A DNA stretch of 41,359 nt from Sphingomonas sp. (GCA_019508115.1 JAEKMC010000075.1:1-41359); one strand, 5' to 3'; shown: positions 1 to 41,359, counted from the stretch's first letter. Numbers and translations are program-made. The notes: generated by a model from the sequence alone, not told the origin.

Positions 1-9
1 AGCTTCGCC

Positions 10-1272
10 ATGAAGCAGTGGCAGCTGAGCCAAGAACTGCAGCTGCTCGGCAAGGCATTCGACAATAAGCTGAACTACGTTCTCGGCGCCTATTATTTCA
101 AGGAAGCCGGCAATCTGCACGATTATGTGACTTTCGCCGAGGGGCAGGTTCAGGTCGATGGCCCCAAAGGGCTTGAGACGGAGAATTACGCCTTCTTCGG
201 CCAGGTCGATTACCGCCCGATCGATCTGATCGGCGTCACCGTCGGCGGTCGCTACACGCATGAGAAGAAGGCGTTCGAAGGCGGCCAGCAGGAACTGAAC
301 GGCTTCAATTACAAATTGTTCGGCTGCGCGGACGCGAACGGTACGATCACGCCCAATGCGCCCTTCCCGCTGGCGCCGGTGATCACCTGCCAGCAGGGTC
401 TGGGCTACCCCGATCCGGCCAATCCGGTGCGCGTCTACGTGCCCGGCATGAACCACAAGACCTTCAGCAATTTCTCGCCGAAGGTCGGGCTGCAGATCCA
501 CCCGGATCGCGACGTCATGCTCTACGGTAGCTGGTCCAAGGGGTATAAGACGGGCGGCTGGACGACACGCCTGACCAATCCGCAAGGCGCCGTCGCGCCC
601 GACTTCAACGAGGAGAAGGCGACCACCTGGGAAGTCGGCGCCAAATCAACCTGGCTGGACCATCATCTGCAGCTCAACGCGGCCGCATTCCGCACTAACT
701 ACAAGGACATCCAGCTCAACATTCAGATCGGCACGTCCCCCACCATCGCCAATGCGGGCGATGCGCGCATCCAGGGCTTCGAGCTCGAAATGATCGCCGC
801 GCCGGTTCATGGCCTGACGATCAACGGATCGGTCGGCTATGTCGATGCGCATTATACCAGCGTTTCGGCGGCGGCGTTGGCCGTGGGCGGCACCAATCCC
901 CTACAGGCGGGAACTTTGGTCGGGCAGGATCTGCCCAAGACGCCGCACTGGAAGATCAACGTCAGTCCGCGTTACGAAGTGCGGCTGGGCAATGGCGGAT
1001 CGCTGATCTTCCTCGGCGACTGGACGCATACCACCAGCGCCTGGAACGACACCCAGCGCACCTATTTGCTGCGCCGTGTGCCCAGCGATCAGGCCAATGC
1101 GAGTATCGGTTATCAGGAGCCCGGCGGACGTTGGTCGGTCACGGTCGGCGGTACCAACCTCACCGACAAGCGCTATCTGACCTCCGGCGGCTCCAATCTT
1201 GCCGACGCCACCATTTTCGGGACCTATAATCGCCCGCGCGAATGGTATGCGCGCCTCGGCGTGAAGTTCTGA
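10..1272 (+). CDS. TonB-dependent receptor, C-terminal part (5' end truncated by window edge)
   Basis: Beta-barrel repeats typical of TonB receptors (SPKVGLQIHPDRDVMLYGSWSKGYKTGG, WEVGAKSTWLDHHLQLNAAAFRTNYKDIQ, terminal NRPREWYARLGVKF ending in aromatic F); no plug domain because the window begins inside the gene. Confidence 0.9.
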   Translation: MKQWQLSQELQLLGKAFDNKLNYVLGAYYFKEAGNLHDYVTFAEGQVQVDGPKGLETENYAFFGQVDYRPIDLIGVTVGGRYTHEKKAFEGGQQELNGFNYKLFGCADANGTITPNAPFPLAPVITCQQGLGYPDPANPVRVYVPGMNHKTFSNFSPKVGLQIHPDRDVMLYGSWSKGYKTGGWTTRLTNPQGAVAPDFNEEKATTWEVGAKSTWLDHHLQLNAAAFRTNYKDIQLNIQIGTSPTIANAGDARIQGFELEMIAAPVHGLTINGSVGYVDAHYTSVSAAALAVGGTNPLQAGTLVGQDLPKTPHWKINVSPRYEVRLGNGGSLIFLGDWTHTTSAWNDTQRTYLLRRVPSDQANASIGYQEPGGRWSVTVGGTNLTDKRYLTSGGSNLADATIFGTYNRPREWYARLGVKF

Positions 1273-1276
1273 TCCG

Positions 1277-2383
1277 GTGGCGAGCCTGACCGCTCAGGCC
1301 GCGATCGTCGAGGCGCCCGGCGCGCCTTTCCGGATCGCAGCCGTGGATATCGACCCTCCCGGCCCGGGCCAGGTGCGGGTGGAGATCCATGCCTGCGGCG
1401 TTTGCCACACGGATATGGTGATGCGCGACGGCGAGCTGCCCGTGCCTTTCCCGGTGATATTCGGGCATGAAGGCGCGGGCATCGTCGAGGCGGTCGGCTC
1501 CGGCGTGGACAGCGTGAAGCCAGGCGATCACGTCCTGCTGAGCTTCCACAGCTGCGGCCACTGCCCCGCCTGCGACGATCACCAGCCCGGCTATTGCCGC
1601 GAATTCGTCCCGCGTAACTTCCTCGGCGCGCGCCAGCCGGGCGAAGGCGAGATACGCCGCGCCGGTAGTTCGATCGGTTCCAACATATTCGGCCAGTCGG
1701 CCTTCGCGACGCATGCGCTGGCGCATGCCGACAACGTCGTGCCGATCGATCCGGCCCTGCCGCTCGCTTTGCTCGCACCGCTCGGCTGCGGCATCCAGAC
1801 GGGCGCGGGGACGGTGATGGAGACGCTGCGGCTTCAGCCCGGCCAAACCATCGCCATATTCGGTGCCGGTGCGGTCGGGCTGGCGGCGGTGATGGCGGCC
1901 AGCATCATGGACGCGGGCAGGATCGCGGTGCTCGACCGCCATGCCCCACGGCTCGATCTGGCGACCGAGCTTGGCGCCACGCAGACCGCCACGGATCTGG
2001 CCGGTCTGGAAGGTCCCTTCGACTTCATCGTCGACACGACCGGCGTTCCCATACTGGCTCAACAGGCGATCGGGCTGCTCGCCGCGCGCGGCACTTTGGC
2101 CCTGGTCGGCGCCTATCCGTCAGGTCACCCGATCGAGCTCGACCTTTCCGCGGTGATGAGCCTCGGCCGCCGCGTCGTCGGGGTGGTGGAGGGCGGCATC
2201 GATCCCCGCAATTTCATTCCCCGCTTGATCGATCATTATCGCCAGGGTCAGCTCCCCCTCGAAAAGCTGGTGCGAACCTATCCTTTTTCGGCGATCGAAG
2301 AGGCGTTCGAGGCGTCAAAGAGCGGCGCGGTGGTGAAGCCGGTCCTCGTCATGCCGGCGTCCGGCTCAAGCGCCCGATCATGA
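1277..2383 (+). CDS. Zn-dependent alcohol dehydrogenase (MDR family, aryl-alcohol dehydrogenase-like)
   Basis: GTG start 5 bp after the receptor stop; CGVCHTDMVMRDG, GHEGAGIVEAVGSGV, structural-zinc CGHCPACDDHQPGYC, Rossmann IFGAGAVGLAAVMAA. Confidence 0.92.
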   Translation: MASLTAQAAIVEAPGAPFRIAAVDIDPPGPGQVRVEIHACGVCHTDMVMRDGELPVPFPVIFGHEGAGIVEAVGSGVDSVKPGDHVLLSFHSCGHCPACDDHQPGYCREFVPRNFLGARQPGEGEIRRAGSSIGSNIFGQSAFATHALAHADNVVPIDPALPLALLAPLGCGIQTGAGTVMETLRLQPGQTIAIFGAGAVGLAAVMAASIMDAGRIAVLDRHAPRLDLATELGATQTATDLAGLEGPFDFIVDTTGVPILAQQAIGLLAARGTLALVGAYPSGHPIELDLSAVMSLGRRVVGVVEGGIDPRNFIPRLIDHYRQGQLPLEKLVRTYPFSAIEEAFEASKSGAVVKPVLVMPASGSSARS

Positions 2384-3226
2384 GCCAACCTCAGATCAGG
2401 CCGGACGTCGCTGCCTTCCTCGACTTCGGGCGTCAGAGCGGCCAGCCGCCTTTGAACGCATTGCCGATCGCCGAGGCGCGCGCGATGCTGGTGCGGATGC
2501 GCGTCCTCGCCGATGCCGATCCGACACCGCTCGCGATCGTCCGAGATCTTGTCATCGAAACCGACGGGCAGGTGATTCCGGCGCGGCTCTACGATCGTCG
2601 CCCCACCCGCGACGAAAGCCCAATCATCCTCGGAACACCCCTTCCCCGCCGCCCCCGAGGATGCCGAAGCGGCGGCGCGGTGGGCGGCGGAAAGCCCGGC
2701 CGAGCTCGGGTTTCGGGTTTCGGCCCTGATCACCTGCGGCGACAGCGCGGGAGGCAATCTGGCCGTGGTCGTCGCGCGACAGTTGGCAAGCAGGCCCGCG
2801 GCGGTGCCGGTCGTGGCGCAGTGGGTGATTTATCCGTTCTTCGGGTGCGGGAAGGATTATCCCTCCTTCGACCTGTTCGGCGACGGTTACATGCTCACCG
2901 AGGAGGCGATGGACTGGTTCGACCAAGGCTATGCCGCGCCACCGGATGACCCGCGCCACAATTGCCGGATCGGCCCCGCCGCGCCCGGCGTGCCGCTGCT
3001 GATCCATGTAGCGGGGCTCGATCCGCTACGCGATCACGGCCGTGCTTATGCGGAAAAGGCGCGCGAGGAAGGCGTGGCGGTCCGCCTGATCGAGGGGGAC
3101 GGCCTGATTCATGGCTTTATCTGCCTGCGTCGGGCCATCCCGTCGGCGGCGGCGGACATCGATCGCTTCATCGCTGAAGCCACGGCGATCCTGGCGGATA
3201 TCGGAGTCGGCCACCGCACCGGATAA
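2380..3226 (+). pseudogene. HSL-family alpha/beta hydrolase (esterase) disrupted by an internal frameshifting deletion
   Basis: Starts with ATGA overlap to the ADH stop. N-terminal part (frame of 2380) runs to about SPIIL; the homologous continuation EHPFPAAPEDAEAAARWAAESPAELGFRVSALITCGDSAGGNLAVVVARQ starts about 2633 in another frame and runs through LDPLRDHG...IHGF to 3226. The expected HGGG oxyanion segment between them is missing. Confidence 0.82.
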
Positions 3227-3371
3227 GCAAACTTGCGTTTCGGGCGGATGGTATGCGGGGCCGGTAAGCCCCCATTCGATGTCGAATTCTAAGATGTCGC
3301 TCCTCATGCCGCCTCTTAGGCTCAGGCTTCCCTGTGATAGAACATACCGAGCCGCGGGACCGAGCCATGGA

Positions 3372-3527
3372 ATGGCAGCTCTTATTCGGTTCTCATATGG
3401 ACGCCTCGAACTGTTCGAGATGGTGGTGAACGCGGTTCACAAGGCGGCGCCCGACGCAACGATCGCGTTCAACACCCGTCCAGAAGATACGGCCGAGGCT
3501 GCCGCGCGTACCCTCACACCCAGCTAA
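3372..3527 (+). other. Possible short ORF or gene remnant (MAALIRFSYGRLELFEMVVNAVHKAAPDATIAFNTRPEDTAEAAARTLTPS)
   Basis: Short ORF with GC-rich third positions towards its 3' end, but no recognised family. Confidence 0.2.
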
Positions 3528-3538
3528 TCGGCCGAGCG

Positions 3539-4174
3539 TCAGGAGGCGGTGATCAGCGGAGTCTTCCTGACCCACTGGTCGTTCGTAAGCTGGTCGAGCA
3601 CGAAGCCGGCGACGTCCGCGCGCGGAATCGATCCGCCATGCACGTTCGTGAGATCGACGGTCGCCCTGATCCGGCCGGTCGCCGGTTTGTCGTTCAGTAT
3701 CGTTGGCCGAACAATGACCCAGGCCAGATCACTCGCCCTGACGACCTCCTCCTGCCGATCCTTATCCTGATAGACCTTGCGCAGGAGCAGGGGCTGGAAG
3801 ATCCGGTCGTAGAAGAATCCACCATGGCCCCTGCTGTTCCCGGCCCCCACACCGGTGATGCACACCAGGCGGGTGACACGCCGAAGCGTCATTGCCGCTA
3901 CAAGTGCCGCAGTCGCTTCCGACAGCAAGGTTACCTCGCGAAACGGGCTGATGGGCGTCCCGAGCGCGCTGATGACCGCGTCGCAGCCATCCAGTCCACG
4001 CAGGATGGCGGCCTCGTCACGCGCGTCGCCTTCAACCAGCGTCGCGCCTGGTAGGAGCGCCGCCGCCTTGGCGACGGACCGGACGAGCGCTGTGACGGCA
4101 TGGCCTTGCGCGATCGCAAGTCGAACGATCACCTGCCCGGTTCCCCCTGTAGCTCCGGTGACGAGTAGCTTCAT
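3539..4174 (-). CDS. NAD(P)-binding, NmrA/SDR-like NAD-dependent epimerase family protein
   Basis: MKLLVTGATGGTGQVIVRLAIAQGHAVTALVRS Rossmann motif; VEGDARDEAAILRGLDGCDAVISALG; WVIVRPTILNDKPATG. Confidence 0.88.
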   Translation of the reverse strand: MKLLVTGATGGTGQVIVRLAIAQGHAVTALVRSVAKAAALLPGATLVEGDARDEAAILRGLDGCDAVISALGTPISPFREVTLLSEATAALVAAMTLRRVTRLVCITGVGAGNSRGHGGFFYDRIFQPLLLRKVYQDKDRQEEVVRASDLAWVIVRPTILNDKPATGRIRATVDLTNVHGGSIPRADVAGFVLDQLTNDQWVRKTPLITAS

Positions 4175-4428
4175 CGGATTTCCTTCACTCTGCTGCGGGG
4201 CGGGAACCTATCATCTGACCAATGCCGCCACCAAGCGGGTAACCTTCGTCGAGCGGTACGGCGTTCTGCCCACTTGCAGACATCGGCAGCAGCTTACAGT
4301 CGAATCTCGATGGCGGTTTCCAGGATCTCGGAGCCTACATTGAACGACCGAATCGGGCGCAGAGCGGTCACAGAGACATCAGCGTTTTGACCAGAGCTCT
4401 TCGCTCCGCCGCTCGCTTGCGTTAGGGA

Positions 4429-4623
4429 GTGGCGATGGCAAGGATTTCGGCAATCGATCGGGCGTTTGAACTGGCAAGATCAGGACAATGTCGCAGCGTC
4501 TCTGAAATTATCCGTCATCTGCCGGTGGGCGACCGGCCGGTCGTTGAAGCGCATCTGGCACAGCCGACGGCGAGGAGGGAACTCATTCTGATCTGCAGCG
4601 ACGCCTGGCTTTCTGCCGAGTAG
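4429..4623 (+). CDS. Small conserved-looking hypothetical protein (64 aa)
   Basis: ORF MAMARISAIDRAFELARSGQCRSVSEIIRHLPVGDRPVVEAHLAQPTARRELILICSDAWLSAE; helix-rich and HTH-like in composition. Confidence 0.5.
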   Translation: MAMARISAIDRAFELARSGQCRSVSEIIRHLPVGDRPVVEAHLAQPTARRELILICSDAWLSAE

Positions 4624-4686
4624 CGCTTTTCAAGAACCGCAGCCGCTGGCTGACCGCTCCCGTGGCGAGCAGACGCAGCCCGGCGC

Positions 4687-5679
4687 TTATCGCATTCCCG
4701 CCGCCTTGCGCAGATTGTAATAGCGCTGAACGTTGGCGTTGTGGTCCTTGAGATTACTCGAGAACACATGCCCGCCCTTGCCGTCGGCGACGAAATAGAG
4801 CGCGTCGGTCTGCGCCGGCGCCAGCACCGCCGCGATCGCGTCGCGGCCGGGGTTGGTGATCGGTCCCACGGGAAGGCCGGTCATCGAATAGGTATTGTAA
4901 TCGTTCTTCGCGCGCACTTCGGAGAGCTTGATGCGCCGGCCGAGCGGCTTGCCGTGCGTGAGCGGGTAGATGATCGTGGGATCGGCCTGGAGCCGCATCC
5001 CCGCGCGCAGCCGGTTCGAATAGACGCCCGCGACCATCGGCCGCTCTTCCGGCACGCCGGTTTCCTTCTCGACGATCGAGGCGAGCGTCAGCGCTTCCAG
5101 CTTGGAATTGACCACGCTGTTGGCCTTGCGCGTCATCCAGAGGCGGTTGAGCGTCTGCGTCATCGCGTCCTGCATCCGCTTCAACACCGCCTTGCGCGGT
5201 TCGCCACGCTGGAAGCTGTACGTGCCGGGCAGGACCGATCCTTCGGGCGGGATCGGTAATTTCCCGGTCAGCAGCCGCTCTCCCGCCAGCCGCTCGAACA
5301 CCTCGATCGAAGGCATGCCCTCGGGGATCGTGATCATGCGCTGGACGGTGTGGCCGCTCTGCAGGAGCGCCAGGATGTCCTTCGCGCTCATGCGCGGCGC
5401 GACCTCATATTCGCCCGCCTTGATCGGCGCGGACGATCCGAACCGGCGCGCGAAACGCAGGAATCCGGTGGTGGAACGGACCGCGCCCGCCTTTTCGAGT
5501 TCGCGCGCGGCCGCGGCGAGCGTGGCCCCCTCCGGCACGACCACTGTGGTCAGGTGATTGGCCGGACCCGGGCCGGTCCAATTGCGGTGCACGGTCAGCC
5601 AGGTTGCCCCGGCCACGATCAGGACGATCAGCAACAGGCATCCAAGCCCGCCGCGCGAAGAGGAACGACCTTTGGCCAC
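4687..5679 (-). CDS. mltG: Endolytic murein transglycosylase MltG (YceG-like)
   Basis: N-terminal TM segment, ALTLASIVEKETGVPEERPMVAGVYSNRLRAGMRLQADPTIIY, NDYNTYSMTGLPVGPITNPGRDAIAAVLAP, DALYFVADGKGGHVFSSNLKDHN. Confidence 0.96.
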   Translation of the reverse strand: MAKGRSSSRGGLGCLLLIVLIVAGATWLTVHRNWTGPGPANHLTTVVVPEGATLAAAARELEKAGAVRSTTGFLRFARRFGSSAPIKAGEYEVAPRMSAKDILALLQSGHTVQRMITIPEGMPSIEVFERLAGERLLTGKLPIPPEGSVLPGTYSFQRGEPRKAVLKRMQDAMTQTLNRLWMTRKANSVVNSKLEALTLASIVEKETGVPEERPMVAGVYSNRLRAGMRLQADPTIIYPLTHGKPLGRRIKLSEVRAKNDYNTYSMTGLPVGPITNPGRDAIAAVLAPAQTDALYFVADGKGGHVFSSNLKDHNANVQRYYNLRKAAGMR

Positions 5680-5708
5680 GCGCTACCCTAGCGCCCCCGC
5701 GATCCGGA

Positions 5709-6968
5709 TCAAAGCGCGCGCATCACCAGGCTGGCATTGGTGCCGCCGAAGCCGAAGCTATTGTTGAGCACCGCCTTCACCGGCCGCTGCTTGGCGACGT
5801 TCGGGACGAGGTCGACGCCTTCACAGCTCTCGCTCGGATTGTCGAGATTGATCGTGGGGGGCACGATCTGGTCGCGGATCGCGAGGATGCAGAAGATCGA
5901 TTCGACCGCGCCGGCGCCGCCCAGCAGGTGGCCGATCATCGACTTGGTCGACGACATGGAGACGGTCTGAATCGCATCACCGAGGAGCCGGCGGACCGCG
6001 CCCAGCTCGAGCTCGTCACCGAGCGGGGTCGAGGTGCCGTGCGCATTGATATAGTCGATATCCTTGGGCTCCAGCCCCGCCTTGCGCAGCGCCATCTGCA
6101 TCGAACGGAAGGCACCGTCGCCCTCCGGATGCGGCGCGGTCACGTGATACGCGTCGCCGGTAAGGCCATAGCCGATCACCTCGGCGTAGATTTTGGCGCC
6201 GCGCGCCTTGGCATGCTCATATTCCTCGAGCACGACGATGCCCGCGCCCTCGCCCATGACGAAGCCGTCGCGGTCCTTGTCGTAGGGGCGGCTGCCCTTT
6301 TCGGGCGTGTCGTTGAAATTGGTCGACAGCGCGCGCGCCTGGGCGAATCCGGCGATGCCCAACGGGCAGATCGCGCCCTCGGCGCCGCCCGCCAGCATGA
6401 CGTCGGCATCGTCGGCCGCGATGATCCGCGCCGCGTCGCCGATCGCATGCGCGCCGGTCGAACAGGCGGTGACGACCGCATGGTTCGGCCCACGCAGGCC
6501 ATATTTGATCGAGACCTGGCCCGAGATGAGGTTGATCAGCCGTCCGTGCACGAAATGCGGCGAGACCCGGCTCGGCCCCTTCTCGAAACGTACGATCGAC
6601 TCGCTCTCGATGCCCGGCAGGCCGCCGATTCCCGAGCCGATCATGCAGCCGACGCGGCAGCTCTGCTCGTAGGTGAGCTCGCCAAGGCCTGAATCCTCAT
6701 AAGCCTGGCCGGCGGCGTCGATGCCATAGACGATGAACGGATCGACCTGGCGCTGGACCTTGTGGTCGACGCGCTTGCCGGGGTCGAAGCCCCATGGGTG
6801 GTCGGCGGGCTTCACCTCGCACGCGATCGTGCATTTCTGATCCGACGGATCGAAGCGCGTGATGCGCCCCGCGCCCGATTTACCGGCCTTGATGTTGCTC
6901 CAAGCGGTCTCGACGTCGGCGCCTACCGGCGTCACGAGGCCCAATCCGGTCACGACCACGCGGCGCAT
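5709..6968 (-). CDS. fabF: Beta-ketoacyl-ACP synthase II
   Basis: MRRVVVTGLGLVTPVGADVETAWSNIKAGKSG; active site VVTACSTGAHAIGDA; INAHGTSTPLGDELE; STKSMIGHLLGGAGAVE. The ORF extends to 6995, but MRRVVV is the likely start. Confidence 0.97.
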   Translation of the reverse strand: MRRVVVTGLGLVTPVGADVETAWSNIKAGKSGAGRITRFDPSDQKCTIACEVKPADHPWGFDPGKRVDHKVQRQVDPFIVYGIDAAGQAYEDSGLGELTYEQSCRVGCMIGSGIGGLPGIESESIVRFEKGPSRVSPHFVHGRLINLISGQVSIKYGLRGPNHAVVTACSTGAHAIGDAARIIAADDADVMLAGGAEGAICPLGIAGFAQARALSTNFNDTPEKGSRPYDKDRDGFVMGEGAGIVVLEEYEHAKARGAKIYAEVIGYGLTGDAYHVTAPHPEGDGAFRSMQMALRKAGLEPKDIDYINAHGTSTPLGDELELGAVRRLLGDAIQTVSMSSTKSMIGHLLGGAGAVESIFCILAIRDQIVPPTINLDNPSESCEGVDLVPNVAKQRPVKAVLNNSFGFGGTNASLVMRAL

Positions 6969-7069
6969 GACGATCTCCTTAAATTCATCTCTCAAAACGA
7001 AAGCGGCCCCCCGACACCGGGTCGGAGAGCCGCTTGGCCATTTCAGGCGTAGGGCTCAGCCCTCCGAAA

Positions 7070-7306
7070 TCAGGCCTTGTGCGCGTCGATATAGCTGATC
7101 GCATCCTTGACGGTGGTGATCTTCTCGGCCGCATCGTCCGGGATCTCCACGCCGAATTCTTCCTCGAACGCCATTACCAGCTCGACGATGTCGAGCGAGT
7201 CCGCGCCGAGATCGTCGATGAAGCTGGCGTCTTCGGTCACCTTCTCGGGCTCGACGCCGAGATGCTCGACCACAATCTTCTTCACGCGATCCGGGGTGTC
7301 GCTCAT
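7070..7306 (-). CDS. acpP: Acyl carrier protein
   Basis: 78 aa, [28 protein letters not shown] phosphopantetheine Ser motif. Confidence 0.98.
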
Positions 7307-7395
7307 TGTTCTTAACCTTCCCTAGGTCTGATTTACGGTTGCCCTAGCCTCGCGGATTACGTCCCGCAAGAGGCGGTTGAGGTGCGGCTCCACAC

Positions 7396-7455
7396 CGCTC
7401 CCCCGCCCAACCTCCCGATATCATATGCTGGATCGGGAGGTTGGGCGGGGGAGCG
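7396..7455. repeat. Perfect 24-bp inverted repeat with 12-nt loop in the fabG-acpP intergenic region
   Basis: CGCTCCCCCGCCCAACCTCCCGAT (7396-7419) / ATCGGGAGGTTGGGCGGGGGAGCG (7432-7455); no T-run follows on either strand. Confidence 0.9.
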
Positions 7456-7477
7456 GGCTGGCACCGTGCTCAGTACA

Positions 7478-8218
7478 TCAAAGCATCGCCATGCCGCCAT
7501 TAACATGGATCGTCTGGCCCGTCACATAGCCCGCCTCGCGGCTGGCAAGGTATGCAACCGCCGCGCCGACGTCCGAACCCTGGCCCAGATCGCCTGCCGG
7601 AATGCGGGTCAATATCGTCGCCTTCTGCTGCTCGTTGAGCGCCTCTGTCATCGCGCTGGCGATGAAGCCGGGGGCGACGCAATTGACCGTGATCCCACGG
7701 CTGGCGAATTCCTGCGCGAGCGCCTTGGACATGGCGGTGAGCCCGCCCTTGGACGCGGCATAATTGGCCTGGCCGGGATTGCCGGTCCAGCCGACCACCG
7801 ACGTGATCGAGATGATCCGCCCGAAACGCGCCTTCATCATCGGCCGGCTCGCGGCGCGGATCAGGCGGAAGGCCGCCTCCAGGTTGACCGAGATCACCTG
7901 ATCCCACTCCTCGTCCTTCATACGCATCGCGAGATTGTCGCGCGTGATGCCGGCATTGTTCACGAGAATGTCGATCTTGCCGCCAAGCGCAGTGAGCGCG
8001 GCGGGAATCAGCGCCTCGACCGAATCCTTGTCCGAAAGATTGGCCGGCACGGTGACGGCATTGCCGCCGATCTCGGCCTTCACCGCATCCAGCGCCTCCT
8101 GGCGCGTGCCCGAAAGCGCCACTTGCGCGCCCTGCGCGGCAAGCGCCCCGGCGATGGCCGAACCGATTCCGCCCGAGGCGCCGGTGACCAGGGCGGTCAT
8201 GCCGGAAAGATCGAACAT
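7478..8218 (-). CDS. fabG: 3-oxoacyl-[ACP] reductase
   Basis: ALVTGASGGIGSAIAGALAAQGAQVALSGTR, ILVNNAGITRDNLAMRMKDEEWDQVI, YAASKGGLTAMSKALAQEFASRGITVNCVAPGFI. Confidence 0.97.
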   Translation of the reverse strand: MFDLSGMTALVTGASGGIGSAIAGALAAQGAQVALSGTRQEALDAVKAEIGGNAVTVPANLSDKDSVEALIPAALTALGGKIDILVNNAGITRDNLAMRMKDEEWDQVISVNLEAAFRLIRAASRPMMKARFGRIISITSVVGWTGNPGQANYAASKGGLTAMSKALAQEFASRGITVNCVAPGFIASAMTEALNEQQKATILTRIPAGDLGQGSDVGAAVAYLASREAGYVTGQTIHVNGGMAML

Positions 8219-8230
8219 GTCTTTCTCCTT

Positions 8231-9166
8231 TTAGAGCGTGGCCGCGAAGGCTTCGATGTCGGCCATGCCCACCAGGCTGACCACATTGGCGTCGGGGACA
8301 ATGCGCTTGACCATCGGTCCGAGCACCTTGGCGCCGAACTCGACATAATCGGTGACACCCGCCGCCCATATCGCCTCGATGCTTTCGCGCCAGCGGACCG
8401 TGCCGGTGACTTGCCGGACGAGCAGGTCGCGAATCTCGTTCGGATCGCAGGCAGGCGCCGCGGTGACGTTGGCATAAACCGGCACCAAAGGCGCGCGCAC
8501 CTCGGCTCCGGCAAGCGCCTCGGCCATCGCGTCGGCCGCCGGCTGCATCAGCGCGCAATGGAAGGGCGCCGAAACGGGCAAGGGAATTGCGCGCTTGACC
8601 CCGCGATCCTTCGAGATCGCCATCGCACGCTCGACCGCGGCCTTATGGCCCGAGATCACTACCTGACCGCCGCCATTGTCGTTGGCGGCCTGGCACACCT
8701 CGCCCTCGGCCGCCGCCGCGCAGATCGACTCGGCAAGCGCGAAATCGGCCCCCAGCAGCGCCGCCATCGCGCCCACGCCGATCGGGACCGCCGCCTGCAT
8801 TGCCAGGCCGCGCAGCTTCAACAGCCGTGCGGTGGTCGCAAGATCGAAGGCCTGCGCGCCGCACAGCGCGCTATATTCGCCCAGCGAGTGGCCGGCGACG
8901 AAATCGGCCTTGTCGGCCAGCCGAACCCCGCCCTCGCCTTCGAGCACGCGCAGCACCGCAAGCGCATTGGCCATAATCGCCGGCTGCGCGTTTTCGGTGA
9001 GGGTCAGATCGTCGGCAGGCCCCTCCGCCATGATCCGCGACAATGTCTGGCCAAGCGCGTCGTCAACCTCTTCGAACACGGCGCGCGCGACGGCGCTCGC
9101 GGCGACAAGCTCCGCGCCCATGCCCACGGCCTGACTACCCTGTCCGGGAAAAATGAAAGCGCGCAT
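8231..9166 (-). CDS. fabD: Malonyl-CoA:ACP transacylase
   Basis: MRAFIFPGQGSQAVGMGAELV; GHSLGEYSALCGA active-site motif; FHCALMQPAADAMAEAL. The ORF extends to 9247; MRAFIFPG is the likely start. Confidence 0.96.
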   Translation of the reverse strand: MRAFIFPGQGSQAVGMGAELVAASAVARAVFEEVDDALGQTLSRIMAEGPADDLTLTENAQPAIMANALAVLRVLEGEGGVRLADKADFVAGHSLGEYSALCGAQAFDLATTARLLKLRGLAMQAAVPIGVGAMAALLGADFALAESICAAAAEGEVCQAANDNGGGQVVISGHKAAVERAMAISKDRGVKRAIPLPVSAPFHCALMQPAADAMAEALAGAEVRAPLVPVYANVTAAPACDPNEIRDLLVRQVTGTVRWRESIEAIWAAGVTDYVEFGAKVLGPMVKRIVPDANVVSLVGMADIEAFAATL

Positions 9167-9314
9167 GATCCTCTCTATCTCTCGCTTGGGCCGGCTGCCT
9201 AAGGGGATCGTGACCACTTGCCAAGCGCCGTGCTCCCGCGAGACCAAGCGGTAACCGATCGGCCAGCGTGCGGCGGTGGCGCCAAATGCTTCCTCTTGCG
9301 TGACGACGGGATCA

Positions 9315-9328
9315 TGGTACCGCTACCA
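9315..9328. promoter_or_regulatory. LacI-family operator-like palindrome TGGTACCGCTACCA
   Basis: 14-bp near-perfect palindrome with central CpG in a non-coding stretch between fabD and the recombinase. Confidence 0.35.
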
Positions 9329-9574
9329 AATCGGCGCGCTAGCGTGACGCTTCACCGCCTCATGCTGGAACAATTACGAGAATGTTCTGTTCAGGCGCGA
9401 TCCGTAACGACACAGGGCCATTTCTGCACGCTGGCAAGACAACTCCAAGAACAAAGCATGAAGTAATGCCGATCCGTGCGGGGGCACATCAACCGTTCAC
9501 CCCTTCCTGATCCGGAGACGGACCAGGGCAATCAGTAGAGTAGTAAGTATATGAGTTCGCGTGATAAAAGCTGT

Positions 9575-9598
9575 GACAAAATAGTCAAAATTGTAACA
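9575..9598 (+). repeat. Left copy of 24-bp imperfect inverted repeat flanking the tyrosine recombinase
   Basis: GACAAAATAGTCAAAATTGTAACA; matches the reverse complement of 10422-10445 at 22 of 24 positions. Confidence 0.85.
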
Positions 9599-9665
9599 GC
9601 GCGCAAGAAGGCATTTGATTTAATTCATAAATTCCTCCCCACAATTGATCCGTTTTGGGGTTTTT

Positions 9666-10352
9666 CTAAGTCCTTCTAAAATTTCGCGGAATTCCGGATC
9701 GGTGTCGATTGGCCTGCAGAGGGGGTAGCCCTGAGATCGCGCCGGGACCGATCAACCGATTGGGCAACGGTTCGTGGCCTCCATCCTGATCGAGCCACGT
9801 CAGGGCAGCAATGGCCCGCTCCTCCGGACCCATCGCGCTCGTGTAAATCGCGGTTGTTTTCATGTCGGCATGGCCGAGCCATCGCTGCACGAGATTGAGC
9901 GGCACACCTGACTGTATTGCCCTGACGCCGAAGGCATGACGCAATCCCTTCGGCGAGGCGCAGCCCTCACGAATGTGCGCCGCTTCCATGACCTCCGTGA
10001 TCCGCCGATACGCCGTCATGCGAGACCAGGGCCAGAGCCGCTGCGTCCCGAATAGCTCGTGCCCCAGGCTTTTCTTGAGCCAATTCAAGTAGGTGGCAGG
10101 CAGCGGGATGGCACGGAAGATGCGCTTCTCGCGCTTCTTGAGGCTTTCTATGACAACCTGCTGGGCTTCAAAATCGAAGCTTGCCGGTGTCACCGATAGT
10201 GCCTCGGATATGCGGCACCCGGTCGTGGTGATGAACCAGCAAAACCCGTAGACCAGCGCGGAGCGCTGCCGGGCGGCAGCGAGGAATTGATCGGTTTCGG
10301 ACCGCGTCAGATATTTGCGCCGTCCCCCACCGTCATAGACCGACAACGACAT
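9666..10352 (-). CDS. Solo tyrosine recombinase/integrase (catalytic domain only, FimB/FimE-sized)
   Basis: 228 aa; YLTRSETDQFLAAAR, TTGCRISEALSV (Arg I), LKKREKRIFRAIPLP (Lys), LRHAFGVRAIQSGV (HxxR), WLGHADMKTTAIYTSA (H...Y). No N-terminal core-binding domain. Confidence 0.9.
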   Translation of the reverse strand: MSLSVYDGGGRRKYLTRSETDQFLAAARQRSALVYGFCWFITTTGCRISEALSVTPASFDFEAQQVVIESLKKREKRIFRAIPLPATYLNWLKKSLGHELFGTQRLWPWSRMTAYRRITEVMEAAHIREGCASPKGLRHAFGVRAIQSGVPLNLVQRWLGHADMKTTAIYTSAMGPEERAIAALTWLDQDGGHEPLPNRLIGPGAISGLPPLQANRHRSGIPRNFRRT

Positions 10353-10421
10353 GTATCTGCCCCTTCGCGTCGACTCACCGCCGACATTAAGATTGTTACA
10401 TCCTCCATATCCAGCCTGAAT

Positions 10422-10445
10422 TGTTACATTTTTGACTATTTCGTC
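10422..10445 (-). repeat. Right copy of 24-bp imperfect inverted repeat flanking the tyrosine recombinase
   Basis: TGTTACATTTTTGACTATTTCGTC; reverse complement GACGAAATAGTCAAAAATGTAACA. The sequence ATTGTTACAT also occurs directly repeated at 10392-10401 and 10420-10429. Confidence 0.85.
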
Positions 10446-10547
10446 TCAACGCTGAGGGGCAGGCACGCCCGCAGCGATGGGGGCGACGATGACGGCACGC
10501 ACGGCATCCCGGAAAATCTCGGCGTTTAGCGGCATGCGCGCACGATC

Positions 10548-10769
10548 ATGAGCGAACGCGATCCCGCTTTGCGGGTCCCTTATCTCGCTCCGGTCAACGT
10601 GACCCGATCGGCCCGGCAACCCGACGAGTGGCAGATCGGGGTCATCGAACCGATGACCCCGGCTGACCAACGCAACCCTGCCTTCGCGCGGGGTTTCGTG
10701 TTCGCGATCCCGCTGAGCGGAGCATTGTGGGTCGCGCTTTACGGGCTTTTCAAGCTGTGTGGAGGGTGA
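10548..10769 (+). CDS. Small putative membrane protein (73 aa)
   Basis: MSERDPALRVPYLAPVNV...RGFVFAIPLSGALWVALYGLFKLCGG; single C-terminal TM segment. Confidence 0.5.
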   Translation: MSERDPALRVPYLAPVNVTRSARQPDEWQIGVIEPMTPADQRNPAFARGFVFAIPLSGALWVALYGLFKLCGG

Positions 10770-10881
10770 TCGCCGTGGCGTATCAAATGACTCTGGTTGG
10801 CGACCGCACGCGGCGGCGCGCCGAGGGCGCGGTCGCCCTGCTCACCGCGGTGCCGAGACGCACCATGGCGGAGAATTTCCA

Positions 10882-11463
10882 ATGAATTACCAGATGGCGA
10901 GAACCATCCCGATCGACGCGCTGACCGAGGACGGCGACCCACTGCGCGCGACGCTGCAGCGGCTGCAAGCGGTGCTCGACCCTGACAACGCGGCGCTCGA
11001 TCTTGGCAGGGCGCGGGCCATGGTCGGCAGTCTGATCGACCTGACGCGTCGCAACGAGCAGATGCCGATCTTTGAGCCTGCGGACCTGTATCGGTCGGGC
11101 CGTAAACACCTGATTCTGAAAGCGTTGCTGCGCAAGGCCGGAAGCGTCTGCACCAAGGACGAGTTGGCGGAGCTTTGCCGCGCGAGCACGAATTCGACCC
11201 GCGTCATCAAGGTCTATGTCTGCCAAATCCGCGCACAGCTGGCCGACGAAGGACTGGCCGACGTGATCGAGACCGTCTGGGGCATCGGTTACCGGATCAG
11301 TATTCGCGATGCGCGTGAGATCCGCCGCCTCATCCGGCAGCAAACATCGTCACCGCCCGCGCAATCGCGTGCCGTTCCGTGTGAGCCGTCATGGATCGAC
11401 CGGACCGGGGAGGCAAAATCATATTGGAACAGCCTCAAACACGAGGGTGACCACGCCGCTTAA
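10882..11463 (+). CDS. Winged-helix (OmpR/PhoB-type C-terminal domain) transcriptional regulator without receiver domain
   Basis: LILKALLRKAGSVCTKDELAELCRASTNSTRVIKVYVCQIRAQLADEGLADVIETVWGIGYRI is a Trans_reg_C signature. Start taken at ATG 10882 (MNYQMARTIPID) inside the longer ORF. Confidence 0.82.
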   Translation: MNYQMARTIPIDALTEDGDPLRATLQRLQAVLDPDNAALDLGRARAMVGSLIDLTRRNEQMPIFEPADLYRSGRKHLILKALLRKAGSVCTKDELAELCRASTNSTRVIKVYVCQIRAQLADEGLADVIETVWGIGYRISIRDAREIRRLIRQQTSSPPAQSRAVPCEPSWIDRTGEAKSYWNSLKHEGDHAA

Positions 11464-11496
11464 TCGACTTCGAGACTTCATTACCGGGAGGGCAAT

Positions 11497-12018
11497 ATGC
11501 AAAAAACGAACATCTACATTCTCGCCACTGTGCTGGCCGTTACATGTGCCGGCGCGGCATCGGCGCAGTCTTCGAGCGTGACGACCAACGGCACCACCAC
11601 GATTCTGCGCCCGGTCACGATCACCAAGACTGCCGACCTTGCCTTCGCTCGGGTCGTAAAACCCACGACCGGAAGTGGCACCGTCACGCTGACCGCCAGT
11701 TCCGACACGGTCGGAGTCACCGGCACCGGGACGCTCGCCGCCGGGACCGCCAGTCGCGCCAAATATACAATCAACGGCGAGGGCGGGCAGGTCGTCGCCG
11801 TGACCGTTCCGGCGAGCTTCGACATGTCGGACGGCAGCAGCCACACTCTGACCGTCACGCTCAGCTCGGACTTGAGCGGCGGAACCGTCACGCTCGACCA
11901 GACGATCGGCACCGCAGGCGCCTCAGCGCTGAACGTCGGCGGCAGTTTCCCGGTAAGCTCGACCACAACTCCGGCGGCCTACACCGGCACGTTCGACGTC
12001 AGCGTAGCGTACCAGTGA
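11497..12018 (+). CDS. DUF4402-like fimbrial/pilin subunit (secreted)
   Basis: Signal peptide MQKTNIYILATVLAVTCAGAASAQ; TADLAFARVVKPTTGSGTVTL...YTINGEGGQVVAVTVPASFDM...FDVSVAYQ; located directly upstream of chaperone and usher genes. Confidence 0.85.
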   Translation: MQKTNIYILATVLAVTCAGAASAQSSSVTTNGTTTILRPVTITKTADLAFARVVKPTTGSGTVTLTASSDTVGVTGTGTLAAGTASRAKYTINGEGGQVVAVTVPASFDMSDGSSHTLTVTLSSDLSGGTVTLDQTIGTAGASALNVGGSFPVSSTTTPAAYTGTFDVSVAYQ

Positions 12019-12026
12019 GCGCCTGA

Positions 12027-12446
12027 GTGCGGCCGACATCGAAACCGGCATCGTCTCGCGCGTTAATCGCGGCGGTGGTGGGCGCGATCCTTGCGCTCGC
12101 CACCCCGGCGGAAGGCCAATCGGTCACGACAGGAAGCGTCACGATCGAGTCGGCTGCCTCATCGACCGGGGCAAATGTCGTTCTGGACGTTTTGTCACAA
12201 ACCAACGTCGTGCTGACCGTGAGCGGACCGGCGCAGGCGGTGACATCGGTCAGCCTTCCGCGGTCGTTGAACGTCGGCGGTGGCGGTAGCGCGGATGTGC
12301 GCCTGCCCACCGTGGTCAGCCCGCTGGCAGGTGCCGGCGCGATGGCCGCTCCCAACGTCATCGCAACCAGCGTCGGCGCCAACGGCCCGCAGCCGGGAAG
12401 CGCGGGGCAAAACGACGTGATGCTGATCGTCATTCAATACAATTGA
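12027..12446 (+). CDS. Secreted pilin-like subunit of the chaperone-usher locus
   Basis: Signal peptide (ALIAAVVGAILALATPAEGQ), beta-rich 140 aa, C-terminal VMLIVIQYN resembling pilin C-terminal strands; GTG start 12027. Confidence 0.65.
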   Translation: MRPTSKPASSRALIAAVVGAILALATPAEGQSVTTGSVTIESAASSTGANVVLDVLSQTNVVLTVSGPAQAVTSVSLPRSLNVGGGGSADVRLPTVVSPLAGAGAMAAPNVIATSVGANGPQPGSAGQNDVMLIVIQYN

Positions 12447-12496
12447 CCTGCCGCGAGCCCAGGGGGGTTGGCGCGAAATGGAGCGGAGCGGACAAG

Positions 12497-13400
12497 ATGC
12501 GGGGGGGATGCGGCCGGTGCCGCTTTGCATGGTCAGGACTGTCAGTGGGATTGGCGACAGCCCTGCTGCTGGCCGGACCCGCCCGGTCGCAGGCGGCGGC
12601 CCCGCCGCCTGCGATCGCCGCGCCAACCATCGGCGTTAACCTCAATCTCACGCCTCGGCGCGTGACACTGGACCGTGCGACGCGGACGGCGACCGTTTTC
12701 GTCTTCAACCAGGGTGACGCCGCCACGTCTTTCGATATTGCGCTGGTGGATCGCGTGATGTTGCCCAACGGGCAAATCCAGGCGGTCGATCTGGCGACCG
12801 CGACGCCCTCGGGCAAGGCGATCGCCGATTTGCTGCATTCCGCGCATGAGATGGTGATCGTTACTCCACACCGCATAACGTTAGCGCCCGGAAAGGGGCA
12901 AACGATCCGGCTGCGCGCGGCGCCCCCCAGCCCCGGCTCTGATTCCGCCGCAGCCTCGGCGACGGAATACCGAACGCATCTGACCGTCACCAATATTCCG
13001 CCCCCTGATACCGGGCTGACCGCGGATCAGGCTGCAGCGGTGCAATCCGGACAGATGCTATTCCGCGTCCGGTCCGCGGTCGCGATAAGCATCCCAGTCA
13101 TCGTCCGGACCGCACCGATCGATGCGCGCGCACGTCTCGACGAACCCCGATTGGGCGACGCCGACGCTCGGCTCGAGCCGAGCGGGCCGCCGCGCAAGGT
13201 TCCAGCGATAACCTTGGAAGGGCGAGGAAACGCTTGGCCTCGCGCGCGGCGTCGGCGTTTATCCCGAGATCGAGCGCCGATCGCTCCAGGTCATGCTGAA
13301 GCGCCGGCCGCATCCCGGCGAGAAATTGACCATCACCTTCACCGACGATGACGGCCATCCCGGTACGGTATTGGCGAGGACCTCCCTTGAGGCGCCCTGA
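12497..13400 (+). pseudogene. Periplasmic pilus assembly chaperone with internal frameshifting deletion
   Basis: Frame 1: IGVNLNLTPRRVTLDRATRTATVFVFNQGDAATSFDIALVDRVMLPNGQIQ...FRVRSAVAISIPVIVRTAP...RKVPAITL. From about 13218 another frame encodes the expected C-terminus KGEETLGLARGVGVYPEIERRSLQVMLKRRPHPGEKLTITFTDDDGHPGTVLARTSLEAP* ending at 13400, 2 bp before the usher start. Confidence 0.8.
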
Positions 13401-13402
13401 TC

Positions 13403-16099
13403 GTGTTCGGCTCGGTTTCTGTGCTTCTCGCGGCGGTCGCGGCCCCGGCGCCGGCCGCTGCGCCGGCATTGATCGTCACGCAGGCGCGCTCGATCGAAGC
13501 GCGCACGTTCAGTCAGGACGAGCTGTTGCTGTTCGCCGTACGTCTGGATGGCGCCACGATCACCGAGACATTGGGCGCCTATGGCGACACGACCGATCCC
13601 TTCCTGCCGGTCGGCGAGCTGGCACGATTGCTCGAACTCGACGTGACGGTATCGCCCGCTGACCAACGCGCGACCGGCACGCTGGGGGAATCGCGCCGTT
13701 CGCTGATGGTGGACCTGGCCGCCGGGATCGCTCGTTCCGGTGGACGCAATGTGCCGCTCCAGGAAGGCGATGTCGGCATCAGCCCGACCGAAATCTACCT
13801 GCGCGCATCGGTGGCGGAGAAATTGCTGCCGTTGCGCATCCATGTCGATGCCGAGGATCTCGAGCTACAGCTCACCGCGACCGAGACGTTGCCGATCCAG
13901 GCCGCGGCGGAACGGGAAAAGCGGCGACAGCAGCTAAGCGGCGCTGGCAGCGAAGGACGACCGCCGTTCAGGATCCCGTCGCCCTATGCGATGCTTTCGC
14001 AGCCGGCGGTCGATGTCGCGCTCGAAACCGGTCATGACAGCCTGACCGGCCTCACGACGCGCCGCTACGATATCCGGGCGGCCGGCGACGTGCTGCACAC
14101 CGGCTTCACCGGCTATCTCGGGTCCGACGATACGGGTCATGCCTCGACCGCCAGGATCAAGTTCGATCGACGCTCGCGCGACGGCGCCCTGCTCGGCCCG
14201 CTGCATGCCACCTACGCCGCGGCGGGAGACGTCTACACTCCGCTGATGCCGGTCGGTCCGCGCAGCGCCAGCGGACGCGGCTTCTCCTTCACGACCGCAC
14301 CGCTTGGTCAGGCGAGCGTGTTCCAGCGGATCACCTTGCGGGGCGAATTGCCGATTGGATATGAGGTCGAGCTCTATGTGAACGACGTCCTGCGCAGCGG
14401 TCAGCGGATTCCGGTGGAGGGCCGTTACGAATTTGTGGACGTACCGCTCAGCCGCGGCGTCAACGTGCTGCGCATCGTCCTTTACGGTCCCCAGGGCGAA
14501 CGCACCGAACAAACGCGCATCATCAATGTGGGCGGGGGCGAACTCGAACGTGGGAAAGCGACGTTTGAGCTCGGTGTCGTCCAGCAGAATCGGTCCGTTA
14601 TCGAACTTGATCCGACGGTCGAGCCGACCGCTGGTAAAGGCGACGGCGGTCTCCGGCTGGTCGCCAACGCCGCGTATGGACTGCGCGATACGCTCACATT
14701 GGTCGGCGGCGCCGCGCTCTACCCCGATTTCTCCGGCCGGCAGCGCGAAGTGGTAACAGCAGGCGCGCGCGGATCCTTGTTCGGCATCGCCTTGCTGGGC
14801 GACTATGCACACGATTTCGCCGGCGGATCGGCGGCTTCGCTTGGCGCGGCAGCACAAATATCCGGCGTTTCGGTGACCGCGCGCGAAATCGAATATTCGG
14901 GCGGGTTCGTCGACGAGAATAATGCCCTGTTCGATGGCGTGCGCGCCCTGGCGCGTTTTTCTTCGATCGACTTGAACTTCAGCCTCAGCGCATTCCGGAG
15001 CGCCATCCCGATTTCGCTCGATGCGCAGCGTTCGCAATTCGCGGATGGCGGGTCGAACTGGATCGGGTTCGCCCGCGCGTCGACGGTCTTCGCGCGAACT
15101 CTGGTATCCGCAGGCTTGGACTATCGCCGGGACCGCCTGCCGACCGCCGCCACCAGCGAACAGCTCACCGCGGATCTCGCCGCCGCCCGCTATTTTGCCT
15201 ATAAATGGCAGATCCGCGCGGTCGCCAATCTCGATGTCGCGCCTCGCACCCGCCTCGCCGCGCTTGCCATAACCGCCGATCGCAGTCTTTCGAACAGCAC
15301 CGGCCTGCGGCTGGGAGTCGGGCGCAATTTCGGGCCCGCGAAGGATTTCGACGCGCAGGCCGCGCTGGTCTTCCGGCTGCCCTTTGCCGACCTGTCGCTA
15401 AACGGCGACTATGCGATCAAGGCAGGATGGCGATTGGGAATGCGCCTCGCGTTCGGAATTGCGCGCGATCCATTGATGAGCCGAACGCGGCTGACGCGGC
15501 CCGGGGTCGCATCGGGCGGCAGCGCCTCGTTCGTCGCGTTCATGGATCGCAACGGCAATGGCGCGTTCGACATTGGCGAGCAGCCGGTGCCGGGGGTCGT
15601 GCTGGATGGCGGCGAGCGCCAGGCGATCACGGATCGCGACGGGCGCGCCTTCGTAACCGGTCTGGGAGACAATGCGACCACGACGCTCCACGCCAACAGC
15701 GACGCCATCGACGCCTTCTTCGTCGGCAGTCCGCCACAGGATATCGAATTGTCGCCACGGCCGGGGAAGGTGCTGGCCATTCCCTATGCGCTCAACCTTT
15801 CCGAGGAAGTGTTCGCTCACATCTGGCTGGATGTCGGCGGCAAGCGGACCGGCGTGGCGGCGGTACGGATTCGGCTCGCGCGCGAGGGCTCGCCTCCGAT
15901 CCTCGCCACAACCGAATATGACGGCAGCGCCTTGTTCGAGAATGTCCGCCCCGGAACCTACCAGCTGGAGCTGGACGCCGACCAGGCGAAGCGGTTGCAC
16001 ATGCGCCTCGCAACCGGGGCAAGCGTGACGGTCGGCGACGACGGCCCCCGTGGCGAACTCAACGCTGAAATCAAATTCGAGGGCCCCGATGCGCCTTGA
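13403..16099 (+). CDS. Outer-membrane usher protein (FimD/PapC-like) with C-terminal SdrD_B/CarboxypepD_reg-like domain
   Basis: FQRITLRGELPIGYEVELYVNDVLRSGQRIPVEGRYEFVDVPLSRGVNVLRIVLYGPQGERTEQTRIINVG; barrel repeats; C-terminal FVAFMDRNGNGAFDIGEQPVPGVVLDGGERQAITDRDGRAFVTGL. Confidence 0.88.
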   Translation: MFGSVSVLLAAVAAPAPAAAPALIVTQARSIEARTFSQDELLLFAVRLDGATITETLGAYGDTTDPFLPVGELARLLELDVTVSPADQRATGTLGESRRSLMVDLAAGIARSGGRNVPLQEGDVGISPTEIYLRASVAEKLLPLRIHVDAEDLELQLTATETLPIQAAAEREKRRQQLSGAGSEGRPPFRIPSPYAMLSQPAVDVALETGHDSLTGLTTRRYDIRAAGDVLHTGFTGYLGSDDTGHASTARIKFDRRSRDGALLGPLHATYAAAGDVYTPLMPVGPRSASGRGFSFTTAPLGQASVFQRITLRGELPIGYEVELYVNDVLRSGQRIPVEGRYEFVDVPLSRGVNVLRIVLYGPQGERTEQTRIINVGGGELERGKATFELGVVQQNRSVIELDPTVEPTAGKGDGGLRLVANAAYGLRDTLTLVGGAALYPDFSGRQREVVTAGARGSLFGIALLGDYAHDFAGGSAASLGAAAQISGVSVTAREIEYSGGFVDENNALFDGVRALARFSSIDLNFSLSAFRSAIPISLDAQRSQFADGGSNWIGFARASTVFARTLVSAGLDYRRDRLPTAATSEQLTADLAAARYFAYKWQIRAVANLDVAPRTRLAALAITADRSLSNSTGLRLGVGRNFGPAKDFDAQAALVFRLPFADLSLNGDYAIKAGWRLGMRLAFGIARDPLMSRTRLTRPGVASGGSASFVAFMDRNGNGAFDIGEQPVPGVVLDGGERQAITDRDGRAFVTGLGDNATTTLHANSDAIDAFFVGSPPQDIELSPRPGKVLAIPYALNLSEEVFAHIWLDVGGKRTGVAAVRIRLAREGSPPILATTEYDGSALFENVRPGTYQLELDADQAKRLHMRLATGASVTVGDDGPRGELNAEIKFEGPDAP

Positions 16100-17072
16100 T
16101 CGCCGGTCCGTGTCGATCCTTGCCTGGGCCATGCTGGCGGTGGCGGCCGATGCACAAAGCCTGTCGATCGACCCGATCGCCGGGATGGCGCTCGGAAACG
16201 TCACCTCCGCCACGATCGGAACAACCGTGTTTCAAATTTCGGCGAGTAGCGGCGCGGTGTCCCGATCCGGCGGCGGCTCGCGCCTCGGCGCCGGCAGCGC
16301 CCGGTCGCTGGTCGCGATCGGCTGCGGATCCGACCCACTGTGTGCGACGAGCGACGTCGCGATCACCATCACGGCGATCGGATCCCCGACCGGCCGCGCA
16401 GGCGCGCTCGGCAATTTCACGATCAGCGCGCTTTCCGCACAAGTGAAGGCGGGGCCGTCGGGCACCGGCACGGTGACATTCACGATCGGGCCGATCGGCA
16501 CCAACGACAGCCGAACCTTCTACGTCGGCGCGGATTTCCCGATCCTGGGGGATGAAAGCGCGGCCGCCACGGGCGTGGCGGCCACATCCTTTCAGGTCAG
16601 CGCGCAATTCACCCCGTCCGGTATGCCCATCGCGCAGATCGGCTCGGGCAGTGCGGCCGTATTCCGCCCGATCGCATTGGCCGGGACGGCGGACCTTGCG
16701 TTCGGAACGGTGACCCGCCCGCGCTCGGGCAGCGGAACAGTCTCCATAGATGCCGCGACAGGCGATCGCATTCTCAGCGGCGACGGGGTGATCGGAATCG
16801 GCTCCGGCCCGCATCGCGCCACCTACACCGTCACCGGAGAGGGCGGCCAGGCCTATTCGGTATCCGTGCCGGCGACGTTCACCATGACGGGTCCCGGCGA
16901 TCCGATCACGGTGACACTTACCACCACTGCCAGTGGCATGCAGACGCTGGACGGTTCGTTGGGCGGCGCTGGCACGGCGTCGATCGGGGTCGGCGGAAGC
17001 TTCACCTTGGCGTCGGATAAAGCCGGCGGCAATTATAGCGGCAGCTTCGTCATATCCGTGGAATATCAATAG
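16089..17072 (+). CDS. Two-domain DUF4402-like pilus subunit (candidate tip subunit)
   Basis: Signal peptide; the C-terminal domain parallels the 11497 subunit (TADLAFGTVTRPRSGSGTVSI...YTVTGEGGQAYSVSVPATFTM...GGSFTLASDKAGGNYSGSFVISVEYQ), plus an additional N-terminal domain. Confidence 0.82.
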   Translation: MRLDRRSVSILAWAMLAVAADAQSLSIDPIAGMALGNVTSATIGTTVFQISASSGAVSRSGGGSRLGAGSARSLVAIGCGSDPLCATSDVAITITAIGSPTGRAGALGNFTISALSAQVKAGPSGTGTVTFTIGPIGTNDSRTFYVGADFPILGDESAAATGVAATSFQVSAQFTPSGMPIAQIGSGSAAVFRPIALAGTADLAFGTVTRPRSGSGTVSIDAATGDRILSGDGVIGIGSGPHRATYTVTGEGGQAYSVSVPATFTMTGPGDPITVTLTTTASGMQTLDGSLGGAGTASIGVGGSFTLASDKAGGNYSGSFVISVEYQ

Positions 17073-17271
17073 CGGATTCGATGCGGGAGGTTCGGGCGAG
17101 ACGGCGGGCACCCTTCGTCGATCGGATCCAGCTTGCTTCCGCACGGATTCTCCGCCATAGGGCCCGCCATCCGGGCGAGGGCCGCGTGCCTTTCGCCCGG
17201 TTTGATTTTTGCACGACAGCCGGAGGGGCGTGGCATGGGGCTACGTCAGCGATCGGCAGGAGAAATGGACT

Positions 17272-17682
17272 ATGGCTCTGTACGAGCATGTGTTCCTTGC
17301 GCGCCAGGATCTGGCGCAGGCGCAAGTGGATGCACTGGCCGAAATGGCCACCAAGATTATCGAAGACGGCAAGGGCAAGGTCGTAAAGACCGAAACCTGG
17401 GGCTTGCGCAGCCTGGCTTATCGCATCGCGAAGAACCGCAAGGCGCATTATGTGATGCTCGAAATCGACGCCCCGACCGGCGTCGTCGCCGAGCTCGAGC
17501 GCCAGCTCAACATCAACGAAGACATCATCCGTTTCATGACCGTCCGCATCGACGAGCTTGAGAATGGCCCGTCGGCGATGATGCGCCGTGGCGAGCGCGA
17601 TCGCGCCCGTGGTGAGCGTGGCGATCGGGGCGATCGGGGCGACCGCCCCCGTCGCGACGACCGCGACGAGATGGCCGCGTAA
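17272..17682 (+). CDS. rpsF: 30S ribosomal protein bS6
   Basis: [68 protein letters not shown]; basic/acidic RGDR-rich C-terminal tail. Confidence 0.98.
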
Positions 17683-17696
17683 GGAGATAGAGACAG

Positions 17697-17921
17697 ATGG
17701 CCCGAGCCTTTTTCCGCCGCCGCAAGAGCTGCCCCTTCTCCGCGAAGGACGCTCCCCGGATCGACTATAAGGATGTTCGTCTGCTGCAGGGCTTCGTGTC
17801 CGAGCGTGGCAAGATCGTCCCGAGCCGCATCACCGCGGTATCCGCCAAGAAGCAGCGCGAACTCGCCCAGGCGATCAAGCGCGCCCGTCATATCGGGCTG
17901 CTTCCCTACATCGTTAAGTAA
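17697..17921 (+). CDS. rpsR: 30S ribosomal protein bS18
   Basis: [74 protein letters not shown]. Confidence 0.99.
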
Positions 17922-17936
17922 GAAAGGACCGCGCAC

Positions 17937-18545
17937 ATGGACGTGATCCTGCTTGAACGCGTCGAGAAACTCGGCGCAATCGGCGACGTCGTCACCGTGA
18001 AGAACGGCTTCGCTCGCAATTATCTGCTGCCGAACAAGAAGGCGTTGCGCGCCAACGAGACCAACAAGAAGGTCTTCGAAGCGAACCGCGCCAATATCGA
18101 GGCAGAGAATGCCACTCGCCGTGCGGAGGCCGAAAAGGACTCGAAGGGCGTCGAGGGCAAGACCGTGATCCTGATCCGTCAGGCATCGAACAGCGGTCAG
18201 CTCTACGGTTCGGTTTCGGCCCGCGATCTCGCGGAAGCACTGACCGAGACCGGCGCCAAGGTCGCGAAGAGCCAGATCGTTCTCGGCAAGCCGATCAAGA
18301 CGATCGGCCTGTTCGAGGTGCGTGTCGCGCTTCACGCCGAGGTTTCGGTGACCGTGAAGGTCAACGTTGCCCGCTCGCCCGAAGAAGCCGAGCTGCAGTC
18401 GCAGGGCGTCGACGTCATGGCGTCGCTCTATGAGCGCGACGAGGCGGGCTTCACCGAGGCTTACGATCCCAACGCCGAGCCCGGCGAGATCGCAGCCGAG
18501 GCGCCTGCCGCCGAAACCGCTGAGGAGTCGGCTGAAGAGGCCTGA
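17937..18545 (+). CDS. rplI: 50S ribosomal protein bL9
   Basis: MDVILLERVEKLGAIGDVVTVKNGFARNYLLPNKKALRANETNKKVFEANRANIEAEN; Ala/Glu-rich tail. Confidence 0.99.
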   Translation: MDVILLERVEKLGAIGDVVTVKNGFARNYLLPNKKALRANETNKKVFEANRANIEAENATRRAEAEKDSKGVEGKTVILIRQASNSGQLYGSVSARDLAEALTETGAKVAKSQIVLGKPIKTIGLFEVRVALHAEVSVTVKVNVARSPEEAELQSQGVDVMASLYERDEAGFTEAYDPNAEPGEIAAEAPAAETAEESAEEA

Positions 18546-18567
18546 TACACGGCAAAATGGTGCAAAC

Positions 18568-18602
18568 AGGCCGTCCGGATCCGATCCGGGCGGCCTTTTT
18601 GT
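18568..18602 (+). terminator. Rho-independent terminator of the rpsF-rpsR-rplI operon
   Basis: AGGCCGTCCGGATC / GATCCGGGCGGCCT stem with one G-U-type mismatch, followed by TTTTT. Confidence 0.85.
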
Positions 18603-18687
18603 TATCGCTCACAACTGTTAAGAAGGCGGCCTGGAGCCACCCTGCTCGGCTCCGCCAAGAGGGAAAGGCGTCAGCCTTTTAACCGCC

Positions 18688-19734
18688 GTGAATGACATGA
18701 GCCCGCCGCGCGCGCCTGCAACAATCTCCGATGTGGCTGAGATTGCCGGCGTGTCGATCAAGACCGTCTCGCGCGTATTCAACGAGGAACCCAATGTCCG
18801 CGAAGAGACCCGCCAGCGCGTGCTCCAGGCGGTTGCGGACCTCGACTATCATCCCAACATCGCGGCGCGCAGCCTGGCAGGGCGCAAGTCGTTCCTGATC
18901 GGCCTGCTCTACGACAATCCCTGTGCGAACTATATCCTGGGCCTGCAGAGCGGCAGCCTCGATCGGCTGCGTGGCGAAAAATGGCGACTGCTGGTCGTGC
19001 CATGCGAGGATTCATGGCGGATGGGCGGCAAGAGCACCGTATCGATGGTTCGCGCCGCCGGCGTGGGCGGGGTGATCCTCACCTCGCCGATCTGCGACAA
19101 TGCCGAGATCGTGAACGATCTCCTGGCGGCGCACATCCCGATGGTGCGGATCGCGCCTGCCGACAATGTCGGTGCGGGCCAGATCGCTCCTTCGGTCGGC
19201 ATGGACGATCATTCGGCGGCGGCGGACATCACTCGCCACCTTATCGATCTCGGCCATCGCCGGATCGCCGTCATTCTGGGTGATCCGACCCATTCGTCGA
19301 CCAATGAACGTACGAAAGGTTTCCGCTGGGCGATGGGCGAGGCCGGGTTGCAGATCGATCCCAGCCTGGTCGCGCCTGGCCTCTATACCTTCGAAAGCGG
19401 CCTGGAGGCGGCGCGCATGCTGCTCAACCGACCCGACCGGCCGACAGCGGTCTTCGCGCAGAATGACGACATGGCCGCGGCCACGATCGTCGCCGCGGGC
19501 GAGCTCGGGATGGCCGTGCCCGGCGAATTGTCGGTGGCCGGTTTTGACGACAGCCAGTTCGCGACCACGGTCTGGCCCCGCATCACCACCATCCGCCAGC
19601 CCATTCGTGCGATGGCTCAGGCAGCGACCGACGCCCTGGTCCAGATCATGGAAGGCGCGGGAAAGGCGCTGGAGCACCGGCTCATGCCGTATGAATTGAT
19701 CGTGCGGGGATCGACCGCAGGCGTGCCGCGGTAG
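18688..19734 (+). CDS. LacI-family transcriptional regulator
   Basis: TISDVAEIAGVSIKTVSRVFNEEPNVREETRQRVLQAVADLDYHPNIAARSLAGRKSFLIGLLYDNP HTH/hinge; periplasmic-binding-protein-like C-terminal domain. Confidence 0.94.
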   Translation: MNDMSPPRAPATISDVAEIAGVSIKTVSRVFNEEPNVREETRQRVLQAVADLDYHPNIAARSLAGRKSFLIGLLYDNPCANYILGLQSGSLDRLRGEKWRLLVVPCEDSWRMGGKSTVSMVRAAGVGGVILTSPICDNAEIVNDLLAAHIPMVRIAPADNVGAGQIAPSVGMDDHSAAADITRHLIDLGHRRIAVILGDPTHSSTNERTKGFRWAMGEAGLQIDPSLVAPGLYTFESGLEAARMLLNRPDRPTAVFAQNDDMAAATIVAAGELGMAVPGELSVAGFDDSQFATTVWPRITTIRQPIRAMAQAATDALVQIMEGAGKALEHRLMPYELIVRGSTAGVPR

Positions 19735-19798
19735 AGCGGTTTCGCGCCGAGTAGCGTTACCCAGCGACTCGGAAATCATGGGAAAACAACAAGCTAGA

Positions 19799-21784
19799 TC
19801 AGGAGGCCACGCGGCTCGGCAGATCCTTGGCGGCCCTGGGTCTACGCAGCGGCACTACTCCTTCGTCGTTCGAGCCTGCAACGGCCGAGGTCACCCAATC
19901 GGTGAGCACGCCGGCGCGATATTCCGGCACCAGTTCGATCAGCAGTGCGCGTACCGCATTCGCATCCCGCCGCTCCACCATCTCAACCAGGTGATGAAGC
20001 CGAAGGTGCAGCGTCTTCCAGGGAAGACAATCCTCGCTCGCCATCATGATGCGTGGATGCGCGGTGGCGACCGGATTGTCTCCGATCAGCAATTCCTCGA
20101 ACAGTTTTTCGCCGGGCCGCAGCCCGATGATCTCGATCTCGATATCGCCTTCCGGATTCTCGGCCGATCGGATCGTCAGCCCTGACAATTCTATCATGTT
20201 GCGCGCGAGATCGAGAACCCGGACAGGCTCGCCCATATCGAGGACGAACACCTCTCCCCCCTGGGCCATGATGCCGGCCTGCAGAACGAGTTGCACCGCC
20301 TCCGGTATCGTCATGAAATAGCGCGTCATGTCGGGATGGGTGATCGTCACCGGCCCACCATCGCGAATCTGCTGGCGAAACAACGGCACGACCGACCCGC
20401 TCGAGCCGAGCACGTTGCCGAAGCGCACCATTGCGTAGCAGGTATCGCGCGACGTGGCGGCGAGCGCCTGCAAGACCAGTTCGGCCAGGCGCTTGGTCGC
20501 GCCCATGACGTTGGTCGGCCGCACGGCCTTGTCGGTGCTCACCAATATAAAACGTGCGACCTGATATTCGTCGGCCAGACGGGCCATCACCCACGTGCCG
20601 ATCACATTATTACGAGCGCCCTCGATCGGATTATGCTCGACCAATGGCACATGCTTATAGGCCGCGGCATGATAGATGACCTGGGGCCGCCAGGCAGCGA
20701 GGATCTCACGCATACGCGATTCGTCGGTGACGGAGCCCAGCAAGGGGATGATGCGACAATTCTGGTCAGGCGCCAATCGCCCCTCCAATTCGCCGTGGAT
20801 CGCATAAAGCGCGAATTCGGATGAATCGATCAGCAGCAAGGTCGCCGGGAAGCCCGCCAATATCTGACGGCACAATTCGCCGCCAATCGAACCGCCGGCG
20901 CCGGTCACGGCGATGCAGCCGCCGGTAAACAGATCGCGTAATTGCGCTCCGTCGCTGGGGACGCTGTCGCGTCCGAGCAGATCTTCGATCTCCAACTCGC
21001 GAATGTCGCTCGCGTGAACCTTGCCCTGCGCGAGCTCGATCAGTCCTGGGAGGGTTCGCACGCTGACGCCCGCCGCACGCAGCCGTTCGAGCACCTCCTT
21101 GCGGCGCCGGCGTGACGCCGACGGCATCGCGACCACGATATCCGCGATGTGCAGCCGCGCGATCAGGCTTTCGAGCCGGTTGGGCGAATAAACCGGCAGA
21201 CCGAGAATATTGCCGCCTTGAAGCGAGGCGTCATCATCCAGGGAACCCACGACCCGCATCTGCCGACTGCCCGCCACCGCTGCGGCAAGCTGCCGCCCCG
21301 ACGATCCCGCTCCATAAACCAGCACATTCGACGCGCTATGGTCGCGCAGAATCCTACGATAGGCGCCGCCGAGCCACTGGCCCACCACAGCACGCATAGC
21401 ACCGACGAACAGGAACAACAGGAGTGGCTGGATCAAGCCGACTGTGCGCGGGATGCCGGCGATGCCGTAGAAAGTGAATAGCGAGGCATAACCGAGACCG
21501 TAGAGAAGGTTGGCACGCAGCACGGAGAGAAAAGCGGTTGTGCCGGCATGGCGGAAGATCATCCGATAGAGGCCGGTGGCGATATAGATGGGCAAAGCCA
21601 TGGCCATCGCCGCGATCAGCGGCAGGCGGCCATCGGTTGAGATATCGATCCAGACGCCGAGCCGCAGATAATAAGCGACCCACACCGACAGCGCGCACAA
21701 GCCGGCGTCCATCGCGAGCGCGAGTGCACGTTTTACGGACCGTGGCAGAGCCAGGGTCACATCGGCCCAGGACTTCGCGGACAT
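19799..21784 (-). CDS. Membrane-anchored polysaccharide biosynthesis nucleotide-sugar dehydratase/epimerase (CapD/WbpM/PglF-like)
   Basis: Four N-terminal TM segments, CoA-binding-like region, AVTGAGGSIGGELCRQI Rossmann motif, AAAYKHVPLVEHNPIEGARNNVIGT, STDKAVRPTNVMGATKRLAE. Confidence 0.93.
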   Translation of the reverse strand: MSAKSWADVTLALPRSVKRALALAMDAGLCALSVWVAYYLRLGVWIDISTDGRLPLIAAMAMALPIYIATGLYRMIFRHAGTTAFLSVLRANLLYGLGYASLFTFYGIAGIPRTVGLIQPLLLFLFVGAMRAVVGQWLGGAYRRILRDHSASNVLVYGAGSSGRQLAAAVAGSRQMRVVGSLDDDASLQGGNILGLPVYSPNRLESLIARLHIADIVVAMPSASRRRRKEVLERLRAAGVSVRTLPGLIELAQGKVHASDIRELEIEDLLGRDSVPSDGAQLRDLFTGGCIAVTGAGGSIGGELCRQILAGFPATLLLIDSSEFALYAIHGELEGRLAPDQNCRIIPLLGSVTDESRMREILAAWRPQVIYHAAAYKHVPLVEHNPIEGARNNVIGTWVMARLADEYQVARFILVSTDKAVRPTNVMGATKRLAELVLQALAATSRDTCYAMVRFGNVLGSSGSVVPLFRQQIRDGGPVTITHPDMTRYFMTIPEAVQLVLQAGIMAQGGEVFVLDMGEPVRVLDLARNMIELSGLTIRSAENPEGDIEIEIIGLRPGEKLFEELLIGDNPVATAHPRIMMASEDCLPWKTLHLRLHHLVEMVERRDANAVRALLIELVPEYRAGVLTDWVTSAVAGSNDEGVVPLRRPRAAKDLPSRVAS

Positions 21785-22014
21785 TGCGACACCTTCACCC
21801 CGGGCAGTGTGCGGGCGCCCGACCTCCCTTTCGCCTCGCCACTTTGGACGTTTGCTAATTCACGTTAGCATAGGCTTGGCCGTCAACCCAAGCGGCAAGC
21901 CCATCCGCCAAGGCCTTGCAGGGCAAGGGGATTGCCCGATCGCGCCGGAGTCGTTCGGAGCGACGCTCACGCGTCTTGAAGATGCTTTTGCCGGCGCCCT
22001 GAAGGGCACGGAAT

Positions 22015-22797
22015 TCAATGCCCCCGCTCCCCTTCGGTCTGGATGAACCATCGCTCGGTGCCTTCCAGCCCCAGCGCAGTCAGCCTGCCGCTGGCATAAG
22101 CGCCGGTATCGATTCCGATCCGGTTGCACCGCACCTCCACCTCGTTCAGCACGGTGTGGCCGTGGACCACGATCATCCCATGATCGGCGTCGCTGTCGAG
22201 GAAATCCTTGCGGATCCAGCGCAGATCATATTGCTCCTGCTGGTCGAGCGCCACGCCCGGACGGATGCCGGCATGCGTGAAGAAATAGTCGCCGACCAGA
22301 ATACCATCCTCCATCTGCCGCATGAAATCGCGATGCTCTTCGGGAACGTTGAAGAGCAACGTATCGGGCGAATAGAGATCTGGCGTGTCGAGCACGCGTT
22401 GCGGCGCGCCATAGCTTTCGAACGTCTCGCGCCCGCCAAAGCGCAGGAATTGCGGCATCAGCGCCGAATCCGGCTGGTCGATCAACTTGAGCAGCATCTC
22501 TTCGTGGTTGCCCATGATGAAATGCCAGCGCGCGAAGCGGGGTGCACCGCGCAGGAAATAGTCGATGATCTCGCGCGACTGCGGCCCACGGTCGATCAGG
22601 TCGCCGAGCATCACGACATGGACATTGGTCGGCGCACGCGCGGCATTGTCCACCTCGATCCGCCCGATCAGGTCCTGCAGCAGATCGAACCGGCCATGCA
22701 CGTCGCCGATCGCATAGACGCGTTGCCCCAGCGGCAGCGACGCGGGCGGCCGGGCTGGCTTGATCTCGACCTTCTTGCGCCATCCGAACAACGCCAC
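22015..22797 (-). CDS. Metallophosphoesterase, PrpA-like serine/threonine phosphatase
   Basis: YAIGDVHGRFDLLQDL, VMLGDLIDRGPQSREIIDY, FIMGNHEEMLL, VHGHTVLNEVEVRCNRIGIDTGAYASGRLTAL. Confidence 0.92.
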   Translation of the reverse strand: MALFGWRKKVEIKPARPPASLPLGQRVYAIGDVHGRFDLLQDLIGRIEVDNAARAPTNVHVVMLGDLIDRGPQSREIIDYFLRGAPRFARWHFIMGNHEEMLLKLIDQPDSALMPQFLRFGGRETFESYGAPQRVLDTPDLYSPDTLLFNVPEEHRDFMRQMEDGILVGDYFFTHAGIRPGVALDQQEQYDLRWIRKDFLDSDADHGMIVVHGHTVLNEVEVRCNRIGIDTGAYASGRLTALGLEGTERWFIQTEGERGH

Positions 22798-22799
22798 GG

Positions 22800-23717
22800 T
22801 CAGCCTCTTTCGGCGCCGCTCGGGGCAGGTTTCACGGGCCGCACCGGGGGCAGAGCGTTACACAGGTCGATCGCGCCCGCCGGGCGCTGATAGAAATCGT
22901 CGTGTCGATTGGCCTTGAGGTGCAGCCATGACGCGAAGCTAGCAGTTTCAGGCCGCAGCCATTCATAGGCCGGGCGTCCCTCGACCGGCAGATCGGCGGC
23001 GAGCGTCACACTCTTGATCGCGATCCGCTGCTCGGGTTTCTCATAGAAACCGAGCGCGCCGGTACCGCGCGGGCGCGCGGTCATATGCTCGAAGCCGTCG
23101 AGCACGCGCCCGACCAAAGCGATGTTGCGGTCGAGCTGGCGCGGACTGTGCCCCAGCACCGCATAAAGCTCCCCGCCGTTGCCGGTATCCGGAGCGAGGT
23201 CGCGCGCAACGCCGACGATGCCGTAGCAATGCGTCATCCACGCGCGGTCCTTCTCGGCGGCGACCGGGAAGGCGCCGCTATAGCCGACCTTGGGCGCGAA
23301 CGTGTCGCGATAGGGTAAAGGCTTGAAGGGAAGTCCGGCGGCGGGCCGGTCATATTCGGCGGGCAGCGGCGCATCCAGTCCCTTGGGCGGCTTCTTGTCG
23401 TCATCGCCCTGCCCCCATTGCACGACATAATTATCCTGCACGCGATAGATGGCGCCGCCGTCGAACCAGCGCGCGCGGATCAGCCCGCGAATATTGGCGA
23501 CATGCAACGGCGCCAGCGCCGGTGCGAGCGCGATAGCGACGCGGCTGCCGTCGGCCAGATCGATCAGCATCAGATCCTGCGGATCGACCCGCTGCCATTC
23601 GCCTGGCTTCGCGGCATTGACGATATCGGCGAGCGTCGGCGGCTTCGCCGCTTTGGGAGGCGGCGGCGCGGCGGCGAGCGTGGCGAGCGCGATCAGGGGG
23701 AGGACCAGAGATTTCAT
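22800..23717 (-). CDS. Cyclophilin-type peptidylprolyl isomerase, secreted
   Basis: Signal peptide MKSLVLPLIALATLAAA; LAPLHVANIRGLIRARWFDGGAIYRVQDNYVVQWGQGD; GELYAVLGHSPRQLDRNIALVGRVLDGFEHM. Confidence 0.85.
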   Translation of the reverse strand: MKSLVLPLIALATLAAAPPPPKAAKPPTLADIVNAAKPGEWQRVDPQDLMLIDLADGSRVAIALAPALAPLHVANIRGLIRARWFDGGAIYRVQDNYVVQWGQGDDDKKPPKGLDAPLPAEYDRPAAGLPFKPLPYRDTFAPKVGYSGAFPVAAEKDRAWMTHCYGIVGVARDLAPDTGNGGELYAVLGHSPRQLDRNIALVGRVLDGFEHMTARPRGTGALGFYEKPEQRIAIKSVTLAADLPVEGRPAYEWLRPETASFASWLHLKANRHDDFYQRPAGAIDLCNALPPVRPVKPAPSGAERG

Positions 23718-23793
23718 GGGATTCAGCCTGCCACAGCCGCGCCGCCTTGCGAAACCCTTTCCCCCACGATAGGGCGCGTCCCTCCGGCGGAAT

Positions 23794-23884
23794 GGAGCGG
23801 TGGCCGAGTGGTCGAAGGCGCTCGCCTGGAAAGTGAGTATACGTCAAAAGCGTATCGAGGGTTCGAATCCCTCCCGCTCCGCCA
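23794..23884 (+). tRNA. tRNA-Ser (anticodon GGA), encoded CCA
   Basis: GGAGCGG...CCGCTCC acceptor stem, GGTTCGAATCC T-arm, anticodon loop CTGGAAA, long class II variable arm (ATACG...CGTAT), 3' GCCA. Confidence 0.97.
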
Positions 23885-23978
23885 TTCCGCCGTCCAAGGG
23901 CGGTCCACATGACCCTGCTCGGCGGCGAATGATGCTGAGGTCCGCAACCGGTGGGAAGCGGACATCGAAGGATCAAAG

Positions 23979-24004
23979 AGCCGCCGGTCGTTTGACCAGC
24001 GGCT
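23979..24004. terminator. Hairpin downstream of tRNA-Ser
   Basis: AGCCGC-C-GGTC-GTTT-GACC-A-GCGGCT stem-loop; weak downstream T-content, so terminator function is tentative. Confidence 0.4.
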
Positions 24005-24027
24005 TCGATTAAATATTGGAACGTCGA

Positions 24028-24660
24028 TCAGGTGAAATGGAAGTGGGCCGAAACCCTGTTCCGTCGGCGGAGCGCTCCGCCGATTACGCCGAAGCCCAGC
24101 GTCGTGACCGCCCAGGAAACCGGCTCAGGTACCGCGCCGACATGCCCGTCTTTGCCGATATTGACCGTGATGGTCTGATTGGCGGGGGAGGTATAGACAT
24201 ATTGCCCCGCCTTCAGGCCAAGCGAGGCGAACGTCACATTGGGAAAGGTTGCACTGCCGGTCAGGGTCCTGCCCCAAATGTAGCCCTTCGGTATGTAGAT
24301 TCGCGGAATTCCATACCCGTCGGTGTCGAGGACGAAGAAGTCGCCGACGACGGAAATAGCGGAAGCGGGAAAGCCGCCGCCTGGTCCCCAGTTGGCTGGG
24401 CCCGAGAGGCCCGAAAAGCCCAGATTGTCCCAGGGCTTGCCAATACGGAAGGTCGTGGCAGACAGCCTGTCGGCGTCGAGATTGATATCGCCGCCTACGA
24501 AAAGAAGGCCAGTCCAGTTGGCGAGAGAGCCGCTATAGCTTGCGAGGATGTCGCCGCCGGCCTCTTCGATATTCACCACAATCGCCGCATGACCCGTTGC
24601 CGCGAGGGTCGCCGCCAGTAGGCCGGCGGCGGCAAATTTCCCGAAATGCCTCATCTTCAT
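24028..24660 (-). CDS. PEP-CTERM (PEPxxWA-type) exported protein
   Basis: Signal peptide MKMRHFGKFAAAGLLAATLAATGHA; C-terminal VPEPVSWAVTTLGFGVIGGALRRRNR sorting motif. The ORF extends to 24897; the likely start is at 24660. Confidence 0.87.
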   Translation of the reverse strand: MKMRHFGKFAAAGLLAATLAATGHAAIVVNIEEAGGDILASYSGSLANWTGLLFVGGDINLDADRLSATTFRIGKPWDNLGFSGLSGPANWGPGGGFPASAISVVGDFFVLDTDGYGIPRIYIPKGYIWGRTLTGSATFPNVTFASLGLKAGQYVYTSPANQTITVNIGKDGHVGAVPEPVSWAVTTLGFGVIGGALRRRNRVSAHFHFT

Positions 24661-24740
24661 TCCCCACAAATGGTGACCGGCGCCGAATTGGCATTCGGAT
24701 TCACCTCGAGAACATGGCTCGATCACCCGATGAGGGCGAG

Positions 24741-24787
24741 GATGGGGAACCGATAAAACCCTGACGGAAGCCTGATGAATTACCGAT
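24741..24787. promoter_or_regulatory. Array A: five GAT/GAC half-sites at exact 11-bp spacing, upstream of the PEP-CTERM gene
   Basis: GATGGGGAACC-GATAAAACCCT-GACGGAAGCCT-GATGAATTACC-GAT at 24741, 24752, 24763, 24774, 24785. Confidence 0.72.
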
Positions 24788-24888
24788 GCCAGTTGAATCT
24801 GCTCAAGCGATACGCTTGGTGCGTCGCGGTAGATGCGGTGGAAAGCGCCCAGGAACCTGATAGCGATTAGAAGCGCGGAGAGATTCGC

Positions 24889-25134
24889 ATGGCCCAACGA
24901 CTCGCAACAGTCGCAGGCATCATCGGCTTCCTGATCTGCTTAGCTACAGCATTTGTCCTGGCCCCTGGCGACATCGTGAGCGGAACGGCCACATTTGAGC
25001 GCAGGCCTGCCACGGTCGTAATCATCCTCTATATTACGGTGACATGTGCATGCGTCGTCGTAACACCAACGAGCGCCATGAGATTGACTCCGGGGGGCGT
25101 TGCGCGACAGGATGAGAACCCGATGAAGTGCTGA
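24889..25134 (+). CDS. Small putative membrane protein (81 aa, two TM)
   Basis: MAQRLATVAGIIGFLICLATAFVLAPGDIV...ATVVIILYITVTCACVVVTP; lies just upstream of the regulator gene. Confidence 0.6.
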   Translation: MAQRLATVAGIIGFLICLATAFVLAPGDIVSGTATFERRPATVVIILYITVTCACVVVTPTSAMRLTPGGVARQDENPMKC

Positions 25135-25154
25135 TCATCGGCTGACCGGGGAGG
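25111..25154. promoter_or_regulatory. Array C: four GAT/GAC half-sites at exact 11-bp spacing, immediately upstream of the CadC-like regulator
   Basis: GATGAGAACCC-GATGAAGTGCT-GATCATCGGCT-GACCGGGGAGG at 25111, 25122, 25133, 25144. Confidence 0.62.
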
Positions 25155-25161
25155 ACCGGCG

Positions 25162-26730
25162 TTGAACTACACGACGCGGATCGACCTCGGGACAGAGCAG
25201 GACTTCCAGCTCGGCGAATTGACCATTCGGCCGTCCCTGCGGCAGGCGGCCGATGGAGCCGGCCGGTCCGAGGTCGTGGAACCCCGGGTCATGCAAGTCC
25301 TGGTCGCGCTCGCGCGAGCGGATGGTGAGATCCTGACGCGTGAAGCCCTGACAATCCTGTGCTGGGAGGGCCGGATCGTCGGCGAGGACGCGATCAACCG
25401 GGTCATGTCCCGCTTGCGCCGGTTGTCGGACGGGGTCGGCGCCGGCAGCTTTCGTATCGAGACGATTACGAAGGTCGGGTATCGTTTGGTCGAATGTGGC
25501 TCGGCCGCTGCGGAGCCACCGCAGACGACGCCCGCCGAGCCAAAGCGGATGGCAACTTCTCTCTCGCCCACGAGAAGACTGGTGCTTGGCGCGGGGCTGC
25601 TGGCCTCGTTTGGAACCATCGGAACCTATGCCGTTCTGTGGGGCCGGAGCAAAAGGCACGCGCCGTCGCCCGAAGCCGCACGGATGATGGATCTGGGCCA
25701 GCAGGCCTTGTGCAAGTGCAATGACGAAGGCGTATCCGAGGCACTTGGGTTTTTCAGGCGAGCGGTCGAGCTGGACCCTGACGCCCCGGATGCGTGGGGG
25801 CTGCTCGGCATAGGTTATGCTTATGCTTTGCGGGAAACGGTGATCGACACTGTCGAAGCGCTGACATTGCGCACGAAGTCCACGGTCGCTCGCGCTTTCG
25901 CGCTGGAGCCGGACAACCCCTTCGCACAGGAGGCCATCTACACCTTGATCCCGCTTCTGGGGCGTTGGAAGGAAGCCGACAGCAGCTACCGCGCCGCTTT
26001 GGGCCGGCATCCGGATTCGGCTTATCTGGTTTTCGGCTATGGACGGCGTCTGGCCTCGACGGGCCGCATGCGCGAGTCGGTGAACCAGCTCGATCGAGCA
26101 ATGCGCTTCTTTTCTCCCTCCCCTGGCCTTATGGTCAATCACCTCTGGTCGGTCTGGGCCAGCGGCGCGATCGACGAGGTCGATCGAGCCATCGAGCGCG
26201 CTTTCGCCTTGTTCCCGCTTCACGCATGGATCTGGTTCGCGCGTTTTTATATGCTGATGTTCAGCGGCCGCGCGCACGAGGCGCTCGCCATGGGCGAAAA
26301 CGTCGGGGGCCGCCCGCCCGACATCATGCCGGCAGGTTTTGAGTTACCGATGGCCTCGGCGCGTGCGTTGAATACACATGCCCCTGAAGACATCGAACGT
26401 GCGATGCGGATGCATCTGGAATCAGCGCGGCAAGGCTCCGGCCGGGCGGAAAACGCGATGAATTTCGCCTCCGCGATCGGCCGGCTCGATCAGGCGTTCG
26501 AGATCGCCGGGGCCTATTTCTTCAACCGCGGCTACGCGATTCCGGATTCGCGGTTCGGCGATCCTCAGCGCGTCGCGACCAGCTTAAGCGAACGGAGGAC
26601 GCTTCTCCTGTTCCTGCCGCCTGCGGAAGCAATGCGGCGCGACCCGCGGTTTCCGGCTCTGGTCGGAGAGTTGGGGCTAACCCAGTTCTGGCGCGAGAGC
26701 GGAGTCCCGCCCGATTATCAGCGGGTTTGA
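25162..26730 (+). CDS. CadC/ToxR-like membrane regulator: winged helix + TM + periplasmic TPR-like domain
   Basis: FQLGELTIRPSLRQ...VEPRVMQVLVALARADGEILTREALTILCWEGRIVGEDAINRVMSRLRRLSD...IETITKVGYRLVE (Trans_reg_C); TM RLVLGAGLLASFGTIGTYAVLWG; TPR-like ALGFFRRAVELDPDAPDAWGLLGIGYAYAL. TTG start. Confidence 0.88.
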   Translation: MNYTTRIDLGTEQDFQLGELTIRPSLRQAADGAGRSEVVEPRVMQVLVALARADGEILTREALTILCWEGRIVGEDAINRVMSRLRRLSDGVGAGSFRIETITKVGYRLVECGSAAAEPPQTTPAEPKRMATSLSPTRRLVLGAGLLASFGTIGTYAVLWGRSKRHAPSPEAARMMDLGQQALCKCNDEGVSEALGFFRRAVELDPDAPDAWGLLGIGYAYALRETVIDTVEALTLRTKSTVARAFALEPDNPFAQEAIYTLIPLLGRWKEADSSYRAALGRHPDSAYLVFGYGRRLASTGRMRESVNQLDRAMRFFSPSPGLMVNHLWSVWASGAIDEVDRAIERAFALFPLHAWIWFARFYMLMFSGRAHEALAMGENVGGRPPDIMPAGFELPMASARALNTHAPEDIERAMRMHLESARQGSGRAENAMNFASAIGRLDQAFEIAGAYFFNRGYAIPDSRFGDPQRVATSLSERRTLLLFLPPAEAMRRDPRFPALVGELGLTQFWRESGVPPDYQRV

Positions 26731-26854
26731 CACCGGATTGCGGGGGCGCGCCATCGCGCTCAAGACCGGCCTGCGCGACACGCTGATACCGAGGGCATGG
26801 CCACCGCTTGCGGACGGGCGGAATGGATTATCGGTTGGTTCAACCGTCCGTTCA

Positions 26855-28723
26855 CTAGTGGGAGACGGCTGGGCCTAACACTGTCGATCGCTCCTCAAGA
26901 GGGCTGGGCATTGAAACCCAGGGTTGCCAGGTCGGAGCGGCCCAACGTCCGGAAACTCGGTGCGGTAGGGCATCGGACAGGCGCCTATACATCTTCCCGG
27001 CGCCGGCGTTGGCGCCGAAAGGATTGCCGTTGCCGGCTCCCACCCCGATCAGCACCAACATGCCATTGGCGCCGCCTTCCTTGGTGAGTAGGACATCGCG
27101 CATCTTGCCGGGAATCTCGACCCAGGGCGTGTGAAGCCAATCCTGTATTGAATAGAGAATCCGGTTGTCGCGCGTCAGGCAGACAATATGGAGAAGTGAA
27201 CTCCTGTCCACCGACGCCGTGACCTTCACCACCGAAGCGGGCGTCACGATAAGCGTCCAGGGGGACCAGTTGCCTGGTTTGCTCGGATCGGTCGCGTTCT
27301 TCACGAGCTGATAGCGGTGCCACAGCGCCCCGGCGCCATTGACGCCGAACAAATGAATGTAGTCGCCCTTCGTCACTGCTGCGATTTGCGTCAGAATTCC
27401 GTCCATCGGCGCAAAATTGGTCCAGCCATCGGTTGCGGGCCTTGGGTGCTGTTGCTGAACTGCAGGCAATCGATCGCCGCCGAAGATTTGGTTGGTTGTA
27501 TAGATCTCCCCAGAGGGGGCGGTGCCGAACAGTTGCAAAGTACCGTCGCTGTTGCGCGCGACCGCGATCGTGTTCAGCAACCCTTCCTTCTCAGAGATCG
27601 GTGCCCAGCTGTCATTGCCTGCGATCCTTTGCCAACGATGATAGATTCGGCCGCTGCGTCCCAGACCGAAAAGCTCCACGCGCCCGTCAAAGTTCGCCGC
27701 CGCGGCCAGCGACACGAACGAGTTGCTGGTCAGCTGCCAGTTTGAAAGCGTCGGGTTGGCGGGATCGCCAGGCGTGAGTGCTGCCCGCCAGACGTTCCCT
27801 CGGCCATTCCCGGCGAATAGGTCCAATGGGGTTCCAACGTCGTCGAACGAAGATGCCGCGGCGAGCGGCGACCCAAGCGACAAAACCGAGGGTTCGAAGC
27901 TTTCGACCACGAACCTCGCGACCTCCCAACTCGTGCCGCGCATTGCCTCGGTTCGTGCGATCGAAAAATTGACTTTGGGATAATATGCAGTGTGGCCGCG
28001 CCAGTAGAGGACTTCATCGTCCGGCCTGGCTTGGCCGGTAAGTTGCCAATAGAGAAATGCTCGTCCAGATCCCGGCGGCAGATGAAACACGCCGCCAAAA
28101 TGGCCCTCGTCGATTTGCGCGGGCTTTTTGACGGTGAAGTTATAGCAGGCGCCATGGCCTTTAACCGAACCGGTGTAGCGGGGCAGGCTGGAAGGATCGT
28201 CGAGCGACACCGCGCAGAACGGTTTCAGCCGATCAAGCAGGGTTTTGTTCGTCGCCAGGATATGGCCCAACGTGGCAGCGGCCGCCGTGGGGAGGTCGGC
28301 CGAGCGATTTGCGGCAAGCGCGATTGGCGCCATTGCGTTGACGGCAATGCCCATTTTGTTGACCGCATTGAGGTCAGTGGCGGTAGCGATCTGCTGTTCC
28401 GCGTCAGTCACGCATTTCGCGCTATCGATCGCCAGCCGCTGGCGATTGTCCGGCGTTAGGCTATCGAACTCTCCGAACGTATCGATTGTGCTGACCGCGC
28501 AGGACGCAATTTCACCAGCAGCGACATTGTCGATCTCGGAGATGATCTGTGCCTTCGACAGCAGCACGAGCGCCTTAAGCTGTGAGATTTCGCTCGGCTG
28601 CGGATCGATCCTCTCGTTATAAAGGTCATAGGCTTTCTTGAGATAGTCGACGAAGTCGCCGAACTGCGCCTGCGCCGGGCTCACAGCGAGACATGCGACT
28701 AGGAACACCGCGCAGGTTCGCAT
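26855..28723 (-). CDS. Secreted protein with PLL/tectonin-like beta-propeller repeats (putative carbohydrate binding)
   Basis: Signal peptide MRTCAVFLVACLAVSPAQAQ; repeats of the type VAxNxDGxLxLFGxxxxGxIYHRWQ...W (NFDGRVELFGLGRSGRIYHRWQRI; NSDGTLQLFGTAPSGEIYTTNQ; DYIHLFGVNGAGALWHRYQ). The ORF extends to 28831 with ATGA overlap to the upstream gene. Confidence 0.72.
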   Translation of the reverse strand: MRTCAVFLVACLAVSPAQAQFGDFVDYLKKAYDLYNERIDPQPSEISQLKALVLLSKAQIISEIDNVAAGEIASCAVSTIDTFGEFDSLTPDNRQRLAIDSAKCVTDAEQQIATATDLNAVNKMGIAVNAMAPIALAANRSADLPTAAAATLGHILATNKTLLDRLKPFCAVSLDDPSSLPRYTGSVKGHGACYNFTVKKPAQIDEGHFGGVFHLPPGSGRAFLYWQLTGQARPDDEVLYWRGHTAYYPKVNFSIARTEAMRGTSWEVARFVVESFEPSVLSLGSPLAAASSFDDVGTPLDLFAGNGRGNVWRAALTPGDPANPTLSNWQLTSNSFVSLAAAANFDGRVELFGLGRSGRIYHRWQRIAGNDSWAPISEKEGLLNTIAVARNSDGTLQLFGTAPSGEIYTTNQIFGGDRLPAVQQQHPRPATDGWTNFAPMDGILTQIAAVTKGDYIHLFGVNGAGALWHRYQLVKNATDPSKPGNWSPWTLIVTPASVVKVTASVDRSSLLHIVCLTRDNRILYSIQDWLHTPWVEIPGKMRDVLLTKEGGANGMLVLIGVGAGNGNPFGANAGAGKMYRRLSDALPHRVSGRWAAPTWQPWVSMPSPLEERSTVLGPAVSH

Positions 28724-28827
28724 CAGGCGCGGGAACGATAGGGAGGACGCGGACTGTTGAAGGAAGGACTTGGTGCGGAACAGGAAATGAGTGCGGTGAT
28801 TTACCCGCCGCAGATTGCCGATCTCTG

Positions 28828-31686
28828 TCATCGGCCGCGACCCGAAACGGAACTCGCAAAGGCGAGCAGCCCGGAAAAATTCTCCTCGAGATCCTCAACT
28901 GTGGTGGGCTTGCGAAGCGGTGGCGGCATGGCCGCCGTATCGCCGCTGACATGTGCCGCCGGCCAATGCGCAATCTCCTCCATGGCCCGGCGAAGCTGAT
29001 TGAATTCCGAATATGGTCGGGCGACGTCGAGCGTCAGCAGTTCGCCGACATCTTTCGCCGCCGCACATCGAGCACCCATGAACGGCGCTTTCGGGCCGCA
29101 GAACCGGCGCAAGATCGTCGCCGCGATCGAAGTGTGATCGAAAACCGTATGTGAGACATTGATATTACCGTTCGCATCCGCGCCGGGGATCAATGGCGAG
29201 ATGATGAACGCCGGCACCCGCACGCCGAGCCGCGGCTCTCCGACTGACAGCGGAGGTATTGGCACTTGCGTGACCGAGCCGTCGGGATTGTGGGTCTCGA
29301 CATGCGTCGGAGGCTGGACATGGTCATAGAAGCCGCCGTGTTCATCATAGGTGATGATGAACAGCGTTTTCGCCCACCGGTCCTGGTTGTTTTCCGCGAG
29401 GAGCGCTTTCATGATCTCTGCGACCAGCCGCTGTCCGTTGGCCATATCCGACGGCGCGTGATCGTCGTTGTTGATGCCCCCGGGAGCCTCAATATAATCC
29501 GGCTCGATAAATGTGACCGGCGGCAGACCTGCCTCGACTGCTGCTTCGAAACCGCCGCGGAAGCTCTCGATGTTTTGCTCGTCGAACGTATAGTTTCTCA
29601 CTAACCGAAGCGTACTGTAGCCGTGTTCGAACAGCTTCCACGGCACGCCCGCGGCGGTCAGATGGTCGAAGAAAGTCGGCATCTCGAGCGGAAAGAAGCC
29701 CTTCAGTTCGGGATTCTCGACGTCCGGCGCACCGTAGATATCGCGGCTGAAGTCGCCGGTCAGTGAGATAAACCGGTTCGGCAGGGTGCCGCCGAGATGC
29801 GAGCAATGCCAACGATCGCAGATCGCAAACTCGCGAGTAAGCTCGCCATAAGCCGGCAGCTCGGCATCGGTCAGATAGTCCATGACCAACTGCAGCGGAT
29901 GCTTCCCCGTGGGGTCGACAGGCTCGTTGGGGCCGGGTTGATAAGTCGAAGGTATGTGACGTGCCCATTCCTTGACGAAGTCACCCATTCCGTCGGACAC
30001 CTGCTTCGTGACGCAGGCAGCGCCATGAAAGGGGCCCGGCAGCGCGTAGCTGGGCCAGGCTGTCGTCGTCCGCCGGGTGCTTCGATAATCGACATTGTCA
30101 TACCTGTTTACGTCGCGTGCATTGTCGCCCGGCAAGAGGCCGTCGACCTGGGCCTGAGCGGGCTCGCGATGCTCAGGACCCTCGCCGGTCGCAGGATTTT
30201 CGCGCTGCAGCATGCCGTCGCGAGACAGATACCCAAGGATGTGATCAAATGATCGATTCTCCTGCATCAGCACGACGATATGCTCTATTTTCGAGAGGTT
30301 GCCGGGACTGACGTCGACCGTGCGCTGCGGCTGCACCGGCGGCAATGGCATCTCGTCGGGCGTATTAAACAGCCGTGGCCGGGGCTCGCCGCCACCGCCG
30401 GTACTCGTGCCGTCGCCAGTGTTCGTCCCGCCGGTGGTCGGGCCGACCGGGCCATGGTGGCTGGTAGGCCCGGCCTCTGCCGCCGGCGGTACCTGCCTGC
30501 CGACGTAGGATACGAGAACATCTTCCTGTTCTGGATCCCAGCCAAGTCGATAGAGATCGTAATGCCCGACGATATAGGGGCGAACATAATCGTTGACCAT
30601 GTTGCCGCCAGTATCGGAGAATTGAGCGGTCCAAATAGCGTGCTCGATCGCGCGCTTGATCTCGTCCTTGATGTTGATGGTCTCGGATCCCGGCAGCAGC
30701 GGATCGACGTCGTAGTTCAACATGTCGAGCAATGGCGAGCTGACCACCGGCTCATAAGCGAGACCGGGACTGTTGCGGTCGCCGCTCGCCCCAATGAACA
30801 ATTTCACTTCGAACCACATGTGCTCCGGGTCCGGCAGATCGAATGTTATATTTGGACCTGGATTCTCGATCTCCACCTCACGCGAGCCTTCGTACGCGCA
30901 TCTGATCATAAGCTTCAGATAAGGTGTGTCGGGCGTTTGCCACGGTGCGACCGGGGGCGGTGCATAGGGAAACGGCTCACCACCCACAGACACGCTGATC
31001 GACTTCATGTGGATTTTGGGAAGCGTGTAATAGTCTGAATAGGGAAGCTCTATATATTGGTCTCCCTGAGGTTTTCGATAGATTTCGGCGTAACGCTCGA
31101 ACCAACGGTAGGCGATCCGATCGCTCGCGATGCTAATGTAATCCAGGTAAGGGTTGGCGTTCCAATTGGCATCAAAGCCGCGCGCGAAGAAAGACGCGGG
31201 GATCCGCCGCGTCTCGACCGGCAGGATACTTGGATAGTTCACGTGAACCCGGTAGCGTCGGCTACCCACCGAGCCATCAGCCCGCCGTGTAATCTGCAGC
31301 ATCCACTTGTCGCTGGCGGCGAAGCCGGCCGCGTCGAACGAGAGCTGGCCGGGTCCCTTCGTGGCCGGAGGTTCCTGTGCACCGCAGAGGAGCTTCATTT
31401 CGAGTTCCAGCGCAGGGCCGGTTCCGCCGCCTCCACCGCCATCTAAGCCCAAATTGAAATCGCCTGCTGCGGGACCGAAGGGCGGACGAGCGCGAGCAAT
31501 CCCGCCGCCAGCTCCCGCTGAGCCGCTGCTTCCGCTCGGATCAACGGTTGACCCCAAATCGGCATGATTCACCAACACATTGATAAAGCCAGGGGTGAAG
31601 GGTGGCAGCAACCAGACCTTTCGTTCGCCCGGCTCGAGTTCGATGAAGGTTTCGCGAATTCGGGTGGCGAATTCTATCCCGCTCAT
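28828..31686 (-). CDS. Phospholipase C/acid phosphatase-like phosphoesterase with large unassigned N-terminal domain
   Basis: C-terminal half: IEHIVVLMQENRSFDHILGYLS, FAICDRWHCSHLGGTLPNRFISLTGD, LFIITYDEHGGFYDHVQPPT, PAFIISPLIPGA (phosphoesterase PF04185-type motifs). About 430 N-terminal residues plus a Gly/Thr-rich linker have no family I recognise. Confidence 0.88.
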   Translation of the reverse strand: MSGIEFATRIRETFIELEPGERKVWLLPPFTPGFINVLVNHADLGSTVDPSGSSGSAGAGGGIARARPPFGPAAGDFNLGLDGGGGGGTGPALELEMKLLCGAQEPPATKGPGQLSFDAAGFAASDKWMLQITRRADGSVGSRRYRVHVNYPSILPVETRRIPASFFARGFDANWNANPYLDYISIASDRIAYRWFERYAEIYRKPQGDQYIELPYSDYYTLPKIHMKSISVSVGGEPFPYAPPPVAPWQTPDTPYLKLMIRCAYEGSREVEIENPGPNITFDLPDPEHMWFEVKLFIGASGDRNSPGLAYEPVVSSPLLDMLNYDVDPLLPGSETINIKDEIKRAIEHAIWTAQFSDTGGNMVNDYVRPYIVGHYDLYRLGWDPEQEDVLVSYVGRQVPPAAEAGPTSHHGPVGPTTGGTNTGDGTSTGGGGEPRPRLFNTPDEMPLPPVQPQRTVDVSPGNLSKIEHIVVLMQENRSFDHILGYLSRDGMLQRENPATGEGPEHREPAQAQVDGLLPGDNARDVNRYDNVDYRSTRRTTTAWPSYALPGPFHGAACVTKQVSDGMGDFVKEWARHIPSTYQPGPNEPVDPTGKHPLQLVMDYLTDAELPAYGELTREFAICDRWHCSHLGGTLPNRFISLTGDFSRDIYGAPDVENPELKGFFPLEMPTFFDHLTAAGVPWKLFEHGYSTLRLVRNYTFDEQNIESFRGGFEAAVEAGLPPVTFIEPDYIEAPGGINNDDHAPSDMANGQRLVAEIMKALLAENNQDRWAKTLFIITYDEHGGFYDHVQPPTHVETHNPDGSVTQVPIPPLSVGEPRLGVRVPAFIISPLIPGADANGNINVSHTVFDHTSIAATILRRFCGPKAPFMGARCAAAKDVGELLTLDVARPYSEFNQLRRAMEEIAHWPAAHVSGDTAAMPPPLRKPTTVEDLEENFSGLLAFASSVSGRGR

Positions 31687-31761
31687 TGATCGCTCCTGCT
31701 GGTTCCGCACGGGTGCGCGTCGACCTCATATGAAATGCCTCGGCGCGCGGCGGTGCAGGAG

Positions 31762-31808
31762 GATGAGGAACCGATAAAGTCCTGATGAAAGTATGATCAA
31801 ATGCCGAT
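31762..31808. promoter_or_regulatory. Array B: five GAT half-sites at exact 11-bp spacing, upstream of the phosphoesterase gene
   Basis: GATGAGGAACC-GATAAAGTCCT-GATGAAAGTAT-GATCAAATGCC-GAT at 31762, 31773, 31784, 31795, 31806; 76 bp from the start codon at 31686. Confidence 0.72.
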
Positions 31809-32278
31809 TTCGGCCGATGTGCTACCGGCGCCCGTCGAGGGGTGGTCGTCACCCCAAAGTCAACGGGCATGCACATCCCGTGTCGATCACGTAATTTAGT
31901 TGAGCCCCGCCGGCACCCCTGTGCACTGCCGGGCCACGAGGTAGCGAATGTTCCGGAACCGGATGGAACCATCCCACTTTCACAGGGCGAGATCCGACGA
32001 GCAGGTCCGATCGGAAAACGGGATATTTCGGGAAACTGGAAGACGCTCGCGGATGCGAAGGTCCGCGCTACGATCGTGGAGCGGAAGGCCGTAACGCAAG
32101 CCACCGACCCCGAAGCCGCCCCCACGGCGCACCATGCGAAAAAACGCTTTCTCGCCTCCGATCGCATCCGATGTCCCGCGCAACAATCGGGAAAAACACG
32201 GGGGACTAGGGAAAGCGGCCGTTAATCATTCCGATCTACCCCGCCCTCGTTCAATCATCATAACGGGGTGGCATTGTA

Positions 32279-34807
32279 ATGGTACGAATTGGTGTGCGTA
32301 GGCGTCTTCTGCTCGGTATCGCGCCGATAGTATTGGCCTCCCCCGCCGCGGCCGAACTTGCCGCTCCTGCCGAAGGTCAGGCCCAGAGTGCCACTTCGCA
32401 GACCGAAGAGAGCAAACCGGCCGCGCCCAAGGCGAAGGCCTTCACCACCGGCGTGGCCAAGGGCCGCGACCTGCTGGACAGCGCGATCTCCGCGAGCGCG
32501 CTCGACGATACCGAAATCGAGAAGCTCGGGGCGCGCTCTCTCGCCGAGGTGATCCGCACCATTCCGGGCATCCGCGCCGAAGCCGCGAGCGGCGAAGTGG
32601 ACGGCAGCTACACGATCCGCGGCCTTCCCCTGGCAGCCTCCGGCTCCAAGTTCCTGCAGTTCCAGGAAGACGGTCTGCCCGTACTCGAGTTCGGCGACAT
32701 GAACGGCCTCGGGTCGGACATGTTGCTCCGCTATGATTTCAATCTGTCGCAGATCCAGACGATCCGTGGCGGGTCGGCCTCAACCTTCGCCTCCAACTCG
32801 CCCGGCGGCGTGATCAATCTGATCTCCAAGACCGGCGATGTCGAAGGCGGCGCAGTCCAGCTCACCAGCGGGCTCGATTATGGCCTCTATCGGCTCGACA
32901 TGGATTATGGCGCGAAGATTTCGGACACGCTGCGCTTCCACCTGGGCGGCTTTTTCCGTCAGGGCGAAGGCCCGCGTCACGCGGGCTATGACGCCTACAA
33001 AGGCGGCCAGTTCAAGTTCAACATCACCAAGGATTTTGCCGGCGGCTATATCCGCCTTTACGGCAAGTATCTGGACGATCGGGCGCCCGACTATGAGCCC
33101 GTTCCGCTGGGAGTGAGCGGCACCGATTCAAACCCGCATTTTACCAACGTCGCCAATTTCAACATCAAGACGGATTCGATCCTGTCGCGCAACGTCTCGG
33201 CGCTTGCTGCGCTGGACGGCAGCAACAATCGCACCGCCATCGACGCCCACGACGGCGCTCACATCAAGTCGAAGGCGCTCGGTCTCGAGACGCAGTTCGA
33301 CGTGAGCGGCTGGACCATCAGCGAAAAGTTCCGTTACGAGGCGAATTCGGGCGGATTGGTGGGCAACCTGCCGCTCGCCGTAGCTCCTGCGGCCGCGCTC
33401 GCCTTCGTCTATGGCGGACCCGGTGCGAAGCTGAGCTATGCGACCGGCCCCAATGCCGGGCAGGCGATCGCCAACCCGAATGTGCTCAACGGCAACGGGC
33501 TGATGATGCAGAACCTGCTGCTGGACTTCAAACTGAACAGTCTGGACGACATGACCAATGATCTGCGCGCGACCCGCTCGTGGAATGTTGGCGGCGGCAC
33601 GCTCACGACGACCGCGGGCGCGTACCATGCCCTCCAGAAGTTCCACACCGACATGTTCTTTCAGACCGGTTTCATGGATGTTCTGGGCCGCGGCGACGCC
33701 GCGTTGATCGATATCACGACGGCGACCGGCGTGAAGCAGACGCAGGATGGCATCTTCGCCTTCGCAATCCCGGGAGCAGGCACGTCGTTTCGCCGCCACT
33801 ACGCAGTCGATTACACGATCGATGCACCATACGGATCGGTCAACTACCACGTCGGCAAGCTCGCGATCGGCGGCTCGGTTCGCTATGACATCGGGCGCGC
33901 GCGTGGATCGATCAACAGCGGCGAATTCCGCGGCCTCGACCAGACATCCTTCGACATGAACGGTGATGGCGTGATCTCGGCCGCCGAGCAGCGCGTCGCC
34001 CTCCTGCCGCTGACCAATCCGGCGCCGGTGGATTACAATTATCATTATCTGTCTTACTCGGCCGGCGTGAATTACCGCTTCTCCGAGGGCTTCGCCGCCT
34101 TCGGTCGCTACAGCCGCGGTGCCCGAGCGGGTGCCGACCGGCTGCTCTTCTCGCCGACCGTGTCCTTCACCACCGGCAAGCTGGTTGGCTCCAAGGGCTA
34201 CGATCCCGTCAAGCAGGCCGAAGTGGGCGTGAAATATCATCACGATGCGCTGGCGCTGAACCTGACCGGCTTCTGGGCGAACACCAGCGAACAGAATACG
34301 CAGATCAACACGTCGAGCACGGGCGCGACCCAGCTCGTCCAGATCTCGCGAACGTATGGCGCGGTCGGCGCGGAGTTCGAGGGCAGCTACAGCGTCGGCC
34401 CGTTCAGGGTCACCGCAGGCGCGACCTATACCAAGGCCAAAATCAAGCATGACGCGACGGACGCGAGCCTCGACAGCAACGTGCCGCGGCATCAGCCCAA
34501 GCTGATCTATTCGATGACGCCCCAGTTCGACACCAACCGCTTCACGATCGGTGCGAACCTAACCGGCGTCACCAGCAGCTATGCGCAGGATGTGAACAAG
34601 CTGAAGATGCCTGCCTACACGACCGTCAATGCTTTCGTGCAGTATCGTCCGTTTGATCGCGTGCAGCTCTCGCTCAACGCAAGCAACTTGTTCAACGCCC
34701 TCGCCCTCACGGAAATCGCCCAAGGCTCCATTCCGGCTTCGGGCGTCGTGCTGGCACGGACGATGGCTGGCCGTACCGTTTCGGCTGCGATCCGCTTCTC
34801 GTTCTGA
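32279..34807 (+). CDS. TonB-dependent receptor (FecA/siderophore-type architecture)
   Basis: Signal peptide, plug ([53 protein letters not shown]...[29 protein letters not shown]), barrel, C-terminal AAIRFSF. Confidence 0.95.
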
Positions 34808-34851
34808 GCGGCCGCGGCAGGATCAACGTCCCTTTCTTGAAGGTGGCTCAC

Positions 34852-36696
34852 ATGTTTAAGTCCATGAGCATTCCCCGGAAGCTCGGTCTCTCATTTGCGG
34901 CGATCAACGCCTCGGCGGCAATCGTGATGTTGGTGTTCTTCGCCAACATCATGATGATCCGTGGGACGACGGACAGCAACAATTTGAGCCAGTCGATCCA
35001 CGCCAAGTCACTGGCTTTGGAAACCGCGATCCTGCGCCAGAACAGCCAGTTTCGCGGTTTCCTGGTCACCGCGGACAAGACCTATCTCAAGTCCTATGTC
35101 GAAGGGCGGGAAGATTACGACAAGATCTCCACCGAGCTGGAGACGCTGCTGACCGATCCCGACAGCCGCGCGCTTCTTCAGAAGTCCCGTCGCGAGACAC
35201 TGGCATGGCGCGCAAAATGGGGCGACCGTCTCATCGCCATGGCCCAATCGGGCAAGCTCGACCAGGCGGTGCAAGAGACGCGCGCGGGGGGCAAGGCCGT
35301 GCTCGTGAGCGACGCCGTGCTGCCGCTGCGTGACATCCGGGACGAGCAGACCAAGCTGATCGAGGTCAATTCGGAGCGGCAGGAGAAGGCGATCTCCACC
35401 GCATTGACGACATTGGTCATCGGCGGAGTGCTGCTGATCGGTATCGCTTTCATGCTCGCTCGGGCGCTCAGCCGGAGCATCGCACGTCCCGTCGCCAACC
35501 TGACCAATATCATGGGCGCGCTGGCGGCCGGCGACAATAGCGTCGCCATTCCCGACGTGGATCGTTCCGACGAATTGGGCGCGATGGCGCAAGCGGTATT
35601 CGTCTTCCGCGACGCGGCGCTCGCCAAAGCGCAGAGCGAGGCCGACCAGGCCCATGTGGTCGAGGCGATCGGGCAGGGTCTCGAAGCGCTGGCCGCCGGC
35701 AATATGACCTATACGATCAGCGAGCCGTTCGCCGGCAATTACGACCGTCTGCGGCAGGCGTTCAATCGTTCGGTCGAAGGCCTGGAAGACAGCCTTTCGC
35801 AGGTCGCGGCAACCGCTCAGAGTGTTTATTCCGGCTCCAGCGAAATCCGCGAGGCCTCCGAAGACCTCGCACGGCGGACCGAGCAGCAGGCTGCATCGAT
35901 CGAGGAAACCGCCGCGGCCACGCAGGAAGTGACCGAGATGGTGAGCGGAACCGCGCGCGGAACCGCGGAGCTGCAGGAAGCGATCAGCGCGGTCGAAAGC
36001 GATGCCAGCGAAGGCAGCGGCGTCGTGCGCAGTGCCGTGTCCGCCATGAGCGAGATCGAGAGGAGCTCGCACCAGATCGGCGAGATCATCAACGTCATCG
36101 ACAGCATCGCCTTCCAGACGAACCTGCTCGCTCTCAATGCGGGCGTGGAGGCGGCTCGCGCCGGTGAATCGGGCAAGGGTTTTGCCGTTGTCGCCGACGA
36201 AGTGCGCGGCCTTGCGCAGCGTTCGGCCGGCGCCGCCAAGGACATCAAGTCGCTCATCACCACGTCGACCAATCAGGTCGCGCAGGGCGTCGCGCTGGTC
36301 GCCGAGACGGGGACGATGCTCGACCGGATCCTCGCCAAGATCAACGACGTGACCGCACTGATCAGCAAGATTGCGGTCGCCACCGAAGCCCAGTCCACGC
36401 ATTTGCGGGAGGTCAACGCCTCGGTCGTCCAGATGGACGACATGACTCAGCAGAACGCGGCGATGGTCGAACAGACCAGCGCATGTACGCGCAACCTCGC
36501 AGGCGAGGCCGATCAGCTCGCGGAACTCGTGCAGCGCTTTCGGCTCAAGACCAGCGAGGTCGCCACGGCAAACACCGCGACGGCAGCCGCCCCCCGCAAG
36601 GCACCCAGCGCTCGCCCGGCTCCCGCTCCATCGAGAAAGCCGGTGATAGGCAATCTCGCGGTGAAGCCTGACGAAGACGATTGGAGCGCCTTCTAG
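34852..36696 (+). CDS. Methyl-accepting chemotaxis protein with CHASE3-like sensor and HAMP
   Basis: N-terminal [30 protein letters not shown] (CHASE3-like); [47 protein letters not shown] hairpin tip. Confidence 0.95.
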
Positions 36697-36787
36697 CTCC
36701 GCCGCGTGAACGGTGGATAATGAAAGACGATGGGGAACGAAGTGAGACCGACCTTTACCGAAAAGAGAAAGAAAGAGGTCGCTTCGT

Positions 36788-37942
36788 ATGAGTGCGCTTA
36801 AGTGGAATGAAACAAGCGCGGAGGCCGCCGATTTCGCGCCCGCGCCTGAGGCGGGCACGACCGCGGATCGACCGTCGCCGGCCGGGGCGCGGCTGCTCCA
36901 GACGCTCCTCGCCGATCGCTTCGAACCGGATAGCGAATTGCTGCGGCAGGCGCGGTTCGCGCATGCGATGGGCTCTACTTTGGTCGCCTCTGTCCTGGAG
37001 GCGGGGCATCGCCATTTGCCACGTGCGCCCCGCACCGAGGCGTTGATCCACGGCTGGATCGGCAATCCGTCCGAAGCAGCGCTCGCGATGCGGTTCAATG
37101 CCGCGATCCATGCACTGGCGCGGCATGGGCAGCCGCCCATCCTTCAAGCGCTTTACCAAGGACAGCATGCGGATTTCGATGCAGCGATCGCGCAGGCGTT
37201 GACCGAAAATGACGACTTCATTGCGGACGCGATGCGCCACCCGACCCAGACCAACGAAGTTGGTCGCGCCGGCGCGCTGGTGGCCGCACTGATGACGCTT
37301 TCGGCCGAGCATGGCTTTCCGTTCGAACTGCTCGAACTTGGAACCAGCTGCGGGCTCAATCTCAATCTCAGCGAATATGGCTACGATCTTGGCGGAATCC
37401 GCGCCGGCGCCAGCGGCTCGCCGGTTCTGATCGCACCCCAGTGGCACGGCGCGCAGCCCACCGCCGCGCCATTCGAGGTGCTGTCCGCCAAGGGCATCGA
37501 TCTCAACCCGCTGGACCCGACCGACCCCGCAACCGTCGATCGGCTGATGTCCTACGTCTGGGCGGACGCGCCCACCCGCCTTCAGCGGCTCGAATACGCG
37601 CTGCGCATCGCGCGGCTTCGCCGGCCACGCGTGGAACAGGGCAACGCCGTGCCTTGGCTGATGGATCAATTGCGATTGGAGCAACCCCGCGGCGTGTGCC
37701 GGGTGGTATTCCACTCGATGGTATTGCAATATTTCAGCCCGGAAGAGCGCGATGCGGTGGCGGGGGCGATAAAGGCCGCTGGAGCGCAGGCCTGTGCCGA
37801 TCGCCCGCTTGCCTGGATCAGCTTCGAATGGAACACGGACCGCAGCGAGGTCCAGCTCCTACTCAATTCCTGGCCCGAAGGCCGCACGCGCCACCTGGCA
37901 ACCTGCCATCCCTATGGGTCCTGGATAGATTGGCACGGTTGA
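36788..37942 (+). CDS. DUF2332 family protein
   Basis: LLQTLLADRFEPDSELLRQ...ELLELGTSCGLNLNLSEYGYDLGG...GIDLNPLDPTDPATVDRLMSYVWADAPTRLQRLEYAL...VFHSMVLQYF. Confidence 0.8.
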   Translation: MSALKWNETSAEAADFAPAPEAGTTADRPSPAGARLLQTLLADRFEPDSELLRQARFAHAMGSTLVASVLEAGHRHLPRAPRTEALIHGWIGNPSEAALAMRFNAAIHALARHGQPPILQALYQGQHADFDAAIAQALTENDDFIADAMRHPTQTNEVGRAGALVAALMTLSAEHGFPFELLELGTSCGLNLNLSEYGYDLGGIRAGASGSPVLIAPQWHGAQPTAAPFEVLSAKGIDLNPLDPTDPATVDRLMSYVWADAPTRLQRLEYALRIARLRRPRVEQGNAVPWLMDQLRLEQPRGVCRVVFHSMVLQYFSPEERDAVAGAIKAAGAQACADRPLAWISFEWNTDRSEVQLLLNSWPEGRTRHLATCHPYGSWIDWHG

Positions 37943-38004
37943 TGTCGTCGCTACCAGCGCGGGACGATGCTGCCGGCCGGGACAATCAGGGAGGACGGAA
38001 GACG

Positions 38005-39471
38005 GTGACCGACGCGACAAGAACTGCCGCGGCGGGACGGACGCACGACCTCACGCAAGGGCCGATCACGCGCACCCTGTTGATGTTCGCGCTCCCGACA
38101 CTGGGCTCGAACGTGCTCCAGTCGCTCAACGGATCGATCAATTCGATCTGGGTGGGCCGCTTCCTCGGTGAACGGGCTTTGGCGGCAACGACCAACGCCA
38201 ATCTGATCATGTTCCTGATGTTCTCGCTGAGCTTCGGCTTCGGCATGGCCGCCACGATCCTGGTCGGCCAGCGCATGGGCGCGCGCGATGTGAGCGGCGC
38301 GCGCCGGATCATCGGGACGGCAACGGGGCTGTTTGCGCTGACCTCCGTCGTTATCGCCTCCTTGGGCTATGTTTTCTCGCCCGCTTTGCTGCGGATGCTG
38401 GCGACCCCGGTGGACGCGCAGGCGCTGGCGCTTGCCTATCTGCGCGTGATCTTCCTTTCCCTGCCGCCGATGTTCCTCGGCATGCTGCTGACGATGGGCA
38501 TGCGCGGCATGGGAGACTCGATCACGCCGCTCAGGCTGATGATATTGAGCGTGCTGCTCGACGCGGGACTGAACCCGCTCCTGATCCGGGGCATCGGCCC
38601 CTTTCCGCGCATGGGCATTGCCGGCGCGGCGACCGCGACGCTGATCGCCAATTACGCCATACTCGGGGTGGGCCTGGCCTATGTCTATGCGCGCGACCTG
38701 CCGATCCGATTACGCGGGGCCGAGCTTCGCTTCCTGCTGCCCGACATCCGGTTTCTCCGGGTGATCTTCTTCAAGGGCCTGCCGATGGGGCTGCACATGC
38801 TGGTCTTCACCTTTTCCGGCCTGGTGATGGTCGGTCTGGTGAATCGCGCCGGCATCGACGTCACCGCTGCCTACGGAATCGCGCAGCAATTATGGACCTA
38901 CGTCCAGATGCCCGCGATGGCGATCGGCACGGCGGTGTCGGCCATGGCGGCGCAGAATATCGGCGCGGACCGTTGGGACAGGGTCGGCGCGATCACGCGC
39001 TCCGGCGTCGGCATCAACATAGCGCTCACGACCGTGATGGTGGCATTGATCCTGCTGTTCGACCGCCCCCTCTTCACGCTGTTCGTAGGCGGCAACAGCC
39101 CGGTCATTCCCATCGCGCGGCACATTCAGCTGATCGGCAGCTGGAGCTTCATCATATTCGGAATAACATTGGTCGTGTTCTCCACCGTGCGTGCCAATGG
39201 GGCGGTCTACCCACCGCTCATCATCCTCGTGATGAGCGTGCTGGTCGGGCGCATCGGCTTCGCCGCCCTCCTCTTGCCGCGTTACGGCACGGATGTTCTG
39301 TGGTGGAGCTTCCCAATCGGCTCCGCGATCTCGCTTGGGCTCGGCCTGATCTATTATCGCTTCGGCGGATGGCGACGGCAGAAGCTCGTCGACCAGTTCG
39401 CCGAAGAGGAAGCCGCCGAACTTTCCTATATCACCGCGGAACCGGGCGGTCGGCTCAATCCCAACGGATGA
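38005..39471 (+). CDS. MATE family efflux transporter
   Basis: LTQGPITRTLLMFALPTLGSNVLQSLNGSINSIWVGRFLGERALAATTNANLIMFLMFS; 12-TM pattern. GTG start at 38005 inside the longer ORF 37441..39471. Confidence 0.92.
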   Translation: MTDATRTAAAGRTHDLTQGPITRTLLMFALPTLGSNVLQSLNGSINSIWVGRFLGERALAATTNANLIMFLMFSLSFGFGMAATILVGQRMGARDVSGARRIIGTATGLFALTSVVIASLGYVFSPALLRMLATPVDAQALALAYLRVIFLSLPPMFLGMLLTMGMRGMGDSITPLRLMILSVLLDAGLNPLLIRGIGPFPRMGIAGAATATLIANYAILGVGLAYVYARDLPIRLRGAELRFLLPDIRFLRVIFFKGLPMGLHMLVFTFSGLVMVGLVNRAGIDVTAAYGIAQQLWTYVQMPAMAIGTAVSAMAAQNIGADRWDRVGAITRSGVGINIALTTVMVALILLFDRPLFTLFVGGNSPVIPIARHIQLIGSWSFIIFGITLVVFSTVRANGAVYPPLIILVMSVLVGRIGFAALLLPRYGTDVLWWSFPIGSAISLGLGLIYYRFGGWRRQKLVDQFAEEEAAELSYITAEPGGRLNPNG

Positions 39472-39652
39472 ACGCGCCTGCGCAAGCCGCCGTCGGCCAG
39501 ATTGCGAAGCCCTGCTTCACACCCTGTCTAGATTATCGCGGATAGTCGATCGCGATCGGTAGCGGTACATCCGCCATGCAAATCCGGCGTCACGCCGCAA
39601 TCCAGCGCCTCGCGATAGTGAGCCCGGTTCGGCAACGGTCAGGGGACCAGCA

Positions 39653-40783
39653 ATGCCCAACGCGCCATTTTCCCGACGCGACATCATCCTGGCTGCGAGC
39701 GCGCTCACCGCGGGCGCCGCTCTCACCGAGCCGCTCAAGGCCGCTGCCATCGCGCCGCGCGGCGATAGCGATCCGTCGACATCCTGGGCGGATCCCGCGA
39801 TGCCTGGCGTGACCCATCGCATCGTCGCGACGAACGGCATCCGCTTGCATGTGGCGGAGCAGGGCGAAGGTCCGCTCGTCATGCTGTGCCACGGCTTCCC
39901 AGAATGCTGGTATTCGTGGCGTTATCAGCTGCCGGCACTGGCGAAAGCCGGCTTCCGCGCGGTCGCTCCCGATCTGCGCGGTTACGGGCGAAGCGACCGT
40001 CCCGAGGACGTCGAGAAATACACGATTCTCCACAATATCGGCGACATGGTGGGGCTGATCGACGCTCTGGGCGCCACGCAAGCGGTGATCGCCGGCCACG
40101 ACATCGGCGCCCCGATCGCCTGGCAAGCCGCCCTGATGCGCCCAGACCGCTTCCGGGCTGTCATCGCGCTTGGCCCGCCATTCCGTTCGCGGGGATTTGG
40201 TGACTTAGGGCCGCCGACGACACACATGCCGCGCAGTCGGACCGCGCTCTTCTACCAACTCTACTTCCAGAAGCCCGAAGCCGAGGCGGCGCTTGGCAAC
40301 GACCCGCGCCGCATGTTCCGTTCCCTGTTCTACTCGCTTTCGGGCGACGGCGCACCGCCGGCCGGCGGTGGCGGGCTCACCGCCGGGATGATACCCCTGA
40401 ATGGCGAATTCTTGACCAATCCGGCCTCCTTGCCGTCCTGGATCCGGGAGTCCGACGTCGATGTCTATGTCGACGAATTCGCCCGAAGCGGATTTCGCGG
40501 GGCCGTGAATTGGTGGCGCAACGTCGATCGCGGCTGGGAGCTCATGGCTCCCTTTGCCGACACCCCGGTGACCGTTCCGGCGCTCTACCTTGCCGGCGAC
40601 CGCGACATCATCGCCGCCATCTTCCGACAGGCCATCGCCCAGCAATCGGCCCTGGTTCCCAAGCTCCGACGGGCGGTCATGCTGCCGGGGTGCGGCCATT
40701 GGACGCAGCAGGAACGCGCGCCGGAGGTGAATGTGGCGATGATCGACTTCCTTCGGCGCCTGCCCGCGGCCGGGTCAGCCTGA
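39653..40783 (+). CDS. Alpha/beta hydrolase, epoxide hydrolase-like, exported (Tat-like signal)
   Basis: SRRDIILAASALTAGAAL; HGFPECWYSWRYQLPALAKAGFRAVAPDLRGYGRSDRP; VIAGHDIGAPIAWQAALMRPDRF; CGHWTQQERAPEVN. Confidence 0.92.
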   Translation: MPNAPFSRRDIILAASALTAGAALTEPLKAAAIAPRGDSDPSTSWADPAMPGVTHRIVATNGIRLHVAEQGEGPLVMLCHGFPECWYSWRYQLPALAKAGFRAVAPDLRGYGRSDRPEDVEKYTILHNIGDMVGLIDALGATQAVIAGHDIGAPIAWQAALMRPDRFRAVIALGPPFRSRGFGDLGPPTTHMPRSRTALFYQLYFQKPEAEAALGNDPRRMFRSLFYSLSGDGAPPAGGGGLTAGMIPLNGEFLTNPASLPSWIRESDVDVYVDEFARSGFRGAVNWWRNVDRGWELMAPFADTPVTVPALYLAGDRDIIAAIFRQAIAQQSALVPKLRRAVMLPGCGHWTQQERAPEVNVAMIDFLRRLPAAGSA

Positions 40784-40807
40784 CGAAGCGACCTGAGAGG
40801 AGACCCC

Positions 40808-41332
40808 ATGTCGCCCCAAATCCTGTGCCTGACACAACTCACCCTAGGCTACATCCCCTGGCTGCTTTGCTTCAGCCTGTACATCTGGCCGAGGCTCAAA
40901 GTGATGGAACGCTTCGATGCGCAGCGCGCCATCGCGGCATTGCACAGCTTTCGCTTCTTCGGACTGGCTTTCCTCATTCCGGGGATCGTCGGCACCGCTC
41001 TACCGGCTGAATTCGCCGCCTTCGCCGCTTATGCGAACTTCGCGACCGGTGTGCTCGCGATGCTGGCGCTCCTCACGGCGAGGATACGCGCCCTATTTTG
41101 GCCGCTCGTCATTGCCTTCAATCTGGTCGGAATCGGCGACATCGCCGTCGATTTCTACCATGCGGTCCACGTGAATCTCCCCGCGGCGGCAGGCCAATTG
41201 GGCGCCATGTACGGGTTCGTAATCCTCTACGTGCCGTTGCAGATGATCACGCATATCGCCGCTTTTTATCTGCTCGCGGGTTCGCGGCCCAGCGGGGTTC
41301 GGTCTTCCGCCGGCGATGCCCCGATATCGTAG
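40808..41332 (+). CDS. Hypothetical integral membrane protein
   Basis: Multiple hydrophobic segments (LGYIPWLLCFSLYIWPRLKV, FFGLAFLIPGIVGTALP, ATGVLAMLALLTARIRALFWPLVIAFNLVGIGDIAVDF). Confidence 0.75.
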   Translation: MSPQILCLTQLTLGYIPWLLCFSLYIWPRLKVMERFDAQRAIAALHSFRFFGLAFLIPGIVGTALPAEFAAFAAYANFATGVLAMLALLTARIRALFWPLVIAFNLVGIGDIAVDFYHAVHVNLPAAAGQLGAMYGFVILYVPLQMITHIAAFYLLAGSRPSGVRSSAGDAPIS

Positions 41333-41359
41333 AGGATTTCCACGAGGGATCAGCAACGC

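Follow-up and report, generated by a model that had tools for sequence, protein, structure and literature searches.

One-component regulators of the CadC/ToxR type lack a receiver domain and combine a winged helix of the OmpR type at the N-terminus with a hydrophobic segment and a C-terminal sensor; they act on direct-repeat operators, the ToxR box being TNAAA-N5-TNAAA (PMC8517210). Winged helices of PhoB, KdpE and M. tuberculosis PhoP likewise occupy direct repeats that recur about every 11 bp: the KdpE repeat is made of 6 bp plus a 5-bp spacer (PMC3264566) and the PhoP repeat of 7 + 4 bp (PMC4832192), both giving a period of 11 bp. In Caulobacter, the UzcRS two-component system is linked to urcA, and its response regulator UzcR, whose site CATTAC-N6-TTAA is partly palindromic, mostly controls exported or membrane proteins (PMC8963506).

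The locus analysed here lies in a 41,359-nt stretch of Sphingomonas DNA, hereafter the window, and its predicted regulator shares the CadC/ToxR layout described above. It differs from CadC and ToxR by a TPR sensor, a twin-arginine signal-like anchor and a divergent exported-protein partner gene, and its putative operators line up four or five GAT-core half-sites at steps of exactly 11 bp, whereas the tox-box is an AT-rich repeat pair. Unlike PhoB, KdpE and PhoP, the window system has neither a receiver domain nor a phosphorelay, its repeats have a GAT core and its sites are restricted to regulator loci. With UzcRS-urcA it has in common the UrcA-family exported proteins (TIGR04433), which are also the commonest array targets (27 of 45), but UzcR belongs to a two-component system while the window regulator is a predicted one-component protein associated with GAT tandem arrays. 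The features concerned are, by position:

24028..24654, minus strand: PEPxxWA-CTERM protein, 208 aa, signal-peptide-like N-terminus; predicted target of array A
24741..24787, plus strand: array A, five half-sites GAT GAT GAC GAT GAT, 11-bp period
24889..25134, plus strand: small ORF, 81 aa, two hydrophobic stretches, last codons inside array C; coding status uncertain
25111..25154, plus strand: array C, four half-sites GAT GAT GAT GAC, 11-bp period
25162..26730, plus strand: regulator, 522 aa; N-terminal Trans_reg_C winged helix (CadC/ToxR-like), twin-arginine hydrophobic segment, C-terminal TPR domain
25573..25635, plus strand: Tat-signal-anchor-like twin-arginine segment of the regulator (residues 138-158), with a nearly invariant RR ahead of a G/A-rich stretch of weak hydrophobicity
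26855..28831, minus strand: tectonin/beta-propeller-lectin-like protein; its gene overlaps that of the phosphoesterase and comes second in the predicted B operon
28828..31686, minus strand: phosphoesterase-family protein, 952 aa from ATG 31686, PF04185, phospholipase C/acid phosphatase-like; predicted target of array B
31762..31808, plus strand: array B, five GAT half-sites, 11-bp period

We read A, B and C as operators of the regulator encoded at 25162, a ToxR/CadC-like one-component protein, and give this reading a probability of about 0.8. The initial annotation had proposed that this regulator controls its own gene together with the PEP-CTERM gene and the phosphoesterase-propeller operon, a proposal now well supported computationally by conservation, co-occurrence and the genome-wide distribution of sites.

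Direct reading establishes the anatomy of the arrays: all three are made of tandem GAY triplets exactly 11 bp apart on the plus strand, and the array sequences, coordinates and spacing were as first described. The half-site consensus obtained from aligned arrays is approximately GC-C/T-GAT-G-A. A and B are identical at 34 of 44 bases, while C matches them at only 23 and 27 of 44, respectively. With up to three mismatches allowed, a composite consensus matched only A, B and C within the window, with no match in shuffles, and only the same three in the whole source assembly (3.27 Mb in 258 contigs, 72% complete). A half-site PWM trained on other genomes only, without any sequence from the Sphingomonas source genome, gave them the top three scores in the window (B, 36.2 bits; C, 30.7; A, approximately 30), and the best score per simulated window (n = 300) had a median of 10.4 and a maximum of 24.7, showing that the arrays go beyond chance. 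GAY runs at 11-bp steps also arise by chance at a low level. The exact pattern of four GATs was discarded as an array detector, being too weak since it also matched contig C136.

The regulator gene starts with a TTG codon. The winged helix of its product belongs to PF00486 (E = 1.7e-8), and residues 14-112 match the CadC equivalog model (E = 3e-9), although below the whole-protein cut-off of this model. The nearest solved winged helix by sequence is the CadC DNA-binding domain (5ju7, E = 1.7e-16), with ToxR lower in the matches. The AlphaFold model displays a confident winged helix-turn-helix at residues 15-111 and a TPR superhelix at about 165-522, with a disordered linker between them (low pLDDT at residues 114-163), and a fold search with the full model returned, among the matches listed, TPR ones only. 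Pfam gives Trans_reg_C and TPR only, with no receiver domain, and the sensor domain is C-terminal. By these matches, the protein is predicted to be a ToxR/CadC-like one-component regulator with an N-terminal winged helix of the OmpR/PhoB type and no receiver domain.

A hydrophobic segment between the winged helix and the TPR domain is present in most family members but is weak: 47 of 73 homologues reach a KD19 value of 1.6 or more, that of the window regulator being 1.64. In the class of 489-548 residues, this linker is poorly conserved apart from RR-x-phi-phi and a weakly hydrophobic G/A-rich stretch. Conservation among 49 nonredundant members reaches 98% for R138 and 100% for R139, the adjacent columns being variable; longer family members mostly lack the RR pattern and have a stronger hydrophobic segment. 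The window regulator carries the Tat motif, that is, R-R-x-phi-phi ahead of a weakly hydrophobic stretch, at an internal position. The almost invariant RR segment thus suggests a Tat-dependent signal anchor, which would make the protein a Tat-anchored ToxR/CadC-like regulator. Should this anchor be real, the window regulator would be a transcription factor that reaches the membrane through the Tat pathway, and we know of no described example of such a protein.

Relatives of the regulator (E <= 1e-40) are present in 49 of 401 family genomes, and a scan of GTDB genomes yielded 78 named regulator loci, in Sphingomonas, Sphingobium, Sphingopyxis, Novosphingobium, Erythrobacter, Phenylobacterium, Caulobacteraceae, Rhizomicrobium, Povalibacter, Steroidobacter and others. 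We examined the periodicity of GAY triplets for 81 family members over the 260 bp that precede each gene. On the regulator strand, 37 of the 81 loci have four or more out of five GAY in 11-bp register, against 0-2 of 81 for all other periods from 6 to 25 and 0 of 81 for period 11 on the opposite strand. Positions scoring at least 14 bits numbered 223 in the real regulator loci, and a control with reversed sequences gave 0. Among the 78 GTDB loci, 58 have an array that reaches 20 bits, placed in 41 of them on the same strand and no more than 260 bp upstream; in the other 20, roughly a quarter, no array exceeds 20 bits. Many Sphingomonas arrays are near-identical, and 32 remain once those differing at fewer than 10 of 44 bases are dropped.

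We then searched the whole source genome with R1, a sequence-only covariance model built from 19 arrays that all come from other genomes. At E < 1e-3, five sites were found, namely C, the array on contig C138, A, the array on contig C247 and B, the next match having an E value of 0.2. All five belong to three wHTH-TPR regulator loci, so that the strong sites, A, B, C and the arrays at two paralogues, are not randomly spread over the genome. The presence of arrays was also compared with that of the regulator in two sets of genomes; a few of the 19 training arrays do come from genomes inside these sets. In the first (90 family genomes), 6 of the 8 genomes with the regulator had arrays at E < 1e-3, as against 2 of the 82 without it. 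In the second, whose negatives were picked in handle order without looking, the counts were 18 of 41 and 0 of 39. Pooling gives 24 of 49 regulator-positive versus 2 of 121 regulator-negative genomes (Fisher p ~1e-13, a value that overstates independence since the genomes are related, the direction being clear). The two regulator-negative genomes with a strong array are G002 and G018, and the latter holds a partial wHTH relative. These data establish a family-wide linkage between array and regulator, with fixed orientation and spacing: arrays track the presence of the regulator across genomes and are conserved beside orthologous regulators and their exported-protein neighbours. No array match at E < 1e-3 was obtained in 25 of the 49 regulator-positive genomes, which, together with the 20 loci without an array above 20 bits, indicates that some family members apparently use diverged or other sites. 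Of the three outcomes set beforehand as refuting the proposal, two, namely no conservation and random occurrence genome-wide, were looked for, and neither was found.

The arrays are oriented with respect to their targets. The target gene lies on the strand opposite GAT, and the median distance between array and start codon is 78 bp. Predicted targets carry signal-peptide-like N-termini, in a fraction that is partly due to construction, the target caller having rewarded them. Their family membership is not shaped by this reward: NCBIfam assigned 27 of the 45 scanned targets to UrcA (TIGR04433) and 5 to PEPxxWA-CTERM, the rest including other exported or surface proteins. The UrcA model does not match the window targets: the target of A is hit by PEP-CTERM models alone, and the phosphoesterase by PC-PLC/acid phosphatase models alone. 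The PEP-CTERM gene product scores above the curated cut-off of NF035944 (36.9 bits versus 35). Array A points its ATC side toward this gene, 86 bp from the ATG at 24654, and array B is 75 bp from the phosphoesterase ATG at 31686; the arrays do lie upstream of the two minus-strand starts, as annotated, but the distances of 81 and 76 bp initially given are replaced by these values from the best ATGs. The B operon was initially described as encoding a secreted phosphoesterase and propeller. If translation begins at residue 37 (about 28723), the propeller protein has a Sec-like signal, whereas no signal peptide is recognisable in the phosphoesterase sequence, for which secretion is thus unsupported. 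No orthologue of the phosphoesterase was found at E <= 1e-60 in 200 family genomes, nor in the genome-contig scan; therefore, array B is a predicted operator from motif match and geometry only.

Array C ends 8 bp ahead of the regulator start codon and overlaps the GGGGAGGA ribosome-binding site. There is no divergent target gene at the usual distance from it, so that C cannot simply be a target operator shared with the regulator, and its location at the regulator's own start codon supports autoregulation. We thus presume that array C is the autoregulatory operator of the regulator gene, and this position makes repression of that gene likely. The small ORF that runs into array C has no homologue in the retrieved family loci.

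The source genome also encodes two full-length paralogues of the regulator, on contigs C138 and C247 (41-43% and 34-36% identity), each preceded by its own 11-bp GAY array: GATCGGAACCT GATTATTGGCC GATCACTTGCC GTCGAAAGGCT GATC on C138 and GATGCTGCGCC GACTTTTTGCC GACCTTTTGCC GATATTGAGGA on C247. A and B, or C, might then be bound in the cell mainly by one of these paralogues, in which case the three sites would be part of a common network and not of a regulon private to the locus. The recognition-helix residues of the three proteins are nearly identical, and because of this similarity the paralogues could bind A, B or C too. However, A and B match the C138 array at 20 and 21 of 44 bases and the C247 array at 17 and 17 of 44, far below their mutual match of 34, while they match the Sphingomonas array L043 at 31 and 33 of 44; the window regulator is moreover the nearest copy. 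We hence consider it improbable that a paralogue is the main ligand.

It is less probable still that the arrays are sites of an OmpR/PhoB-type response regulator, either PhoB or, for urcA-type genes, a UzcR-like protein, and sit near the wHTH-TPR gene as a member of its regulon. Direct repeats at 11 bp are indeed typical of the whole winged-helix class, and PhoB-type regulators are expected to be near universal in such bacteria. If they bound these arrays, sites would be expected outside regulator loci, as in the Pho regulon, and in regulator-negative relatives; instead, no genomic site was found outside these loci and arrays are nearly missing from such relatives (the 2 of 121 above). The PhoB-like alternative raised in the initial annotation is thus unsupported, and a Pho box was rejected as a candidate, the regulator having no receiver domain and the five strong sites all being at the three wHTH-TPR loci. 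The founding Caulobacter urcA gene is under UzcR control, but the UzcR m_5 site is CATTAC-N6-TTAA (PMC8963506) and not a GAT repeat, the arrays reading GAY-N8-GAY instead. As for repeats that are not protein sites at all, whether due to chance, coding sequence or mobile elements (e.g. iterons or CRISPR-like units), short 11-bp GAY runs such as the four GATs of contig C136 do occur by chance at a low level, but chance is excluded by the shuffles, the reversed-sequence control, the simulated windows and the genome-wide search. Besides, the 11-bp unit is no multiple of three and the arrays are mostly intergenic, and from one genome to another the unit sequence diverges, with spacing, strand and placement with respect to genes being kept. 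The association of arrays with the regulator across genomes refutes these origins, whose probability we regard as negligible.

With the 25162 regulator as the ligand of A, B and C, we infer the following mechanism. The cytoplasmic winged helices would bind the DNA directly and head-to-tail, one per 11-bp GAY half-site, placing four or five of them in a row on one DNA face. On A and B, whose ATC side is 75-86 bp from the start codon, the bound regulator would contact RNA polymerase, with activation of the PEP-CTERM gene and the phosphoesterase-propeller operon as the most likely result. On C, it would most likely repress the regulator gene, this array ending just before the start codon and lying over the ribosome-binding site. 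The TPR domain would act as the sensor of the signal, probably in the periplasm by way of the internal twin-arginine signal anchor.

More tentatively, these loci may define an undescribed and widespread ToxR/CadC-like class in which a regulator with a Tat-anchored TPR sensor controls itself and an exported neighbour, such as a UrcA or PEP-CTERM protein, by way of a conserved operator code made of three to five GAY half-sites in exact 11-bp register. Such a class would be present in Sphingomonadales and Caulobacterales and thinner in Rhizobiales and some gammaproteobacteria, and its TPR domain may sense the exported product, which would close a trans-membrane feedback loop. Among open-licence papers, we found none linking UrcA, TPR winged-helix regulators and direct repeats, nor any account of this regulator-operator family. 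The GAY array at 11-bp steps would amount to a genome-readable operator code by which the target promoters of a large and uncharacterised family of regulators can be recognised. For exported proteins of the UrcA family and the PEP-CTERM type, most of which, to our knowledge, lack a known function in these bacteria, the code provides a predicted regulator and a promoter geometry. On the target side, the flanks show a conserved CTNTCG adjoining the array and a weak signal approximately 23-27 bp out; a fixed -35/-10 promoter was considered and, with these two elements only, not called. The same geometry is also seen at arrays away from the regulator, as in genome G070, where lipoprotein-like and small exported proteins start 58-78 bp from the array.

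The regulator linker, compared between the window protein and 49 members of its family, is variable except for a near-invariant twin arginine, which is followed by a weakly hydrophobic stretch:

25573-25635, plus strand: twin-arginine and weakly hydrophobic segment, regulator residues 138-158

Judged by its sequence, this segment may act as an internal anchor resembling a Tat signal within a transcription regulator. At locus L039 of genome G003 (9597-9640), the regulator reading frame appears to carry a one-base shift near its start, corresponding either to a sequencing error or to a real frameshift.

Arrays were also observed away from the regulator. In genome G070, three loci (L195, L196 and L197) carry arrays of three repeats 58-63 bp upstream of lipoprotein-like genes, and these arrays are distant from every regulator copy, indicating that the regulon is dispersed in some genomes. 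A strong GAT array was found at position 3075 of L190 in genome G002, where no regulator clearly belongs to the family.

The window also has a small ORF between A and C; its final codons overlap array C, and no homologue was found among the loci retrieved:

24889-25134, plus strand: 81-aa small ORF with two stretches of hydrophobic residues

Finally, a CTNTCG motif is conserved in most loci just outside the array, abutting the first repeat on the ATC side, and could be a -35-like element or a marker of the array end. In the window, CTGTCG adjoins array C, and no clear match lies beside arrays A and B.
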